64,000 nt of DNA. It comes from Streptomyces sp. NBC_01275. Its GTDB lineage: Bacteria; Actinomycetota; Actinomycetes; Streptomycetales; Streptomycetaceae. The stretch lies in the NCBI RefSeq assembly GCF_026340655.1, contig NZ_JAPEOZ010000001.1, positions 496,001 through 560,000 on the forward strand, given 5' to 3'. Every line of letters starts with the position of its first letter. Position 1 is the stretch's first letter. Positions 1 through 64,000 of this stretch are shown one piece after another. The position numbers were made by a program, and so were the translations under genes. The notes under the pieces are model-generated. The model did not search any database and had not been told where the DNA came from. It saw nothing but the letters and a program-made list of their open reading frames with translations.

Positions 1-738
1 ACGCGCGTCCTTCGCCGCCGTCACCACCGCGAACTGGGCGGGCGACAGCTTGCCGTTCAGCAGCATGTCGGACTTCGACCGCAGATATCCCATGTCCAGC
101 GGGCCGCCCGCGATCAGCCCGAAGAACGCCTCCGGATCCACGCCCAGGGCCTGGGACAGCGCCAGCACCTCGCCGGTCGCCGCGGTGGCCGCGAGCACCC
201 AGCTGTTCGCCACCAGCTTCAGCCGGGTCGCGCTTCCCGCGCCGCCGTCCTCGCCCGTCCACACCGTCCGCGCGCCCACCGCCTCCAGCACCGGCGCCAC
301 CGCCTGCCTGTGCTCGGCCGGACCGGCCGCCAGCACGGTCAGCTGCCCCGCCTCCGCGGGCTGCCGTGTCCCGAGCACCGGCGCGTCGAAGAACACCAGC
401 CCGTGCGCACCGGCGAACGCGGCCAGGTCGCCGACCGCCTCGATCCCGGCCGTCGTCGACTGCACCCACGCCGCCCCCGGACGCAGGCCTTCGGCGGCCT
501 GCTCCATCGCCTCCAGGGTGGCGGGACCGTCGTAGAGCATCGTCAGGACCACGTCCGCGCCCTCGACGGCCTCTGCGGGGGTGTCGGCGACCTGCACGCC
601 GTCGGCGGTCAGCGGCTCGGCCTTCGCCCGGGTCCGGTTCCACACGCGGACGGCATGGCCGGCCCGGGCCAGATTGCGGGCCATCGCGGCGCCCATGATG
701 CCGGTACCCAGAACACTCACGGTCAGCTTGTCGGTCAT
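1..738 (-). CDS. NAD(P)-dependent oxidoreductase, 3-hydroxyisobutyrate dehydrogenase-like (partial)
   Basis: The gene starts with ATG at 738 and runs off the left edge, so about 246 residues are visible and the extreme C-terminus is missing. A Rossmann motif GTGIMG lies at residues 11-16, and a G-x-G-x-x-x-(R)LKLVAN segment near residue 170 corresponds to the catalytic lysine/asparagine region of the beta-hydroxyacid dehydrogenase family. Members reduce or oxidise small beta-hydroxyacids (3-hydroxyisobutyrate, tartronate semialdehyde, glyoxylate), and some are imine reductases. The substrate cannot be read from the sequence. It is divergent from the lipoprotein gene at 851, with about 110 bases between them. 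Confidence 0.85.
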   Translation of the reverse strand, partial: MTDKLTVSVLGTGIMGAAMARNLARAGHAVRVWNRTRAKAEPLTADGVQVADTPAEAVEGADVVLTMLYDGPATLEAMEQAAEGLRPGAAWVQSTTAGIEAVGDLAAFAGAHGLVFFDAPVLGTRQPAEAGQLTVLAAGPAEHRQAVAPVLEAVGARTVWTGEDGGAGSATRLKLVANSWVLAATAATGEVLALSQALGVDPEAFFGLIAGGPLDMGYLRSKSDMLLNGKLSPAQFAVVTAAKDAR

Positions 739-850
739 GACGTCATCCTCTCGCTCCACACCCTCGGCCGTCACTTCGACGCAACGGCGACCGCCCCTTG
801 TCCCGTGTCCCGTGCCGCGCGACGATATGAGCCTCTCAAGGGGGTCGTGC

Positions 851-1369
851 ATGCGCATCCGGTACGCCGCCGCGGCCTGCGCAGGCGCCGCGGTGCTGGG
901 CTCGTTGACCGGCTGCACGGTGCCGGGGGCGGGCGCGATGGGCATCACGGTGACCTCGGACGGACAGCCGGTCGGCGTGCTGATGGTCTGTCACGACCAC
1001 CTCGACGGAGCCACGTTGTACACCGACACCGACACCGGTGACGACACCGAAGACGTGGCGACCTGGAGCCATCCGAAGTCCCTCACCGGCTTCACCGCCT
1101 GGCCGCTGGCCACCGGCGGCGGGGGCTGGACCATCGACAGGCCGATGCCCGCGACCCTCGAACGGCAGCGCACCTACACCCTGTACGGATGGACCGAGGA
1201 CAACTCCTGGTCGGCGAACGAAGTGACCTTCACCCTGGCCCAGTTGGCCGCGCTCACGCCGGGCCGGGTGCGCTACTACCACGCGGGGGACGGGTCGGAC
1301 TCCGATCGCGACGGCTACCGGACGGCGTCGGTCGGGGACTTCCGCGCCGACGCCTGCCGGAACAGCTGA
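851..1369 (+). CDS. small secreted lipoprotein of unknown function
   Basis: This is a 172-residue protein with a short cationic start, a hydrophobic stretch and a lipobox LTGC that places the lipidated cysteine at residue 22, so it should be anchored on the outer face of the membrane. ATG 851 was chosen because AAGGGGG lies just upstream; an ATG at 827 would add eight residues ahead of the signal peptide. The mature part is acidic with TDTDTGDDTEDV and DGSDSDRDGY segments. I do not recognise a family. It converges on the KARI gene with a 14-base gap and no visible terminator between them. Confidence 0.6.
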   Translation: MRIRYAAAACAGAAVLGSLTGCTVPGAGAMGITVTSDGQPVGVLMVCHDHLDGATLYTDTDTGDDTEDVATWSHPKSLTGFTAWPLATGGGGWTIDRPMPATLERQRTYTLYGWTEDNSWSANEVTFTLAQLAALTPGRVRYYHAGDGSDSDRDGYRTASVGDFRADACRNS

Positions 1370-1383
1370 CCCTCACCCCCCGC

Positions 1384-2937
1384 CTACGGCACGAAGATGT
1401 CCACGGACGGCCTCAGGGCGGCTGCCGAGGCCAGCGCCTGGTGGACGGGGTGGGCGTCGAAGGCCTTCAACAGGGCACTGTCCGACGGGAGTTCGGCTGC
1501 GGGGTAGGCGATCTGCTCGTAGGCGGCCTGGAAACGCGGGCCCCAGCGGCGGGCGCCGAGGCGGGCCGTACGGGAGCAGTTGTCGACCATGTGGGCGACG
1601 TCCCGGGCGTGCATGTACGGCAGCAGGGAGTCGACCGCCTCGATGACGGACTCGTTGACGATCTCCGACCAGGGGTGGCCGCGCTCGGCGAACTCGTCGA
1701 TCTGCGCGGTCATCGTGGCGACGAACACCCCGGCGGTGAACGGCTCGACGGGCAGGGCGCGTTCACCGCGGCGGGCGTGCACCCGCGGCGCCACCGCCCA
1801 CATGGGGGAACCGCCGACCCTGCTCATCGGGCGCTCGGCGAGCCGCCGTTCGGCCAGCACGACGCTGCGCAGCTCGGTGCCGTCGGCGACCTCGTCGTAG
1901 ATCTCCGCGACGATCTCCCGGGCGGGTCCGTACGTCGCCGTGTACGCGCGGTCGAAGACGTCCCGGCCGTCCGGGTCGAGGCCCTCGCGCACCGCCCGCA
2001 GTCCGGCGCGCGAGATGGTGCGGGCGATCGGGCCGGTGACGTTCTCGCAGGACCTCTCGTACGCGGTGACCTCGTCGTCCCCGGCCAGCCGGAAGCGCGC
2101 GTACAGGCTCTCGACGACGGCGTGGACGCCGCCGAGCAGGACGGCGCGCTCGCCGACGACGTCCGAGCGGTACTCGCCCTCCAGAGTGGTGCGGAAGGTG
2201 TACGGCGAGCCCAGCGCGACCGACCAGCCGAGCGCGAGGTCGGCGGCCCGGCCGTCGGGGTCGGCGTGGACGGCGAAACTGCTGTTGATCCCGGCGCCGT
2301 TGGTCTCGGCGCCCTGCTCGTAGAGGCGGCGCACGGAGTCGCCCATGCCCTTGGGGCAGACGGCGATCACCCCGTGGCCCGCCGGGAACTCGCCGCCGAT
2401 CTCCCGCAGATGGCCGAGCAGGAAGCCGTGGGACAGTCCGATGACGGCCCCGGGTTTCAACGCGGCGAAGATCTCCTCGTGGTGGGCGGCGAGCGCGGCG
2501 TCCGCGATGAGCAGGATCAGCAGGTCGCTGTCGGCGGCGACGGCGAGCCAGTCGCCCAGCGTGCCGTCCTCCTCGGTGAAGCCGTGCGCGCGGGCGTCGG
2601 CGGCCGAACGGGAACCGGGGCGCAGTCCCACGGCCACCCGGATGTCCGTGCCGGCCAGGGAGTCCCGCAGGTTGCGGGCCTGGGCGCGGCCCTGCGGGCC
2701 CCAGCCGAGCACGCCGACGCGGCGGACGCCGACGAAGGCCTTCGGCAGCAGCGGGAAGAGATGGCGTCCGCCGCGCAGGACGGTCTCGGCGCCGCCGGGC
2801 ACGTCCATCGTCTCGAGGGGGAACACGTGGGAGGTGAAAGTCGAGGTCGGGGTCGGGGTCGGAGTCGGGGTCGGAGTCGGGGTCGAGGTCGAGGTCGAGG
2901 TCGAGGTCGTCGAAGTGAGGTTCGAGGTCGCGGTCAT
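1384..2937 (-). CDS. ilvC: ketol-acid reductoisomerase, plant-type class II (long form)
   Basis: This 517-residue enzyme converts 2-acetolactate or 2-aceto-2-hydroxybutyrate, with NADPH and Mg2+, to the dihydroxy acids of valine and isoleucine synthesis. Residues from about 51 on follow the plant enzyme, not the ~330-residue class I enzyme usual in actinobacteria: RGGRHLFPLLP, the Rossmann GWGPQG at ~78-83, GLSHGFLLGH with the catalytic His, VCPKGMG with the catalytic Lys, INSSFAVH, the metal ligands in SDVVGERA and in NESVIEAVDS, and MVDNCSRTAR. Every catalytic and metal residue I can recall is present. Residues ~8-36 are a Ser/Thr/Pro micro-repeat. ATG 2937 is preceded by TACAAC and so may be leaderless; GTG 2826, just after the repeat, is an alternative start. 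It is divergent from an IlvY-like regulator. Confidence 0.9.
   Translation of the reverse strand: MTATSNLTSTTSTSTSTSTPTPTPTPTPTPTSTFTSHVFPLETMDVPGGAETVLRGGRHLFPLLPKAFVGVRRVGVLGWGPQGRAQARNLRDSLAGTDIRVAVGLRPGSRSAADARAHGFTEEDGTLGDWLAVAADSDLLILLIADAALAAHHEEIFAALKPGAVIGLSHGFLLGHLREIGGEFPAGHGVIAVCPKGMGDSVRRLYEQGAETNGAGINSSFAVHADPDGRAADLALGWSVALGSPYTFRTTLEGEYRSDVVGERAVLLGGVHAVVESLYARFRLAGDDEVTAYERSCENVTGPIARTISRAGLRAVREGLDPDGRDVFDRAYTATYGPAREIVAEIYDEVADGTELRSVVLAERRLAERPMSRVGGSPMWAVAPRVHARRGERALPVEPFTAGVFVATMTAQIDEFAERGHPWSEIVNESVIEAVDSLLPYMHARDVAHMVDNCSRTARLGARRWGPRFQAAYEQIAYPAAELPSDSALLKAFDAHPVHQALASAAALRPSVDIFVP
2840..2910. repeat. hexanucleotide micro-repeat coding the KARI N-terminus
   Basis: A run of GTCGAG, GTCGGG and GTCGGA units lies inside the 5' end of the KARI gene. 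On the coding strand it reads as alternating Thr-Ser then Thr-Pro dipeptides. It lies upstream of the first residues that align with plant KARI, so copy-number change would alter only a disordered leader and keep the frame in steps of six bases. Confidence 0.9.
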
Positions 2938-2963
2938 GGTCGAGTTGTAGGGTCCGGTCGAAT

Positions 2964-2980
2964 GTTGCGGCAAGCGCAAC
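2964..2980. promoter_or_regulatory. LysR-type (IlvY) operator candidate between ilvY and ilvC
   Basis: A perfect inverted repeat GTTGCG-N5-CGCAAC lies in the 88-base divergent intergenic region, and a further GTTGC half-site is at 2995-2999. It contains the T-N11-A type spacing expected of LysR boxes. Read toward KARI, TTGCCG inside the repeat can act as a -35 with an 18-base spacer to TACAAC near 2943-2948. The placement fits activation of ilvC by a neighbouring IlvY, as in enterobacteria. Confidence 0.55.
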
Positions 2981-3025
2981 TTGTGCAGCGATGCGTTGCG
3001 GGAACTGAAAGGCAGAGGTGAGGGC

Positions 3026-3880
3026 GTGCGGGACGACCATCGGGAGCTGCGACTGTTCCTGCATCTGGCGCAGACGCTGAACTTCGGCCGGACCAGCCTG
3101 GACTGTCACGTCAGTCCGGCGACGCTGACGCGGACCGTGCAGCGACTGGAGGCCGATCTCGGGCACCGGCTGTTCGACCGGGGGCCGCGCGGAGTGGCGC
3201 TGACGGCGGAAGGACATCGGTTCCGTGAATACGCCGTGCATGCACTGGAGTTGTGGCGCTCCTACCGGGAGGAGCACCCCGATCCGGCCGAACTCACCGG
3301 CCGCCTCACGGTGTTCGCCACGGTGACCGCCTGCCAGGCCCTGCTGCCCGACCTGTTGGCTCCGCTGCGGTCCGCCCACCCGCAGGTGCGGCTCGATCTG
3401 CGGACCGGGGACGCGGCGGCGGCGCTGGCCCGGCTCGACGAGGGCGAGGTCGACGCGGCGGTCGCGGGGATCCCCGCGCGGCTGCCGGAGTCGCTGGTCA
3501 GCCGGACCGTCGCGGTCACGGAGCTGGTGTTCGTCACCGCGCGGGACCGGCCCGACGTCCGGCTCGACGGGCCGTTCGTGCTGCCGCACCGCGGCCTGGT
3601 GCGGGAGGCGGCCGACCGCTGGCTGCGGGCGCACGGCAACACGGCCGAGGCGGTCTGCGAACCGGACGGCCACGAGGGGCTGTTGGCGCTGGTCGCCCTC
3701 GGCTGCGGCACCGGCGTGGTGCCGAGACTCGTCCTGGAGCACAGCGCGGTGCGCGACCGGCTGACGGTGGTGCCCGCCGACCCCGCGCCCGAGCCGTTGC
3801 CGATCGGCCTGTGCGTCCGACGGGCGGACCTGCGACGCCCGGCGGTGGCGGCTCTGTGGAGCCTGACGAGTCCGCCGTAA
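3026..3880 (+). CDS. ilvY: LysR-family regulator, IlvY-like
   Basis: The protein is 284 residues from GTG 3026, which follows a good AGAGGTGAGG ribosome site. It has an N-terminal winged helix (residues ~5-62) and a C-terminal effector domain. The match to enterobacterial IlvY is detailed: FLHLAQTLNFGR, VSPATLTR, VQRLEADLGHRLF, then FATVTACQALLPDL, LRTGDAAAAL, AAVAGIPARLP and ALGCGTGVVPRLVLE parallel the E. coli protein position by position. IlvY senses acetolactate/acetohydroxybutyrate and activates ilvC, and here it is likewise divergent from a class II KARI. This is an unusual regulator for an actinomycete, where branched-chain synthesis is not normally IlvY-controlled as far as I know. 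Confidence 0.82.
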   Translation: MRDDHRELRLFLHLAQTLNFGRTSLDCHVSPATLTRTVQRLEADLGHRLFDRGPRGVALTAEGHRFREYAVHALELWRSYREEHPDPAELTGRLTVFATVTACQALLPDLLAPLRSAHPQVRLDLRTGDAAAALARLDEGEVDAAVAGIPARLPESLVSRTVAVTELVFVTARDRPDVRLDGPFVLPHRGLVREAADRWLRAHGNTAEAVCEPDGHEGLLALVALGCGTGVVPRLVLEHSAVRDRLTVVPADPAPEPLPIGLCVRRADLRRPAVAALWSLTSPP

Positions 3881-3885
3881 CTTAC

Positions 3886-3915
3886 TTGACCGAGCGTTCC
3901 AGTTCGATCTAGCGT
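3886..3915 (+). promoter_or_regulatory. promoter and operator of the tetR gene (leaderless)
   Basis: TTGACC at 3886-3891 and TAGCGT at 3910-3915 are separated by 18 bases, and ATG follows seven bases after the -10 box, so the transcript should be leaderless. The sequence GACCGAGCGTTCCAG (3888-3902) overlaps the -35 and spacer. It recurs, inverted, upstream of the SDR gene at 4550-4564, which points to autoregulation. Confidence 0.65.
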
Positions 3916-3922
3916 TCACGGC

Positions 3923-4507
3923 ATGGCCAGGACCAAGGAGTTCGACCCGGACACAGCACTTCGCGCGGCCCTGGAGCTGTTCTGGCGGCGCGGCTACGAG
4001 GCCACGTCGATGGCGGACCTCGTCGAGCACCTCGGCATCGGGCGCGCCAGCATCTACGCGACCTTCGGCAACAAGCACGACCTCTACCTCAAGGCGCTGG
4101 ACCGGTACGGGGAGACCTACGATCCGGTCCTCCTGCACGAGCTGTCCCAGCCGGGGCCCGCACTGCCCGGGGTGCGCGCGGTGGTGCGGCGGTTCGCGGC
4201 CACGGCCACCGACGACACCCGGCGCACCCTGGGCTGTCTCGTCACCAACACGGCGGCGGAGCTGGCCGCGCACGACCCCTCCGCGGCCCGCCGCGTCGAG
4301 CTGAGCTGGGAGCACCTGGAGACGCTGCTGCACTCGTCGCTGGTGCGCGCGCAGGCGCAGGGCGAACTGCCGGCCGAGCGTGATCCGCGGGCGCTGGCCC
4401 GCCTGCTGCTGGTCCTGCTCCAGGGGGTGCGGGTGGTCGGCAAGGCCTCCCCGGACCCCGCGCGGGTACGGGACGCGGCGGAACAGGCGCTGACCCTGCT
4501 CGACTGA
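3923..4507 (+). CDS. TetR/AcrR-family transcriptional regulator
   Basis: This 194-residue protein has a typical TetR helix-turn-helix at residues ~10-55 (ALELFWRRGYEATSMADLVEHLGIGRASIYATFGNK in order) and a C-terminal ligand domain containing the CLVTNTAAELA segment common in the subgroup that controls adjacent oxidoreductases. It is followed on the same strand by an SDR gene, and a shared inverted motif in both promoters indicates that it represses itself and that gene. Confidence 0.9.
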   Translation: MARTKEFDPDTALRAALELFWRRGYEATSMADLVEHLGIGRASIYATFGNKHDLYLKALDRYGETYDPVLLHELSQPGPALPGVRAVVRRFAATATDDTRRTLGCLVTNTAAELAAHDPSAARRVELSWEHLETLLHSSLVRAQAQGELPAERDPRALARLLLVLLQGVRVVGKASPDPARVRDAAEQALTLLD

Positions 4508-4549
4508 CCCGTCTCCGCGACGCGGTGGGTCTGTTCATCTGACTCGAAT

Positions 4550-4564
4550 CTGGAACGACCGGTC
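4550..4564. promoter_or_regulatory. TetR operator copy upstream of the SDR gene
   Basis: CTGGAACGACCGGTC is the reverse complement of the tetR promoter site at 3888-3902 except for the two central bases (CTGGAACG-NN-CGGTC). It lies 14 bases before the SDR start, over the region that holds its ribosome site, so binding could block initiation or elongation. Confidence 0.6.
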
Positions 4565-4578
4565 CAGAAAGGACTGAC

Positions 4579-5346
4579 ATGCCCCACTCTCGTTTCTCGG
4601 GACGCACCGCCCTGATCACCGGCGGCGGCTCCGGCATAGGACGGGCCCTCGCCCTCGCGTTCGCCGCCGAGGGCGCCCGGGTGGTCGTCGCCGGACGCAC
4701 CCGCGCGGCGCTCGACGAGACGGTCGCGCTCGTCGAGGCGGCCGGCGGGACCGCGGTCGCCCACGCGGCCGACGTGGCAGTGGCCTCCGACGTGGACGGG
4801 CTCATCCGGGCGACCCTCGACCGCTTCGGCTCGCTCGACGTCGCCGTCAACAACGCGGGCGTCTTCCGGGGCGGCCTGCCGGTCGCCGACCTCTCCGAGG
4901 ACGACTGGCGGACGGTCCTCGACACCAACCTCACGGGCGTGTTCCTCGCCCTCGGGGCCGAGATACGGCAGATGCGCACCCAGCCGAACGGCGGCGCGAT
5001 CGTCAACGTGTCGTCCAACCTCGGCGTGCACCGGCAGGTGCCGGGCACCACCGCGTACGCCGCGAGCAAGGCCGCCGTCACCGCCCTCACGCGCGGGGCC
5101 GCCCTCGAACACATCGGGGACGGCGTCCGCGTCAACGCCGTCAGCCCCGGCCCGTCCGACACGTCCATGTCGCTGCGGCCCGGCGAGTCCGAGGCCGAGC
5201 GTGCCGTACGGATGAAGGAGCAGTCGCCGCTGGGCCGGGTCTCGTCGACGGACGAGGTGGCGCGGGCGGTGCTGTATCTGGCGTCCGACGACGCGGCGTC
5301 CGTCGTCGGCGCCGACCTGGTGATCGACGGCGGGGCCACCCTGTAG
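4579..5346 (+). CDS. short-chain dehydrogenase/reductase
   Basis: A 255-residue classical SDR with the cofactor motif TGGGSGIG (residues ~13-20), NNAG near 92-95, a catalytic Ser in NVSSNLG, and YAASK as the catalytic Tyr-x-x-x-Lys. The C-terminal VVGADLVIDGGATL is typical of glucose-1-dehydrogenase/3-oxoacyl-ACP reductase-like members. AAAGGA lies six bases before the ATG. Its substrate is unknown, but control by the upstream TetR suggests a role in response to a small hydrophobic compound. Confidence 0.88.
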   Translation: MPHSRFSGRTALITGGGSGIGRALALAFAAEGARVVVAGRTRAALDETVALVEAAGGTAVAHAADVAVASDVDGLIRATLDRFGSLDVAVNNAGVFRGGLPVADLSEDDWRTVLDTNLTGVFLALGAEIRQMRTQPNGGAIVNVSSNLGVHRQVPGTTAYAASKAAVTALTRGAALEHIGDGVRVNAVSPGPSDTSMSLRPGESEAERAVRMKEQSPLGRVSSTDEVARAVLYLASDDAASVVGADLVIDGGATL

Positions 5347-5439
5347 CGCCCGGACCCCGCGCCCGGAATCCGCACCCGGAATCTGCGCCGCAACCCGCGC
5401 TCAAGGCTCGCGCCCAGAGCCCGCCCCCAGAGCTCGCGC

Positions 5440-6684
5440 TCAGCCCCCGCTCAACGCCCCCAGCGGATCGTCCAGCACCGGCTGCCACGCCAACTCGGCT
5501 GCTCCGACGAGGCTGTTGTGGTCGAGGGAACAGGCGAGGAGGGGGACTCCGCCGCTGCGGCCCCACAGGCTGCGGTCGGCGACGACCGCGCGCAGCCGGC
5601 CGGGGTCGGCGTCGAGAAGGGTGCGGTGCAGACCGCCGAGGATGATGCGGTCGGGGTTGAGGATGTTCACCAGGCCCGCCAGCCCCAGGCCGAGTCGGTC
5701 GATGAGGGCCTCGGCCGCGGTGCGGACGACCGGGTCGCCGTACTCCTCGCGGATCAGCTGGTTGGCCTGCTGGAGCAGTGAACCCTCGGGGCCGGGCTCG
5801 CGGCCCGCCGTGGTGAGCAGGGCCAGCGGGTCGGCCTCGACGTCGAGGCAGCCGCGGCTGCCGCAGTGGCACGGGCGGCCCTCGGGGTTGACCGTGAGGT
5901 GGCCGACTTCGAGAGCGAGGCCCGAACTGCCCGTGTGCAGCCGCCCGTCGAGGACCAGCGCGCCCCCGACGCCCCGGTGCCCGGTGGCCACGCACAGCAG
6001 GTCGCGCGCGCCGCGTCCGGCGCCGTGCCGGTGTTCGGCGAGGGCGGCGAGGTTGACGTCGTTGGCGGCGAAGGCGGGCCCGGCGATCCCGGCGGCCCGG
6101 ACCCGCTCGGCGAAGATCTCGCGCACGGGCGAGCCCACCGGCCAGGCCAGGTGCAGCGGATTGAGCGCCAGGCCCTCGGGCTCGGTGACCGCGGACGGCA
6201 CGGCGAGCCCCGCGCCCACGCAGCGTCGGCCGGTCCGGCGGAGCAGGTCGGCGCCGGCGTCCACCGCGGCCCCGAGCACCTTGGCGGGGTCGGCGTCGAC
6301 GGCCTCGCAACTGGGCGTGGTGGCGACGATCCGCCCGCCCAGTCCGACCAGTGCGGCCCGGAAGCCGTCCGCGTGGACCTGGGCGGCCAGCACGACCGGC
6401 CCGTCCTCGGCGACCTCGAGCCGGTGCGAAGGGCGGCCCTGCGAACCGGCGGCGGCGCCGGGACGCGCGTCGACCCGGATCAGGCCCAGCGCCTCCAGTT
6501 CCGCGGCGACCGCGCCGGCCGTCGCACGGGTGACGCCGAGTTCGGCGGTGAGCACCGCGCGGGTGGGCGCCCGCCCGGTGTGCACGAGCTCCAACGCGGG
6601 TCCGAGCGCACCGCGCCCCCGGTCCAACCGCGCTCTCGAGGTGGTCCCTTCCCCCGCCGGCCGGGGGTCCGCCTTGCCGCTCAT
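5440..6684 (-). CDS. ROK-family transcriptional regulator
   Basis: The 414-residue protein has an N-terminal winged helix (residues ~25-75, TRAVLTAELGVTRATAGAVAAEL) joined to a ROK sugar-kinase-like domain. The zinc-binding ROK signature CHCGSRGC is present at about residue 270. Regulators of this group sense sugars or phosphosugars and repress carbohydrate genes. It lies 27 bases after the AlkB-like gene on the same strand. The 93 bases between its stop and the SDR stop hold only short GC-rich direct repeats (CGCACCCGGAATC-like). Confidence 0.87.
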   Translation of the reverse strand: MSGKADPRPAGEGTTSRARLDRGRGALGPALELVHTGRAPTRAVLTAELGVTRATAGAVAAELEALGLIRVDARPGAAAGSQGRPSHRLEVAEDGPVVLAAQVHADGFRAALVGLGGRIVATTPSCEAVDADPAKVLGAAVDAGADLLRRTGRRCVGAGLAVPSAVTEPEGLALNPLHLAWPVGSPVREIFAERVRAAGIAGPAFAANDVNLAALAEHRHGAGRGARDLLCVATGHRGVGGALVLDGRLHTGSSGLALEVGHLTVNPEGRPCHCGSRGCLDVEADPLALLTTAGREPGPEGSLLQQANQLIREEYGDPVVRTAAEALIDRLGLGLAGLVNILNPDRIILGGLHRTLLDADPGRLRAVVADRSLWGRSGGVPLLACSLDHNSLVGAAELAWQPVLDDPLGALSGG

Positions 6685-6711
6685 GAGGGCGAGTCTCCCA
6701 TGATCCGCTCG

Positions 6712-7434
6712 TCAGTCCGCGTCGGGGAAGCCGCTCACCCGCAGGGTGATGTTCAGCCGTCCCGTCAGACCCAGCTCGGCCGGCGCCGTGCCCGGCAGGA
6801 CGCGCGGCACCCCGTGGTAGGCCAGCCGGGACGGCCCGCCGAACACGAAGAGGTCACCGCTGCGCAGCTCGACGTCGGTGTAGGGCCGGGTGCGGCTCTC
6901 GGTGTTGCCGAAGCGGAAGACACAGCTGTCGCCGAGGCTGAGGGAGACCACGGGCGCGTCGGACTCCTCGTCCGCGTCACGGTGCATGCCCATACGGGCG
7001 TCGCCGTCGTAGAAGTTGATCAGCGCGATGTCGTAGCCATGGTCGTCGTAGCCGTAGCTGTAGCCGCCGTCGTCATAGCCGTACGCCGCCGACCGGGCCG
7101 CTTCTGGTCCGAGGACCGGTCCCAGCGCGTCGGCCACCGCGCGGCGGCCCAGCTCGCCCAGCCAGGCCGGGAAGGGTTTCACCGGCGCGCCGTCGCCGTC
7201 GACGACCGTGCGGGCGTAGGCGTACGGGTACCAGTGCCGGCCCAGACAGACCTGGCGGGCGGTCATCGTGCCGCCGCCGGGGGTGCGGACCGTGCGCAGC
7301 CCGGCCGGGGGGCGCGCCCAGAGCCGGCAGGCGTCGATCAGCTCGCGCGCGGCGGCCGGATCCAGCCAGTCGGGGACGTGCACCGCACCCGGCGCGACCT
7401 GCGTACGCTCCCGCGGAAACAGTTCGGCGTCCAT
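6712..7434 (-). CDS. alkB: AlkB-like alpha-ketoglutarate/Fe(II) dioxygenase
   Basis: A 240-residue member of the AlkB family of oxidative nucleic-acid demethylases. Visible features are a proline-rich PVKPFPAWL before the jelly roll, ALINFYDGDARMGMHRDADE with the iron-binding His-x-Asp, SLSLGDSCVFRFG, LFVFGGPSRLAYHGVPRV with the distal His, and GRLNITLRVSGF with the 2-oxoglutarate arginines. ATG 7434 is preceded by GGAGG at good distance, unlike GTG 7452. An insert just before the iron motif (YGYDDGGYSYGYDDHGYD) looks like an imperfect duplication. This family repairs 1-methyladenine and 3-methylcytosine. Confidence 0.9.
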   Translation of the reverse strand: MDAELFPRERTQVAPGAVHVPDWLDPAAARELIDACRLWARPPAGLRTVRTPGGGTMTARQVCLGRHWYPYAYARTVVDGDGAPVKPFPAWLGELGRRAVADALGPVLGPEAARSAAYGYDDGGYSYGYDDHGYDIALINFYDGDARMGMHRDADEESDAPVVSLSLGDSCVFRFGNTESRTRPYTDVELRSGDLFVFGGPSRLAYHGVPRVLPGTAPAELGLTGRLNITLRVSGFPDAD

Positions 7435-7535
7435 GCGTCCATCCTCCGCCACGGGTCCGACATCGGGGCCGACATCACTTCGACACCGGCTCCGACACCC
7501 GGTCTGAGCTGCGGCTCGGTTAGCCTTGGGCCATC

Positions 7536-8684
7536 ATGGACGACCGTATGACGACGCCCTGGGGCGAGCCCGCCCTGGCCCGCTACCCCGAGGATCCGCG
7601 CGACACGCTGCGTGCCTGGGACGCCTCCGACGCGTATCTGCTCCGGCACCTCGCGGAGCGGGACGTCCCCCTCACCGGCGCGGTCGTGGTGCTCGGCGAC
7701 CGCTGGGGCGCGCTGGTCACGGCTCTCGCCGCGCACCGGCCGACGCAGATCACCGACTCCTGGCTGGGACAGGAGGCGACCCGGGCGAACCTCGCCCGCA
7801 ACGGCGTGGAACCCGGTTCCGTCCGGTTGCTCACCACCCAGGATCCGGCGCCCGAGCGGATCGACGTGCTGCTGGTGCGGGTGCCGAAGAGCCTCGCGCT
7901 GCTGGAGGACCAGCTGCTGCGGCTGGCGCCCGCCGTGCACGAGGGCACGGTCGTCGTCGGCGCCGGCATGGTGAAGGAGATCCACACCTCCACACTGCGC
8001 CTGTTCGAGCGGATCCTGGGCCCGACCAGGACCTCCCTCGCCGAGCAGAAGGCCCGGCTGATCTTCTGCACCCCGGATCCGTCACAGGCGCGCCCCGGCA
8101 ATCCGTGGCCGCACTCCTACGCGCTGCCCGACGACGTCGGCACGCTCTCCGGTCGTACGGTCGTCAACCACGCCGGTGTGTTCTGCGCCGAGCGGCTCGA
8201 CGTCGGCACCCGGTTCTTCCTCCGGCAGCTGCCGGACACGCGCGGGGTTGGCCGGGTCGTCGACCTGGGGTGCGGGAACGGGGTCGTCGGCACGGCGGTG
8301 GCGCTGGCCGACCCGGCGGCCGAGGTGCTGTTCACCGACGAGTCGTTCCAGGCGGTGGCGTCGGCGGAGGCGACGTACAAGGCGAACGGGGTGCCGGGGC
8401 ACGCCGAGTTCCGGGTCGGGGACGGGCTGGCGGGAGTGCCGGGCGGGAGTGTGGACGTGGTGCTGAACAATCCGCCGTTCCACTCCCACCAGGCCACGAC
8501 GGACGCGACGGCGTGGCGGATGTTCACGGATGCGCGGCGCGCGCTGCGGCCGGGCGGCGAGCTGTGGGTCGTCGGCAATAGGCACCTGGGGTACCACGTG
8601 AAGCTGAAGCGGCTGTTCGGCAACAGTGAACTGGTTGCGGGGGACCCGAAGTTCGTGGTGCTGAGGGCCGTCAAGCGCGGGTGA
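7536..8684 (+). CDS. rlmG: 23S rRNA (guanine-N2)-methyltransferase RlmG-like
   Basis: The 382-residue protein has two methyltransferase-like halves, as in the RsmC/RlmG group. The N-terminal half is degenerate. The C-terminal half carries the SAM site VVDLGCGNGVVG (~residue 240) and the catalytic NNPPFH motif (~310) of N2-guanine base methyltransferases. E. coli RlmG (378 residues) modifies G1835 of 23S rRNA. TAGCCT lies ten bases before the ATG and no ribosome site is visible, so a leaderless start at 7536 is likely. The 3' end overlaps the convergent aldolase gene by 14 bases. Confidence 0.8.
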   Translation: MDDRMTTPWGEPALARYPEDPRDTLRAWDASDAYLLRHLAERDVPLTGAVVVLGDRWGALVTALAAHRPTQITDSWLGQEATRANLARNGVEPGSVRLLTTQDPAPERIDVLLVRVPKSLALLEDQLLRLAPAVHEGTVVVGAGMVKEIHTSTLRLFERILGPTRTSLAEQKARLIFCTPDPSQARPGNPWPHSYALPDDVGTLSGRTVVNHAGVFCAERLDVGTRFFLRQLPDTRGVGRVVDLGCGNGVVGTAVALADPAAEVLFTDESFQAVASAEATYKANGVPGHAEFRVGDGLAGVPGGSVDVVLNNPPFHSHQATTDATAWRMFTDARRALRPGGELWVVGNRHLGYHVKLKRLFGNSELVAGDPKFVVLRAVKRG

Positions 8685-9534
8685 GGAGGCGGACCGTCCG
8701 CTCGACGGTGGCCGCCATCGCCGCCCGGCCGGCGGTCAGGTAGGCGCGGGCGTCGACGGCCTCGGGGTGGTCGGCGAGGAAGTCCCTGATCGCGCCGGTC
8801 ATGGCTTGGTTCAGGGCGGTCCCGATGTTGACCTTGGCGATGCCGCCCGCGACGGCCGCGATCAGCTCGCCGTCCGGAACGCCCGAGGAGCCGTGCAGGA
8901 CGAGGGGCACGTCGAGGACGGCGGCGAGCCGTTCGATCAGGTCGTGGTCGAGGGCGGCGGTGCGGGTGGTCATCGCGTGGACGCTGCCGACGGCGACGGC
9001 CAGGGCGTCCACGCCGGATTCGGCGACGAAGGCACGGGCCTCGGCCGGGTCGGTGCGGGCACCGGGCGCATGGGCTCCCTTACCGCCGATCTCCCCCAAC
9101 TCGCCCTCGATCCAGAGCCCTTGGGAGTGCGCCCAGTCGACGGCCGCGCGGGTCGCGGCAAGGTTCTCGGCGTACGGAAGGCGGGAGGCGTCGTACATCA
9201 CGGAACCGAAGCCGGCGTCGGCCGCCTGACGGAGGAGCAGGTCGCTCTGGACGTGGTCCAGGTGCAACGCGACGGGTACGGCGGCCCGTTCGGCGGCGGC
9301 CACGGCGGCGCGGGCGAGCGGGAGCAGCCGTCCCTGGCGGAACTTCACGGCGTTCTCGCTGACTTGGAGGACGACGGGCGCTCCGGCGGCCTCGGCGCCG
9401 GCGATCACGGCCTCGACGTGTTCGAGCGTGATGACGTTGAAGGCGGTGACGGCGGTGACGGCGGTGTGGGCCGTGCGGACCCTGCGGACCGTGCGGGCGC
9501 GGGTGACCAGTTCGCCGGTGGTCGTGAGGGGCAT
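8671..9534 (-). CDS. class II fructose/tagatose-bisphosphate aldolase family protein
   Basis: This 287-residue protein is a class II (zinc) aldolase of the GatY/KbaY/Fba type: TAFNVITLEHVEAVIAGAE at the start, ALHLDHVQS with zinc-ligand His, IEGELGEIGGKG, VGSVHA, LVLHGSSGVP and GGIAKVNIGTAL follow the family order. It should cleave a ketose (bis)phosphate to dihydroxyacetone phosphate and an aldehyde. Its ATG lies one base after the stop of the SIS-domain gene, so the two are co-translated, as in amino-sugar/galactosamine catabolic operons. Confidence 0.85.
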   Translation of the reverse strand: MPLTTTGELVTRARTVRRVRTAHTAVTAVTAFNVITLEHVEAVIAGAEAAGAPVVLQVSENAVKFRQGRLLPLARAAVAAAERAAVPVALHLDHVQSDLLLRQAADAGFGSVMYDASRLPYAENLAATRAAVDWAHSQGLWIEGELGEIGGKGAHAPGARTDPAEARAFVAESGVDALAVAVGSVHAMTTRTAALDHDLIERLAAVLDVPLVLHGSSGVPDGELIAAVAGGIAKVNIGTALNQAMTGAIRDFLADHPEAVDARAYLTAGRAAMAATVERTVRLLTRA

Positions 9535-9535
9535 G

Positions 9536-10432
9536 TCAGCTCCCGGTCGGCCGCGAGTGGAGGACGACCGAGCGGGTGAGGTGGCGTGGGCGGTCCGGGT
9601 CGAGGCCGCGGGCGGCGGCGACGGCCACCGCGAGCCGCTGGGCGCGGACGAGTTCGGCCAGCGGGTCCAGTCGGCCGGATATCCACAACGCGCCTGTGGC
9701 CCGCACCTGTTGGGCAAGTCCCTCGGGTTCCGGCCCGAGCATCCAGGTGGCGGTTCTGGCGCCGCTCACGCTGATGGGGCCGTGCCGGTACTCCATCGCC
9801 GGGTAGGCCTCGGTCCAGGACAGTGCGGCCTCGCGCATCTTCAGCGCGGCCTCGTTCGCCAGACCGACCGTCCAGCCACGCCCCAGGAACGTGAACTGCC
9901 CGCATTCCACGAGCCCTTCGGGCAGCGGCTCGGCGAGCACGGTGCGGGCGTCGGCGAGGACGGCGTCGGTGTGCAGGCCCAGATGGGCGCGCAGGAGGGT
10001 GAGTGCGGTGGTCGCGAACCTGGTCTGCACGACGGAGCGTTCGTCGGCGAAGTCCAGGACGACGAGCCGGTCCGCGGCCCGCGCCACCGGGGTGTCGGGG
10101 TCGGCCGTGACCGCCACGGTGGGCGTACGTCCCTGAAGGCGGGTGAGCAGGTCGAGCACCTCGGTGGTGGTGCCGGACCGGGTGAGGGCGAGGATCCGGT
10201 CGTATCGACGACCCCAGGGGAACTCGGAGGCGGGGAACGCGTCCGTCTCGCCCTGCCCCGCACCTTCGCGCAGGGCGGCCACGGCCTGGGCCATGAACCA
10301 GGACGTGCCGCAGCCGACGATCGCGACCCGCTCCCCCGGCGCCGGAAGCTCCCCCGCATGACGGGCGGCCTCGGCGGCGGCCCGTGACCAGCACTCCGGC
10401 TGGCTCATCAGCTCGTCCTCGACATACGTCAT
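9536..10432 (-). CDS. SIS-domain sugar isomerase/deaminase (AgaS-like)
   Basis: A 298-residue protein with two SIS domains. IVGCGTSWFMAQAV near residue 40 and ALTRSGTTTEVL near 85 are the phosphosugar-binding loops, and EAALSWTEAYPAMEYRHGP corresponds to the isomerase half of glucosamine-6-phosphate synthases and AgaS. The start is ATG 10432 after GAGGTGGGG. It is followed by the coupled class II aldolase, so the pair probably deaminates/isomerises an amino-sugar phosphate and then cleaves the product. No transporter or kinase for it is visible in the window. Confidence 0.82.
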   Translation of the reverse strand: MTYVEDELMSQPECWSRAAAEAARHAGELPAPGERVAIVGCGTSWFMAQAVAALREGAGQGETDAFPASEFPWGRRYDRILALTRSGTTTEVLDLLTRLQGRTPTVAVTADPDTPVARAADRLVVLDFADERSVVQTRFATTALTLLRAHLGLHTDAVLADARTVLAEPLPEGLVECGQFTFLGRGWTVGLANEAALKMREAALSWTEAYPAMEYRHGPISVSGARTATWMLGPEPEGLAQQVRATGALWISGRLDPLAELVRAQRLAVAVAAARGLDPDRPRHLTRSVVLHSRPTGS

Positions 10433-10454
10433 GCCCCACCTCTTCCCGACGATG

Positions 10455-10523
10455 CATGCAGATGATTGTTCATGCAAGATAGAGCCATCTTTCGAGCAAT
10501 TTCAAGCACACGATCGGCATGCA
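10455..10523. promoter_or_regulatory. promoter region of the SIS-aldolase operon with repeated sites
   Basis: This patch is clearly AT-richer than its surroundings. It holds three CATGCA boxes (10455-10460, 10471-10476, 10518-10523) and a tandem pair TTTCGAGCAA (10490-10499) and TTTCAAGCAC (10500-10509). Tandem TTTC-containing repeats resemble DeoR-family sugar-regulator sites. The regulator itself is not adjacent in this window. Confidence 0.4.
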
Positions 10524-10655
10524 ACAGACAGGGAGAGGGAGCCCGCCGATGTCACGTGACCAGCTCGCCGAGAACGGGGAGACGCCGGACTTCTTCTGGG
10601 CGGCGAGGATTTCGGCGTACGAATCCACGCACGGCTCCGGTAACAGCCCCTGGCG

Positions 10656-10988
10656 TCAGGCGTGTTCGCCGGTGCCGCGCTGGGTGCTGCCCGGTTCGCC
10701 GGTGTCGCGCCGCCAGACGACGACCAGTTCGTCGCGGGCCCCGAAGCGGACCAGATGGCGGCCCACCACGTCCTCGAGCCGGTCGAGTTCGTCGGCCTCG
10801 GTGTCGATGGTCAGCAACAGGGCGTCCTCGGCGGCGGTGAGGGTGCCGCTGCCCTGCGGGAAGGTGAGCAGGCCCTCGCCCTTGTCCTCGTCCCAGGTCG
10901 CCTCGATCCGGCGGCCGAGATGGGCGGCGAGCTGTTTGGCGTAGCGGTGCGGGCGGTCGGTGGGGACGCGGGCTTCGGAGCGGGACAT
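10656..10988 (-). CDS. DUF2218 domain-containing protein
   Basis: This 110-residue protein reads RPHRYAKQLAAHLGRR near the start, FPQGSGTLTAAEDALLLTIDT in the middle and LEDVVGRHLVRFGARDELVVVWRR near the end. This is the DUF2218 pattern, often encoded beside siderophore or iron-uptake genes in actinobacteria. Its biochemical role is unknown, and no iron genes are adjacent here. The upstream 345 bases to the next gene hold only the hairpin at 11133-11167 and two copies of GCTCTCTGCGTCCTG near 11295-11330. Confidence 0.75.
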   Translation of the reverse strand: MSRSEARVPTDRPHRYAKQLAAHLGRRIEATWDEDKGEGLLTFPQGSGTLTAAEDALLLTIDTEADELDRLEDVVGRHLVRFGARDELVVVWRRDTGEPGSTQRGTGEHA

Positions 10989-11132
10989 GGACGTGACTCC
11001 CTCGGACGGCGGGCGGACTCACTGCAGTACTGCCAGACACAGGGGCCCCGCGTACACCTCCCGGACCGCAACGTATGGATTCTCCCCCGGACGGACGGCG
11101 CCGGCCGGGCACAAGGGCAGCGGTAGGCTCCA

Positions 11133-11167
11133 GGGCGCACCCCCGGTGAACCACCGAAAGTGCGCCC
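11133..11167. terminator. nested hairpin downstream of the MFS fusion gene
   Basis: An outer 8-bp stem GGGCGCAC/GTGCGCCC encloses an internal loop (CCC/AAA) and an inner stem CGGTG/CACCG with an AAC loop. It lies about 170 bases past the stop of the minus-strand MFS gene and upstream of the DUF2218 gene, inside the only stretch over 300 bases here that has no gene. It is most simply a terminator, though a DNA-level operator is possible. Confidence 0.5.
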
Positions 11168-11333
11168 CGCCCCCCGGGGCCCGCGGTGACGGGGTGCGCG
11201 GCCGTCCCCTGCCGCTCCGCCGTGCCCGCGGACCCTTCAGCCGGCCCGTCCGGGCGCGGACCCTCCGCTCAGGGTCCCGCCCGGACGGACCGGAGCTCTC
11301 TGCGTCCTGGCTCTCTGCGTCCTGCGGGCCGAA

Positions 11334-13706
11334 CTACTCGCCGGTGTGGGCGAGTTCGATGTCGTGGTCGTCCACGTCGCCGCTGGCGAGACTGATCCCG
11401 GTCGCCCGCGGCGGGTAGCCGGTCGCGATGACCGTGTACGGGCCGCCGTCCAGGTCGGAGAAGACGTACGCCCCGTCGTTCCCGGTCGTGGCGGTGGCGA
11501 CGACGTTGCCCGCCGCGTCCACCAGCGTCACCCGCGCGTCGGCCAGCGCGGCGCCCGCGCCGCGGACCGTGCCCCGCACCTGCGCGCCGGGCCGCAGCTC
11601 GACGTCGACCCGGGTGACCCCGGTGGCGCCGATCTCGACGGGCAGCGCCAGCGGCCGGTGCTTGGGCGAGCTGACCGCAAGGGTCACCGGCCCCGGCACC
11701 AGGTCGGCCAGGACGAATCCGCCAGTCCCGTCGGTCTGTACGGTGGCCAGCACATCCCCGCGCACATCGGTCACGACGACCACCGCACCGGCGACCGGCG
11801 CCCCGCTCTCCGTCGACCGCACCGCGCCGGCCAGCCCGCTGCTCCCGCACAGCAGCACGTCGTACGTCACCGGGGCGGCCCCGACGACCACGGTCGTCGC
11901 CTGCGGCTGATGGCCGTCGGCGGCGGCGATGAGGACGTACGTGCCCTCCCCCGGCGCCTCGACCGCGTAGGAGCCGTCGGCCCCGGCGACCGCGCGGCTC
12001 AACTGCCGCCCGCCCAGCGAGATCAGCGTCACCGCGGCCCCGCCCGCCGGCGCGCTCTCCGCGCCCCGCACATGCCCGGACACGGTGTGCCCGCCGCCGG
12101 CCGGTCCGTCGCCGCTCAGCCCCGGAACGGTCGCGACCAGCTCGGCGACCGCGCGGGCCAGCGGAACGGCGACCGCGGCGCCCACAGCACCCACAGCCTC
12201 CTCGTCGACGCCCGCGCCGGACGCGACGGACGTCCCCGTCTCCGGCCTCGCCTCCGATTTCGTCGCCTCCTCCCTCACGCCTGCCGCCGCCGTCCGCTGC
12301 CGCGGGATGAACGCGGCGACCACGAAGGCGAGGACCGCCGCTCCCGAGCCGACCGCCATGACCACCTTGAACCCGTTCTCGGAGGGCAGGGCGGCGCCGC
12401 CGAACACCGTGGTCATCTGGGCCAGGATCACCCCGGCGACGGCGCTGGCGGTGGAGGTGCCGATCGACCGCATCAGGGTGTTGAGGCTGTTCGCGGCGGC
12501 CGTCTCGGAGGCGTCCACGGCGCCCATGATGAGCGCGGGCATCGCGCCGTAGGCGAAGCCGATGCCGGCGCCGATGACACAGGAGCCCAGGACGAGCTCC
12601 CACACGGCGTCCATCAGCACGATGGTGAGGCCGTATCCGACGGCGACGACGACCGCGCCGATCATCAGGGTCGTCTTCGGGCCCCGCGCCTTCGAGATCA
12701 GCGCGGACACGGGCGCCGTGGCCATCATCACCAGGCCCGTGGGGGCCATGACCAGACCCGCGGCCAGCAGCGACTTGCCCAGCCCGTAGCCCGTCGCCTC
12801 GGGCAGCTGGAGAAGCTGGGGAAGGACCAGGGACATCGCGAACATGGAGAACCCGAAGGCCGTCGAGGCGAGGTTGGTCACCAGCACCTGGCGGCGGGCG
12901 GTGGTCCGCAGGTCCACCAGCGGTTCCTCGACCCGCAGTTCGAACAGACCCCACAGGAGCAGCACGACCACCGCGGCAGCGAAGAGCCCGAGGGTGGTGC
13001 CGCTGCCCCAGCCCCAGTCGGCGCCCTTGGAGATCGCCAGCAGCAGACAGATCAGTCCGGCGGCCATGCCGACCGCGCCGACCAGGTCGAAGCGGCCGCC
13101 GGTGCGCACCTTCGACTCGGGCACGAACAGCGGGACGAGCACGGCGGCGACGACGCCGAGCGCGGCCGACGTCCAGAACAGCACATGCCAGTCGAAGTGG
13201 TCCGCGAGGAGCGCGGCGGCGGGCAGCCCGAGCGCGCCGCCGACGCCGAGGGAGGCGCTCATCAGCGCGGTGGCCGAGCCGAGCCGCTCGGCGGGGAGTT
13301 CGTCGCGCATGATGCTGATGCCGAGCGGGATGACGCCGGAGGCGAGTCCCTGCAGGGCCCGGCCGACGATCATCGGGGTGAGCGCGTCGCTGAGGGCGGC
13401 GGTGACCGATCCGGCGACCAGCATGGCCAGGCTGACCAGCAGCATGCGGCGCTTGCCGTACATGTCGCCGAGCCGTCCCATGACGGGGGTGGCGACGGCG
13501 GCCGCGAGAAGGGTGGCGGTGACGGTCCAGGCCGTGTCCGAGGCCGGGGCGTCGAGCAGCGTCGGCAGCTCCGGGACGATCGGGATCACCAGGGTCTGCA
13601 TCAGCGAGACCACGATCCCGCCGAAGGCCAGGACCGCTACGACGAGGTCGGCCCGCGGCGGCGCGGACTCCCCCGTCGTGACGGACCGGGGGTGCGCATG
13701 GGACAT
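11334..13706 (-). CDS. MFS drug-efflux-type transporter fused to three carboxypeptidase-regulatory-like domains
   Basis: The protein is 790 residues from ATG 13706, which follows GGAGG. Residues ~20-500 form a DHA2/EmrB-type major facilitator with about 14 membrane helices and the motif-A-like GRLGDMYGKRRML. After a charged linker (~500-560), three beta-sandwich repeats of the carboxypeptidase D regulatory type follow. Each has a GxVRxxxxxPxxGAxV opening and a DGSYAVEAP, GTGGFVLADL or DGAYVFSDL turn. The tail should be cytoplasmic or external depending on helix number. The upstream region holds a large palindrome (13742-13797), so it is probably controlled by a MarR-type repressor. Confidence 0.85.
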   Translation of the reverse strand: MSHAHPRSVTTGESAPPRADLVVAVLAFGGIVVSLMQTLVIPIVPELPTLLDAPASDTAWTVTATLLAAAVATPVMGRLGDMYGKRRMLLVSLAMLVAGSVTAALSDALTPMIVGRALQGLASGVIPLGISIMRDELPAERLGSATALMSASLGVGGALGLPAAALLADHFDWHVLFWTSAALGVVAAVLVPLFVPESKVRTGGRFDLVGAVGMAAGLICLLLAISKGADWGWGSGTTLGLFAAAVVVLLLWGLFELRVEEPLVDLRTTARRQVLVTNLASTAFGFSMFAMSLVLPQLLQLPEATGYGLGKSLLAAGLVMAPTGLVMMATAPVSALISKARGPKTTLMIGAVVVAVGYGLTIVLMDAVWELVLGSCVIGAGIGFAYGAMPALIMGAVDASETAAANSLNTLMRSIGTSTASAVAGVILAQMTTVFGGAALPSENGFKVVMAVGSGAAVLAFVVAAFIPRQRTAAAGVREEATKSEARPETGTSVASGAGVDEEAVGAVGAAVAVPLARAVAELVATVPGLSGDGPAGGGHTVSGHVRGAESAPAGGAAVTLISLGGRQLSRAVAGADGSYAVEAPGEGTYVLIAAADGHQPQATTVVVGAAPVTYDVLLCGSSGLAGAVRSTESGAPVAGAVVVVTDVRGDVLATVQTDGTGGFVLADLVPGPVTLAVSSPKHRPLALPVEIGATGVTRVDVELRPGAQVRGTVRGAGAALADARVTLVDAAGNVVATATTGNDGAYVFSDLDGGPYTVIATGYPPRATGISLASGDVDDHDIELAHTGE

Positions 13707-13741
13707 GGTCGGGCCTCCGTGGGGGGATCGGGCCTTCGCGA

Positions 13742-13797
13742 CGCCCACCAATCTAGATCGCTTGATTAACTTAAGCAAGTAGAATGTTCGGTGGGCG
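13742..13797. promoter_or_regulatory. nested palindromes upstream of the MFS fusion gene
   Basis: An AT-rich palindrome CTTGATTAACTTAAGCAAG (13761-13779; CTTG-N-TTAA-N-TTAA-N-CAAG) sits inside a wider inverted repeat CGCCCACC (13742-13749) / GGTGGGCG (13790-13797). The inner element has the look of a MarR-family operator; the outer arms could form a cruciform or RNA stem. No MarR gene is adjacent to it. Confidence 0.55.
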
Positions 13798-13817
13798 AGA
13801 GGTGAAGATTCCGCGCA

Positions 13818-13843
13818 CGGAGGGCCTCCGAAGAGGCCCTCCG
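13818..13843 (-). terminator. htpG terminator
   Basis: A perfect 11-bp stem CGGAGGGCCTC/GAGGCCCTCCG with a CGAA tetraloop begins 20 bases after the htpG stop. There is no U-tract, as is usual in this genus. Confidence 0.75.
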
Positions 13844-13862
13844 GTCCCCACGACAGGGGCGA

Positions 13863-15836
13863 CTACAGCGCCCGCTCCAAGTGGTCGGCCACCAGCTTCA
13901 CGAACCGTGCGGGCTCCTGGGGCCGGCCGCCCTCGGCCAGCACCGCGAGACCGTGCAGCAGTTCGGCGGTCCCGGCGAGCTCGGTGCGGTCCTCCCGGTC
14001 CTTGTAGGCCTGGTTCAGGCCCTTGACGAGCAGGTGGTCCGGGTTGAGCTCGAGGATCCGCTGGGCCTTGGGCACCTCCTGACCCATCGCGCGGTACATG
14101 TTCTCCAGCGCCGGGGTGAGGCCGTTCGCGTCCGAGACGATGCAGGCCGGGGACACCGTGAGGCGCGAGGAGAGGCGCACTTCCTTGATGTCGTCGCCCA
14201 GTTGCTCCGTCATCCAGCCGAGCAGACCGGCGTACTCCTCGCCCTGCTTCTCCCGCGCGCCCTCGGCCTCTTCGTCGCCCTGCGCGTCGAGATCGACCTC
14301 TCCCTTGGCGACGGACCGCAGCCGCTTGCCCTCGAACTCGCCGACCACGTCGACCCACACCTCGTCGACGGCGTCGGTGAGCAGCAGGACCTCGATGCCC
14401 TTGGCCCGGAAGGCCTCCATGTGCGGGGAGTTCTCGATGCTCTCCCGGGACTCGCCGGCCAGGTAGTAGACGTCCTCCTGGCCGTCCTTCATCCGCTCCA
14501 CGTAACTCTGCAGCGTGGTCGGCTCGTCCGCGCTGTGCGTGCTCGCGAACGACGCGACGGCGAGCAGGGCGTCGCGGTTGTCGTTGTCGGTGACGAGCCC
14601 TTCCTTCAGGACCGCGCCGAACTCCCGCCAGAACGTGGCGTAGCGGTCGGGGTCCTTGGTCAGCAGGTCCTTGACCGTGGCCACGACCTTCTTGGTCAGC
14701 CGACGCTGCATCATCTTGATGTGCCGGTCCTGCTGCAGGATCTCCCGGGAGACGTTCAGCGAGAGGTCCGCCGCGTCGACCACGCCCTTGACGAAGCGGA
14801 GGTAGGGCGGCAGCAGCGCCTCGCAGTCGTCCATGATGAAGACGCGCTTCACATACAGCTGCACACCGCGCTTGGAGCCCTGCTGGTACAGGTCGTGCGG
14901 GGCGTGCGAGGGGACGAAGAGCAGCGCCTGGTACTCGAAGGTGCCCTCGGCCTGGAGCCGGACGGTCTCCAGCGGCTCCCGCCAGTCGTGGCTGATGTGC
15001 TTGTACAGCTCGTGGTACTCGTCGTCGGACACCTCCTCGCGCGAGCGCGCCCACAGGGCCTTCATCGAGTTCAGCGTCTCGGGCTCGGGCGCGGCGTCGC
15101 CGTCGCCGGTGCCGTCGACGCCGTCGGCCTTCTTCGGGACCGTCCTGATCGGCCAGGTGATGAAGTCCGAGTACCGCTTGACGATCTCCTTGATCGTCCA
15201 GGCGGAGGTGTAGTCGTGCAGCTGGTCGTCGGAGTCCGCGGGCTTGAGGTGCAGGGTGACCGAGGTGCCCTGCGGCGCGCCGTCGACCCGCTCCAGCGTG
15301 TACGTGCCCTCGCCGCGCGACGACCAGCGCGTGCCCTGGCTCTCGCCGGCACGCCGGGTCAGCAGGGTCATCTCGTCCGCCACCATGAACCCGGAGTAGA
15401 AGCCCACCCCGAACTGCCCGATGAGCCCCTCGGCCTGGTCGTCCGCGCCGCCCTTGTCGGCCTTGCCCGCCTTGCCCGCCTCGCTCGCCTCGCTCGCCTC
15501 ACGGGCCTCCCGCAGCTCCCGGACGAACTGCGCGGTCCCCGAGTTGGCGATCGTGCCGATGAGCCGGCCGACCTCCTCGTACGACATTCCGATGCCGTTG
15601 TCCCGCACGGTGAGGGTGCGGGCGCCGTCGTCGGTCTCGATCTCGATGTGCAGGTCGGAGACGTCGGCGTCGAGCGTGTCGTCCCGCAGCGCGGCCAGGC
15701 GCAGCTTGTCCAGCGCGTCCGAGGCGTTGGAGACGAGCTCTCGCAGGAAGACGTCCTTGTTCGAGTAGACCGAGTGGATCATCAACTGGAGCAGCTGACG
15801 GGCCTCAACCTGGAACTCAAACGTTTCGGTCGTCAT
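13863..15836 (-). CDS. htpG: molecular chaperone HtpG (bacterial Hsp90)
   Basis: This 657-residue ATP-dependent chaperone shows the full Hsp90 layout: [39 protein letters not shown] at the start, [21 protein letters not shown], the middle-domain [32 protein letters not shown] and the C-terminal dimerisation region ending in LERAL. ATG 15836 was chosen over an upstream start because it gives the standard [10 protein letters not shown]-terminus. An Ala/Glu/Lys micro-repeat ([18 protein letters not shown]) is inserted between the N-terminal ATP lid and GQFGVGFYS; such a charged insert is unusual for bacterial HtpG. Confidence 0.97.
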
Positions 15837-15924
15837 GGTTCGCGTGTCCCTCACAGGTTCCGTGGTCTCGTCGACGGTGGTGAACTGATCAGGGCCACTT
15901 TACAAACAGCGGGTCGGGCGGGGG

Positions 15925-16716
15925 TCAGCGTTGTCCGAGGTCGTCCGCGCGAGTGACGCGGATCTTCGACTGACCGTGCGGGAGCGCCTCCCAGTCGTCC
16001 ATGAAGCGGGCCCGCAGACCGTGCTTCTCCGCCAGGGCCACGAGGGTCTCGGTGCGGTAGTAGAAGTCCTCCCGCAGGACGTGGTGTTCCTCGCCCTCGG
16101 TGCGGTCGAAGGTGAAGTCGAACCAGCCGCCCGGCGCGAGCACCCGCCCTACGTGGGCCAGGCACTCCTCGATGACCGGGAGCGGCGAGTGCGAGAAGAC
16201 GCTGTGCGCGTGGACGACGTCGAAGTGGGCGTCGGGCAGGAACCGCAGCGTCAGGTCGCGCACCGGGGTCAGGGTCGGCAGCCGCTGCTGCAACCCCATG
16301 TCGACGATGGTGTCCTGCGCGGCGACGAGGATGTCGGGGGAGATGTCGACGCCGTGGTAGTGGCCGGGTTCCAGGTGCCGGATGAACCGCCAGCCGCCCC
16401 GCAGGTTGCCGCAGCCGATCTCCAGCATCCGGTGCTCGGGGCGCAGCCCGTGGCCGAGAAGGTAGTCGAACTGCATCGCGCCCAGCGCCAGCCACCGCTC
16501 CCGGTTGCGGCTGCCGACGGCCGCGTCCGGGTCGGCGCGGGTGTCGGAGCGCATCACGGCACGGTAGTAGGAGACGTGGTCCGGGTGGCGGCGGCTCAGC
16601 CACAGGTCCCGGGCGGCGCGGGCCAGATGACGGGGCACCCGGTCGGGGTGGCGCAGGGCGTAGCCGACGCGGTGGCCGAGCGTGGCGCGGTTGGCGGTGA
16701 GGTTCCTGGCGGGCAT
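15925..16716 (-). CDS. class I SAM-dependent methyltransferase
   Basis: The 263-residue protein has the SAM-binding segment MLEIGCGNLRGGWRFIRHLEPGHYHGVDIS near residue 100, an acidic-loop equivalent at FDVVHAHSVFSH and a LAPGGWFDFTFD strand. A basic N-terminal 70 residues (RHLARAARDLWLSRRHPDH) precede it. This pattern is common in methyltransferases linked to cell-envelope glycans, but no such genes are adjacent. It lies downstream of, and divergent from, the histidine kinase at 16882. Confidence 0.78.
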   Translation of the reverse strand: MPARNLTANRATLGHRVGYALRHPDRVPRHLARAARDLWLSRRHPDHVSYYRAVMRSDTRADPDAAVGSRNRERWLALGAMQFDYLLGHGLRPEHRMLEIGCGNLRGGWRFIRHLEPGHYHGVDISPDILVAAQDTIVDMGLQQRLPTLTPVRDLTLRFLPDAHFDVVHAHSVFSHSPLPVIEECLAHVGRVLAPGGWFDFTFDRTEGEEHHVLREDFYYRTETLVALAEKHGLRARFMDDWEALPHGQSKIRVTRADDLGQR

Positions 16717-16881
16717 GGGTCGGCGCCTTTCCTGGGCTGCTGCAGGTCCTGGTCCCAGCCTCGGGGAGCGGGCGACGGTTCCGGCTCGGTCGACAGGAGC
16801 CGGTCCGCGGGAGGTTCGGGCGATCCCGATGTCAGCCGATCGGTTGATGCGCGCCCGCGTCCGTCGCGTTAGACACGGAGG

Positions 16882-18198
16882 ATGAGCACGACGGAGACGA
16901 CGACGCAGACGACGACGGAGACGACCGCCGATGCGGACGGGCGTCGACTTGCCGGGATCGTGCACGCCGCGTTCTTCCTGCTGCTCGGCTCGTCCTTCGC
17001 GCGCTTCCTGAGCCGGGACCAGGGCGCGGCGCACACCGGGTGGACAGCGCACACCTGGTGGACGGTGACGCTGTTCGCGGTCTTCTGCCTGCTCTACGTC
17101 CTCGGGCCCTTCCTCGCCCCGGCGCCCCGCCCCGGTTCGCCGCCCACCTCGGGTCATCTGGCCTGGCTGGGCTCGACGTCGGCCGTCTGGGTGGTTCTTC
17201 TGGCCCTCGCGCCGAGCGCCACCTGGTGCGTCATGCCCCTGCTGTTCGCGGGACTGCACGCACTGCCGCCCCGGTTCTCGGTACCGCTCGCGTGCGCGCT
17301 GACCGCGCTGGTGGTGGCCTGCGAAGTGCGGGCGGCCGACGGGGCGTTGAACCCGAACATGGTCGTGGCCCCGCCCGCCGTCGCCGCGGTCGCCACCGCC
17401 GTACTCGTCCATCTACAGCGCCAGGGAGCCCGGCAGCGCGTGCTGATCGACGATCTTGTCCGCACCCGCCGCGACCTCGCCGCCTCCGAACGGCAGGCGG
17501 GCGTCCTGGCGGAGCGCCAGCGGCTGTCCACGGAGATCCACGACACCCTCGCCCAGGGCCTGTCCAGCCAGGGGATGCTGTTGCAGGCCGCCGAGCGCGT
17601 CTGGCGGTCGGACCCGGACGCGGCCCGCGCACATCTGCGCGAAGCGGCCGAGATCACCTCCCGGGGCCTCGCCGAGGCCCGGCGTTTCGTCCATGACCTG
17701 GCGCCGGCCGACCTCGCCGAGCAGTCGCTCCCGGACGCGCTCGCCGCCCTCGCGGCGCGGGAGAGCGGGCCGGGCCTGACCGTGGAGTTCCGGCTCGACG
17801 GCGACCCGGGCCCGCTGCCGGAACGGGTCGAGGCGGCGCTGCTGCGCATCGCCCAGGGGGCGTTGGCCAATGTCCGCGAACACGCCGCGGCGACCCGGGC
17901 CGCGTTGACCCTGACCTGTCTGGACGACCAGATCTCGCTGGACGTGGCCGACAACGGCCGTGGCTTCGACGCGCGTTCGCCCACGGTCTCTCCTGCGGAC
18001 CGGGCCCGTGGACACGGGCTGCCGGCCATGCGCATCCGGGCCCGACAGTCGGGCGGCGCCCTCACCGTGGAGTCCACCCCGGGCGAGGGCACCGTCGTCT
18101 CGGTAGCGGTCCCGCTCACTCTCGACCCCGTGAAGAAGCCCGCCAGGAAGCCCGTCAAGGAACCCGCCAAGAAATCCGACAAGGAGCCCGTCCAGTGA
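16882..18198 (+). CDS. sensor histidine kinase, NarL/DesK type (HisKA_3)
   Basis: This 438-residue kinase has about six membrane helices in residues ~20-180, a coiled linker, the phosphoacceptor segment ERQRLSTEIHDTLAQGLSS (His near residue 218) and an HATPase domain with ALANVREHA, DNGRGFDA and GHGLPAMRIRA. The signal is presumably sensed by the membrane part. Both ends are low-complexity: MSTTETTTQTTTETT at the start and a Lys/Pro/Glu repeat (KKPARKPVKEPAKKSDKEP) at the end. Its stop overlaps the GTG of the response regulator (GTGA), so kinase and regulator are translationally coupled. Confidence 0.9.
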   Translation: MSTTETTTQTTTETTADADGRRLAGIVHAAFFLLLGSSFARFLSRDQGAAHTGWTAHTWWTVTLFAVFCLLYVLGPFLAPAPRPGSPPTSGHLAWLGSTSAVWVVLLALAPSATWCVMPLLFAGLHALPPRFSVPLACALTALVVACEVRAADGALNPNMVVAPPAVAAVATAVLVHLQRQGARQRVLIDDLVRTRRDLAASERQAGVLAERQRLSTEIHDTLAQGLSSQGMLLQAAERVWRSDPDAARAHLREAAEITSRGLAEARRFVHDLAPADLAEQSLPDALAALAARESGPGLTVEFRLDGDPGPLPERVEAALLRIAQGALANVREHAAATRAALTLTCLDDQISLDVADNGRGFDARSPTVSPADRARGHGLPAMRIRARQSGGALTVESTPGEGTVVSVAVPLTLDPVKKPARKPVKEPAKKSDKEPVQ

Positions 18199-18899
18199 GC
18201 GCGTCCACGTCCCCGACCCCCGTCCGGCTGCTGCTGTGCGACGACCACGCCGTCGTACGGGCCGGTCTGCGCGCCCTGTTGTCCAGCGCCGACGGCATCG
18301 AGGTGGTCGGCGAGGCGGGCACCGGCGAGGAGGCGCTCGCCCTGGCCGCCCGATTGCGTCCCGACGTGGTCCTGATGGACCTTCAGCTCGACGGCGGCGC
18401 AACCGGAGGCACGGGCAGAGGCACAGACAGGGGCACGGACGGAGGCATGGACGGCGTGACGGCCACCCGACGTCTGACCGCCGACGGCGCGGACGGCACC
18501 GCCGGCCCCCGGGTCCTGGTCCTCACCATGTTCGACACCGACGCCGACGTCACCCGCGCCATCGAGGCGGGCGCGACCGGCTACCTCCTCAAGGCCGAGC
18601 GCCCCGACGAACTGTTCGCGGCGATCCGCAGCGCCGCGTCCGGCCGTACGACGCTGTCGCCCCCGGTCGCCGACCGACTGCTGGCCCGGATGCGCAGCCC
18701 GCGCCCCACCCTGTCCGAGCGCGAGCACGACATCCTCGGCCAACTGGCCCGCGGCCTCGGCAACCGGGAGATCGCCCGGGCGCTCTTCATCAGCGAGGCG
18801 ACCGTCAAGACCCATCTCGGCCGGATCTACGGCAAGTTGGGGGTGGAGACGCGGTCGGGCGCGGTGGCGGTGGCGAAGGAGAGACGGCTGCTGCCGTGA
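18195..18899 (+). CDS. NarL/LuxR-family response regulator with a repeat insert in the receiver
   Basis: A 234-residue partner of the preceding kinase. The receiver has DDHAVVRAGL, the phosphoacceptor in VVLMDLQL and the Lys in GATGYLLKAE. The LuxR helix-turn-helix is LSEREHDILGQLARGLGNREIARALFISEATVKTHLGRIYGKL. Between MDLQLDG and MDGVTATRRL, where most homologues have one or two residues, there is an in-frame Gly/Thr/Arg/Asp repeat of about 17 residues (GGATGGTGRGTDRGTDGG). This loop follows the phosphorylated Asp and faces the signalling surface. Confidence 0.9.
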   Translation: MSASTSPTPVRLLLCDDHAVVRAGLRALLSSADGIEVVGEAGTGEEALALAARLRPDVVLMDLQLDGGATGGTGRGTDRGTDGGMDGVTATRRLTADGADGTAGPRVLVLTMFDTDADVTRAIEAGATGYLLKAERPDELFAAIRSAASGRTTLSPPVADRLLARMRSPRPTLSEREHDILGQLARGLGNREIARALFISEATVKTHLGRIYGKLGVETRSGAVAVAKERRLLP

Positions 18900-18904
18900 G
18901 GCCC

Positions 18905-18972
18905 GGCACCGATCGCTCCTTTCGGGGGCGTGGCACCGATCACTCCCACCGTGGCCCAGCACCGGTCACTCC
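18905..18972. repeat. three spaced direct repeats after the response regulator
   Basis: GGCACCGATCGCTCC (18905-18919), GGCACCGATCACTCC (18932-18946) and AGCACCGGTCACTCC (18958-18972) recur every 26-27 bases between the response-regulator stop and the MFS gene. The function is unknown. The spacing is not an exact multiple of the helical repeat. Confidence 0.7.
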
Positions 18973-19054
18973 TGCCGTGAGGCCCTGTTCAGACGACTCC
19001 TGACGTCCGCATCCCGCCCTTGTCCTGCCCCCGCCCTCCCCCTAGCCTGATTTT

Positions 19055-20296
19055 GTGCCGCAAATAAACAAAGCCCGTTCGCACAGTGCGGTGCAGGGCG
19101 AATCCCTCAGCAGGCTCCGGCTCGCCCTCACCGTCTTCTTCGCCCTCGACGGCTTCGTCTTCGCCGGCTGGGTCGTCCGCATCCCCGCGATCAAGGAGCA
19201 GACCCACGCCTCGGCCAGCGATCTCGGCCTCGCCCTGCTGGGCGTCTCCGCCGGGGCCGTGGTCACCATGCTGCTCACCGGCCGCCTCTGCCACCGTTAC
19301 GGCAGCCATCCGGTCACCGTCGTCTGCGCGGTCCTGCTGTCCCTCAGCGTCACCCTGCCCCCGCTCACCCACTCCGCCCTCACGCTCGGCGCGGTCCTGC
19401 TGCTGTTCGGCGCCGCGTACGGCGGGATCAACGTGGCCTTCAACAGCGCCGCAGTCGATCTCGTCGCGGCACTGCGCAGGCCGATCATGCCCACGTTCCA
19501 CGCGGCCTTCAGCCTCGGCGGCATGATCGGCGCCGGCCTCGGCGGCCTGGTCGCGGGGTCCCTGTCCCCCGCCCGCCATCTCCTCGGCCTCGGGCTCATC
19601 GGCCTGCTGGTCACCGCACTCACAGGACCGGTGCTCCTACGACAGCCTTCGCCCCGCCCGCCGGACCAGCTCCTCGCCGACGCCGGAACCCCGACGGACA
19701 GGACCCGGAACCCCCGCACCCCCCGCACCCCCCGCGCTCCCCGCGCTCCCCGCACCCGCCGCCTCGTCATCGTCTTCGGCCTGATCGCCCTGTGCACGGC
19801 CTACGGCGAAGGAGCCCTCGCCGACTGGGGCGCCCTGCACCTCCAGCAGGACCTGGACTCCTCGGCCGGGGTCGCGGCCGTGGGGTACTCCTGCTTCGCG
19901 CTCGCCATGACGGTCGGCCGGCTGACCGGCACCACCCTCCTCGAACGGCTCGGCCGCACCCGCACGGTGGTGGCCGGCGGCGCGGTCGCGTCGGCGGGGA
20001 TGCTGCTGGGCTCCCTCGCCCCGACCCTGTGGGCGGCGCTCCTGGGCTACGCGATCACGGGCCTCGGCCTGGCCAACCTCTTCCCGGTGGCCGTCGAACG
20101 CGCGGGCGCCCTGGCCGGCCCCAGCGGAGTCGCCATCGCCTCCACGCTCGGCTACGGCGGCATGCTCCTCGGCCCGCCCGCCATCGGCTTCATGGCCGAC
20201 TGGTTCTCCCTGCCCACCGCCCTGACCAGCGTGGCCGCACTCGCCGCGGTGGCCGCCGCGATCGGCCTCGCCACCCGACGGACGACCACCGACTGA
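19055..20296 (+). CDS. MFS transporter, YbjJ/FucP-like 12-helix type
   Basis: This 413-residue transporter has twelve predicted membrane helices. LTVFFALDGFVFAGWVVRIPAIKEQ opens the first half and AYGEGALADWGALHL opens the second, as in the YbjJ-like group. The two halves are joined by a cytoplasmic linker containing an Arg/Thr/Pro/Ala tripeptide repeat (RTPRTPRAPRAPRTRR). TAGCCT ends six bases before the GTG start, so the message is probably leaderless. A short GGCGCC-N7-GGCGCC inverted repeat lies just after the stop (20302-20320) and may serve as a weak terminator. The substrate is unknown. Confidence 0.82.
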   Translation: MPQINKARSHSAVQGESLSRLRLALTVFFALDGFVFAGWVVRIPAIKEQTHASASDLGLALLGVSAGAVVTMLLTGRLCHRYGSHPVTVVCAVLLSLSVTLPPLTHSALTLGAVLLLFGAAYGGINVAFNSAAVDLVAALRRPIMPTFHAAFSLGGMIGAGLGGLVAGSLSPARHLLGLGLIGLLVTALTGPVLLRQPSPRPPDQLLADAGTPTDRTRNPRTPRTPRAPRAPRTRRLVIVFGLIALCTAYGEGALADWGALHLQQDLDSSAGVAAVGYSCFALAMTVGRLTGTTLLERLGRTRTVVAGGAVASAGMLLGSLAPTLWAALLGYAITGLGLANLFPVAVERAGALAGPSGVAIASTLGYGGMLLGPPAIGFMADWFSLPTALTSVAALAAVAAAIGLATRRTTTD

Positions 20297-20406
20297 ACAC
20301 CGGCGCCCGTATCCGGCGCCCACACCCGACCCGTCGACATCACGGACGAACGCGGTCACCGACGGCACCTCGCCCGGACCGCACTCCATCCGGCAGACTC
20401 ACCCGC

Positions 20407-21153
20407 ATGGAGACCGCCGAGTACATCCGCATCCTCGACCGGGAGGGCGGCTCGCTCGCCGCCGCGGCAGCCGAGGCCGGACCCGACGCCAAGGTGCCGA
20501 CCTGCCCGGACTGGCAGGTCAGGGATCTGCTGCGGCACACCGGGATGGTGCATCGCTGGGCGACCTCGTTCGTCGCCGAGGGCCGCACCTCGTTCCACCC
20601 CGGCGACGGACTGCCGGACCTCGACGGCGACGCCCTCTCGGCCTGGTTCCGCGAGGGGCACCGGCGGCTCGTCGACACGCTGTCCGCCGCCTCACCGGAC
20701 GTACAGTGCTGGCACTTCCTGGCCGCGCCGTCGCCGCTCGCGTTCTGGGCCCGGCGGCAGGCGCACGAAACGGCCGTGCACCGCGTCGACGCGGAGTCGG
20801 CCCGTGGTCGTACACCCGAGGAGATCGCCCAGGAGTTCGACGTCGCCTTCGCGGCGGACGGCGTCGACGAACTGCTGAGCGCCTTCCACGCGCGCGAGAA
20901 GAGCAAGGTGCGGACCGAGAAGCCCCGGGTCCTGCGGGTGCGGGCGACCGACGCCGACGACGCCGTGTGGACCGTACGACTGTCCTCGCGCGCGCCGGTG
21001 ACGGAGCGGAACGCCGACGGGGGCGCCGACTGCGAGGTGGCCGGGCCTGCGGGGCTGCTCTACCTGTCGTTGTGGAACCGGGCGCCGTTCCCCGACATCG
21101 TCGGGGACGCCTCGCTGGCTGCCCTGTGGCGGGAGAAGTCGGCCATCACCTGA
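20407..21153 (+). CDS. maleylpyruvate isomerase-family mycothiol-dependent enzyme
   Basis: A 248-residue DinB/MDMPI-type protein: CPDWQVRDLLRHTGMVHRWA near residue 35 and FWARRQAHETAVHRVDAE near 125 carry the metal-binding His/Glu/His pattern of mycothiol-dependent isomerases and S-transferases, and the C-terminal domain (residues ~170-248) is the small MDMPI-C fold. Mycothiol is restricted to actinobacteria. The chemistry (maleylpyruvate isomerisation, or transfer of mycothiol to an electrophile) cannot be fixed. The last eight bases overlap the convergent marR gene. Confidence 0.85.
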   Translation: METAEYIRILDREGGSLAAAAAEAGPDAKVPTCPDWQVRDLLRHTGMVHRWATSFVAEGRTSFHPGDGLPDLDGDALSAWFREGHRRLVDTLSAASPDVQCWHFLAAPSPLAFWARRQAHETAVHRVDAESARGRTPEEIAQEFDVAFAADGVDELLSAFHAREKSKVRTEKPRVLRVRATDADDAVWTVRLSSRAPVTERNADGGADCEVAGPAGLLYLSLWNRAPFPDIVGDASLAALWREKSAIT

Positions 21154-21613
21154 GCTTGAGCATCCTGGTCAGCACCGCGCGCTGCACCGGCAGGACCTCG
21201 CCGTGCAGCGCGCGCCCCTTTCCGGTGAGCGCCACCCGGACGCCTCTGCGGTCCTCGGCGCACAGGCCTCGCTCCACGAGTTCGTCCTTCTCCAGCCGGG
21301 CGATCAGGCGGGACAGGGCGCTCTGGCTGAGGTGGACCCGCTCGGCGATCTCCTGGACGCGATAGCCGCAGGAGACGTCCGCGGCGGCGGAGTCGGCGAG
21401 CACGTCCAGCACCTCGAAGTCGCTGGCGCACAGGCCGTGTCGGTGCAGAGCGCGGTCGAGTTCGCACTGGGTGCGCGCATGCAGGGCCAGCATGTCCCGC
21501 CACTGCCCCACGAGCGCCTGCTCGGCCGTCTGCCGGACCGCTTCGGCAACCGTTTCCCCGGCCGTTTCCTCGCCCTCCGCCCGGCCCTTCGTGTCGCCCT
21601 TCATCGCCGCCAT
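21146..21613 (-). CDS. MarR-family transcriptional regulator
   Basis: The protein is about 155 residues, with the winged helix VQEIAERVHLSQSALSRLIARLEKDELVERGLCAEDRRGVRVALTGKGR in order, including the DxRG wing signature. Starts at GTG 21622, ATG 21613 and ATG 21604 are all possible; none has a strong ribosome site. It is divergent from a DHA2-type efflux pump with a palindrome in the shared promoter, the usual arrangement for a repressor released by the pump substrate. Confidence 0.88.
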   Translation of the reverse strand: MAAMKGDTKGRAEGEETAGETVAEAVRQTAEQALVGQWRDMLALHARTQCELDRALHRHGLCASDFEVLDVLADSAAADVSCGYRVQEIAERVHLSQSALSRLIARLEKDELVERGLCAEDRRGVRVALTGKGRALHGEVLPVQRAVLTRMLKLR

Positions 21614-21664
21614 GGCCCGCACCGTAGCAGAGAAACAGTTTCATTGCATCGGAATTAAATGCGC

Positions 21665-21692
21665 TTGCATTCGATGCATGCGCATGTAGTGT
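21665..21692 (+). promoter_or_regulatory. efflux-pump promoter with MarR operator candidate
   Basis: TTGCAT (21665-21670) and TAGTGT (21687-21692) are spaced by 16 bases, and ATG follows seven bases later, giving a leaderless transcript. An inverted repeat TGCAT-TCG-ATGCA (21666-21678) overlaps the -35, and related GCAT elements continue on both sides (ATTGCATC at 21643-21650, GCATGCGCATG at 21676-21686). Confidence 0.6.
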
Positions 21693-21699
21693 CTCCGCC

Positions 21700-23187
21700 A
21701 TGACCTCTCCGCTCCCCTCCCCCGCGTCCTCCCTCTCGGAGGGCCGCTGGACCTCACGGCTCTGGGGCACCCTGCTGGTGCTGTGCGCCGCGATGTTCCT
21801 GGACGCGCTGGACGTGTCGATGGTCGGCGTCGCCCTGCCGTCCATCGGCTCCGACCTCGGTCTGTCCACCTCGACGCTGCAATGGATCGTCAGCGGCTAC
21901 ATCCTGGGCTACGGCGGCCTGCTGCTCCTCGGCGGCCGCACCGCCGACCTGCTGGGCCGCCGTCAGGTCTTCCTGGTCGCCCTCGGCGTGTTCGCCGTCG
22001 CCTCGCTGCTCGGCGGGCTCGTCGACTCGGGCCCGCTGCTGATCGCCAGCCGGTTCATCAAGGGCCTGAGCGCGGCCTTCACCGCCCCGGCCGGGCTGTC
22101 GATCATCACTACGACGTTCCCGGAGGGCCCGCTGCGCAACCGCGCGCTCTCCATCTACACCACCTGCGCCGCCACCGGCTTCTCCATGGGCCTGGTCCTC
22201 TCCGGCCTGCTCACCGAGGCCAGTTGGCGCCTGACCATGCTGCTCCCCGCGCCCATCGCCCTCGTCGCCCTCGCGGCGGGCCTGAAGCTGCTCCCGCGCA
22301 GCGAGCGGGAGAAGGACCACAACGGCTACGACGTGCCCGGCGCCGTCCTCGGCACCGCGTCGATGCTTCTGCTGGTCTTCACCGTCGTCCAGGCGCCCGA
22401 GTCCGGCTGGACCTCCGCCCGCACCCTGCTGTCCTTCCTCGCGGTCGCCGTCCTGCTGACCGCCTTCGTCCTCGTCGAGCGACGCTCGGCCGGCCCGCTG
22501 ATCCGGCTCGGCGTACTGCGCTCCGGCAGCCAGATCCGCGCCCAGCTCGGCGCGATGGCGTTCTTCGGCTCGTACGTCGGCTTCCAGTTCCTGGCGACCC
22601 TCTACATGCAGTCGCTGCTGGGCTGGTCGGCGCTGCACACGGCGCTCGCCTTCCTGCCGGCGGGCGCGCTGGTGGCGGTGTCCTCGACCAGGATGGGCGC
22701 GATCGTGGACCGTTTCGGCACCCCACGGCTCATAGCGGCGGGCTTCGCCTTCATGGTCACCGGGTACGCGCTGTTCCTGCGCGTCGACCTCGACCCGGTG
22801 TACGCGGCGGTGATCCTGCCCACCATGCTGCTGATCGGCGCGGCCTGCGCGCTGGTCTTCCCCTCGCTCAACATCCAGGCCACCAACGGCGTCGCCGACC
22901 ACGAACAGGGCATGGTCTCCGGCCTGCTCAACACTTCGGTGCAGGTGGGCGGCGCACTCTTCCTGGCCGTGGTGACCGCGGTGGTGACCGCGGGCGCACC
23001 GGCGGACCCCACTCCGCAGGCCGTCCTCGACAGCTACCGGCCCGGGCTCGCGGTCGTGACGGCGGTCGCCGCCGCGGGACTCCTCATCACCCTGCCCGGC
23101 CTGCGCGCCCGGCGTGGCGGCGGCTCGGTCGTGATCGCCAGATCCTCGGCGGAGAAGGCGGCCGAGGTGGTGGGGGCCCGCGACTAG
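21700..23187 (+). CDS. DHA2-family MFS multidrug efflux transporter
   Basis: A 495-residue, 14-helix EmrB/QacA-type proton antiporter. MFLDALDVSMVGVALPSIGSDLGLSTSTLQWIVSGY is motif D1/C territory, GGRTADLLGRRQVFL is motif A, and LSGLLTEASWRLTMLLPAP is the conserved helix 5 region. It sits next to a divergent MarR regulator, so expression is likely induced by its own substrate. A strong hairpin follows the stop. Confidence 0.9.
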   Translation: MTSPLPSPASSLSEGRWTSRLWGTLLVLCAAMFLDALDVSMVGVALPSIGSDLGLSTSTLQWIVSGYILGYGGLLLLGGRTADLLGRRQVFLVALGVFAVASLLGGLVDSGPLLIASRFIKGLSAAFTAPAGLSIITTTFPEGPLRNRALSIYTTCAATGFSMGLVLSGLLTEASWRLTMLLPAPIALVALAAGLKLLPRSEREKDHNGYDVPGAVLGTASMLLLVFTVVQAPESGWTSARTLLSFLAVAVLLTAFVLVERRSAGPLIRLGVLRSGSQIRAQLGAMAFFGSYVGFQFLATLYMQSLLGWSALHTALAFLPAGALVAVSSTRMGAIVDRFGTPRLIAAGFAFMVTGYALFLRVDLDPVYAAVILPTMLLIGAACALVFPSLNIQATNGVADHEQGMVSGLLNTSVQVGGALFLAVVTAVVTAGAPADPTPQAVLDSYRPGLAVVTAVAAAGLLITLPGLRARRGGGSVVIARSSAEKAAEVVGARD

Positions 23188-23215
23188 CGCCTGTCGTCCG
23201 GCACACCCGTGACTT

Positions 23216-23252
23216 GTGCGTCCGGCGGGGGCTGTTGCCCCGTCGGACGCAC
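23216..23252. terminator. terminator after the DHA2 pump gene
   Basis: A 9-bp stem GTGCGTCCG/CGGACGCAC continues, after a two-base bulge, into GGGG/CCCC with a six-base loop. It lies 28 bases past the pump stop and before the small membrane-protein gene. Confidence 0.8.
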
Positions 23253-23270
23253 GGCTGGGAGAATCGTCGG

Positions 23271-23555
23271 ATGAACGGACACGGGGGGCCACGCACACAG
23301 GCGGAGCGGGACGCGATCACCGTGGAGATCGGTTACGCGCTGTTCAGCGCGGTGTTCGCGGCGGTGGTGATCCTCGGGGCGGTCGCCGGTCCGGCGCTGC
23401 TCTTCCGACTCCCGGAGCCGGCCGAGTGGTTGCTGCCGCGTACCGGGCTGGTGCTGGCCGTTGCACTGTTCGCGGTCCGCGTGGTGAGTGTGCTGCGGCG
23501 TTTCCCCGGGGCGGCTCAGCCCAGCCAGCCCGGCCGCACCAGCCCCGACTCGTAG
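23271..23555 (+). CDS. small two-helix membrane protein, DUF6332-like
   Basis: This 94-residue protein has a hydrophilic N-terminus (TQAERDAITVEIGYAL) and two membrane helices (residues ~22-45 and ~57-75) separated by LLFRLPEPAEWLLP. The pattern matches the Streptomyces family I recall as DUF6332; function unknown. Its 3' end overlaps the convergent response-regulator gene by 40 bases. Confidence 0.65.
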   Translation: MNGHGGPRTQAERDAITVEIGYALFSAVFAAVVILGAVAGPALLFRLPEPAEWLLPRTGLVLAVALFAVRVVSVLRRFPGAAQPSQPGRTSPDS

Positions 23556-24289
23556 GCCAGCACGACCAGTTGGGCCCGGTCCCGCGCGCCCAGCTTCACC
23601 ATCGTGCGGCTGACATGGGTCTTGGCGGTGAGCGGGCTGACGACCAGTCGGCGGGCGATCTCCTCGTTGGACAGGCCGATCCCGACGAGCGCCATCACCT
23701 CCCGCTCCCGTTCGGTGAGCCGACCCAACGCGTCGGCGGGCGCGGGCTCCTTGGAGCGGGCGGCGAACTCGGCGATCAACCGGCGCGTCACCCCCGGCGA
23801 GAGCAGCGCGTCCCCGGCCACCACCGCCCGTACGGCGCGCAGGAGTTCTTCGGGTTCGGTGTCCTTCACCAGGAAGCCTGACGCTCCCGACCGGATCGCC
23901 TCGAAGACGTACTCGTCGAGTTCGAAGGTGGTGAGCATGACCACCTTGACGGCGGCCAGCGTGTCGTCGTCGGTGAGGCGGCGGGCGGCGGCGAGTCCGT
24001 CGAGCCGGGGCATGCGGATGTCCATCAGGACGACGTCCGGCCGCAGTTCACGCACCGAGCGCACCGCCTCCTCACCGTCGGCGGCCTCCCCCGCGACCTC
24101 GATGTCGGGCTGCGCGTCGAGCAACGCCCGAAACCCCGCCCGGACCAACGACTGATCGTCGGCGAGCACCACACGAATCACCGCCCCGCCTCGCCCCACC
24201 GGCTCTCCCTGCTCCGCCGCTCCCTCTCGACCGACCGACCCACCTTGCTCCACCGCTCCTCCCCGGCCCACCGGCTCTCCCTCGTTCAC
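23516..24289 (-). CDS. NarL-family response regulator with N-terminal repeat extension
   Basis: From GTG 24289 the product is 257 residues. A canonical receiver (VIRVVLADDQSLVRAGF, VVLMDIRMP, GFLVKD) and LuxR helix-turn-helix (LTEREREVMALVGIGLSNEEIARRLVVSPLTAKTHVSRTMVKLGA) follow. GTG 24289 has a strong GGGGGAGG site and overlaps the kinase stop by four bases, but this adds 36 residues of Gly/Val/Glu-rich repeat (EPVGRGGAV and variants, three to four units) before the receiver. GTG 24181 gives a normal-length regulator but lacks a good ribosome site. It pairs with the upstream kinase. Confidence 0.88.
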   Translation of the reverse strand: MNEGEPVGRGGAVEQGGSVGREGAAEQGEPVGRGGAVIRVVLADDQSLVRAGFRALLDAQPDIEVAGEAADGEEAVRSVRELRPDVVLMDIRMPRLDGLAAARRLTDDDTLAAVKVVMLTTFELDEYVFEAIRSGASGFLVKDTEPEELLRAVRAVVAGDALLSPGVTRRLIAEFAARSKEPAPADALGRLTEREREVMALVGIGLSNEEIARRLVVSPLTAKTHVSRTMVKLGARDRAQLVVLAYESGLVRPGWLG

Positions 24290-25515
24290 TGGTCCTCCCC
24301 CGCCCTCGACGGCAGGACGGCGAGCACCCGGAAGCCGCCGTCGGGGCGGGCCCCGGCCTCGATCGTGCCGCCCAGCGCCGCGGCCCGCTCCCGCATCCCG
24401 GCCAGCCCGTTGCCCCCGCCGCCCGCGTCGGCGCCGGTCGCGGGCCCGTCGTCGTCGATCCGGAGCCGTAGCGTCCCGGCCGCCCGCTCCAGCCGCACAC
24501 GCGCGTGGCGCGAGCCCGAATGCCGTACGACGTTGGTGAGGGCCTCCTGGACGATGCGGAAGGCGGCGAGGTCCGTGCCGGGGGACAGTCGGGGCGGGGT
24601 TCCTTCCACGTCGACGGCGAGGCCCGCGTGCGCCGCCTGCTCCACCAGCTCGGGCAGTCGGTCCAGGCCGGGGGCCGGAGCGCGCGGCGCGGCTCCGGGC
24701 GTGCGGAGGCTGTCGAGCACCTGGCGCACCTCGCCGAGCGCCTCCTTGCTGGCGGATTTGATGGCGCCGAGCGCCGTGCGCGCCTGCTCGGGGTCGGAAT
24801 CGAGGAGCGCGAGTCCGACGCCCGCCTGGACGTTGATGACGGAGAGGCTGTGGGCGAGGACGTCGTGCAGCTCGCGGGCGATGCGCAGCCGCTCCTCGTC
24901 GGCGCGGCGGTGGGCGGCCTGGGCGCGTTCGGCCCGCTCGCGGGCCCACTGTTCGCGCCGGATCCGGGCCAGCTCGGCGACCGCCACGATCGCCACCGCC
25001 CAGCCGGCGACGACGATCTCCTGGGCGAAGGACGCGGGGGCGTCCCCGGACGGCGGCAGCCATCGGTACAGCCAGTGCGCGACCAGGAGATGCACCGCCC
25101 ACAGCATCCCCAGCGCCGTCCAGGCGGCCCGTCGGCGTCCCGCGACGACGGCGGCGAAGCAGGCCACGGCCACGGTGAGGAAGACCGGGCCGTACGGGTA
25201 GCCGGCGCCCAGATAGACCGCGGTCGCGGCCGCCGTGCCGAACACGACGGCCACCGGGGCCCGTTGCCGCCACAGCAGCAGACCGCAGGCGACGAGGAGC
25301 AGCACGTGGGCGAAGAGGTCGAGGCCGGCCCGTTCGCCGTCCTGCGCATGGGCCGCGAAGTTCGAGCCGACGAGAACGAGGACGGCGAGCAGCGCGGTGG
25401 ATCGCCAGGGCCATCGCCCGCCCGGCTCCTCGCCCGCCCAGCGGCGCAGCCACGGCGGCCCGTGCGGCCGCCATCGCCCCGGGCCGTCGCCCCCGCGCAC
25501 CCGCTGTTCGTCCAT
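24286..25515 (-). CDS. sensor histidine kinase, NarL/DesK type
   Basis: A 409-residue kinase with four to five membrane helices in residues ~35-155, a coiled coil (RIRREQWARERAERAQAAHRR), the phosphoacceptor segment ADEERLRIARELHDVLAHSLSVINVQ (His near 216) and an ATPase domain with EALTNVVRHSG, DDDGP and GNGLAGMRERA. The first 30 residues are Arg/Trp/Gly-rich and cytoplasmic. It is coupled by a four-base overlap to the response regulator. A 25-bp tandem repeat lies about 100 bases upstream of the start. Confidence 0.92.
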   Translation of the reverse strand: MDEQRVRGGDGPGRWRPHGPPWLRRWAGEEPGGRWPWRSTALLAVLVLVGSNFAAHAQDGERAGLDLFAHVLLLVACGLLLWRQRAPVAVVFGTAAATAVYLGAGYPYGPVFLTVAVACFAAVVAGRRRAAWTALGMLWAVHLLVAHWLYRWLPPSGDAPASFAQEIVVAGWAVAIVAVAELARIRREQWARERAERAQAAHRRADEERLRIARELHDVLAHSLSVINVQAGVGLALLDSDPEQARTALGAIKSASKEALGEVRQVLDSLRTPGAAPRAPAPGLDRLPELVEQAAHAGLAVDVEGTPPRLSPGTDLAAFRIVQEALTNVVRHSGSRHARVRLERAAGTLRLRIDDDGPATGADAGGGGNGLAGMRERAAALGGTIEAGARPDGGFRVLAVLPSRAGEDQ

Positions 25516-25613
25516 GCCCGCCACGCTAGACGCCGTCGACCACACGGGACGTCCGCCGGGCGAGGTGATCACCCGTACTCCCCCTGAAGTACGCGGGCCG
25601 CCGTTCGCGGGGC

Positions 25614-25722
25614 GTGAGGCACGGGCGCCCTGCCGTGTGTGAGGCACGGGCGCCCTGCCGTGTGTGAGGCACGGGCGCCCTGCCGTGTGTGAGGCACAGG
25701 TGCCCTGCCGCGTGTGAGGCGC
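25614..25722. repeat. tandem array of a 25-bp unit
   Basis: Units beginning GTGAGGCACGGGCGCCC start at 25614, 25639, 25664, 25689 and 25714; the first three are virtually identical, the fourth has two changes, and the fifth is partial. Each unit contains the 8-bp palindrome GGGCGCCC flanked by GGCA/TGCC, so each could fold into a small hairpin. The array occupies the gap between the TetR gene's stop and the kinase promoter. Confidence 0.9.
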
Positions 25723-25769
25723 GCGAGGTGTCGGCGGGCCGCCGGCACCGCCTCCGCACCGTCCCTGTC

Positions 25770-26459
25770 CTACCGCAGCCCCACCCCATGGGCGAGCCGG
25801 GTCGCCGCATGGTGGAAGAACGGCTCGCGGTCCTCCACCACCCGGTGGAACTGGCCGAACAGCTCGAAGCCCACCAGCCCGTACAGCTCCGCCCAGGCCG
25901 CGACCAGCGCCACGGCCGCCTCCGGCGGGAGGTCGGGGGCGAGGTCGGCGGCCATCCGCTCGGCCTCGGGGCGCAGTGCGGCGCAGAGCGGCGGTGCGGC
26001 GAGCCCGGGCCCCTGCTGCGCGTCGCGCACGATGGCGATGAGGAGGAGGCCGACGCGTGAGGCGGCCGGGACGGTCGTCTGGGGCGCGCTGTAGCCGGGT
26101 ACCGGCGAGCCGTAGATCAGCGCGTACTCGTGCGGGTTCGCCAGCGCCCAGCCGCGCACCCCCTCGCAGACGGCGACCCAGCGCCGTACGGGGTCGGCGT
26201 CCGCGACGGCAGCGTGCGCCGTCTCCGCCCGCTCGCCGAGGGAGTCGTAGGCGTCGATGATGAGTGCGGTGAGCAGGTCGTCGCGGCTGGGGAAGTAGCG
26301 GTAGAGCGCGGAGGAGACCATGCCGAGCTCCCGGGCGACGGCCCGCAGCGAGAGCTTGGCGGCGCCCTCGGCCGCGAGCTGTCTGCGCGCCTCGTCCTTG
26401 ATGGCGGCGGTGACTTCGATCCTGGCGCGGGCCCGGGCCCCTTGGGTGGCACTGCTCAT
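25770..26459 (-). CDS. TetR-family transcriptional regulator (WHG-domain type)
   Basis: A 229-residue regulator. The helix-turn-helix (EVTAAIKDEARRQLAAEGAAKLSLRAVARELGMVSSALYRYFPSRDDLL, residues ~14-62) is followed by a ligand domain with GVRGWALANPHEYALIYGSPVPGY, the pattern of the TetR_C 'WHG' group. ATG 26459 gives the usual short lead-in. It is divergent from a deazaflavin-dependent oxidoreductase with AGAGC-N3-GCTCT palindromes between them, which are probably its operators. Confidence 0.88.
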   Translation of the reverse strand: MSSATQGARARARIEVTAAIKDEARRQLAAEGAAKLSLRAVARELGMVSSALYRYFPSRDDLLTALIIDAYDSLGERAETAHAAVADADPVRRWVAVCEGVRGWALANPHEYALIYGSPVPGYSAPQTTVPAASRVGLLLIAIVRDAQQGPGLAAPPLCAALRPEAERMAADLAPDLPPEAAVALVAAWAELYGLVGFELFGQFHRVVEDREPFFHHAATRLAHGVGLR

Positions 26460-26482
26460 GGGGCTCAGTGTTCCACGAAAAC

Positions 26483-26586
26483 AGAGCGGTGCACACAATG
26501 GAGAGCGGTGCCTAAATTAGAGAGCACCGCTCTTGCTTTGGATCGCCAATCTCGTGCAGACTGCTCTCAAGCGAGAGCAGTGCTCA
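26483..26586. promoter_or_regulatory. cluster of TetR operators AGAGC-N3-GCTCT
   Basis: A full palindrome AGAGCACCGCTCT lies at 26521-26533 and a second, one base imperfect, at 26574-26586 (AGAGCAGTGCTCA). Half or degenerate copies AGAGCGGTGC begin at 26483 and 26502. Larger inverted repeats tie them together: GAGCGGTGC (26503-26511) with GCACCGCTC (26524-26532), and ACTGCTCTC (26560-26568) with GAGAGCAGT (26573-26581). They fill the divergent promoter between tetR and the oxidoreductase. Confidence 0.72.
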
Positions 26587-26635
26587 CACTTTCGGGGGGC
26601 ACGCCCCCTCGCGCGGCCAACAGGAGGCAGTAGCC

Positions 26636-27091
26636 ATGTCCACTCACGTCCAGAAGCCCGGCTGGTTCACCGTCAACGTCTTCAACCGTGCCGTCGCCTG
26701 GATGACCCGCCGCGGTCTCAGCGTGTGGGGATCCCGGGTCCTGGCGGTCCGCGGCCGCAAGAGCGGTCAGTGGCGCACCACCCCCGTGAACCTGCTGACC
26801 GTGGACGGGCAGCAGTACCTGGTCGCCCCGCGCGGCCACGTCCAGTGGACGCACAACATGCGGGCGGCGGGCGGCGGCGAGCTGCACCTCGGCAAGCACG
26901 TGGAGGAGTTCAGCGCGAGCGAGGTCTCCGACGACGACAAGACCCCGCTGCTGCGCGCCTACCTCAAGCGCTGGAAGGCCGAGGTCGGCGTCTTCTTCGG
27001 CGGGGTCGGTCCCGACTCCCCCGACGCCGAGCTGCGCCGTATCGCCCCCGACCACCCGGTGTTCCGGATCACCGTCACCGACCGGCGATGA
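26636..27091 (+). CDS. nitroreductase/deazaflavin (F420)-dependent oxidoreductase family protein
   Basis: A 151-residue single-domain split-barrel protein of the Ddn family: LAVRGRKSGQWRTTPVNLLTVDGQQYLVAPRGHVQWTHNMRAAGGGELHLGK is the F420-binding core with the RKSG and WxHNxRAA signatures. Members use reduced F420 or bind quinones/heme-related ligands; the substrate is unknown. A GGAGGCAG site precedes ATG 26636. The TetR operators upstream suggest induction. It converges on the FAD enzyme gene with a 15-base gap. Confidence 0.88.
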   Translation: MSTHVQKPGWFTVNVFNRAVAWMTRRGLSVWGSRVLAVRGRKSGQWRTTPVNLLTVDGQQYLVAPRGHVQWTHNMRAAGGGELHLGKHVEEFSASEVSDDDKTPLLRAYLKRWKAEVGVFFGGVGPDSPDAELRRIAPDHPVFRITVTDRR

Positions 27092-27106
27092 CGGGCCCGG
27101 CCACGG

Positions 27107-28354
27107 TCAGGAACCGTCCTCCTCGACCGCCGAAGGCTCGGCCGCCGGCCGCAGGTCCACCGCGCCCAGCGCCCGCTGGGCGAGCGGATGGGTGCGGACC
27201 AGCTCGCCCAGGGTCGTCCGGCCGCGTGTGATGTCCGTGAACGCCCGCCAGGCCGGGCGGAAGCCGGTGAGCGCCGCGTGGAAGAGCCCGGGTCGGCGTT
27301 CGAAGAGGGTGAGCAGCCGCTTGCCGACGCTCATCTCCACGCCGAGGCCCGCCTTGACCGCGAACGCGTAGTTCAACGCCTGCCGTCGGGTGTCCACCGC
27401 GTCGTGCGCCTCGGCGATGCGGACCGCCCACTCTCCGGCGAGCCGGCCCGAGCGCAGCGCGAAGGAGATGCCCTCGCGGGTCCACGGCTCCAGCAGGCCG
27501 GCCGCGTCACCGCAGACGAGCACCCGCCCGCGCGAGAGCGGCGAGTCGTCCGCGCGGCAGCGGGTCAGATGGCCGGAGGAGACGCTCGGCTCGAAGCCGG
27601 CCAGGCCGAGCCGCCCGATGAAGTCCTCCAGATACCGCTTGGTGGCCGCGCCTTCGCCGCGCGCCGAGATCACGCCGACCGTGAGCGTGTCCCCCTTGGG
27701 GAACACCCAGCCGTAGCTGCCGGGCATCGGCCCCCAGTCGATGAGGACGCGTCCCTTCCAGTCCTCGGCGACCGTCTCCGGCACCGGGATCTCCGCCTCC
27801 AGACCGAGGTCCACCTGGTCGAGTTTGACGCCGACGTGCGCCCCTATCCGGCTGGCGCTGCCGTCCGCGCCCACGACCGATCGCGCCAGCACCGTCTCGC
27901 CGCCCTGCAAGACCACCGCGACCGTACGCCGGTCGGGCACCGCCGAGCCGTGCTGCTCGACGCGCTGCACGGTGACGCCGGTCCGCAGCTCGGCGCCCGC
28001 CTTCTGGGCGTGCTCGACCAGCTGCTGGTCGAACTCGGGCCGGTTGATCAGCCCGAACAGCATCTGCCGGGAGCGTCGCGTACGGGTGAAGCGCCCGTTG
28101 TTGGAGAAGGTCACCGCGTGCACCCGGTCCCGGAAGGGCAGCTCGAAGCCGGGGGGCAGCGCATCGCGCGAAGGGCCGATGATGCCGCCGCCGCACGTCT
28201 TGTAGCGGGGCAGCTCCGCCTTCTCCAGCAACAGCACGCGCCGTCCTGTGACCGCCGCCGCATAGGCGGCCGAAGCCCCCGCGGGTCCCGCGCCCACCAC
28301 GACGACGTCCCACACCTGCCGCACGTCGTCCGCCGAAGAGTTCTCGCTGCTCAC
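27107..28354 (-). CDS. geranylgeranyl reductase-family FAD-dependent oxidoreductase
   Basis: This 415-residue flavoprotein has DVVVVGAGPAGASAAYAAA (FAD dinucleotide motif, residues ~16-34), LPRYKTCGGGI (the PxxKxCGG signature of the geranylgeranyl reductase family), VVGADGSASRIG and VCGDAAGLLEPWTREGISFALRSG. Such enzymes saturate prenyl chains of menaquinone, chlorophyll or archaeal-type lipids. In actinomycetes they are usually encoded near nuo or menaquinone genes, none of which are visible here. The start is GTG 28354. Confidence 0.85.
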   Translation of the reverse strand: MSSENSSADDVRQVWDVVVVGAGPAGASAAYAAAVTGRRVLLLEKAELPRYKTCGGGIIGPSRDALPPGFELPFRDRVHAVTFSNNGRFTRTRRSRQMLFGLINRPEFDQQLVEHAQKAGAELRTGVTVQRVEQHGSAVPDRRTVAVVLQGGETVLARSVVGADGSASRIGAHVGVKLDQVDLGLEAEIPVPETVAEDWKGRVLIDWGPMPGSYGWVFPKGDTLTVGVISARGEGAATKRYLEDFIGRLGLAGFEPSVSSGHLTRCRADDSPLSRGRVLVCGDAAGLLEPWTREGISFALRSGRLAGEWAVRIAEAHDAVDTRRQALNYAFAVKAGLGVEMSVGKRLLTLFERRPGLFHAALTGFRPAWRAFTDITRGRTTLGELVRTHPLAQRALGAVDLRPAAEPSAVEEDGS

Positions 28355-28557
28355 GATGGTCTACTGCTCCCGATCAAGCCGCCTGCCGCACCTGTCCCCC
28401 GCATCCTACGGCGGAGATCGTCACGGTCCGATGACGGTCCGCTGTGGGAAGATCGGCGGCGTACGCGAGCCCCATCCCGGCAGCGCGTACGCTCGCACGG
28501 TCACCCGTACGAACCAGTTTCACCCTGTACAACGTCGCACCCACCAGGAGCGTGCCC

Positions 28558-29913
28558 ATGTCGTCGAATCCGGTCGCCGAGACCGTCGCCTCCCTGATGC
28601 CCAGGGCGAAGGCGGAGCTCACCGAACTGGTGGCCTTCAAGTCGGTGGCGGACTTCGACCAGTTCCCCAGAAGCGAGAGCGAGGCCGCCGCGAACTGGGC
28701 CGCCGACGCGCTGCGCGCCGAGGGCTTCCAGGACGTGGCCGTCCTCGACACGCCCGACGGCACCCAGTCGGTCTACGGCTTCCTGCCCGGACCCGCCGGT
28801 GCGAAGACCGTCCTGCTCTACGCCCACTACGACGTGCAGCCCCCGCTGGACGAGGCCGCCTGGACCAGTCCGCCGTTCGAGCTGACCGAGCGCGACGGCC
28901 GCTGGTACGGCCGCGGCAGCGCCGACTGCAAGGGCGGCTTCCTCATGCACCTGCTCGCGCTGCGCGCCCTGAAGGCCGACGGCGGCGTCCCGGTGAGCGT
29001 GAAGGTGATCGTCGAGGGCTCGGAGGAGCAGGGCACGGGCGGTCTGGAGCGGTACGCCGAGGAGCACCCGGAGCTGCTGGCGGCCGACACCATCGTCATC
29101 GGCGACGCGGGCAACTTCCGCGTCGGCCTGCCCACCGTCACCGCCACCCTGCGCGGCATGACCATGATGCGGGTGCGGGTCGACACGCTGGAGGGCAATC
29201 TGCACTCCGGCCAGTTCGGCGGGGCCGCGCCGGACGCGCTGGGCGCCCTGATCCGCGTACTGGACTCGCTGCGCGCCGAGGACGGCTCCACGACCGTCGA
29301 CGGGCTGACGGGCGACGCGCGCTGGGAAGGGCTGCAGTACGAGGAGGAGCAGTTCCGCCAGGACGCCAAGGTCCTCGACGGGGTCGGTCTGATCGGCTCG
29401 GGCACGGTCGCCGACCGGATCTGGGCCCGCCCCGCCGTCACCGTCCTCGGCATCGACTGCCCGCCGGTCGTCGGCGCCACCCCGTCCGTGCAGGCGGGCG
29501 CCCGCGCGCTGATCAGCCTGCGGGTGCCGCCGGGCGTGGACGCGGCCGAGGCGACGAAGCTGCTCCAGGCCCATCTGGAGGCGCACACACCGTGGGGCGC
29601 CCGGGTGAGCACCGAGCAGATCGGCGTGGGCCAGCCGTTCAGCGCCGACACCACCAGCCCGGCGTACGCGGCGATGGCCGAGGCGATGGCGGTGGCCTAC
29701 CCCGGCCAGGAGATGCAGTACGCCGGTCAGGGCGGCTCCATCCCGCTGTGCAACACCCTCGCGGCCCTCTACCCGCGGGCGGAGATCCTGCTCATCGGCC
29801 TGAGCGAGCCCGAGGCCCAGATCCACGCGGTCGACGAGAGCGTGTCCCCGCAGGAGCTGGAGCGGCTCTCGGTGGCCGAGGCGCTGTTCCTGCGCAACTA
29901 CGCGACGAGCTGA
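28558..29913 (+). CDS. M20-family dipeptidase/peptidase
   Basis: A 451-residue zinc aminoacyl-peptidase: LLYAHYDVQPP, GRGSADCKGGFLMH and VIVEGSEEQGTGG carry the di-zinc ligands and catalytic Asp/Glu of the M20 (PepV/CNDP) group, with the lid dimerisation domain in residues ~200-320 and GGSIPLCNTL and ESVSPQELER near the end. ATG 28558 follows AGGAG. It is likely a cytosolic Xaa dipeptidase. It stands alone as a transcription unit. Confidence 0.9.
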   Translation: MSSNPVAETVASLMPRAKAELTELVAFKSVADFDQFPRSESEAAANWAADALRAEGFQDVAVLDTPDGTQSVYGFLPGPAGAKTVLLYAHYDVQPPLDEAAWTSPPFELTERDGRWYGRGSADCKGGFLMHLLALRALKADGGVPVSVKVIVEGSEEQGTGGLERYAEEHPELLAADTIVIGDAGNFRVGLPTVTATLRGMTMMRVRVDTLEGNLHSGQFGGAAPDALGALIRVLDSLRAEDGSTTVDGLTGDARWEGLQYEEEQFRQDAKVLDGVGLIGSGTVADRIWARPAVTVLGIDCPPVVGATPSVQAGARALISLRVPPGVDAAEATKLLQAHLEAHTPWGARVSTEQIGVGQPFSADTTSPAYAAMAEAMAVAYPGQEMQYAGQGGSIPLCNTLAALYPRAEILLIGLSEPEAQIHAVDESVSPQELERLSVAEALFLRNYATS

Positions 29914-30040
29914 GCCGTCCGCTCGGCCGCCTCGCGGCCGTTTCGCGCGGCGGATTCGCGCGGCCGATTCGCTCCGACGTCCGCTCTGCCGTCGGCAGAG
30001 GGCCTCGCCGCTCGGGCGGGGCCCTGCCTACGGTCGTCCC

Positions 30041-30757
30041 ATGGACGTCGTCGCCCTCCTGCCCCGCCTCCACCTCCTGCGCTTCCCGGTCGGCCAGGCC
30101 TATCTCTGGCGCGACGGAGCCGAGTTGACGCTCGTCGACGCCGGCCCGGCGGGCTCCGCCGCGGCGATCACCGACGCGGTCACCGCCCTGGGCCATCCTC
30201 CCGAGGCCGTACGACGGGTCGTGCTGACCCACTTCCACGAGGACCACGCGGGCGGCGCGGCCGAGTTGGCGGCGCGCACCGGGGCCGAGGTGCTGGCGCA
30301 CCCCGCGGACGCCGCCGTGGTGCGGGGTGAAGTCCCCTGCCCGCCGCCGGTGTTGGCCGACTGGGAGCGTCCCCTGCACGCCGCGGCGCTCCGACGGCTG
30401 CCCCAGGGCGACTTCGCGCGGCCCACGCGGGTCACCGAGGTGCACGACGACACCCTCCTCGACTTCGGCGGCGGTGCGCGCGTGGTCCATGTCCCGGGCC
30501 ATACGCACGGCAGCATCGCCCTTCATCTGCCGCGCCACGGCGTGCTGTTCACCGGGGACGCCGTCGCCGCCTCGCCCGTCGACGGCGCGGTGCTGCCGGG
30601 CGTGTTCCACCTGGACCGGACACAGGCGCTCGCCTCCTTCCACCGGCTGGCCGCCCTCGACACGGACCTGGCCTGCTTCGGTCACGGCGACCCGGTGACC
30701 GGGCGGGCCTCGACGGTCCTGCGCGAAGGGGCGGACAACTGTCGGGCCCCACGCTGA
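30041..30757 (+). CDS. MBL-fold metallo-hydrolase
   Basis: A 238-residue metallo-beta-lactamase-fold hydrolase with the zinc motif LTHFHEDHAGG (~residue 63-73), VHVPGHTHGSIALHLP, LFTGDAV and a final CFGHGDPV. This is the glyoxalase-II/lactonase-like order. TACGGT ends six bases before the ATG and there is no ribosome site, so the message is probably leaderless. It is followed after two bases by an atypical kinase gene, implying one operon. Confidence 0.88.
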   Translation: MDVVALLPRLHLLRFPVGQAYLWRDGAELTLVDAGPAGSAAAITDAVTALGHPPEAVRRVVLTHFHEDHAGGAAELAARTGAEVLAHPADAAVVRGEVPCPPPVLADWERPLHAAALRRLPQGDFARPTRVTEVHDDTLLDFGGGARVVHVPGHTHGSIALHLPRHGVLFTGDAVAASPVDGAVLPGVFHLDRTQALASFHRLAALDTDLACFGHGDPVTGRASTVLREGADNCRAPR

Positions 30758-30759
30758 AG

Positions 30760-31839
30760 ATGGGGATCGCGTCCCCTCGCCTCGCCGCCCATCGAACCGT
30801 CGCCGCCGCCCTCGGCCGGCTGAGCGACCGCGCACTCGCGGACCTGGTGGAGTCCGGCGTGCCGCTCGGCGCCGGGATCGGCGGGCAGGTGGCGCGGGTC
30901 GAGGCGGCGGGCCGCCCGGTGTTCGTGAAGCAGATCCGGCTCACCGACGTCGAGCGGCGCACGGAGCACCTCGGCTCCACGGCGAACGTCTTCGGGCTCC
31001 CGCCCTACTGCCACTACGGCGTCGGCGACGTCGGCAGCCCGGGCTTCGGGGCGTGGCGGGAACTGGCCGTGCACACGATGACCACGAAGTGGGTGCTCTC
31101 CGGCCGGTTCCCGGGGTTTCCGCTGACGTACCACTGGCGGGTACTGCCCCACGCGCCCCGCCCGCTCCCGGTCGAACTGGCCGACGTGGACCGGGCGGTG
31201 ACGTACTGGGGCGGCGGGCCGGAGCGTCCGGGGCTGCGCGAGCGCCTCGACGGTCTGCGCTCGGCGTCGGCGAGCCTGACGGTGTTCCTGGAGCACCTTC
31301 CGCTCACGCTCCACGACTGGCTGGGCGCGCGCCTGCGCACGGACGGCGCGGACGCCGCCTGCGCCCTGGTGGAACGGGAGCTGGCGGCCCTGGTCTCCTT
31401 CCTCCACGACCGCCGGCTCCTCCACTTCGACGGCCACTTCCGCAACGTCCTCACCGACGGACGCCGGCTCTACCTCGCCGACCACGGACTCGCGCTCTCC
31501 GCCCGCTTCGACCTCACCCCGCCGGAACGGGCCTTCCTCGACCTGCATCGCGGCTACGACCGCGCCTACGTCGGCTCCTACTTGGTGAAGTGGCTCGTCA
31601 CGGACCTGTACGGGTATGTCGGCGAGGAACGCGCGGCCTTCGTGCGCGCCTGCGCCGGAGGTCTGCGGCCGCAGGGCGTCCCGGCCGGGGCCGCCGCGCT
31701 GGTGAGCCGTCACGCTCCGGTCGCCGCCGTGATGGAGCGCTTCGAGCGACGGTTCCGGGAGGAGAGCAGGTCGACGCCGTTCCCGGCGGACGCGCTGCGG
31801 CGCGCGGACCGGTCGCAAAAGGGCGAGAGTCGGCCGTAA
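30760..31839 (+). CDS. atypical protein-kinase-like/phosphotransferase protein
   Basis: The 359-residue protein has a kinase-like fold. An early Lys in RPVFVKQIRLT (~residue 50) fits the ATP-binding lysine, HFDGHFRNVL (~225-234) is the catalytic loop, and LADHGLALS is a DHG in place of DFG. The pattern resembles the lipopolysaccharide-kinase/aminoglycoside-phosphotransferase group more than Ser/Thr kinases. The Asp in HFDGHFRNV suggests it is active. It is directly coupled to the metallo-hydrolase gene. The substrate is unknown; conservation of the pair would be a guide. Confidence 0.6.
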   Translation: MGIASPRLAAHRTVAAALGRLSDRALADLVESGVPLGAGIGGQVARVEAAGRPVFVKQIRLTDVERRTEHLGSTANVFGLPPYCHYGVGDVGSPGFGAWRELAVHTMTTKWVLSGRFPGFPLTYHWRVLPHAPRPLPVELADVDRAVTYWGGGPERPGLRERLDGLRSASASLTVFLEHLPLTLHDWLGARLRTDGADAACALVERELAALVSFLHDRRLLHFDGHFRNVLTDGRRLYLADHGLALSARFDLTPPERAFLDLHRGYDRAYVGSYLVKWLVTDLYGYVGEERAAFVRACAGGLRPQGVPAGAAALVSRHAPVAAVMERFERRFREESRSTPFPADALRRADRSQKGESRP

Positions 31840-31877
31840 AGGGCAAGGAGCGGTCGCGAGAAGGTGAGAAGCATCGG

Positions 31878-32921
31878 TCACCCGACCGGTGTGCCGGCCT
31901 CGAGATACAGCGCCGCCCCGCGCTCGCGGGCCCGCAGCGCCCAGCGCAGCCGCTCGTAGCGGACCGGCGGCAGGAGGTCGGCCGCCTCCTCCTCCGTGGC
32001 GAAGCGCCAGCCGCGCAGTTCGGGTCCGGGCAGCAGCAGCCCCGCGACGGCCGCCGCGTCGAGTCGGCCGCCGTCGAAGAGGAGGCGCAGCCCGCCGTAG
32101 CCGGGCGGCGCGGGCCGCTCCCAGTCGACGACGAGCAGCCGGGGTACGTCGTCCAACCGAATGCCGGTCTCCTCCTGCACCTCGCGCACGCCCGCGCGCG
32201 CGGGCGCCTCCCCCGGCTCCACGACTCCGCCGGGGAACTCCCAGCCGGGCTTGTAGGTCGGGTCGACCAGCAGCACCCGGTCCCGCTCGTCGAAGAGCAG
32301 CACCCCGGCGGCCACCGTCTCCGCACCGGGCTCGGGGGTCTGCACGATGTCACAGGGGGCGACGGCCCCGCTGCTCACCGCCCCCGCGATCCGCACGGCG
32401 GTCTCGTACGGGGTGAGGACGCCGTTGTCGATCAGGTGGGCGTCGACGGTGAGCCAGGAGGCGAGCGCCGCACGGTAGGGCTCGATGTGGTCGTTGGACC
32501 ACTGCCGGATCCGGATCTCGCCGTCGGGGAGGTCCGCGGGGACCTCCCGGTGGGCTATTCGCTCGCGCAGGATCGTTTCCGCCGGAGCGAGGAGAACATG
32601 TCGGACGGGGATCCGGCGGGCGGCGAGGCCGCCGAAGATCTCGTCGCGGTACTCCTGGCGCAGCAGGGTCATGGGCACCACGAGGACGCCGCCGAGCTCG
32701 GCGAGGAGCGCGGCCGCGGTGTCGATCACGAGCCGGCGCCAGATCGGCAGGTCCTGGAAGTCCCCGACCTCGGCGAGGCGCTTGGGCGGCAGCAGGTACG
32801 GGAGCGCGCCGCCGATGACCTCGGGGTCGAAAAGCGTGCTGTTCGGGATCAGGTCGATCAGTTCCCGTGCGGTGGTCGTCTTGCCCGCACCGAACGCGCC
32901 GTTGATCCAGACGACGGTCAC
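31878..32921 (-). CDS. TmrB-like P-loop domain fused to a Nudix hydrolase
   Basis: The 347-residue protein is a two-domain fusion. Residues ~1-175 match the tunicamycin-resistance ATP-binding protein TmrB: VVWINGAFGAGKTTTARELIDL (P-loop GAFGAGKT), FDPEVIGGALPYLLP, DFQDLPIWRR and VVPMTLLRQEY. Residues ~195-347 are a Nudix domain with GGVVEPGEAPARAGVREVQEETGI, the full GX5EX7REUXEEXGU box. GTG 32921 follows GAGGGGGAA. The first domain suggests a small-molecule kinase, the second hydrolysis of a nucleoside-diphosphate derivative. It converges on the kinase gene at 31839. Confidence 0.85.
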   Translation of the reverse strand: MTVVWINGAFGAGKTTTARELIDLIPNSTLFDPEVIGGALPYLLPPKRLAEVGDFQDLPIWRRLVIDTAAALLAELGGVLVVPMTLLRQEYRDEIFGGLAARRIPVRHVLLAPAETILRERIAHREVPADLPDGEIRIRQWSNDHIEPYRAALASWLTVDAHLIDNGVLTPYETAVRIAGAVSSGAVAPCDIVQTPEPGAETVAAGVLLFDERDRVLLVDPTYKPGWEFPGGVVEPGEAPARAGVREVQEETGIRLDDVPRLLVVDWERPAPPGYGGLRLLFDGGRLDAAAVAGLLLPGPELRGWRFATEEEAADLLPPVRYERLRWALRARERGAALYLEAGTPVG

Positions 32922-33063
32922 GTTTCCCCCTCTTCTGTCGGCCCCCTGAGGCTTGCCCGCTCCACCCTGCCACGGAAACCAGTTCCCGTTGAGGGCGCAC
33001 GAAGGCCGTGCCACCGACGCCCCAGGACGAGGGCGCAGGCGCCACGGCCTCCCGCGCGTCTCG

Positions 33064-33261
33064 TCAGTCGCCCTGGCCCAGGGCGTTGTCGTCGACGGCC
33101 AGGCTGTCGCTGGCGATGACGGTGTGGTCGAGGGTGCTGAGGGTGTCCCCCACGTTCAGCCCGTCGAGGTCCTCCCCACCCAGGCCGTGCGAGGGGGTGA
33201 TCGCCGCGACGACGAACCCGGTGGCCAGGGAGGCGATGGCGAGCATGCTGCGCTTCTTCAT
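33064..33261 (-). CDS. small secreted acidic protein of unknown function
   Basis: A 65-residue product with a clear signal peptide (MKKRSMLAIASLATGFVVAA, cleavage near residues 24-27), leaving about 39 residues that are rich in Asp, Leu and Gly (GGEDLDGLNVGDTLSTLDHTV) and end in DNALGQGD. There is no cysteine. I do not recognise a family; small secreted proteins with a similar Leu/Asp/Gly make-up occur in Streptomyces near developmental genes, but no such link is visible here. Confidence 0.6.
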   Translation of the reverse strand: MKKRSMLAIASLATGFVVAAITPSHGLGGEDLDGLNVGDTLSTLDHTVIASDSLAVDDNALGQGD

Positions 33262-33379
33262 GCCCGGAACAACTGCACGACCGGTCCCGGGGTCACGCGC
33301 CCCCGACAAATCCGCTCGCCCTCCCCACCTGGCTGCGGCGAGAATGCCGTGGTCACCGACGGTTCGGAGGAGTTTCGCC

Positions 33380-34315
33380 ATGAGCAGTCCGCAGCAGGCC
33401 CACGCCGCCCTGGACGGGCTGGCGCTGGGCGACGCCTTCGGCGACGCCTGGTTCACGCGCTCCGACGAGCCCGCCGAGGAGCTGTGGGCCGCGCGGGAGC
33501 TGCGTCCTGCGCCGTGGCCGTGGACGGACGACTCGGCCATGGCGTTCGTGCTGTTCGCCCATCTCACCGCGCACGGGGAGATCCGCCCGGACGACCTGGC
33601 ACGGGAGTTCGCCGCCGAGTACCACCGCGACCCGGCCCGCAAGTACGGCCCGTCCATGCACGGCGTGCTGCGGCGCATCCACGACGGCGAGGACTGGCGG
33701 ACGGTCACCACGGGCCAGTTCGGCGGGCAGGGCTCCCACGGCAACGGCGCCGCGATGCGGGTCGCCCCGCTGGGGGCCTGGTTCCGAGGCGACCCGGCGG
33801 CCGCCGTCGAGCAGGCCAGACTGTCCGCACTGACCACCCACGCCCACCCGGAGGCCGTCGCGGGGGCGGTGGCCGTGGCCGTCGCCGCCGCGCTGGCAGC
33901 CGCGAGCGAGGGCCTCGACGCCCCACCGCGCGCCGGGTTCCTGCGCGAGGTCGCCGCACACGTGCCGGACGGCGACGTACGGTCCGGGCTGCTGGTGGCC
34001 GCCGGCCTCCCCGAGCGCGCGTCGGTGCGCCACGCCGCGTCCGTGCTGGGCTCGGGGAAGCTGATCTCGGCCGCGGACACGGTGCCGTTCGCCCTGTGGT
34101 CCGCGGCGGGTCACCTGGACGACCTGCCCGAGGCGCTGTGGCAGACCGTGGCCGGGTGGGGCGACCGCGACACGACCTGTGCGATCGTCGGCGGCACCGT
34201 CGCGGCCCGCACCGGCACGGGCGCCGTCCCCGCCGCCTGGCGGCAGGCCCGCGAGGACCTCCCGGTCTTCGGCGGCCACGCCACCCGGGCGGGCACGGGT
34301 GGCGTCGGGTCCTGA
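33380..34315 (+). CDS. ADP-ribosylglycohydrolase-family protein
   Basis: A 311-residue all-helical hydrolase of the DraG/ADP-ribosylglycohydrolase family. GLALGDAFGDAWF opens the fold, WTDDSAMAF (~residue 48) supplies the first pair of metal-binding acidic residues, GSHGNGAAMRVAPLG is the conserved loop, THAHPEAVAGA follows, and WGDRDTTCAIVGGTVAARTG supplies the C-terminal DxDT metal site. It should remove ADP-ribose from a protein or nucleic acid using Mg2+. GGAGGAG lies eight bases before ATG. No partner ADP-ribosyltransferase is adjacent. Confidence 0.9.
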   Translation: MSSPQQAHAALDGLALGDAFGDAWFTRSDEPAEELWAARELRPAPWPWTDDSAMAFVLFAHLTAHGEIRPDDLAREFAAEYHRDPARKYGPSMHGVLRRIHDGEDWRTVTTGQFGGQGSHGNGAAMRVAPLGAWFRGDPAAAVEQARLSALTTHAHPEAVAGAVAVAVAAALAAASEGLDAPPRAGFLREVAAHVPDGDVRSGLLVAAGLPERASVRHAASVLGSGKLISAADTVPFALWSAAGHLDDLPEALWQTVAGWGDRDTTCAIVGGTVAARTGTGAVPAAWRQAREDLPVFGGHATRAGTGGVGS

Positions 34316-34456
34316 GCGGGCCGCGAGGACGTTCCGCCCCGGATCGGCCGCAACGGCTGCAAGGGGCGCAAGGGGCGCAAGGGCCTCGCGGTGCCCCGCC
34401 GCGTGCCTACGACCCACCCATGCCGGAACGTTCCTTCAGAGCCGTCTCACACCGCC

Positions 34457-35440
34457 TCACACCCCCGCCACGCCCGCCACGCCCGCCACTCCAGCCGCAC
34501 TCGCCCCGGCCCTTCCTCCCGCCAGCGCCGCGGCCGCCGCCCCCACCAGGCCCGCGTCCGTCCCCATCTGGGCGGGCACGACGGTCAGGCGCTGGACGAA
34601 GGAGAGGGTCGCGTAGTCGCCGAGGGCCCGGCGCAGGGGGGCGAAGAGGACCTCGCCCGCCTTGCCCACGCCCCCGCCGACCACGGCGATGTCGATCTCG
34701 ACGAGGGTCGCGGTGGCCGCGATGCCGGCCGCCAGGGCCTGCGCGGCCCGTTCGAAGGAGGCCACCGCGACCGGATCGCCTGCCCGGGCGGCGGCGGCCA
34801 CCGCGGCGGCGGAGGCGTCGCCGTCCGGGCCGGGCAGCCAGCCGTTCTCCACGGCCCGGCGGGCGATGTTGGGGCCGCTGGCGATCCGCTCCACGCAGCC
34901 CCGCGCACCGCACGGGCACAGGTCGCCGTCGAGCTCGACGCTGATGTGACCGATGTGCCCCGCGTTGCCGGTGGGGCCGGGGTGCAGCCGACCGCCCAGC
35001 ACCAGGCCGCCGCCGACGCCGGTGGAGACCACCATGCACAGGGCGTTGTCATGGCCGCGCGCCGCGCCCTGCCAGTGCTCGGCCGCCGTGATCGCCACGC
35101 CGTCGCCGATCAGCTCGACCGGCAGGTCCCCGGTCGCGGCCCGGACCCGGTCGACCAGCGGATAGTCGCGCCAGCCGGGCACGTTCACCGGGCTGACCGT
35201 GCCCGCGGAGGCGTCGACCGGACCCGCGCTGCCGATGCCGACGGCGCGGACGCGCGCCCACAGCGGCGCCGCGGTCAGCTCCGCCAGCACCTCCTCGACG
35301 GCCCGCATCACGGTGTCGCCGTTCTCCTGTGCGGGCGTGGGCCGCTGCGCGCGGACCAGGATCGCGCCGTCGCCGTTCACCAGCGCGCCGGCGATCTTGG
35401 TGCCGCCGATGTCGAGCGCGGCCACGAAGTCGGTGTGCAT
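34457..35440 (-). CDS. ROK-family sugar kinase (glucokinase/N-acetylglucosamine kinase type)
   Basis: A 327-residue ROK kinase: ALDIGGTKIAGALV (ATP phosphate loop), STGVGGGLVLGGRL, the catalytic region GNAGHIGHISVE and the zinc motif CPCGARGCVE are all present. The product is a sugar 6-phosphate. The C-terminus ends in a repeated Gly-Val-Ala tripeptide (GVAGVAGVAGV). It is divergent from a LacI-family regulator with a perfect operator palindrome between them, so it probably serves the sugar sensed by that regulator. Confidence 0.9.
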   Translation of the reverse strand: MHTDFVAALDIGGTKIAGALVNGDGAILVRAQRPTPAQENGDTVMRAVEEVLAELTAAPLWARVRAVGIGSAGPVDASAGTVSPVNVPGWRDYPLVDRVRAATGDLPVELIGDGVAITAAEHWQGAARGHDNALCMVVSTGVGGGLVLGGRLHPGPTGNAGHIGHISVELDGDLCPCGARGCVERIASGPNIARRAVENGWLPGPDGDASAAAVAAAARAGDPVAVASFERAAQALAAGIAATATLVEIDIAVVGGGVGKAGEVLFAPLRRALGDYATLSFVQRLTVVPAQMGTDAGLVGAAAAALAGGRAGASAAGVAGVAGVAGV

Positions 35441-35539
35441 CAGTCTCGGTACTCCCCGTCAACCAGTGGAAAAAGGGCTGGCCGGTCCAGCGGTGGGGAC
35501 GTGGGCCGGAGATTGCGGTGGACAGTCTCTCGCGCAGCT

Positions 35540-35551
35540 GACAACGTTGTC
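35540..35551. promoter_or_regulatory. LacI-family operator between the ROK kinase and lacI-type gene
   Basis: GACAACGTTGTC is a perfect 12-bp palindrome with the central CG typical of LacI-family sites. It overlaps a CTGACA (-35-like) and is followed by TATGCT at 35559-35564, a plausible -10 for the regulator. An ATG overlapping that -10 box is therefore unlikely to be the regulator start. Confidence 0.7.
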
Positions 35552-35673
35552 CAGGCTCTATGCTCGACGCCACATCCTCATACAACCCCGGGGACTCACG
35601 CACCCCGTTGCGCAACATTTTGTGGACGGACCGCGTGACGCCCCTCGTGGACGACAGGACAGGACCCCGCTTC

Positions 35674-36711
35674 GTGCCCGAGATGCCGCGCCGCCCCGAA
35701 AGCCGTTACGGCAACCGTCCCACCATGAAGGACGTCGCCGCACGCGCCGGAGTCGGACTCAAGACCGTCTCCCGGGTGGTGAACGGCGAGCCGGGCGTCA
35801 CCCCGGAGACAGAGCGCCGCGTCCAGGAGGCCATCGACGCGCTCGGCTTCCGCCGCAACGACAGCGCGCGGGTCCTGCGCAAGGGCCGTACCGCCAGCAT
35901 CGGCCTGGTCCTGGAGGACCTCGCCGACCCGTTCTACGGCCCCCTCAGCCGTGCGGTGGAGGAGGTGGCCCGCGCCCACGGCGCGCTGCTCATCAACGGC
36001 TCCAGCGCCGAGGACCCCGACCGTGAACAGGAGTTGGCGCTGGCGCTGTGCGCACGCCGGGTGGACGGGCTGGTGGTGATCCCGGCCGGCGACGACCACC
36101 GTTATCTGGAGCCGGAGATCAAGGCGGGCGTGGCCACGGTCTTCGTCGACCGGCCGGCCGGCCAGATCGACGCCGACTGCGTGCTGTCGGACAACTTCGG
36201 CGGGTCCCGCGAGGGGGTCGCCCATCTGATCGCGCACGGGCACCGCCGGATCGGGTTCATCGGCGACATGCCCCGCATCCACACGGCCGCGGAGCGCCTG
36301 CGCGGCTACCGGACCGCCATGGAGGACGCGGGCATACCGATCGAGGACGCCTGGATGTCCCTGGGCGCCACCGACCCCCTGCGGGTGCGCCGGGCGGCCG
36401 AGACGATGCTGTCCGGGCCCGACCCGGTCACGGCGGTCTTCTCCGGCAACAACCGGGTGACGGTCACCGTGATCCGGGTGCTCGCGGAGCAGACCCGCCG
36501 GATCGCCCTGGTCGCCTTCGACGACCTGGAGCTGGCCGACCTGCTCCAGCCGGGCGTCACCGTGGTCGCCCAGGACGCGGCCACACTTGGCCGCACCGCC
36601 GCGGAGCGCCTGTTCGGGCAGCTGGAGGGCGCTCTGATCGTCCCCGAGCGCATCGAGCTGCCGACCCGGCTGATCATGCGCGGCTCGGGCGAGCTGCCCC
36701 CGGCGGAGTGA
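35674..36711 (+). CDS. LacI-family transcriptional regulator
   Basis: About 345 residues. MKDVAARAGVGLKTVSRVVNGEPGVTPETERRVQEAI is the LacI helix-turn-helix and hinge, followed by a periplasmic-binding-protein-like sensor domain (SIGLVLEDLADPFYGPLSRAVEEVARAHG, AHGHRRIGFIGD, VAFDDLELADLLQPGVTVV). GTG 35674 (after AGGACAGGAC) or ATG 35683 is the likely start; longer starts run into the promoter. It probably represses the divergent ROK kinase and itself. Confidence 0.9.
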   Translation: MPEMPRRPESRYGNRPTMKDVAARAGVGLKTVSRVVNGEPGVTPETERRVQEAIDALGFRRNDSARVLRKGRTASIGLVLEDLADPFYGPLSRAVEEVARAHGALLINGSSAEDPDREQELALALCARRVDGLVVIPAGDDHRYLEPEIKAGVATVFVDRPAGQIDADCVLSDNFGGSREGVAHLIAHGHRRIGFIGDMPRIHTAAERLRGYRTAMEDAGIPIEDAWMSLGATDPLRVRRAAETMLSGPDPVTAVFSGNNRVTVTVIRVLAEQTRRIALVAFDDLELADLLQPGVTVVAQDAATLGRTAAERLFGQLEGALIVPERIELPTRLIMRGSGELPPAE

Positions 36712-36726
36712 GGGAGGCGGGGAGTC

Positions 36727-37464
36727 GTGCCCGAACGCCATGAACACCGCACGCTGGAGGAGCTGGGCCTGGCGGACGCGCCCCGCGACCGTCCGCTGCT
36801 CTATCCCGGGGCCTGGCCGGCCGAGTCGGGGCTGCTCGACGGGGACCGCTTCCTGCCGCTGGACCGTCTGACGTTCCCCGGCCGGACGCCGGTCCTGGCC
36901 GTCGGCTCCAACGCCAGCCCCGCCCAACTGCGCTACAAGATGGCCGAGTTCGGAATCAGCTCCCCCGTTCCGATGGTCAGAACCCGGGTCACGGGCATCG
37001 ACGTCGGCGTCTCCGCTCATGTCAGCCGCCTGGGGTACGTGTCCGCCTCCCCGGTCAACGCCCCTGACGTCACACGGGAGTTGTTCCTGATCTGGCTGGA
37101 CGCCGACCAACTCGCCGGGGTCGACGGCACCGAGCCCCACTACGACCGGGTCCGACTGCCCGCACCCCAGGCACGGTTCGAGCTGCCGAACGGCGAGACG
37201 CTCCCGGACGTGTTCGCGTACGTCAATCGCCACGGGGTCCTGCACAACGGCGCCGGCGCCCCGCGCGGCCACCCGGGGCAGCGCGCCCTCATCACCGAAC
37301 TCCTGGCGGGATCACCGGCGTTGAGGCAGCTGTTCGGCGAGACGCCGGAGGAGTTCGTGACCCGTGCCCGGGCCGACGCAGGCCGCTGCGCGCAAGGCAC
37401 CCGGCTGTTCGCACAAGAGAAGCTGGTGACCGCGTCCGGGCTGGAGCATCTACGCCTCGGTTAG
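36727..37464 (+). CDS. conserved protein of unknown function (GSN-containing)
   Basis: A 245-residue soluble protein. GTG 36727 follows GGGAGGCGGGGAG. The segment PVLAVGSNASPAQLRYKM (~residue 57) resembles the YGSNL-type loop of gamma-glutamylcyclotransferase-like folds, but the rest is not recognisably of that family. RGHPGQRALITELLAGSPALRQLFGETPEEFVTRARADA forms a helical C-terminal region. It lies 15 bases after the LacI gene and may be co-transcribed. I do not assign a function. Confidence 0.7.
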   Translation: MPERHEHRTLEELGLADAPRDRPLLYPGAWPAESGLLDGDRFLPLDRLTFPGRTPVLAVGSNASPAQLRYKMAEFGISSPVPMVRTRVTGIDVGVSAHVSRLGYVSASPVNAPDVTRELFLIWLDADQLAGVDGTEPHYDRVRLPAPQARFELPNGETLPDVFAYVNRHGVLHNGAGAPRGHPGQRALITELLAGSPALRQLFGETPEEFVTRARADAGRCAQGTRLFAQEKLVTASGLEHLRLG

Positions 37465-37551
37465 GATCGAGGCGACGGCATCGCGTGTCGGTCACCGACC
37501 GGGTGAGGCATGGAGGTGCCCGTGAGTTTGCCTTACGGAGGCATTCCACAC

Positions 37552-37941
37552 ATGTCAGTCGAGTTGAACCACACCATCGTCCACTCCCGCGACAACCGGG
37601 AGTCCGCGGAGTTCCTCGCACACGTCCTGGGGCTCGAAGTCGGGGCCGAGTGGGGCCCGTTCGTCCCCGTCGACACGAGCAACAAGGTCACCCTGGACTT
37701 CGTCTCCGTCCCGGCGGAGTCCATCGTCATGCAGCACTACGCGTTCCTCGTCTCCGACGAGGAGTTCGACGCCGCGTTCGACCGGATCGAGCAGGCCGGG
37801 ATCACGTACTACGCGGACCCGCACCGCAAGCAGCCGGGTGAGATCAACCGCCATCACGGCGGCCGTGGCCTGTACTTCATGGATCCCGCGGGCCACGGCA
37901 TGGAGATCATCACCCACCCGTACGTGATTCCCCAGCACTAA
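37552..37941 (+). CDS. VOC-family (glyoxalase/bleomycin-resistance/dioxygenase) protein
   Basis: A 129-residue single-domain vicinal-oxygen-chelate protein. LNHTIVHSRDNRESAEFLAHVLGL opens with the metal-ligand His, QHYAFLVSDEEFDAAFDRIEQAG follows, and GRGLYFMDPAGHGMEIITHPY closes with the conserved Glu. ACGGAGG precedes ATG 37552. It probably dimerises to build one metal site; the substrate is unknown. It converges on the DUF6986 gene, four bases away. Confidence 0.87.
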   Translation: MSVELNHTIVHSRDNRESAEFLAHVLGLEVGAEWGPFVPVDTSNKVTLDFVSVPAESIVMQHYAFLVSDEEFDAAFDRIEQAGITYYADPHRKQPGEINRHHGGRGLYFMDPAGHGMEIITHPYVIPQH

Positions 37942-37945
37942 CCGC

Positions 37946-39262
37946 CTACTCGGAGCCGGCCCCCGCCGAGGCCGTCAGATCGCCCCGGCGGGGCGCCGCG
38001 AAGGCGTCCAGGGCCTCCCGGGACAGCCCGGTCGCGCCGGTGACCTCGACGAGGTCCAGCGCGCCGCAGTCCAGACCGCGCAGCAGATAGCCGCTGAGGG
38101 CCTTCGCGGTCGCCGGCTCGTCCATGACGTCGCCGCCGGCCCGGTTGGCGTACCGGGACAGGCGCTCGGCGGCCTGGGCGAAGCCCTCGCGGTAGAAGGC
38201 GAAGACGGCCGCGTAGCGGGTGGGGATGTGGCCGGGGTGCATGTCCCAGCCCTGGTAGTAGGCGCGGGACAGCGCGCGGCGCGTGAGGCCGTAGTGCAGC
38301 CGCCAGGCGTCGTGGACCCGGGCGGTCGGGCCGACCGGCAGGACGTTCGTGGAGCCGTCCGAGACGCGGACGCCGGTGCCGGCCGCCGCGACCTGCATGA
38401 CCGCCTTGGCGTGGTCGGCGGCCGGGTGGTCGCTGGCCTGGTAGGCGGCGGAGACTCCCAGGCAGGCGCTGTAGTCGAAGGTGCCGTAGTGCAGGCCGGT
38501 GGCCCGGCCCTCGGCGGCCTGGATCATGCGGGCGACCGTCGCGGTGCCGTCGGTGGCGAGGATGGACTGGCTGGTCTCGATCTGGATCTCGAACCCGAGC
38601 CGGCCGGGCGGCAGTCCGCGCGCCTCCTCGAAGGCCTCCAGGAGCCGGACCATCGCGGTGACCTGCTCCGGGTAGGTCACCTTCGGGAGGGTGAGGAGCA
38701 GCCCCTCGGGCAGCCCGCCGGCCTCCATCAGGCCGCTGAGAAAGACGTCGAGGGTGCGGATGCCCCGGTCGCGCACGGCGGCCTCCATGCACTTCATGCG
38801 GATGCCCATGTACGGGGCCGCCGTGCCCTTCGCGTACGCCTCGGCGATCAGCCGGGCCGCCCGCGCGGCCGTCTCGTCCTCCTCGGCGTCCGGGCGGGGG
38901 CCGTAGCCGTCCTCGAAGTCGACGCGCAGGTCCTCGATCGGCTCGCGCTCCAGTTTGGCGCGCACGCGCGCGTACACGGGCTCGGCGAGGTCGTCGGACA
39001 GGCCGAGGACGGCGGCGAAGAACGCGGCGTCCGGGGCGTGTTCGTCGAGGGCGGCGAGGGCCCTGTCGCCCCAGGAGCGGATCGTGTCGGCGTCGAAGGC
39101 GTCGCCGGGGACGTAGACGGTGTGGACGGGCTGACGGGTGCCCGGGTCTCCGGGGTAGCGGCGGTCGAGTTCGGCGTCGACCGGCGCGAGGGAGGCGCTG
39201 ATCTGCTCGCTGACGGCGCCCGCGAGGCTCGTCGCCACCGTCTCCTGCTGCCCTTGCCCCAT
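37946..39262 (-). CDS. DUF6986 aldolase/citrate-lyase-like protein
   Basis: A 438-residue TIM-barrel-type protein related to HpcH/HpaI aldolases and citrate lyase beta: DLRVDFEDGYGPRPDAEEDETA, LLTLPKVTYPEQVTAMVRLLEAFEEARGL, FEIQIETSQSIL with the metal Glu, and HYGTFDYSACLGVSAAYQASDHPAADHAK. In streptomycetes I recall this family encoded with allantoin/purine-ureide catabolism genes and malate synthase, which would suggest a glyoxylate-related aldol step, but no such neighbour is present here. An IclR-like inverted repeat lies in its promoter. Confidence 0.75.
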   Translation of the reverse strand: MGQGQQETVATSLAGAVSEQISASLAPVDAELDRRYPGDPGTRQPVHTVYVPGDAFDADTIRSWGDRALAALDEHAPDAAFFAAVLGLSDDLAEPVYARVRAKLEREPIEDLRVDFEDGYGPRPDAEEDETAARAARLIAEAYAKGTAAPYMGIRMKCMEAAVRDRGIRTLDVFLSGLMEAGGLPEGLLLTLPKVTYPEQVTAMVRLLEAFEEARGLPPGRLGFEIQIETSQSILATDGTATVARMIQAAEGRATGLHYGTFDYSACLGVSAAYQASDHPAADHAKAVMQVAAAGTGVRVSDGSTNVLPVGPTARVHDAWRLHYGLTRRALSRAYYQGWDMHPGHIPTRYAAVFAFYREGFAQAAERLSRYANRAGGDVMDEPATAKALSGYLLRGLDCGALDLVEVTGATGLSREALDAFAAPRRGDLTASAGAGSE

Positions 39263-39278
39263 CCCACACCCTCCTGTT

Positions 39279-39293
39279 TTCCGCTTTACGGAA
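39279..39293. promoter_or_regulatory. TTCCG-N5-CGGAA inverted repeat in the DUF6986 promoter
   Basis: TTCCGCTTTACGGAA lies 17 bases upstream of the start codon, followed by AT-richer TAAGTAATCCGTCC. The architecture resembles IclR-family sites such as those of the allantoin (AllR) regulon. The regulator is not in the window, so this is inference. Confidence 0.45.
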
Positions 39294-39445
39294 TAAGTAA
39301 TCCGTCCAATGAAGCTATCCGTCGGTCTTCCCGGAGGTCAACACCCTGTCCACGCCCTGGTCCTGTGTGATCACTTACGCATCCGTTTCCTCTTCCGCAC
39401 GCCCCGCCTCACCTCCATCCTGGCTCACGGGGCGAGAGGGGACAC

Positions 39446-40363
39446 ATGACAGGCACTGCGGGGCCGACCCGGCGGGCGGGACTGAGAACGATGGTCGCGG
39501 CAGCCGTCGCCCTACCCCTGCTGGGCGCGGTCGGGGCCGACCAGCCGCACCGCGCGAGCCCTCCCCCGCCCCCGAAGCCGAGGTCTGTTCCTCCGCTGAA
39601 GATCATGACGTTCAACCTCCGGGTGCCGGTCGACCGGGGCGGCAACAGCTGGGTCCACCGACGCCCGGTGATGCGGGCGCTGTTACAGCGGACCGCCCCG
39701 CACGTCATGGGCACCCAGGAGGGCCGGTTCTCGCAGATCCAGGCCGTCTGGTCCGACCTCGGCCGGCACTACGACTGGATCGGCACGCCTGGCGGCGGTG
39801 GCGAGGAGTCGGTGGCGATCTACTACGACGTCCGCCGGCTCGAGCCCCTCGAGCACGACGTGTTCCGGCTCTCCGACACGCCGAACGTGCCCGACTCCGA
39901 CACCTGGGGCGCGGCCTTCCCCCGGCTGGTGACCCGGGTGCTCTTCCGCGACCGGCTGGGCACGGGACGGGAGTTCCACGTCCTGAACACCCACCTCGAC
40001 CACCGCAGCGAGTACGCACGCGTGCGTGCCGCCGCCCTGATCGCGGAGCGGATCAGGGGGCTGGGCACCTCCCGCCCGGCGCTGCTGACCGGCGACTTCA
40101 ACGCCGTCGCCCATCAGGACCAGGCCTACGCCACCCTGCTGGACTCCGGCCTCGTCGACACCTGGGACACCGCACAGCGGACCGGACCGGTGTTCGGGAC
40201 CTTCAACAGCTGGCGGCCGCTGAAGCCCGACGGCGAGCGCATCGACTGGATCCTGTCGACGCCGGACGTCACGGTCCACCGGGCGTGGGTCGACACGTTC
40301 ACCGTGGAGGGCCGCTATCCGAGCGACCATCTGCCGGTGCTGGCGTCGGTGAGCCTGGGATGA
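39446..40363 (+). CDS. secreted endonuclease/exonuclease/phosphatase-family protein
   Basis: A 305-residue protein. An arginine-containing signal peptide (RRAGLRTMVAAAVALPLLGAVGA), possibly Tat-type, is followed by a Pro-rich linker and the metal-dependent EEP fold: LKIMTFNLRV, GTQEGRFSQ, LNTHLDHRSEYARVRAA, LTGDFNA, RIDWIL and YPSDHLPVLA give all catalytic motifs (Asn, Glu, His, Asp, Asn, Asp, His). It could be a secreted phosphodiesterase or nuclease. A strong shared terminator follows. Confidence 0.88.
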   Translation: MTGTAGPTRRAGLRTMVAAAVALPLLGAVGADQPHRASPPPPPKPRSVPPLKIMTFNLRVPVDRGGNSWVHRRPVMRALLQRTAPHVMGTQEGRFSQIQAVWSDLGRHYDWIGTPGGGGEESVAIYYDVRRLEPLEHDVFRLSDTPNVPDSDTWGAAFPRLVTRVLFRDRLGTGREFHVLNTHLDHRSEYARVRAAALIAERIRGLGTSRPALLTGDFNAVAHQDQAYATLLDSGLVDTWDTAQRTGPVFGTFNSWRPLKPDGERIDWILSTPDVTVHRAWVDTFTVEGRYPSDHLPVLASVSLG

Positions 40364-40368
40364 ACGAC

Positions 40369-40405
40369 CGAGGCCCCCGTGACCGAGACGGTCACGGGGG
40401 CCTCG
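40369..40405. terminator. bidirectional terminator between the exonuclease gene and etfA
   Basis: A perfect 16-bp stem CGAGGCCCCCGTGACC/GGTCACGGGGGCCTCG with a GAGAC loop lies between two convergent genes, five bases after one stop and 18 before the other. Confidence 0.92.
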
Positions 40406-40423
40406 TGGCGACTGAGGCGGCGA

Positions 40424-41386
40424 TCAGCCCTTGCGGGCGTTGATCTCCTCGGTGAGCTGGGGGACGACGTCGAAGAGGTCGCCGACGACGCCGTAGTCGA
40501 CGAGGTCGAAGATCGGGGCCTCGGCGTCCTTGTTGACGGCCACGATGGTCTTCGAGGTCTGCATGCCCGCGCGGTGCTGGATCGCGCCGGAGATGCCGTT
40601 GGCGATGTACAGCTGCGGCGAGACGGACTTGCCGGTCTGGCCGACCTGGTTGGTGTGCGGGTACCAGCCGGCGTCCACCGCGGCGCGCGAGGCGCCGACG
40701 GCCGCGCCGAGGGAGTCGGCGAGGGCCTCGATGAGTCCGAAGTTCTCGGCGCCGTTGACGCCACGGCCGCCGGAGACCACGATCGCGGCCTCGGTCAGCT
40801 CCGGACGCCCGGTCGACTCACGCGGCGTGCGGCCGGTGACCCTGGTGCCGGTCGCCTGGGCGGAGAAGGTCACCGCGAGGGCCTCGACGACGCCGGCGGC
40901 CGGAGCGGCCTCCACGGCGGCGCTGTTGGGCTTGACGGTGATGACCGGGGTGCCCTTGGAGACACGGGTCTTGGTGGTGAAGGACGCGGCGAACACCGAC
41001 TGGGTGGCCACCGGGCCCTCGTCGCCGGCCTCGAGGTCGGTCGCGTCGGTGATGACGCCGGAGCCGATGCGCAGCGCGAGACGGGCGGCGATCTCCTTGC
41101 CCTCCGCGGAGGACGGGACAAGGACGGCGGCCGGAGAAACCGACTCGACGGCGGCCTGCAGCGCGTCCACCTTCGGCACGACCAGGTAGTCGGCGTACTC
41201 GGACGCGTCGTGGGTCAGCACCTTCACCGCGCCGTGCTCGGCCAGCGCGGCGGCGGTGTTCTCGGCGCCCGGGCCGAGGGCGAGGGCGACCGGCTCGCCG
41301 ATGCGGCGGGCCAGCGTCAGCAGCTCCAGGGTGGGCTTGCGGACGGCGCCGTCCACGTGGTCGACGTAGACGAGGACTTCAGCCAT
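40424..41386 (-). CDS. etfA: electron transfer flavoprotein subunit alpha
   Basis: A 320-residue FAD-binding alpha subunit. The N-terminal domain ([29 protein letters not shown]) and the C-terminal FAD domain ([68 protein letters not shown]) match the EtfA/FixB family fully. With EtfB it accepts electrons from acyl-CoA dehydrogenases and passes them to the quinone pool. It follows etfB by 52 bases. Confidence 0.97.
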
Positions 41387-41438
41387 GGGATTGCTCTCCT
41401 GCGAAACGAGGTGGGAAGGCGGTCGGCGGGTCGAGCCT

Positions 41439-42227
41439 TTAGACGAACTTCTGGCTCGCGAGGAACTCGGCGAGCTGCTTGCCGCCCTCGCCCTCGTCCT
41501 TGACGATCGTGCCCGCGGTGCGGGCCGGACGCGCGGCCGCGGAGTCGACCGCGGTCCAGGAGCCCTCCAGGCCGACCTCTTCCGCCTCGATGTCGAGGTC
41601 GGACAGGTCCCAGGACTGAACCGGCTTCTTCTTGGCGGCCATGATGCCCTTGAAGGACGGGTAACGCGCCTCGCCCGACTGGTCGGTGACCGACACGACC
41701 GCCGGGAGGGAGGCCTCGAGCTGCTCGCTCGCGGCGTCGCCGTCGCGGCGGCCCTTGACCGCGCCGTCCTCGACCGAGACCTCGGACAGCAGGGTGACCT
41801 GCGGGACGCCCAGACGCTCGGCCAGCAGGGCCGGGATGACACCGGCGGTGCCGTCGGTGGAGGCCATGCCGGAGATCACCAGGTCGTAGCCGGCCTTCTC
41901 GATGGCCTTGGCCAGCACCAGGGAGGTGCCGATGACGTCGGTGCCGTGCAGGTCGTCGTCCTCGACGTGGATCGCCTTGTCGGCGCCCATGGAAAGCGCC
42001 TTGCGCAGCGCGTCCTTGGCGTCCTCCGGGCCCACCGTCAGGACGGTGATCTCCACGTCGTCGTCCGCGTTCTCGGAGATCTGCAGCGCCTGCTCGACCG
42101 CGTACTCGTCGAGCTCGGAGAGCAGACCGTCCACGTCGTCCCGGTCGACGGTCAGGTCATCGGCGAAGTGCCGGTCGCCAGTGGCGTCGGGCACGTACTT
42201 CACAGTGACAACGATCCTCAAGCTCAC
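41439..42227 (-). CDS. etfB: electron transfer flavoprotein subunit beta
   Basis: A 262-residue AMP-binding beta subunit: LRIVVTVKYVPDATG, DGLLSELDEYAVEQALQI, VTVLTVGPEDAKDALRKALSMGADKAIHV and GMASTDGTAGVIPALLAERLGVPQ are standard EtfB motifs. The start is GTG 42227. The 218 bases upstream, back to the flavin reductase stop, contain AT-rich stretches (TAATATTTC near 42330) that probably hold the promoter; I could not choose between candidates. Confidence 0.97.
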   Translation of the reverse strand: MSLRIVVTVKYVPDATGDRHFADDLTVDRDDVDGLLSELDEYAVEQALQISENADDDVEITVLTVGPEDAKDALRKALSMGADKAIHVEDDDLHGTDVIGTSLVLAKAIEKAGYDLVISGMASTDGTAGVIPALLAERLGVPQVTLLSEVSVEDGAVKGRRDGDAASEQLEASLPAVVSVTDQSGEARYPSFKGIMAAKKKPVQSWDLSDLDIEAEEVGLEGSWTAVDSAAARPARTAGTIVKDEGEGGKQLAEFLASQKFV

Positions 42228-42445
42228 GCCGGCTCTCCTACTGCATCGTCAGTTCTCGGCTGCCTTCTTCCAGGCAGCATAGGCGTCACAAGCGGCCGAT
42301 CCCGATCGGGGCGGCCTGCGCTCCGACCGAAATATTACTCGTCAGTACACCCAGTTCTTCCCCGCTAAGCAAGCGCTTTGAACTGTGACCTTTGCAACGC
42401 AGCGTAATCGGAACTCGACGGCTTCGCAGGAGGGCCGGGCAGTGA

Positions 42446-42955
42446 TCAATCCCGCAAGGCGGTGAACCGCCCCTGGTGGTAGAGCAGCGGGCGGCCCGTG
42501 CCGGCCGGGTCTCCGAGGACGACCTCGGCCAGCACGATGCGGTGATCTCCCGCAGGCACGCGCGCGACCACCCGGCACACCAGCCAGGCGAGCACGTCGT
42601 CGAGCACGGGGACCCCCTCGGGGCCCTCGCGCCAGGCCGTCGGCGCGCCGAAGCGGTCGGCGCCGCTCCTGGCGAAGGTGGCGGCGAGCTCCCGCTGGTG
42701 CTCGCCGAGTATGTGCACGCCGACGTGGTCGGCCCCGGAGAGCGCCGGCCAGCTGGAGGCGCCGGTGCCGACGCCGAAGGAGAGCAGCGGGGGCTCGGCG
42801 GAGACGGAGGAGAGGGAGGTGGCGGTGAAGCCGACCGGACCGGACGCGCCGGCGGCGGTGATCACGGCGACTCCCGCCGCGTGCCGCCGGAAGACGGAGC
42901 GCAGCAGGTCGGGCGAGGCGAGCTGGGAGGTGCCGAGGTCGGGCGTGGCCGTCAT
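42446..42955 (-). CDS. flavin reductase-family protein
   Basis: A 169-residue split-barrel FMN-binding protein: LLRSVFRRHAAGVAVITAAG, VGFTATSLSSVSAEPPLLSFGV (flavin contact), HILGEHQRELAATFAR and the C-terminal GDHRIVLAEVVLGD are typical of the HpaC/SsuE-like NAD(P)H:FMN reductases that feed two-component monooxygenases, including sulfonate and sulfone desulfurisation systems. It is immediately preceded by a short leader peptide of the Cys-terminal family, which suggests regulation by sulfur or cysteine status. No partner monooxygenase is in the window. Confidence 0.88.
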   Translation of the reverse strand: MTATPDLGTSQLASPDLLRSVFRRHAAGVAVITAAGASGPVGFTATSLSSVSAEPPLLSFGVGTGASSWPALSGADHVGVHILGEHQRELAATFARSGADRFGAPTAWREGPEGVPVLDDVLAWLVCRVVARVPAGDHRIVLAEVVLGDPAGTGRPLLYHQGRFTALRD

Positions 42956-42999
42956 GGAGTTGTCCTTCTGCGAGAGACGACGAGCGGGGGCGGGACTGC

Positions 43000-43092
43000 T
43001 CAGCGGCCCGGACAGCGCGCGCTCGCGGTACGGACGAGGTCGACGTGGACCCGTCCGTGGAGAAGGAGTTCCTCCAGAAGTTCCTCAGACAT
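43000..43092 (-). CDS. Cys-terminal leader peptide upstream of the flavin reductase
   Basis: A 30-residue ORF starting at ATG 43092 ends in RVHVDLVRTASARCPGR. This is the HVDLxRxxSxxC pattern of the short Streptomyces 'putative leader peptides' that I recall ahead of sulfur-assimilation and related genes. The N-terminal half (SEELLEELLL) is acidic and Leu-rich. Its stop is 44 bases before the flavin-reductase ATG. The single Cys codon lies four codons from the end, where ribosome stalling could affect the downstream gene. Attenuation is inferred; I see no classic terminator in the 44 bases. Confidence 0.75.
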   Translation of the reverse strand: MSEELLEELLLHGRVHVDLVRTASARCPGR

Positions 43093-43187
43093 ACGGTCAG
43101 GCTGACGATAGGTGGTGCGCGCAGTCAAGTACGTTCCGGCATCTGGGAGCTGACTCACCGCACCCAAGCCGCGCGTACGCAAGGACC

Positions 43188-43601
43188 TCACACGGCCTCC
43201 CCCAGGGCGGCGATGACGTCGGCCTTGCGGGGCTGGCCGGTGGCGCGCCGGACGATCCGGCCGTCGGCGTCCAGGACCAGCACGGTCGGCGTCTTGAGGA
43301 TGTCGAGTTCGCGAACGAGGTCCAGATGCGCCTCGGCGTCGATCTCGATGTGGGCGACGCCGGGGACCACGTCCGCCACCTCGCCCAGGACCCGGCGGGT
43401 CGCCCGGCAGGGCGCGCAGAAGGCGCTGGAGAACTGCACGAGCGTGGCGCGCTCGCCGAGTTCACCGCCCAGCCGGTCCGCTCCGAGTCGTCTGCCGTCG
43501 TCGCGCCCGCCCACCCGTACCCTCCCGCTCCGCCGCCGTTGCAGCACTCCGTACACGCTCGCCGCCGCGAGCACCGCCACGCACACCATCAGTCCGGTCA
43601 T
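43188..43601 (-). CDS. membrane-anchored thioredoxin-like protein
   Basis: About 137 residues from ATG 43601 (GTG 43610 is also possible). An N-terminal membrane helix (TGLMVCVAVLAAASVYGVL) is followed by a thioredoxin fold: VQFSSAFCAPCRATRRVL carries a CAPC active site and ILKTPTVLVLDADG includes the cis-Pro. It should act as a disulfide reductase or oxidase at the membrane; topology puts the fold on the outside if the helix is a simple signal anchor. It is divergent from the DUF4395 gene. Confidence 0.85.
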   Translation of the reverse strand: MTGLMVCVAVLAAASVYGVLQRRRSGRVRVGGRDDGRRLGADRLGGELGERATLVQFSSAFCAPCRATRRVLGEVADVVPGVAHIEIDAEAHLDLVRELDILKTPTVLVLDADGRIVRRATGQPRKADVIAALGEAV

Positions 43602-43676
43602 CTCCCGCACAACCGTTCACGAGACTGCAAAGATTCCCGGCCCCCGGAAGCGTGACGGTTGCGGAATGCTTGATTC

Positions 43677-44093
43677 ATGGACATCGATGCGAGGGGCCCG
43701 CGTTTCGCGGCGGCCCTGACGACCCTGGTGCTCGCGGTCGCGCTGGTCACCGGGAGCGCCTGGCTGCTGGCCTGGCAGACGCTGGCGTTCGCGCTCGGCG
43801 CGGCGGGCGGGGTCGGGCGCTCCCCGTACGCCTGGGTGTTCCGGACGGCGGTGCGGCCGCGGATCGGGCCGCCGACGGAGTTCGAGTCGCCGCAGCCCCC
43901 GCGGTTCGCCCAGGCGGTGGGACTCGCCTTCGCGGCCCTCGGGCTGGTCGGCTTCACCCTGGGACCCGACTGGCTGGGGCTGGCGGCGACCGGCGCGGCG
44001 CTGGCGGCGGCCTTCCTCAATGCCGCTTTCGGGTACTGCCTCGGCTGCGAGATGTACCTGCTCGCGCGGCGGGTGACGGTACGAGCGGAGTAA
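43677..44093 (+). CDS. DUF4395 membrane protein
   Basis: A 138-residue protein with four membrane helices and the family signature GYCLGCEMYLL near the C-terminus (Cys-x-x-Cys). The PYAWVFRTAVRPRIGPPTEFE loop is also characteristic. DUF4395 proteins are often encoded beside thioredoxins and sulfurtransferases, and here one is divergent from a thioredoxin-like gene 75 bases away. That supports a thiol-redox or sulfur-related role; the reaction is unknown. Confidence 0.85.
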   Translation: MDIDARGPRFAAALTTLVLAVALVTGSAWLLAWQTLAFALGAAGGVGRSPYAWVFRTAVRPRIGPPTEFESPQPPRFAQAVGLAFAALGLVGFTLGPDWLGLAATGAALAAAFLNAAFGYCLGCEMYLLARRVTVRAE

Positions 44094-44204
44094 AGGCGAC
44101 TTAAAAGCACAAGGTGGATCAAGGGGGCGAGTGACGAGGATCTCGTCGTTGTGGAGCGTCAGGGCTGGCTCCCCGGCCGTTCTTCGGGCACGATCTGCGA
44201 GATG

Positions 44205-44226
44205 CCGTAAACCTACGGCTGCGTAA
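44205..44226. promoter_or_regulatory. overlapping inverted repeats in the acyltransferase promoter
   Basis: CCGTA-AACC-TACGG (44205-44218) overlaps TACG-GCTG-CGTA (44214-44225). Such TACG/CGTA palindromes resemble sites of lipid-metabolism TetR regulators. The remainder of the 189-base gap is featureless apart from a purine-rich ribosome site (GAAGGAAGG) before the ATG. Confidence 0.4.
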
Positions 44227-44282
44227 CTTTGCCCATTGGGATTCGCCTCCCGGGCAGAGAGAAGGAAGGGTCCGCCCCGCCC

Positions 44283-45011
44283 ATGGCAGAGCTTGTCTAC
44301 CGTCCCGCCGTCGGCCTCGCCCAGACCCTGTTCAAGGTCTGGGACCTCAAGATCGACTGCAAGGGGTCGGAGAACATCCCGCGCTCGGGCGGAGCCGTGC
44401 TCGTGAGCAACCACATCAGCTACCTCGACTTCATCTTCGACGGCCTGGCCGCGCTCCCGCAGAAACGTCTCGTTCGTTTCATGGCGAAGGAGTCCGTCTT
44501 CCGGCACAAGATCTCCGGCCCCCTGATGCGCGGGATGAAGCACATCCCCGTGGACCGCAAGCAGGGCGAGACGGCGTACGCGCACGCGCTGCAGTCGCTG
44601 CGCTCGGGCGAGATCGTCGGGGTCTTCCCCGAGGCCACGATCTCGGAGTCGTTCACGCTGAAGAGCTTCAAGTCGGGCGCCGCCCGGATGGCCCAGGAGG
44701 CGGGCGTCCCGCTGATCCCGATGGCCGTGTGGGGCACCCAGCGCCTGTGGACGAAGGGGCACCCGCGCAACTTCAAGCGCAGCCACACCCCGATCACCAT
44801 CCGGGTCGGCGAGGCGATCGAGGCCTCCCGCGACAAGTACGCGGGCGCCATCACCCGGCAGCTGCGCGAGCGCGTCCAGGAGCTGCTGGAGGCCGCTCAG
44901 CGCGCCTACCCGGTCCGCCCCAAGGACGCCGACGACACCTGGTGGATGCCGGCCCATCTGGGCGGTACGGCCCCGACGCCGGAGCAGGTGCGCGCGGCCG
45001 AGGCCCGCTGA
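44283..45011 (+). CDS. 1-acylglycerol-3-phosphate acyltransferase (PlsC-like)
   Basis: A 242-residue membrane-associated acyltransferase with the catalytic SNHISYLDF (H-x4-D), the substrate-binding KRLVRFMAKESVF and VFPEATIS (FPEG-like, with Ala for Gly) and the downstream VPLIPMAVWGT. It transfers an acyl chain to lysophosphatidic acid or a related lysolipid in phospholipid synthesis. It stands alone. Confidence 0.9.
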   Translation: MAELVYRPAVGLAQTLFKVWDLKIDCKGSENIPRSGGAVLVSNHISYLDFIFDGLAALPQKRLVRFMAKESVFRHKISGPLMRGMKHIPVDRKQGETAYAHALQSLRSGEIVGVFPEATISESFTLKSFKSGAARMAQEAGVPLIPMAVWGTQRLWTKGHPRNFKRSHTPITIRVGEAIEASRDKYAGAITRQLRERVQELLEAAQRAYPVRPKDADDTWWMPAHLGGTAPTPEQVRAAEAR

Positions 45012-45190
45012 CCTCTGCCCGGCGGTCCGCGCCGGCTGACGTTCGCTTGTGCGACCCCGCGCCCCGGGCGCGCTGTGGCGGCCGATAGGGTCCCGGCCAT
45101 AACCAAGCCGGGGGTCCGGGGCCGTTCGGGTGACCGTCGTCCCGCTGTCGTCCCCGGCTGTTGTCTGCCGAACGCGCTACGGGGGCGAAG

Positions 45191-46210
45191 ATGCGGCGCT
45201 GGATCAAGGTGTCGGTGGCGGCTGCGACGGTACTGGGACTGGGCGGCTGGATCGCCCAGCCGTACGTCCACGAGTGGTGGCTGATCCGCTCGGCCTGCGA
45301 CGGCGCGCTGCCCGACGACGCGCTGCGCGATCTGGTCCCCGACGGCTCCCATGTCACCGACACCGGCTCGGGCTCGGTGCCCGAGCTCGGGGACTACGCG
45401 TGCACGGTCACCGTCGGCGGCGACCACAGCGCGGACTGGAAGATGCTGGTCCTGGAGGCCTACACCCAACGCGACGACCAGGACCGCGAGTTGATGTGGG
45501 CCTTCAACCGGAACGGTTTCGAGACTCAGGCGCCCATGTCCGCGGGCCTGCCCGGGTTCGTCACGGGCCGGGGCGTCCTGGAATTCCTGCTCCGGTGCCC
45601 CGACCTGGGCAAGGACGAAGACGGACGGCCGCGCAAGATGCTGGTGCGTGCCTCGATCAGCCGCAACGCCTCCTGGATCCGTCCCGCTTCGTACGAGACG
45701 GCCGTCGCGTTCGTCAACACCGCCGCCAAGCGCCTGGGTTGCGGCGCCGATCCGCTCACCGCGCCGAGCGGGGTGGGTCCGGCGGATCCCGAGAAGAGCC
45801 CGAAGACCGTCCCGCTCGACTCCGCCCGCGACACCGCCTGCGGCTGGCTGGCCGGGGCGGGGCTGCCGAACCCGACGCGCTGGAAGGTCGCGGTCGGCCT
45901 CGACGACGCGGCCCCGACGGGCACGTGCAGCGCCTCCGCCGGGGACGAGTCGACCGACGACGGCGAGCAACGGCTGGACTTCGCCGCCTGGTTCGGCGAC
46001 TGGAGCACCCGTCTGGTCTCCGGCGACAACGACGACGCACCGCCCCTCAGCGCGAGCGCCCGCTGCGACGGCGAGGCCGCCCACTTCGCCGTCGACGCGC
46101 CCGACGAGGTGCCGGGCGTCGACGCGGACAAACGGCGTGCCCTGCTGGAGGCGTTCGCAGAGGAGCAGGTGAAGCGGCGGGACTGCTCGGATCTCCGGAT
46201 GAACGGCTAG
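45191..46210 (+). CDS. single-pass envelope protein of unknown function
   Basis: A 339-residue protein with an N-terminal membrane anchor (IKVSVAAATVLGLGGWIA) and a large extracytoplasmic part made of two similar halves. Each has a cysteine-containing module, IRSACDGALPDDALRDLVP in the first and DSARDTACGWLAGAGLP in the second. Streptomyces encodes many such anchored proteins; I have no function for it. ATG 45191 follows GGGGGCGAAG. Its TAG stop is part of the CTAG target of the mobile element that follows, so the gene is intact but has lost its original downstream sequence. Confidence 0.72.
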   Translation: MRRWIKVSVAAATVLGLGGWIAQPYVHEWWLIRSACDGALPDDALRDLVPDGSHVTDTGSGSVPELGDYACTVTVGGDHSADWKMLVLEAYTQRDDQDRELMWAFNRNGFETQAPMSAGLPGFVTGRGVLEFLLRCPDLGKDEDGRPRKMLVRASISRNASWIRPASYETAVAFVNTAAKRLGCGADPLTAPSGVGPADPEKSPKTVPLDSARDTACGWLAGAGLPNPTRWKVAVGLDDAAPTGTCSASAGDESTDDGEQRLDFAAWFGDWSTRLVSGDNDDAPPLSASARCDGEAAHFAVDAPDEVPGVDADKRRALLEAFAEEQVKRRDCSDLRMNG

Positions 46211-46226
46211 GGGCTGTTGCGAAAGT
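46211..46226 (+). repeat. left terminal inverted repeat of the IS5-family element
   Basis: GGGCTGTTGCGAAAGT is preceded by the CTAG duplication, which includes the TAG stop codon of the upstream gene. Confidence 0.85.
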
Positions 46227-46254
46227 GGATCTTGGTCGTAGATGATCAGGTCCT

Positions 46255-46680
46255 GTGGGACGTGGTGATCTGACGAACGGGCAGTGGGCCCGGCTGGAGC
46301 CGCTGTTGGCGCAGGGCATCAAGCCGGGCCGCCCGCCGGTGTGGACGCGGCGGCAGCTCATAGACGGCATACGGTGGCGGATCCGGACCGGTGCCCCCTG
46401 GCGCGACGTGCCGGAACGCTACGGCCCCTGGGACCGGGTCTATGACCTGTTCCGCCGCTGGCAGCGCAATGGCACCTGGGCCAGGATCGTCACCCAGCTC
46501 CAGGCTGAGGCCGACGCGAAGGGCCTGATCACCTGGGACGTGAACGTCGACTCCACCGTCTGCCGGGCCCACCAGCACGCCGCCGGGGCGGCGAAAAGGG
46601 GGACCTTCAAAAGGAGCCGCCCGGCGGCATCGCCGCCGAGCCGGCCGACCACGGTCTCGGACGCTCCCGGGGCGGGCTGA
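46255..46680 (+). CDS. IS5-family transposase, upstream frame (orfA)
   Basis: From GTG 46255 this frame encodes the N-terminal half of a DDE transposase: [49 protein letters not shown], and [16 protein letters not shown] with the first catalytic Asp. After AAAAGGGGG at 46594-46602 the frame loses similarity and ends at 46680. A -1 shift there restores the family sequence [11 protein letters not shown] in the second frame, as in IS5 members that make a fused transposase by programmed frameshifting. Confidence 0.88.
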
Positions 46681-47129
46681 CCACCAAGATCCACCTTGCC
46701 GTCGAGCAGGGACAGAAGCCGCTGTCCATCGTGATCACAGCCGGTCAGCGGGGTGACTCGCCACAGTTCGAACCGGTCCTGGAAGCGATCCGGGTGCCCC
46801 GGCTCGGTCGGGGCCGACCCCGCAGACGCCCGGACCGGGTGCGGGCCGACAAGGCGTACGACTCCCACAGTAACCGAGCCTACCTGCGAAGGCGCGGAAT
46901 CAAGGCGACCATCCCAGTCCCGGCGGATCGCGTCCGCAACCGTCAGAAGCTCGGCTCCCGAGGCGGCCGGCCGCCGACGTTCGACAAGACCGACTACCGC
47001 GAGCGGCATGCCGTCGAGTGCGGGATCAATCGCCTAAAGCGACATCGGGCCGTGGCCACGAGGTACGACAAGCTCGCCGTCCGCTACGAGGCGACCGTGC
47101 TGGTCGCAGTCCTCAACGAGTGGCTGTGA
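46596..47129 (+). CDS. IS5-family transposase, downstream frame (orfB)
   Basis: This is the -1 frame entered after the slippery AAAAGGGGG run. It carries [34 protein letters not shown] (second catalytic Asp) and [32 protein letters not shown] (catalytic Glu of the DDE triad). Its own internal ATG at 46731 would miss part of the fold, so expression probably depends on the frameshift. All three catalytic residues are present, so the element may still be active. Confidence 0.85.
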
Positions 47130-47150
47130 CCAGCAGTTTCCCATCAGTTG

Positions 47151-47798
47151 CTAGGAGTGGATGAGTGTGCGGGCTTTGTCGATCCACCCCGACACGGCCT
47201 TGGCACCACAGCTCTCGGCGACCAACTGGGCCTCGTCGAGGTGGTGGAACGCCGCCGATGGGTCGCCGGTTTCGGCCGCGAGGTAGGCCAGCGCCACCAG
47301 ACCAGCCGCTTCCCCTGGCCTGAAACCGATCTCCCGGCGCAATGTCACCGATTCGGTCAGCCGCTCGCGCGCCTGATCGAAGTGGCCTGCGTCCTTGTCG
47401 GCGAAGCCCAGGTGGCGAATCGCATACGACATCGTCATCCGGTCGTCGACGGATTTCGCCAGCGCGTACGACCGCTCGAAGTATGGCCTGCCAGTGGCAC
47501 CGTCGCCCTTGACCACTTGGTGCCAGCAGCCAACCCAGAACAGCGCGTCCGCCTCACCCGACGCATCCCCCAGACGCTCGTACAACTCGGCCGCGCGCTC
47601 GAACAGCACCAGTTCCTCGCTATTCTCCTCGCGGTCGTTCAGGAAGCGGACGTGCAGTACCTTGCCCCGCGCCATGGAAAGCGGCGCCTCGACCGCGTCC
47701 AGCACGTCATCGGACCGGTCCAGCGCGGACGTGTCCCCGCCGAACATCGCCGCTTCGAACAGCTCTCCCGCACGTTCGATCCAGCCCTGTCCTTGCAT
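47151..47798 (-). CDS. TPR-repeat protein carried inside the IS element
   Basis: A 215-residue helical protein made of tetratricopeptide-like repeats (ELVLFERAAELYERLGDASGEADALFWVG, RPYFERSYALAKSVDDRMTMSYAIRHLGFADKDAGHFDQARERL, GEAAGLVALAYLAAETGDPSAAFHHLDEAQ). ATG 47798 follows GGGAGGGGTAGAGG. The gene looks less GC-extreme than its neighbours. Between its start and the IS right end there is a short frame ending in AAIIQREG-stop, possibly the 3' tail of a former neighbour. It is a passenger rather than a transposition gene; its role is unknown. Confidence 0.78.
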   Translation of the reverse strand: MQGQGWIERAGELFEAAMFGGDTSALDRSDDVLDAVEAPLSMARGKVLHVRFLNDREENSEELVLFERAAELYERLGDASGEADALFWVGCWHQVVKGDGATGRPYFERSYALAKSVDDRMTMSYAIRHLGFADKDAGHFDQARERLTESVTLRREIGFRPGEAAGLVALAYLAAETGDPSAAFHHLDEAQLVAESCGAKAVSGWIDKARTLIHS

Positions 47799-47958
47799 AC
47801 CTCTACCCCTCCCGTTGGATGATGGCAGCGCCGACGCTATCTCCGTGCTCCGGCGGAAGACGGCCATTTTTGAACGCCCGCGCTCACCATCCCGCCGACC
47901 CTGACCGTCGGCTTCCCCTCGAGAGGCTTGCTTGGGCAGTCGAGCCCAGCCGTCCGTG

Positions 47959-47974
47959 GCTTTCGCAACAGGCC
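47959..47974 (-). repeat. right terminal inverted repeat of the IS5-family element
   Basis: Read on the minus strand it is GGCCTGTTGCGAAAGC, matching the left end at 14 of 16 bases, and it is followed by the second CTAG copy at 47975-47978. Confidence 0.82.
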
Positions 47975-47978
47975 CTAG

Positions 47979-48008
47979 CCCGGCCGAGTCCCGCCGATCC
48001 CGGCCGGG
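47979..48008. terminator. hairpin originally shared by the two genes now split by the IS
   Basis: CCCGGCCG (47979-47986) pairs with CGGCCGGG (48001-48008) around a 14-base loop. It starts right after the IS target duplication and lies 18 bases past the stop of the minus-strand gene at 48026. Removing the IS places it directly after the TAG of the plus-strand gene, so it would have served both convergent genes. Confidence 0.7.
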
Positions 48009-48025
48009 TTCTCGCCGCCGCGCGG

Positions 48026-49372
48026 TCAGTAGACGGACAGCCAGAGCTGCCGCACGTACCGGTCGTCGATGAGCTGCCGCATCGCCGCCGCGCGCGTCTT
48101 GGGCGTCTTCCGCGCCGTCGCCCACGCGTCGACCACCGTGAGCAACTGATGCCGGGCGTCCATCAGATCGCCCTTCACCGGTCCGGAGACGGGCCGCCGC
48201 GCGATGTCGCCCATCGGCAGTCGGCTGCTCAGCTGCCGTGCCGCGGGCTGGAAGCTGCCGCGCGTGGACCGGCGCACGGTCGCGTCGAAGGCGGCGAGGT
48301 CGGGGATCGTGCCGTCGCGGGCGTAGCGGGCGCGGTACTTCATCAGGACGCCGATCCGGTCGGTCATGTGCTCGAGGTCGATGTCGACCCAGGTGGTGGT
48401 GGAGTCGGGATCGAGCCCCTTCTCGGCCGGCCCGGGACGGTAGTCGGGGTCGCCGCCCCGGTCGTCGAGCCGCTCCAGGCAGTAGGCGAGCCAGGCCCGC
48501 TCGGAGTCGTAGAGGATCGCGAACGCCCGTGGGTCCTTGGCGAGTTCGCCGATCAGCCGCTCCGGGTCCGCCTCGACGTCCGAGTAGGGCTGCGTGTGCT
48601 CGAAGTCGGCGTGCGCCTCGCCGGGCGCGAGGAAGCGGCCGTACGTCGTCCAGCCCTGGTCGTCGAGCGCGGCCAGGTCGGCGGGGACGGCGGGGCGTAC
48701 GGCGTGGTCGTCGGCGCTCAGGAAACGGTTCTGGTCGATGACGTACTGGGCGAGCATGCGGGCCACGCCCGGCGCCATGCCCTCGGGCAGTTCGACCCCG
48801 TCGAGCGCGGCGGCGACGGCGAAGGCGCCGCGGGCCTGGGCCAGGGTGTGCGTCCTGCCGCTCCCGGTGGCCCGGGTGGCCGCGTCCACGACCTCGCCGA
48901 GCGCCTTCGCGCCGTCGCCGCACGGATGCTCGTGCACCAGCAACTCCCGTACCGCGTCGAACCGGTCGAGGTCGTCGCCCGGGTCCAGGGCGCGGGTCGC
49001 GGCGGCCGGGTCCTCGGCGAGGGCACGGGTGGCGGCGGGGATCTCCTGGCAGGGGGCGCCGTCCCCGGAGTCGGCGAGGACGATCGGCACGGCGGCGCCG
49101 GTCGCGAGGAGCGCGAGGGCGACGGCCGAGGCGATCAGCCAGTGCTTGCGCAGCCGGGCGGCGAGGCGCGCGGGCACGGAGGCCGGCCGCTCACCGGGGT
49201 GTGCCGCACCCTCGACCGCCTCCGCGGCGTCCTCGGACCGGCCTTCCGGATGTTCCGGATGCTCTTGGCGCTCCGGCGGCCGTTCCGCCCCCTGCGTCTC
49301 GTCGTTTCCGTCAGATTTTCCGTCCGTGTTTCCGTCCGCATCGGCCTCGCGGGCCTCTCCCCCATCGCGCAT
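48026..49372 (-). CDS. membrane-anchored protein of unknown function
   Basis: The protein is 448 residues. The first ~70 are cytoplasmic, acidic and low-complexity (READADGNTDGKSDGNDETQG, PPERQEHPEHPEGRSEDA); one membrane helix (HWLIASAVALALLATGAAVPIVLA) follows, then a ~330-residue extracytoplasmic helical domain with PVKGDLMDARHQLLTVVDAWATARKTPKTRAAAMRQLIDDRYVRQLWLSVY at the end. No catalytic motif stands out and I do not recognise the family. It was convergent with the gene at 45191 before the IS inserted. Confidence 0.68.
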   Translation of the reverse strand: MRDGGEAREADADGNTDGKSDGNDETQGAERPPERQEHPEHPEGRSEDAAEAVEGAAHPGERPASVPARLAARLRKHWLIASAVALALLATGAAVPIVLADSGDGAPCQEIPAATRALAEDPAAATRALDPGDDLDRFDAVRELLVHEHPCGDGAKALGEVVDAATRATGSGRTHTLAQARGAFAVAAALDGVELPEGMAPGVARMLAQYVIDQNRFLSADDHAVRPAVPADLAALDDQGWTTYGRFLAPGEAHADFEHTQPYSDVEADPERLIGELAKDPRAFAILYDSERAWLAYCLERLDDRGGDPDYRPGPAEKGLDPDSTTTWVDIDLEHMTDRIGVLMKYRARYARDGTIPDLAAFDATVRRSTRGSFQPAARQLSSRLPMGDIARRPVSGPVKGDLMDARHQLLTVVDAWATARKTPKTRAAAMRQLIDDRYVRQLWLSVY

Positions 49373-49419
49373 GCCGGGGAGGTTAGCGACCGCGATCGGA
49401 CGGGCGGGCGGCGGGGTGC

Positions 49420-50013
49420 TCAGAGTGCGGCGGGGAGGGTCTGCCAGAGGTGCGGGCGGTCCACGGCGGCCTGCAGCGCGTTCAGCACGGCCGGGTGCGG
49501 TACGGCGTACAGACCGGGGTAGTCCCGTTCGCCCGCCTCGGCCTCGGGTACGAAGGCCAGCTGTTCGCCGTCGAGCGAGAACCGGGCGTCGACGCCGGGC
49601 TTGTTGCCGCGCGGATCCTGGCGGTGCCAGGCCCCGTTGAAGCGCACGGCGACCAGCCCGTGCAGGGCGTGTCCTTCGCCGCCGTCGTGCGCGAACCGCT
49701 GGTAGCACAGGGCCGTCGGGATGTCCTCGGCCCGCAGCAGCGCGGTCAAGGCGTGGGCCTTGGCGTAACAGACGCCCGTCCCCTGCTCCAGCACGTCGGA
49801 GGCGCGCCAGGTGACGCGCAGGTCTCCGGAGTCCTGCGAGTGGGGAATGGCGTCGCGGACGAACTCGAACGCCAGGCGTGCATAGGCATACGAGTCCTGC
49901 GCGTCCTGCGCGAGACGGGCGGCCGTCTGTCGGACGAGCGGGTGGTGGTGGTCGATGGCATCGTCAGCGCAGAGATAGGCGGACAGGTCGGGGTTCTCCT
50001 GGATCAGCTCCAT
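49420..50013 (-). CDS. transglutaminase-like (cysteine protease fold) protein
   Basis: A 197-residue protein with the transglutaminase-core order: ARLAFEFVRDAIPHSQD, then QGTGVCYAKAHALTALLRAEDIPTALCYQRFA with the candidate catalytic Cys, and GHALHGLVAVRFNGAWHRQDPRGNK with the His and Asp. Bacterial members are often cysteine proteases or peptide amidases. ATG 50013 was chosen because a good promoter places the transcript start about at this codon. It is upstream of the 48026 gene on the same strand, 47 bases away. Confidence 0.85.
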   Translation of the reverse strand: MELIQENPDLSAYLCADDAIDHHHPLVRQTAARLAQDAQDSYAYARLAFEFVRDAIPHSQDSGDLRVTWRASDVLEQGTGVCYAKAHALTALLRAEDIPTALCYQRFAHDGGEGHALHGLVAVRFNGAWHRQDPRGNKPGVDARFSLDGEQLAFVPEAEAGERDYPGLYAVPHPAVLNALQAAVDRPHLWQTLPAAL

Positions 50014-50021
50014 GTCGGGAG

Positions 50022-50051
50022 AGCATAGGAAAACGATCACCTGGGAGTCAA
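50022..50051 (-). promoter_or_regulatory. leaderless promoter of the transglutaminase-like gene
   Basis: On the minus strand TTGACT (50051-50046) and TATGCT (50027-50022) are separated by 18 bases, and the ATG follows eight bases after the -10 box. No ribosome site is present, which fits a leaderless message. Confidence 0.7.
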
Positions 50052-50113
50052 TGACTTTCCAGATGATCGCATACCTATGCATGAATGCCTGGGCCCGCGA
50101 CCACGCCCCGCCG

Positions 50114-51211
50114 CTAGCGCGCCATCTCCTCCTTGACCGCGGCGACGAACGCGTCCACGTCGTCCTCGGTCGTGTCGAAGGCGCACATCCAGCGCACCAC
50201 GCCGGCCGCCTCGTCCCAGAAGTAGAACCGGAACCTCTTCTGCAGGCGCTCGCTCACATCGTGGGGCAACCGGGCGAAGACGCCGTTGGCCTGCACGGGG
50301 TAGAGGATCTCCACCCCGTGCACGGACCGCACGCCCTCCGCCAGCCGCTGCGCCATCGCGTTGCCGTGGCGGGCGTTGCGCAGCCACAGGTCCTTGGCGA
50401 GCAGCGCCTCCAACTGCACCGACACGAAGCGCATCTTGGAGGCGAGCTGCATGGACAGCTTGCGCAGGTGCTTCATCCGGCGGACCGCGTCCTGCTCGAT
50501 GACGACGACCGCCTCGCCGAACATCGCGCCGTTCTTGGTCCCGCCCAGCGACAGGATGTCCACGCCGACCGCGTTGGTGAACGTCCGCATCGGCACGTCG
50601 AGCGACGCGGCCGCGTTGGCTATCCGGGAGCCGTCCAGATGGACCCGCATGCCGTGGGCGTGGGCGTGGTCGCAGATCGCACGGATCTCGTCGGGCGTGT
50701 AGAGGGTGCCCAGTTCCGTGCTCTGGGTGATCGAGACGACCTGCGGCATCGCACGGTGCTCGTCCTCCCAGCCCCAGGCCTGCCGGTCGATCAGCTCGGG
50801 GGTGAGCTTGCCGTCGGGCGTGGCCACGGTGAGCAGCTTCAGGCCGCCCATGCGCTCGGGCGCGCCGCCCTCGTCCACGTTGATGTGGGCGCTCTCGGCG
50901 CAGATCACCGCGCCCCAGCGGTCGGTGACCGCCTGGAGCGCGACGACGTTGGCGCCGGTGCCGTTGAAGACCGGGAAGGCCTCCGCCGTGGGCCCGAAGT
51001 GGCTGCGGACGATCCGCTGGAGGTTCTCCGTGTAGTCGTCCTCGCCGTACGCCACCTGGTGGCCGCCGTTGGCCAGGGCCAGGGCGGCCATCACCTCCGG
51101 GTGGACCCCGGCGTAGTTGTCGCTGGCGAAACCGCGGACCTCCGGGTCGTGATGACGGCGGGCGTCGGTTTTCGGGGGGTTCACGGGGTTCACGGGATGT
51201 ACGGGGTTCAC
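50114..51211 (-). CDS. low-specificity L-threonine aldolase-type PLP enzyme
   Basis: A 365-residue fold-type I PLP enzyme: GFASDNYAGVHPEVMAAL, YGEDDYTENLQ, PVFNGTGANVVALQ, ESAHINVDEGGAPER, LDGSRIANAAASLD and the PLP-lysine region VDILSLGGTKNGAMFGEAVV match the beta-eliminating/threonine-aldolase group. It splits beta-hydroxy amino acids to glycine and an aldehyde. GTG 51211 overlaps the SDR stop by four bases. The first residues are a short repeat (NPVHPVNPVNPP), and later GTG codons within it are alternative starts. Confidence 0.9.
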   Translation of the reverse strand: MNPVHPVNPVNPPKTDARRHHDPEVRGFASDNYAGVHPEVMAALALANGGHQVAYGEDDYTENLQRIVRSHFGPTAEAFPVFNGTGANVVALQAVTDRWGAVICAESAHINVDEGGAPERMGGLKLLTVATPDGKLTPELIDRQAWGWEDEHRAMPQVVSITQSTELGTLYTPDEIRAICDHAHAHGMRVHLDGSRIANAAASLDVPMRTFTNAVGVDILSLGGTKNGAMFGEAVVVIEQDAVRRMKHLRKLSMQLASKMRFVSVQLEALLAKDLWLRNARHGNAMAQRLAEGVRSVHGVEILYPVQANGVFARLPHDVSERLQKRFRFYFWDEAAGVVRWMCAFDTTEDDVDAFVAAVKEEMAR

Positions 51212-51999
51212 GGCTGCTCGGTGAGCCACAGACGCTGTCCGTTCACTTCGGCGGCGGGCTTGTTCCAGACTTCGGCGATGGCCTCGGCCAGGTCGCTGAC
51301 GTCCGTGAAGCCCGCGAACTTCGCGTTGGGGCGGTCGGCGCGCATCGCGTCGTGCACCAGCGCCTTCACCACCAGGATCGCAGCCGCGGAGGTCGGCCCC
51401 TCGGCGCCCCCGGCCTTGCGGAAGAAGTCGGCCATCGACAGCGTCCACGCCTCGGCGGCGGCCTTGGCGGCTGCGTAGGCGGCGTTGCCCGCGGTGGGGT
51501 TGCTGGCGCCGGCGGCGCTGATCAGGACGTACCGGCCCCGCTCGCTGCGCTGGAGCGCCTCGTGGAAGGCGAGGGAGGTGTGCTGCACGGTCTTGACGAG
51601 CAGCAGTTCCAGGAAGTCCCAGTCGTCGAGGCTGGTCTTGGTGAAGGTCTCGCCGCCGCGCCAGCCGCCGACGAGGTGGACCAGGCCGTCGACGCGCCCG
51701 AAGTCCTTCTCGATGCGGGTGGCCCAGTCACGGGCCGAGTTCAGGTCGAGCAGGTCGACCGTGTCGCCGGTGACGGTGGCGCCGCCGGCCTCGTAGCGGG
51801 CGTGGTCGACGGCCTCCGCCAGACGCTCGGGGTCGTTGTCCGAGCCGACGACGGTCGCGCCTTCCTGAGCGAGCTTGAGCAGTGCCGCACGGCCTGCGGG
51901 TCCGCCCGCGCCGGCCACCGCGATCACCGCACCGCTGAGAGCCCCGTTCCCCATGTTCCTCGCCTCCTGAGCAGTGTTCTCGGTACGCAGGTCGCTCAC
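51208..51999 (-). CDS. SDR-family NAD(P)-dependent oxidoreductase
   Basis: A 263-residue SDR with an altered cofactor loop (VIAVAGAGGPAGRAAL in place of TGxxxGIG), LVHLVGGWRGGETF in place of NNAG, and catalytic SAAGASNPTAGNAAYAAAKAA supplying Ser and Tyr-x-x-x-Lys. It sits in the middle of a three-gene operon and overlaps both neighbours by four bases (GTGA at each joint), so the three products are likely made in fixed ratio. Confidence 0.87.
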   Translation of the reverse strand: MSDLRTENTAQEARNMGNGALSGAVIAVAGAGGPAGRAALLKLAQEGATVVGSDNDPERLAEAVDHARYEAGGATVTGDTVDLLDLNSARDWATRIEKDFGRVDGLVHLVGGWRGGETFTKTSLDDWDFLELLLVKTVQHTSLAFHEALQRSERGRYVLISAAGASNPTAGNAAYAAAKAAAEAWTLSMADFFRKAGGAEGPTSAAAILVVKALVHDAMRADRPNAKFAGFTDVSDLAEAIAEVWNKPAAEVNGQRLWLTEQP

Positions 52000-53393
52000 G
52001 CGGCGATCCGCTCGGCGCCGTCCGCCGTGATGCCCTTGGTGGAGGCGATCACGTTCTTCAGCTTCTTGGACAGTGCCTCATAGAACATGCTCAGCGGAAA
52101 CTCGTCCGGAAGCACGTCATCCACGAGTTTCCGCGGCGGCTGAGTCAGGTCCAGGGCGTCGGGGCCCTTGGCCCACTTGGATCCCGGGTGCGGGGCGAGG
52201 TAGCCGGAGACCAGCTCGTAGCCGGCGAACCAGTGGACGAGCTTCGGGCGGTCGATGCCGTCGCGGTAGAGCTGCTCGATGTCGGCGCACAGCTGGTTGG
52301 TGACCTGCGGGGCGCGCTGCCAGTCGATGTGCAGCTTGTTGTCGGTCCAGCGGACGACGTCGTGCCGGTGCAGGTAGGCGAAGAGGAGCTGGCCGCCGAG
52401 TCCGTCGTAGTTGCGGACGCGCTCGCCGGTGACCGGGAAGCGGAACATGCGGTCGAAGAGGACCGCGTACTGCACGTCACGGGCCTGCGGGACGCCGTCG
52501 GCCTCCAGCTTCACGGCCTCCTTGAAGGCGGTGAGGTCGCAGCGCAGCTCCTCCAGGCCGTACATCCAGAACGGCTGGCGCTGCTTGATCATGAACGGGT
52601 CGAAGGGCAGGTCGCCGTGGCTGTGGGTGCGGTCGTGGACCATGTCCCACAGGACGAAGGCCTCCTCGCAGCGCTTCTGGTCGTGGACCATGGCGGCGAT
52701 GTCCTCGGGGAGCTGGAGGCCCAGGATGCCGACGGCGGCGTCGGTGACCCGGCGGAAGCGCGCGGCCTCGCGGTCGCAGAAGATGCCACCCCAGGAGAAA
52801 CGTTCCGGCGCTTCCCTGACGGCGATGGTCTCCGGGAAGAGCACGGCCGAGTTGGTGTCGTAGCCGGCCGTGAAGTCCTCGAAGGTGATGCCGCAGAACA
52901 GCGGGTTGTCGTAGCGGGTCGCCTCCAGCTCGGCCAGCCAGTCGGGCCAGACCATGCGCAGGACGACCGCCTCGAGGTTGCGGTCCGGGTTGCCGTTCTG
53001 CGTGTACATCGGGAAGACGACCAGGTGCTGGAGGCCGTCCCGGCGGTTCGCGGCGGGCTGGAAGGCCAGCAGGGAGTCCAGGAAGTCCGGCACCCCGAAG
53101 CCGCCCTCGGCCCACGCCCGCAGGTCCTCGACCAGGGCCCCGTGGTAGCCGGTGTCGTGCGGGAGCAGCCCGGACAGGCCCTCGACCGCCTCGATCACCT
53201 GGCGGACGGTCTGCTCGGCCTCCACCCGGCGGGGGGCGTTCTCGGCCGTGAAGTCGATCGACCCGTCCTTCGACTGCCAGGGCCGGATCCGCTCCACGGC
53301 ATCCTTGAGCACGGGCCACGCCGGGTGCTCCACCACCCTGTTCGCGGGAGGAACCCGCTCCTCCACAGCCGCCTGCACAAGAATTTCTGTCAT
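51996..53393 (-). CDS. DUF6421-family protein
   Basis: A 465-residue soluble protein of a family I recall as DUF6421, with no reaction assigned. Striking segments are FLDSLLAFQPAANRRDGLQHLVVFPMYTQNGNPDRNLEAVVLRMVWPDWLAELE, FVLWDMVHDRTHSHGDLPFDPFMIKQRQPFWMYGLEELRCDL with closely spaced His and Asp that could bind metal, and YLHRHDVVRWTDNKLHIDW. GGAGGATGGG precedes ATG 53393. It is the first gene of the operon with the SDR and threonine-aldolase-type enzyme. Confidence 0.78.
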   Translation of the reverse strand: MTEILVQAAVEERVPPANRVVEHPAWPVLKDAVERIRPWQSKDGSIDFTAENAPRRVEAEQTVRQVIEAVEGLSGLLPHDTGYHGALVEDLRAWAEGGFGVPDFLDSLLAFQPAANRRDGLQHLVVFPMYTQNGNPDRNLEAVVLRMVWPDWLAELEATRYDNPLFCGITFEDFTAGYDTNSAVLFPETIAVREAPERFSWGGIFCDREAARFRRVTDAAVGILGLQLPEDIAAMVHDQKRCEEAFVLWDMVHDRTHSHGDLPFDPFMIKQRQPFWMYGLEELRCDLTAFKEAVKLEADGVPQARDVQYAVLFDRMFRFPVTGERVRNYDGLGGQLLFAYLHRHDVVRWTDNKLHIDWQRAPQVTNQLCADIEQLYRDGIDRPKLVHWFAGYELVSGYLAPHPGSKWAKGPDALDLTQPPRKLVDDVLPDEFPLSMFYEALSKKLKNVIASTKGITADGAERIAA

Positions 53394-53654
53394 GTCCCAT
53401 CCTCCACGGGAGAACCTCGCGTATGGACACCGTATGCATACGGGGTTTCCTCCTGCAAGGCGGCCCTCGGGAAATTATCCTGTGCACCCACATATTCACG
53501 GCACTTTTTCCTGTCGGACATCGATGGGGCGAGCGCTTCCGCTAACGGACCCGCGGCCGGGCGCCCCATGGCGCGGACACGTGTCCATGACGGCCCGGGA
53601 CGGTTAGGCTGCGGGCTTCTCCACCCCCCGCAGTCGACGGAAGCGAGTCCGGAC

Positions 53655-54338
53655 TTGAACTTCCTCACCATCGGTCACCGCGGAGTCATGGGCGTCGAGC
53701 CCGAGAACACGCTGCGCTCCTTCGTCGCCGCCGAGCACGCCGGCCTCGACGTGGTCGAGCTCGATCTGCATCTGAGCAAGGACGGCGCCCTCGTGGTCAT
53801 GCACGATCCCGACGTGGACCGCACGACCGACGGGACCGGCCCTGTCGCGGACCAGACGCTCGCGGAGCTGCGCACCCTCGACGCGGGGCGCGGGGAGCGC
53901 GTGCCGGTCTTCGAGGAGGTCCTGGATGCCGTGACGATGCCGATCCAGGCCGAGATCAAGGACGTGCAGGCGGCCCGGGCGCTGGCCGAGGTGATGCGCG
54001 TGCGCAACCTGGCGGAACGGGTCGAGGTGTCCTCGTTCCACGACGAGGCCGTCGCCGAGATCGCCCGGCTGGTGCCCGGGGTGCGCACCGCACTCATCGG
54101 CAGCCGCTACGGCCTCGACATCGTCGACCGCGCCGTGGACGCGGGCGCCGCGACCCTGTGCCTGAACCTGCGGCGGCTCACCCTGGAGATCGTCGAGGAG
54201 GCGCGCAAGCGGGACCTGAGGATCATCGGCTGGGTGGTCAACACCCAGGACCAGCTCCGGCTCGTACGCGCCCTGGAGCTGGACGGCGCGACCACCGACT
54301 ACCCCGAGATCCGGCGCACGGGCCGCTTCACGGCGTGA
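53655..54338 (+). CDS. glycerophosphodiester phosphodiesterase
   Basis: A 227-residue GDPD-family TIM barrel: TIGHRGVMGVEPENTLRSF (catalytic His-Arg and Glu), VVELDLHLSKDGALVVMHDPDVDRTTDGTG (Glu/Asp metal site and second His), QAEIKD, and RIIGWVVNTQDQLRLVRALELDGATTDYP. It hydrolyses glycerophosphodiesters to glycerol-3-phosphate and an alcohol. No signal peptide is seen, so it is probably cytoplasmic. TTG 53655 with GGAAGCGAG upstream gives the standard N-terminus. It converges on the GNAT gene. Confidence 0.9.
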   Translation: MNFLTIGHRGVMGVEPENTLRSFVAAEHAGLDVVELDLHLSKDGALVVMHDPDVDRTTDGTGPVADQTLAELRTLDAGRGERVPVFEEVLDAVTMPIQAEIKDVQAARALAEVMRVRNLAERVEVSSFHDEAVAEIARLVPGVRTALIGSRYGLDIVDRAVDAGAATLCLNLRRLTLEIVEEARKRDLRIIGWVVNTQDQLRLVRALELDGATTDYPEIRRTGRFTA

Positions 54339-54353
54339 GCTCCCGAACGCGGC

Positions 54354-54893
54354 TCAGACCAACGGCTTGACCAGCAGCTCGAACTGGAGGTCGTCGCGCT
54401 GCGGAATGCCGAACCGCTCGTCGCCGTAGGGGAAGGGGGTCATGCGTCCCGTGCGGCGGTAGCCGCGGCGCTCGTACCAGGCGATGAGGTCGTCGCGTAC
54501 GGAGATCACGGTCATGTGCATCTCGCTGACGCCCCAGGTCTCGCGGGCCTGGCGCTCGGCCTGAGCGATGACCGTCTTGCCGAGCCCTGCGCCCTGTGCC
54601 GTCGGGCTGACCGCGAACATGCCGAAGTAGGCGTGGTCACCGCGGTGTTCGAGCTGGCAGCAGGCCACGATCCGGCGCTCCTGCTCCACGATGAGCAGCC
54701 GGCTGTCGGGCGACTTGATGACGTCGAGAACGCCCTCCGGGTCGGTCCGCTGCCCCTCCAGGATGTCCGCCTCGGTCGTCCACCCGACCCGGCTGTCGTC
54801 CCCGCGGTACGCCGACTCCACGAGCGCGACGAGCGCGTCCACGTCGGCGTCGGTGGCGTCGCGGAAGGTGAGTCCGGTGGCGGCGGTGTCCAT
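54354..54893 (-). CDS. GNAT-family N-acetyltransferase
   Basis: A 179-residue acetyltransferase with the acetyl-CoA loop VSPTAQGAGLGKTVIAQAERQA (Q-x-x-G-x-G/A equivalent) after AYFGMFAV and a final ISVRDDLIAWYERRGYRRTGRM. The acceptor is unknown. ATG 54893 has no strong ribosome site upstream. Its 5' flank adjoins the MITE-like element at 54981-55216. Confidence 0.88.
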   Translation of the reverse strand: MDTAATGLTFRDATDADVDALVALVESAYRGDDSRVGWTTEADILEGQRTDPEGVLDVIKSPDSRLLIVEQERRIVACCQLEHRGDHAYFGMFAVSPTAQGAGLGKTVIAQAERQARETWGVSEMHMTVISVRDDLIAWYERRGYRRTGRMTPFPYGDERFGIPQRDDLQFELLVKPLV

Positions 54894-54980
54894 GGGCGGT
54901 TCTCCGGTTCTGCGTCGACGGCGTCTGTGTCTGCGTCTGCGGTGCGGCTCGGGCACCGGTCAGGGTAACCCCCTGGCTAG

Positions 54981-55216
54981 GGCCTGTCCGGCCGATCAAG
55001 TCGCAGGAAACGGGCGGGGCCTTGAAGCGAGGGTGAGCGGGGTCTGGTGCGTGCAGCTGCAAGGCGGAGGAGGACGTCGACGCGATGGGGGTCCCCCCGC
55101 TCGAGCGAAGTCGAGAGTGGGGGAGTCGGCAACCGACGACAACGCCGTGGGGGTCCCCCCTCTGGGGGAGTGCGTGCCAGACCCCGCGTCTTCGGCATGA
55201 TCGGCCGGACAGGTCC
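54981..55216. mobile_element. MITE-like non-autonomous element
   Basis: The element is 236 bp, bounded by near-perfect inverted repeats: CCTGTCCGGCCGATCA (54983-54998) and TGATCGGCCGGACAGG (55198-55213), plus two to three further bases each side. The flanks are CTAG on the left (54977-54980) and TTAG on the right (55217-55220), fitting YTAR insertion. The interior has no gene but two GC hairpins: CCCCC..GGGGG around CTCGA-GCGAAG-TCGAG (about 55093-55124) and CCCCC-TCT-GGGGG (about 55156-55168), a motif I recall as scattered in Streptomyces genomes. Movement would need a transposase supplied elsewhere. Confidence 0.75.
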
Positions 55217-55230
55217 TTAGGCTCGGCTGC

Positions 55231-55623
55231 ATGGTGCATGTACTCAGCAGTCGAACCCTCCTCCGCCCCACCGACCCCGAGCTTTCGCGTGCCTTCTACG
55301 GCGAGCAGCTGGGCCTGGCCGTCTACCGCGAGTTCGGTACGGGGCCGGAGCGCGGGGTCGTCTACTTCCTCGGCGGGGGCTTCCTGGAGGTGTCGGGACG
55401 GTCGCCGACGGCGCCGGATCCCGCCGTACGGCTGTGGCTGCAGGTCGCGGACGTGACGGCGGCGCACGAGGAGCTGCGGGCGAAGGGGGTCGGGATCGTG
55501 CGGGCGCCGGTGAAGGAGCCGTGGGGGCTTCTCGAGATGTGGATCGAGGATCCGGACGGGACGCCGATCGTGCTGGTGGAGGTCCCTGCTGACCATCCGA
55601 TCCGGTACCGGCCGGGTCTGTGA
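55231..55623 (+). CDS. VOC-family protein beside the MITE-like element
   Basis: A 130-residue glyoxalase-fold protein: LLRPTDPELSRAFYGEQLGLAVYREFG, VVYFLGGGFLEVSG, VRLWLQVADVTAAHEELRAKGV and EPWGLLEMWIEDPDGTPIVLVEVP. Its ATG is only 14 bases from the MITE right end. A TAGGCT box spans the junction (55218-55223) and ends seven bases before the ATG, so the present promoter is partly supplied by the element. Confidence 0.87.
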   Translation: MVHVLSSRTLLRPTDPELSRAFYGEQLGLAVYREFGTGPERGVVYFLGGGFLEVSGRSPTAPDPAVRLWLQVADVTAAHEELRAKGVGIVRAPVKEPWGLLEMWIEDPDGTPIVLVEVPADHPIRYRPGL

Positions 55624-55696
55624 CCTCACCGGATGCCGGGGCGCGGGGCCGGGCTTAGCGTGCTGGAGGGGGTTGTTCCCTTTCGGAAGGAACGCC

Positions 55697-56461
55697 ATGA
55701 AGCTCGACGCGCCGGTGCCCGGCGGGCCCTGCTGGGCGGAGCTGGGCACCAGTGATCTGGAGGCGGCGAAGCGGTTCTACGCGGAACTGTTCGGCTGGCG
55801 GGCCGAGACGGATCCGCGGCAGGAGGCGGGCGGCTACACCGTCGCGCACCTCGGCGAGGCGGCCGTAGCCGCGCTGACTCCCCTGTACCAGGAGGCGCAG
55901 CCGTGCGCCTGGAACGTGTCCTTCGCGGTGACCGACGCCGATGTCAGCGCCCGGCTGGTCGCGGAGGCCGGCGGGAAGGTGCTGGTCGGGCCGATGGACG
56001 TGTTCGACGTGGGCCGTTTCGTGGTCGCCCTCGATCCGGGCGGCGCCGCGTTCCAGCTGTGGCAGGCGCGGGCCTTTCCGGGCGCCGGGCTGTTCAACGC
56101 GCCCGGCTCGCTGGGCTGGGTGGAGCTGCTGACCCGCGACGCCGCACGGTCGGAGGCCTTCTACACCACGGTGTTCGGCTGGACCGTGCGCCCTTCGGAG
56201 AACTACACGCAGTGGGGCGTGGGCGGCGCGGACTTCGGCGGCATGATCACGATGGACGACAAGTTCCCGCCGGAGGTGCCTTCGCACTGGCTGCCGTACT
56301 TCGCGGTGGCCGACGTGGACGCGACCACGCGGACGGCGGTGGAGGCGGGCGGGACCGCGCTCATGGAGCCCGCCACGGTGCCGGACGGCCCGCGGATCGC
56401 GGTGCTGCGGGATCCGCCGGGCGCGGTGTTCGGCGTGTACCGGGCGGGCGACGAGGGGTGA
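55697..56461 (+). CDS. two-domain VOC-family protein
   Basis: A 254-residue tandem duplication of the VOC fold. The first half begins CWAELGTSDLEAAKRFYAELFGWRAE and the second SLGWVELLTRDAARSEAFYTTVFGWTVRP, each ending in a DPxGAxFxxW or DPPGAVFGVY strand. Such two-domain proteins are common in Streptomyces, some linked to antibiotic or hydroxylase chemistry, but the substrate is unknown. GGAAGGA lies before ATG 55697. Confidence 0.9.
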   Translation: MKLDAPVPGGPCWAELGTSDLEAAKRFYAELFGWRAETDPRQEAGGYTVAHLGEAAVAALTPLYQEAQPCAWNVSFAVTDADVSARLVAEAGGKVLVGPMDVFDVGRFVVALDPGGAAFQLWQARAFPGAGLFNAPGSLGWVELLTRDAARSEAFYTTVFGWTVRPSENYTQWGVGGADFGGMITMDDKFPPEVPSHWLPYFAVADVDATTRTAVEAGGTALMEPATVPDGPRIAVLRDPPGAVFGVYRAGDEG

Positions 56462-56503
56462 CGAGGGGGCGGGCCGGGTTCGTACGGCGTTCCCGGGCCG
56501 GTC

Positions 56504-59065
56504 TCAGGCCAGTGGTGTCACCGTCACCTGGTCCAACACGGGGGCGTACGCGGAGCGTTGGCCGTGCGGGTTGCGGGTGACGCCGTCGAAGTCGGTGAGT
56601 TCGTCGGCGGTGAAGGTGAGGGTGTTGGGACCGCGGCGCAGGGTGACGGGGACGGACAGCTGGGCGAAGTTGTCGAAGTGGAAGGTGGTGGGGAACAGCA
56701 CGCGCTGCGGGGCTGCGGCGCCGACCCGGAGGTCCGCGTGCCGGCAGAGGGGGTCCGGGTTGTAGTGGGTGGCGGGCGCCTGCTCGCCGTTGGAGTAGCG
56801 GATCGTGAGGGCGTGCCGGCCGTCGCGCTCGGCGGTCACCGTGAGGGCGAGCGCGTTCGCGGGTCCGGCCCCGACCCCGTAGACGGCCTTGCCGCCGGTG
56901 GCGTACGAGAGGGCTCCGGTCACGCGGGCGGCGCCGGTCAGGACGCCGTCCTCGGCCGGGTAGGTGCGCGTCGGCAGCAGCCCACGGGAGGGGCCCACCG
57001 ACAGCCGCCGTACGACCAGGTGTTCCGACGACGTCCCGGTGACGGTCAGTTTGTTGACTCCGCCGTTCAGGAAGAGGGGTACGGCCCCCTCGCCGAGGCT
57101 TCCTGCATCCTCGCCGTTGACCGTCAACCGGCCCTCCCCCACGCCGAGTCGGTCGACGGTCACGCTCGCCTCGCCGTCGTCGGCCGCGTGCACCCAGAAG
57201 GTCACATCGCCGCCGTGCGCCGGAACGACCGCGCCCTGGCCGGTGTGGTCGATGCGGGCGTCGCCGCCGAGGGAGGCGTGCACGGCGTCGTACACGGCGT
57301 CGCAGGAGTCCTCGTACAGGGCCAGGGTGAGACGGTCGACGACCGCGTCGCCCCGGGTGACGCCGAGTTCGGGGTCGCGGGCGGCCAGGGTGAGGGTGTG
57401 GCGTCCCGCGGTCAGGGCGATCCGGGTGTCGGTGCGGCCCCATACGGCCCACTGGTAGCCGACGGGCAGCAGCAGCTCCTGCGGGCGTTCGCCGTCGACG
57501 CGCAGGAAGACGTTGGCGGGGCCCGACTCCCGGACCAGCTCTGCCTCGTTGTGGGAGCCCGCGAAGACGGAGACGTCGTACGCGCCGTCCCGCGGGACCT
57601 CGACGTCGAAGGCGAGGACGAGGTCGGAGCCGGTGCGCAGACCGCCCACGTGGTGGCCGCCGGAGGTGGCGAACTTCCCCACGTCGGACGGGGATCCCTC
57701 GGGCCCGTGCAGCACGCGACCGCTTCCGGTGTGCACGGCGTCCTCCGCTTCGTAGGCGCGCCGCCAGAGGACGGAGGGCGGTCGGAGAGCGGCGCCGTGG
57801 CCGCCGGGCGAGAGGGTGAGCTGGTAGGCGGACATCTCGTCGAGGTCGGCGAGGGGGAGCGTCACCGTGCCCTCGGTCAAGGGCAGTTCGGTCTCCTGGA
57901 GCAGCAACGGCTGTGCGCTCGCGCCGAGTTGGCCGGTCCAGGGGATCTCCTCCAGTCGTGCGCGCACGACTGCGCCGAGGAGGTCGGCGTGCTCGACGAC
58001 GATCCGCGCCGTGCCGCCCGAGCCGCCGAACAGTACCCGGGCCTGGCGCTTGTCCCGGTCGAGTGCGGCGACGCCTTGGAGGGTGTACTGCACGTTGGGG
58101 TGGGGTGCGGTCACCCGGACCGTGTTCCCGGTCAGCCGGCCGTAGGCGTTGAAGAGCCACCACTGCCCGTTGCCGTGGTGCGAGCCCACCGCCGAGTCGT
58201 TGAGGTTGCCGGCGATGTTCCAGTACGCCATGTCGGCGTCGACCTTCGACTCCTCGATCGCGGCGATCCACTGGATCATCTGGCCGGGGACGGAGAGGTG
58301 GTAGTTGTGCGCGTACTCGTTGATGTTCACCGGGAGCGGGCCGATCCCCAACTCCCTTTCCAGGTCCCGGTATCGGGCGACGCTGGTGCGGATCTCGTCG
58401 GGTGAGGACAGCTCGTGCCAGGTGACGACGTCGGGCAGGACGTCGTGGTCCCGGGCGAACTCCAGGAATCCCCTGACCTCCGGGTAGAGGAGGCAGGTGT
58501 TCGGGCCCGCGATGCGCGCCTCGGGGTCGAGGCTCTTGATCATGCGGTGCACGTCCCGCCAGGCCGTGAAGTAGGGGCCGGGTACGGTGCGCCAGGAGAC
58601 CCGGTCGTGGCTCCACTCCCCCTCGCCGAACATGTTGCCCTCGGGTTCGTTGAACGGCACGTACACGACGTGGGAGCGCAGCGCGCCGAGCGTGCCGACG
58701 TGCGCGACCTGTCGGCGGACGCGTTCCTTCAGGTCGGCGAGGCGCTCCTCGCCCGTGGCGCCGGGCCACTCGTAGGGGAAGCCGCGGTAGATGTCGGGGA
58801 CGTAGACGTACACGTCCCGGCCGCCCGCGGCGACGAACGACGGCAGGATCTCCAGGGCGTCCGCGCCGGGGTGCTGGACACCGTCCTGGGCCTTGGTCGC
58901 GACCGTGCGGACAGCCATGCCCTCGATGAGGGTGCGGCTGGGCACGCCCTCGCCGTAGAGGCCGTAGAGCGTGCCGCTCGCGCCGCCGTGGAAGGGACCC
59001 GTGTCCGCGCCGAGGTCGACGGTGAGGGTCTCGGGGGCGGCCTCGTGGGGGGTCTCGACCGGCAC
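56504..59065 (-). CDS. large clan GH-A-like glycoside hydrolase with carbohydrate-binding-like domains
   Basis: An 853-residue protein with no signal peptide. Residues ~30-330 look like a (beta/alpha)8 barrel: YVPFNEPEG places a candidate acid/base Glu at ~140 and VNINEYAHNY a candidate nucleophile Glu at ~250, as in GH39/GH5-type clan A enzymes. Residues ~430-560 (YEAEDAVHTGSGRVLHG, GGLRTGSDLVLAFDVEVPRDGAYDVSVFAGSHNEAELV) and ~690-853 (YPAEDGVLTGAARVTG, GRHALTIRYSNG) are two galactose-binding-like modules of the CBM6/35 type. GTG 59065 follows GAAGGATGG. Action on an imported oligosaccharide is inferred from the missing signal. Confidence 0.72.
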   Translation of the reverse strand: MPVETPHEAAPETLTVDLGADTGPFHGGASGTLYGLYGEGVPSRTLIEGMAVRTVATKAQDGVQHPGADALEILPSFVAAGGRDVYVYVPDIYRGFPYEWPGATGEERLADLKERVRRQVAHVGTLGALRSHVVYVPFNEPEGNMFGEGEWSHDRVSWRTVPGPYFTAWRDVHRMIKSLDPEARIAGPNTCLLYPEVRGFLEFARDHDVLPDVVTWHELSSPDEIRTSVARYRDLERELGIGPLPVNINEYAHNYHLSVPGQMIQWIAAIEESKVDADMAYWNIAGNLNDSAVGSHHGNGQWWLFNAYGRLTGNTVRVTAPHPNVQYTLQGVAALDRDKRQARVLFGGSGGTARIVVEHADLLGAVVRARLEEIPWTGQLGASAQPLLLQETELPLTEGTVTLPLADLDEMSAYQLTLSPGGHGAALRPPSVLWRRAYEAEDAVHTGSGRVLHGPEGSPSDVGKFATSGGHHVGGLRTGSDLVLAFDVEVPRDGAYDVSVFAGSHNEAELVRESGPANVFLRVDGERPQELLLPVGYQWAVWGRTDTRIALTAGRHTLTLAARDPELGVTRGDAVVDRLTLALYEDSCDAVYDAVHASLGGDARIDHTGQGAVVPAHGGDVTFWVHAADDGEASVTVDRLGVGEGRLTVNGEDAGSLGEGAVPLFLNGGVNKLTVTGTSSEHLVVRRLSVGPSRGLLPTRTYPAEDGVLTGAARVTGALSYATGGKAVYGVGAGPANALALTVTAERDGRHALTIRYSNGEQAPATHYNPDPLCRHADLRVGAAAPQRVLFPTTFHFDNFAQLSVPVTLRRGPNTLTFTADELTDFDGVTRNPHGQRSAYAPVLDQVTVTPLA

Positions 59066-59184
59066 GGCACCATCCTTCGTTCGGGATTTCGAGCGGCGGT
59101 CGGTCCATCGAATCGACCTGCTAGAACGTAAGGAGATCGACTGGCCGGCGTCAACGGCCGTGCAGCGCCCGGCACTCGCAGCTC

Positions 59185-59946
<762 letters not shown>

Positions 59947-59950
<4 letters not shown>

Positions 59951-61659
59951 CGCCGTACGCCCTCCGCTCTCGCGCTCGCGTCCCCGTCCAGGAGCAGCCC
60001 CTGGCTCCGTACCGTCGCGGCGAGCGTACGGTGTCCGGTCCGCTCGGCTGCGACGACCCGCTCCTGGGGCAGGGCGCGCGGCCACCACTCGCCGGAGGCG
60101 GCGTCGGCCGTGGCGCGCAGGTCGACCAGCGCGGCGGCGAGGGAGCGGCGGGCGGAGTCCAGGGCGCCGGGGGCCGGGCGGGGGTCGGCCAGGAGGCGGG
60201 CGGCGTGCTCGCGGGCGCGCTCGACGGCCGTCAGGGCGTCTCCGAGGCGGTCGCCGGCGCGGCGGTTGGTGACGGCGACCGCGGCGGCGAAGCCGACGAC
60301 CGCGCCGACCAGGGTGTCGAGGATCCGCTCGGTGATCAGCCGGCCCGCGTCCTGGTACTGGGCGAACTCGGTGATGAGCAGGGCCATCGGGGTCACGCAG
60401 ACGCTGCCGAGCCAGTAGTTGCGGCCGATCAGCGCCTCCGCGCCGAAGTTGAGGGCGAGGCAGACCAGGACGAGGGCGGCCTGGTGGACATGGGCGAGCG
60501 GGACGAGCGCGGCGAAGGCGAGGACCCCGACGAGGTTGCCGACGACGCGCTGGACGCCCCGGCTCCAGGTGAGGGTGACGTTCGCCTGGTAGAGGGAGGC
60601 GGCGGTGACCAGGGCCCAGGAGGGACGGCCGACGCCGAGGACGAGGGAGACGTATCCGGCGAGGGCGCAGCCCAGGGCGGTGCGGACGGCGATCGGGGTG
60701 AGCGGGCCGAGCCTGCGCCGCAACGGCGGCTGTCCGGCGGCCCGTTGGACGTCGACGCCGAGGAGTTCGCCGTCGTCCACGAGGTCGCCGGGGTGCGGCA
60801 GGGGACCCGCGCCGCGCAGCTCGCGGGCCCAGCCGCGCAGCCGCTCCGGGTCGGTGTCGGCGGGGGCGGCGAGGGCGACCTCGGCGCGCACGACCAGCCG
60901 TTCCAGGGCGCGGCGCGACGGGCCGGCGGGCGCGGACAGCAGGGTCTGCCAGGCGGCGTGGACGGCGGCGGCCGCGGCGGCTCGGGTCCGGGCGGATCCG
61001 GCGCCGTCGCCCACGCCGACGCCGTCCGACGTGGAGTCGGTGGCGCGGGAGGCCGGGGAGGCGTACGCGGCGGCCGTGTTCAGGGCGTGGGCGGTGGCGC
61101 GGCGCTCCGGGCCGTGCGGGCGCAGCAGCCCCGGCGCCATGCCGATCAGCCAGGCCCAGGCGCCGGCGGCGAGGGCCAGCCCGAGATGGCCGGGGATCTG
61201 TCCGAGGGTCTGCGGCGCGAACAGCGCGGCGGAGCTGATGAAGGTGAGGACGACGTTCGCGGGCGGGCCCAGCCGGGTCGCGTCGCAGAGGGTCTTCTGC
61301 GCGGCCGCGAGGAGCGCGCCGACGGTGACGAGGACGACGGCGTTCGCAGTGAGCGAGGCCGCGAGCAGGGCTACGGCCAGTCCGGCGGTCATGCCCAGCA
61401 CCACCCAGGCCAGGACCCGGGCGCGGGCGGCGTACGGGCGGTGGTGGGCGTACAGGGCGCACAGGGATCCGGCCATCGTGTACATGGCGAGGTCGAGGCG
61501 GCCGAGCGCCAGCAGGATCAGGTTCGGCGGGGCGCCGGCGGCGACCACGCTCAGGGCGGGCTTGAACCAGATGTCGGAAGGCCGGCCGAGGCGCAGCGCA
61601 CCGGCCAGGGGCAGGGCCGGTCGTGAGGACAGGGGTGGCGGGGGCGGTCGTCCGGGCAT
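59947..61659 (-). CDS. FUSC-family aromatic-acid/efflux-type membrane protein
   Basis: A 570-residue protein with two sets of membrane helices (residues ~40-190 and ~350-480) and cytoplasmic segments after each, the AaeB/YccS/FUSC layout. The second set shows ALGCALAGYVSLVLGVGRPSWALVTAASLYQANVTLTWSRGVQRVVGNLVGVLAFAAL. The C-terminal helical part includes AVERAREHAARLLAD. Family members export aromatic acids or related compounds. The first gene of an operon with a MarR regulator, it has an AT-rich palindrome in its promoter. ATG 61659 gives the start MPGRPPPPPL. Confidence 0.85.
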
Positions 61660-61667
61660 GGGTATTA

Positions 61668-61693
61668 ATTTAGCAGGTGTTTTATCTGTAAAT
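61668..61693. promoter_or_regulatory. MarR operator candidate upstream of the FUSC-marR operon
   Basis: ATTTAGCAG (61668-61676) and CTGTAAAT (61686-61693) form an imperfect inverted repeat in an AT-rich patch that is conspicuous in this GC-rich window. It lies just before the FUSC ATG, where a repressor would block transcription or initiation. Confidence 0.5.
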
Positions 61694-61807
61694 GAATTCC
61701 GCGCCCCGTTAAGTGCTCCCTTGCGCTTGCGTGCGCTCGCGTGGGGGCCGCGCGCCCTGGGCATCGCATCTCTCGATCGATCGCGAACGTCGAGCGGGGA
61801 GGTGCGC

Positions 61808-62392
61808 ATGCCCGGACCGGCTTCGCCCGGCTGGCTGCTGGTCGCGCTGTGTGCGGCGACCGGGACCTACTGCCTGCTGCGGATGCGCAGCCATGTCGAG
61901 GAGCAGCGCCGGGCCGCGGGCGGTGAGGCGCTCATGGGGTTCGGCATGGCGGTGATGGCCGTGCCGACGGCCGCGCTCAGCCCGCCCTCATGGGCCTGGC
62001 CGGTGTACGCGACGGTCTTCGGCGCGGCGGCGCTGCGGACCTTGTGGGCCCTGTGGGCGACCCGGTCGAGCGCACACCATCTGCACCATCTGGTGGGGGC
62101 CGGGGCCATGGTCTACATGGCCGTCGCCATGACGGCGTCGCCCGCGCCCCACCCTCACGCACACGGGTACGGCGGCTCCGGACTCCCCCTGCTGACAGGC
62201 GCGTTGCTGCTCTACTTCACGGGGTACGTCCTGCTGTCCGGGATACGGCTGGTGCCGGTCGCCGGGGTCGGGGACGGGGACGGGACCAGGACAGGGGTGG
62301 GCGCCCTCGGCTGGAGCGACCGGCCCGAACTGGCGCGGGCGTGCCGGCTGTCGATGGGGATCGGGATGCTCGCCATGCTGCTGACCATGTGA
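61808..62392 (+). CDS. DUF5134 membrane protein
   Basis: A 194-residue protein with five to six membrane helices (PGWLLVALCAATGTYCLLRM, LMGFGMAVMAVPTAALSP, WPVYATVFGAAALRTLWALW, AGAMVYMAVAMTASP, LPLLTGALLLYFTGYVLLSG, SMGIGMLAMLLTM) and a His-rich loop HHLHHLVG plus PAPHPHAHGYGG, the DUF5134 pattern. The His clusters hint at metal binding. ATG 61808 follows GGGGAGG. It is next to the M56 peptidase on the same strand. Confidence 0.8.
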   Translation: MPGPASPGWLLVALCAATGTYCLLRMRSHVEEQRRAAGGEALMGFGMAVMAVPTAALSPPSWAWPVYATVFGAAALRTLWALWATRSSAHHLHHLVGAGAMVYMAVAMTASPAPHPHAHGYGGSGLPLLTGALLLYFTGYVLLSGIRLVPVAGVGDGDGTRTGVGALGWSDRPELARACRLSMGIGMLAMLLTM

Positions 62393-62490
62393 CGCCCGAA
62401 CACCCGGCGGGGGCCGTGGCCCACGTCACTCGCCCGTGGTCTGCGTCACTTTGCCGTAACAAGCCGTACCCCCGAGCGGTGCGCCGCTCA

Positions 62491-62496
62491 TAGGGT
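62491..62496 (+). promoter_or_regulatory. -10 box of the leaderless M56 peptidase gene
   Basis: TAGGGT ends seven bases before ATG 62504. No ribosome site is visible before this ATG. The arrangement favours ATG 62504 over GTG 62495, which overlaps the box. Confidence 0.6.
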
Positions 62497-62503
62497 GCTG
62501 CTC

Positions 62504-63439
62504 ATGATGGTCCCCGCGGTCCTGCTGATGCTCGGCGTCCTGACCGCTGTGGCCGCTCCCCGGCTGATCGCCCGGGCCGACTGGACGGACCGCGAACCGG
62601 TGGTCGCCCTGTGGGCGTGGCAGTGCGCGGTGGCGGCGGTGCTGCTGTGCTGCGCACTGTCGATGACGCTCAGTGCGGCGGCGGCCTGGCAGGCGGTGCG
62701 CGGGCCGGTCTTCGCGCCCGCGCCGCGCGGGGTCGTGGACGCCTACGCGCTGGGGGCGACCGGCCCTTGGGCGGCGGCGACCGCGGTGGCGCTCGCCTGC
62801 GCCGGGCTGTGGAGCGGGGCGATGCTCGTGCGCGAGATCGTGCGGGCCAGGACCCGGCGTCGGACCCGGCGGACCGAACTACGGTTGCGGGCCCCGCTGT
62901 TGCCGGGCGAGGAGGCGGCGGCCGGGCGGCTCGTGGTACTGGAGGGCAAGCGGCCCGACGCCTGGTGGCTGCCGGGAGCCGCACCCCAACTGGTGGTCAC
63001 CACAGCCGCGTTGCAGCGTCTGAAGGGGCGTCAGCTCGATGCCGTGCTCGCGCACGAGCAGGGACACGCCCAGGCGCGGCACGACTGGCTGCTGCACTGC
63101 TCGGCCGCGCTGGCCGTCGGGTTTCCGCAGGTGCCGGTGTTCGCCGCGTTCCGCTACGAGATGCACCGGCTGGTCGAACTCGCCGCCGACGACATGGCCT
63201 CCCGTCGCTTCGGCCGCCTCACGACCGCCCTCGCCCTGGTCGAACTCAACGAGGACCGGGGCGTGTTCGGCCCCGCACCCACCCCGCAGGCCCATGTCCC
63301 CCAGCGGGTCCACCGGTTGCTCACGCCCCCGGACCGGCTCACGGCGGCCCGTCGGCTGCGGCTGACGGCGACCGCCTCGCTGGTGCCGGTGATCCCGGTG
63401 CTCGTGGCACTGGTCCCGGGGCTGCGGGCGCTGGGCTGA
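62504..63439 (+). CDS. M56-family zinc metallopeptidase (BlaR/MecR-like peptidase domain)
   Basis: About 311 residues. Membrane helices lie near residues 3-20, 35-60 and 80-105, followed by a cytoplasmic gluzincin domain with VLAHEQGHAQARHDWLL (HExxH-like HEQGH), a downstream RLVELAADDMASRR supplying the third ligand, and a last C-terminal helix (ATASLVPVIPVLVALVPGLRAL). Relatives cleave BlaI-type repressors, but no BlaI gene is adjacent here; the neighbour is a DUF5134 gene instead. The 136 bases after the stop contain a CCCCGCGTACGGGG hairpin (63479-63492). Confidence 0.88.
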   Translation: MMVPAVLLMLGVLTAVAAPRLIARADWTDREPVVALWAWQCAVAAVLLCCALSMTLSAAAAWQAVRGPVFAPAPRGVVDAYALGATGPWAAATAVALACAGLWSGAMLVREIVRARTRRRTRRTELRLRAPLLPGEEAAAGRLVVLEGKRPDAWWLPGAAPQLVVTTAALQRLKGRQLDAVLAHEQGHAQARHDWLLHCSAALAVGFPQVPVFAAFRYEMHRLVELAADDMASRRFGRLTTALALVELNEDRGVFGPAPTPQAHVPQRVHRLLTPPDRLTAARRLRLTATASLVPVIPVLVALVPGLRALG

Positions 63440-63575
63440 GCGCACGACGGGGCGAGCCGGGCGCACACCGGGCGGGTTCCCCGCGTACGGGGTGGGCCGA
63501 GCGCGCACCGGGCCGTACAGGCGCAGGCGCCCCCCGGGTTGGCCTCCGGCGCCGGGAGTCGGCGAGGATCGCCGT

Positions 63576-64000
63576 ATGCACACCCAGCTCGTCGACACCC
63601 CGCCCCGCACCCCGGCCCTCCGCAGGACCGTACGCGCAGCCCTGGTCCTCGCCGTGTGCTCCGTCGTGCTCCTGGTCCTGGTCGCGGTGGAGTGGGACCC
63701 CCTCGTCTCCCTCGACGGCGACGTCGCCCGCACCACCCACCGCTGGGCCGTCGCCGACCCCGACCTCACGCACGTCTGCCGCGTCCTCACCGACTGGGTC
63801 TGGGACCCGCTGACGATGCGCCTGCTCGGCGCGGCGGTCGCGGTGTGGCTGGTGTGGCGGCGCAGAGCGCGCTGGACGGCGCTGTGGCTGATCGCCACGG
63901 TGACGCTGGGCACGCTGGTCCAGCAGGGCCTCAAGGCCGCGATCGGCCGCGCCCGCCCGCACTGGCCCGACCCGGTCGACTCCGCCCACTACGCGGCGTT
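63576..64000 (+). CDS. PAP2-family membrane phosphatase (partial, cut by window end)
   Basis: The first 141 residues are visible. A short cytoplasmic start is followed by a membrane helix (AALVLAVCSVVLLVLVAVEW), a loop with DPLVSLDGDVARTTHRWAVADPDLTHVCRVLTDWVWDP, a second helix pair and the start of the PAP2 signature: QQGLKAAIGRARP is K-x6-RP, motif 1 of type 2 phosphatidic-acid phosphatases. The SGH and SR-H motifs lie beyond the window. Probable role: lipid phosphate or undecaprenyl-pyrophosphate dephosphorylation. Confidence 0.87.
   Translation, partial: MHTQLVDTPPRTPALRRTVRAALVLAVCSVVLLVLVAVEWDPLVSLDGDVARTTHRWAVADPDLTHVCRVLTDWVWDPLTMRLLGAAVAVWLVWRRRARWTALWLIATVTLGTLVQQGLKAAIGRARPHWPDPVDSAHYAA

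Follow-up and report, generated by a model that had tools for sequence, protein, structure and literature searches.

Among the closest described relatives of the locus analysed here is the ilvY-ilvC pair of E. coli. Its IlvY sites are placed at -34 and -65, counted from the ilvC start, and a third one, at -43, overlaps (PMC5002191); the inducers of its IlvY are acetolactate or acetohydroxybutyrate (PMC5002191; PMC6483228). Class II ketol-acid reductoisomerases (KARIs) are usually described as mostly plant enzymes; the same source includes an M. tuberculosis record with a class II KARI of the E. coli type, at 86% to 1YRL (PMC8985424), and a data set of 1,682 class II sequences exists (PMC9632902). 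In Streptomyces, KARI paralogues have been reported, the two of S. coelicolor being 97% identical, and the main text of that report uses none of the terms "class II", "IlvY" or "LysR" (PMC4353338). A description of a Streptomyces plant-type KARI-IlvY pair was not found by title or opening of the abstract, nor did the wording plant-like or plant-type KARI give a match, in the literature outside subscription papers and preprints.

In the window, by which we mean the whole 64-kb stretch of DNA analysed here, such a pair stands divergently with 88 bp between the two genes, and we consider it probable that the plant-type KARI and its IlvY form a self-contained, substrate-inducible second KARI unit. 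Its features are as follows.

1384..2937, minus strand: gene for a plant-type class II KARI, 517 aa, ATG at 2937, stop at 1384
2840..2909, minus strand: GTCGGG hexamer repeat inside the KARI gene, 11.7 copies (Tandem Repeats Finder)
2942..2951, minus strand: box GAGTTGTAGG (KARI strand CCTACAACTC), identical in all 11 Streptomyces loci aligned
2965..2979: predicted IlvY-like operator, KARI-proximal, TTGCGGCAAGCGCAA, a perfect TTGC-N7-GCAA palindrome
2996..3010: predicted IlvY-like operator, LysR-proximal, TTGCGGGAACTGAAA, imperfect
3026..3880, plus strand: gene for an IlvY-type LysR transcriptional regulator, 284 aa, GTG start at 3026, divergent from the KARI gene

An earlier note on this DNA had placed both genes correctly, and the motifs it had read in the KARI (RGGRHLFPLLP, GLSHGFLLGH, NESVIEAVDS and MVDNCSRTAR) are all present. 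Its view that the enzyme follows plant KARI along the full length is also borne out. The protein scores above cut-off for both Pfam KARI_N and KARI_C, carries a second, weak KARI_C stretch (23 bits) in the same frame as the first, and matches the KARIs of rice (3fr7, E 8.2e-171) and spinach (1qmg, E 1.2e-167) over their full length, whereas the match to the E. coli-type class II enzyme 1yrl is much weaker (E 1.4e-15). We counted as plant-type class II a protein of about 490 aa with a duplicated C-terminal domain and a full-length match to a plant enzyme rather than to the E. coli type, and by its two KARI_C stretches and its rice versus E. coli-type E-values the window KARI belongs to this class. 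It is 55% identical to rice KARI, with a gap in the alignment where rice and spinach share a 6-residue insert, and it falls short of the cut-off of the NCBIfam ilvC equivalog model TIGR00465 (169.8 vs 226.15 bits), a comparison made for the window protein and for no plant KARI.

In the alignment, H170, K196, D259, E263 and S455 of the window KARI are the same letters as in rice and E. coli; from KARI structures, we take the positions concerned to be the catalytic Lys/His and the Asp/Glu that hold Mg2+. Glutamates 429 and 433, within NESVIE, are identical to rice, and their columns are out of register in the alignment with E. coli, while the E. coli cofactor residues R76, S78 and Q110 face other letters in the window KARI, as they do in rice. 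The claim that the catalytic and metal residues are in place thus held at the positions checked, which suggest a catalytically active isomeroreductase. The N-terminus is more variable: the GTCGGG repeat encodes a Ser/Thr/Pro-rich stretch there, it is absent from the nine other Streptomyces KARI N-termini compared, and locus L109 has a different, shorter repeat.

The regulator passes the NCBIfam IlvY model PRK11716 (259.3 bits, cut-off 246) and falls with E. coli IlvY into one clade, apart from eight other LysR rows, with support of 99/98; 41 columns are invariant across the 18 IlvY rows of the alignment. The earlier reading of the protein as IlvY-like is therefore sound, but the enterobacterial affinity proposed with it is not supported: to E. 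coli IlvY the protein is 36% identical, and it comes closer to the IlvYs of two Myxococcales MAGs, where the partner is likewise a plant-type KARI (49% and 44% identity). In a LysR tree that, like the KARI tree, contains long branches, and in which Streptomyces is the only actinobacterial genus represented among the IlvYs, the Streptomyces IlvY groups with those of Myxococcales and Pseudomonadales (99/93) and not with E. coli IlvY. These relatives partner plant-type KARIs, and the idea that the regulator belongs to a different kind of KARI finds no support. By analogy with E. coli, the window LysR would sense acetolactate or acetohydroxybutyrate.

Enzyme and regulator occur together. A full-length plant-type KARI is present in 11 of the 121 genomes sampled from the genus, a divergent LysR neighbour accompanies it in all 11, and a class I KARI match is also present in each of these carriers. 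IlvY scores above cut-off in 12 of the 121 genomes, which are exactly those 11 and G091, where an IlvY is kept without the plant-type KARI and stands divergent to a methyltransferase-like gene. By eye, the ORFs near the G091 IlvY resemble a cluster.

The centres of the two predicted IlvY-like sites lie 35 and 66 bases upstream of the KARI ATG, 31 bp apart. This spacing gives the best-scoring site pair in every one of the 11 Streptomyces loci, 15 of the 16 letters matching, and the score of the window pair was reached by none of 2000 single-letter shuffles of its region. The distance from the first site centre to the nearest KARI-strand ATG is 35 bases in 10 of the 11 loci and 36 in L112, which puts the two sites at about -35 and -66. 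The ATG beside the conserved promoter-like box opens an intact KARI frame in 9 of 10 loci found by pattern, the window included.

Scored in the same way at 31 bp, the E. coli ilvY-ilvC region reaches 14 of 16, with 0 of 2000 shuffles as good. Among five loci outside Streptomyces that have a divergent IlvY beside a plant-type KARI, the 31-bp score is 14 in L024 (1 of 2000 shuffles) and L035 (scored without the shuffle test), and 13 in L029 (3 of 2000) and L083 (4 of 2000). It is the best spacing in L035 and L024, while in E. coli, L029 and L083 other spacings equal or beat it; L039 has its site pair at 32 bp, its 31-bp score being less unusual (35 of 2000 shuffles).

The host genome has a single mismatch-free copy of the tandem pattern (the palindrome plus the second site's TTGC), namely the one in the window. 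With at most one mismatch the pattern falls at nine places, two of which are the window region on its two strands, whereas a reversed control pattern falls at 18; since the control gave more places than the pattern itself, no further genomic operator was accepted as real, and a wider IlvY regulon was set aside. Between the KARI-proximal site and the ATG, the invariant box GAGTTGTAGG may hold TACAAC as the -10 element of a leaderless KARI transcript, in which case transcription would begin at the KARI ATG; a strict sigma-70 promoter scan found nothing.

The earlier note had raised the question of a class I ilvC next to ilvBN, and ilvB, ilvN and a 345-aa class I ilvC do stand side by side in the host genome, which makes the plant-type enzyme a second KARI. 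One gene for the acetohydroxyacid synthase (AHAS) large subunit and one for DHAD (ilvD) score above cut-off, with ten and three weaker homologues, respectively; judged by these cut-offs, KARI is the only step present twice. None of these AHAS large-subunit and ilvD homologues, strong or weak, lies inside the 64-kb window. Of the second branched-chain module that had been proposed, what stands is a second KARI.

A resistance isozyme would be expected to look like this, a second copy of a target enzyme that is of a different class and sits at an accessory locus, and the plant-type KARI could in this sense be a tolerant isozyme guarding against natural KARI inhibitors. However, the flanking ORFs searched contain no inhibitor cluster, the operator points toward the substrate, and known KARI inhibitors act on plant enzymes as well. 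We regard this as the least probable of the explanations weighed here. The operator fits better with a substrate-inducible second KARI.

Ten flanking ORFs were searched in Pfam, and the rest of the 64 kb was surveyed by gene calls only. The ten comprise two TetR regulators, an SDR, a ROK protein, a 2OG-Fe(II) oxygenase, an MTS-type methyltransferase, a 3-hydroxyisobutyrate-dehydrogenase-like protein, an ABC/FtsX-like protein, a PLP enzyme and one ORF without a family; no biosynthetic cluster is apparent among them. In 10 of the 11 carriers, the window genome included, the pair sits between a block of PLP enzyme and TetR genes and the ROK gene, and L112 is the carrier with the pair at a different chromosomal place. 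The window has TetR and SDR genes between LysR and ROK that were not found there in the other loci. Where the pair is lacking, the outer flanks are joined without it in 19 of 19 loci fetched, which were drawn from the most alike of the roughly 103 pair-lacking genomes that have the ROK gene.

These flanks bear on a role in specialised metabolism, which the earlier note had put forward. In S. viridifaciens, a KARI paralogue belongs to an ilvBNCE operon adjoining a biosynthetic cluster (PMC4353338), and the window enzyme might likewise supply precursors for a specialised metabolite, in the manner of the valanimycin producer's KARI paralogue; the related IlvY of G091, divergent to its methyltransferase-like gene and with cluster-like ORFs nearby by eye, points the same way. 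An enzyme of the valanimycin type would be expected in or beside a biosynthetic cluster, but within the surveyed flanks the plant-type KARI has no such location, and the outer flanks are unchanged in all 19 fetched genomes without the pair. A precursor-supply enzyme is thus very unlikely, and the proposed metabolite role finds nothing in the ten ORFs to sustain it. Transfer had also been suggested before; a recent one is not supported, the pair sitting at a single conserved site in 10 of 11 carriers.

Decayed KARI copies occur at the same site in G104 (fragments), G040 (a short tail) and G416 (locus L177), and the KARI of G022 is frame-shifted near its start; the gene is therefore dispensable. 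On a ROK tree of 31 rows, presence of the pair is scattered, with 9 changes where shuffling gives a mean of 9.8. This pattern fits an old arrival with several later losses, or an exchange in which the flanks served for recombination. Most likely, the KARI-IlvY unit of Streptomyces is an old accessory one, lost again and again, and in most carriers found at a single chromosomal site. Where the KARI is kept it is constrained, though less than its neighbours: dN/dS is 0.242 for KARI (median of 55 non-independent pairs), 0.165 for LysR and 0.141 for the ROK neighbour.

The scattered presence and the decayed copies are what a fading relic with little present function would leave behind. A dN/dS well below 1 in the carriers argues against a relic, as do the operator, its spacing and the promoter-like box, which are conserved across divergent lineages, and we hold it less probable again than a precursor-supply enzyme. 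The somewhat faster evolution of KARI than of its neighbour genes would also agree with an enzyme that has shifted to another reduction, for example of ketopantoate or pyrroline-5-carboxylate, and has an IlvY site left from its past. KARIs are promiscuous, and the class I enzymes of Streptomyces weakly reduce pyrroline-5-carboxylate (PMC4353338). On the other hand, the checked catalytic positions are kept, and so are operator and regulator in 11 of 11 loci, which would make expression depend on acetohydroxy acids, provided that the regulator responds to the same compounds as E. coli IlvY. A shifted substrate is the best of these alternatives and still unlikely. We therefore keep to the inducible second KARI.

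Beyond the genus, plant-type KARI is spread over many bacterial phyla. A phylum-wide draw gave matches at E 1e-40 in 2 of 296 genomes, one of them the window's own. A scan of contigs from 84,980 species returned 353 KARI relatives, and the best 80 by likeness to rice, which were retained, include Chloroflexota, Latescibacterota, Alpha- and Gammaproteobacteria, Gemmatimonadota, Spirochaetota, Myxococcota, cyanobacteria, Kutzneria and two Streptomyces. Among 24 genomes with a plant-type KARI that were checked, 14 showed no other KARI and 10 had an additional short one. L029, L035, L083, L039 and L024, the five loci outside Streptomyces where IlvY is divergent to the KARI, are all among the 14, although absence of a further KARI from these five is not certain, as they are MAGs.

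The KARI tree was built from 52 of 92 extracted KARIs plus rice and includes 9 of the 11 Streptomyces pair loci; a first tree had omitted L051 and L060, in which too few columns were filled. The Streptomyces pair KARIs are monophyletic (100/100) on a long stem. In the best tree their clade joins L115, L080, L098, L100 and L101, all Actinomycetota, on a weak branch (67/46) that has 14 Actinomycetota plant-type rows on one side; L067, labelled Actinomycetota, is placed elsewhere. A vertically inherited actinobacterial clade with its own LysR, which the earlier note had named as the finding that would count against transfer, is thus seen inside Streptomyces, and beyond the genus the grouping is weak.

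Rice KARI does not join the Streptomyces enzymes in the best tree, and forcing it to do so costs 20.3 log units (p-AU 0.059), so that a plant donor is not favoured, if marginally. The LysR tree leans toward a myxococcal link for the Streptomyces IlvY. A myxococcal donor is disfavoured at a similarly marginal level, forced grouping of the KARIs with Myxococcales/Dehalococcoidia rows being 14.7 log units worse (p-AU 0.056). Forced grouping with other plant-type KARIs of Streptomyces and Kutzneria was not rejected (p-AU 0.27). The deep origin may lie in an old actinobacterial lineage or in an old transfer.

How the second KARI unit would work can be proposed from its likeness to E. coli, with inducer, activation and catalytic activity all inferred. 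IlvY would bind the promoter region that the two genes share, at its two TTGC-type sites with their 31-bp spacing, and, when the acetohydroxy acids acetolactate and acetohydroxybutyrate accumulate, would activate transcription of the plant-type KARI, whose transcript is probably leaderless with its start at the ATG at 2937. The enzyme would then consume the inducer through the normal Mg2+/NADPH isomeroreductase reaction, alongside the class I IlvC encoded in ilvBNC. More speculatively, the gain could be kinetic, the second enzyme pulling the pathway at low substrate or low Mg2+, or capturing acetolactate before its loss.

The Km for acetolactate is 0.8-12 mM in Streptomyces class I KARIs (PMC4353338) and about 11 micromolar in plant KARIs, and that for Mg2+ is 5 micromolar in plant KARIs versus 420-900 in bacteria and fungi (PMC5940873). 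The plant values are borrowed here, none having been met for a bacterial plant-type KARI in the literature consulted; if the Streptomyces enzyme shares them, it would pair with the class I KARI as the isozyme of high affinity, the class I enzyme perhaps being a poor one. A fuller picture, which we offer tentatively and think somewhat more likely wrong than right, is of two KARIs that contrast in design, the class I enzyme of ilvBNC having low affinity and an accessory, substrate-induced plant-type enzyme having high affinity, a low Mg2+ need and an IlvY with a reversed order of strong and weak sites, and of G091 re-using the IlvY promoter unit for another gene.

If the second KARI is indeed substrate-inducible, about one streptomycete in ten holds such an enzyme, which would be relevant to precursors of valine- and isoleucine-derived antibiotics and to engineered branched-chain products. 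The plant-type KARI is a bacterial enzyme close to a herbicide target, and with its class I partner it offers a compact, testable system in which isozymes of two classes are controlled differently. More broadly, plant-type KARI occurs across bacterial phyla, sometimes as the sole KARI found and at times with its own IlvY circuit.

In comparison with known systems, the locus shares with E. coli ilvY-ilvC a divergent IlvY-type LysR and KARI with two sites 31 bp apart, and its site positions of -35/-66 from the KARI ATG match the -34/-65 from the ilvC start (PMC5002191). The E. coli KARI, however, is of the E. coli type, whereas that of the window is plant-type and a second KARI; moreover, the perfect palindrome is ilvY-proximal in E. 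coli and KARI-proximal in the window, where the imperfect site is LysR-proximal, and with this order swapped the on/off logic may differ. The plant chloroplast KARIs (rice 3fr7, spinach 1qmg/1yve) are likewise full-length class II enzymes with the same checked catalytic letters, but those of rice and spinach have the 6-residue insert. The MAG pairs from Myxococcales, Pseudomonadales, Latescibacterota and Spirochaetales have the same divergent gene pair, except that there, unlike in Streptomyces, the draft genomes yielded no KARI besides the plant-type enzyme. The ilvC1/ilvC2 paralogues similarly provide a streptomycete with a second KARI (PMC4353338), although these duplicates are class I enzymes (PMC5940873). 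The KARI-IlvY module is thus known in kind, and its plant-type, second-KARI form in Streptomyces is a new variation on it.

The IlvY-type regulator also occurs apart from plant-type ketol-acid reductoisomerase (KARI). G091, a relative genome, lacks the plant-type KARI and carries the following regulator gene:

L157 (G091 C1:9379000-9396000), 7944-8837, (-): IlvY-type LysR, 57% identity to the window's IlvY

The gene divergent to it is a methyltransferase-like ORF. By eye, the sequence of this locus keeps both the CCTACAA box and the tandem operator of two IlvY-like TTGC-type sites, although the first site deviates by a single letter. Type III PKS-, prenyltransferase- and reductase-like ORFs, their likeness judged by eye, lie near the regulator gene. 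In G091, then, another gene appears to have taken over the IlvY promoter.

A second kind of plant-type KARI, with 57-58% identity to that of the window, was found in two Streptomyces loci (L098 and L101) and one Kutzneria locus (L100), and no IlvY match was found within the stretches fetched around these genes. All three genomes also contain a class I KARI. One of them, Streptomyces sp. MNU76 (G416), holds both the IlvY-less KARI (L101) and a broken copy of the KARI-IlvY pair (L177), which occupies the usual site beside the ROK gene and whose LysR is a stub. In G022, the KARI of the locus L108 is frame-shifted approximately 10 codons past the conserved start, which may reflect either an inactive gene or a sequencing error.

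Three features lie within or near the pair of the window:

window 2840-2909: hexamer repeat inside the KARI gene; in this strain it encodes an N-terminal segment rich in Ser, Thr and Pro
L021:7843-8949 (locus coordinates): 3-hydroxyisobutyrate-dehydrogenase-like gene near the pair, reaching the left end of the window
window 3923-5346, (+): TetR gene and SDR gene between the LysR and ROK genes

The KARI of another locus, L109, has a shorter and different repeat. The dehydrogenase-like gene is probably unrelated to the pair because some pair-less loci have it too. No TetR and SDR genes were found at the corresponding position in the other genomes with the pair, and those of the window are perhaps a strain-specific insertion.

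In cyanobacteria, a divergent LysR gene lies beside the plant-type KARI in five loci (L032, L074, L081, L082 and L102; 26-27% identity). In the LysR tree, which included four of these proteins (those of L032, L074, L082 and L102), all four fell outside the IlvY clade. The cyanobacterial proteins may represent another KARI-linked regulator.
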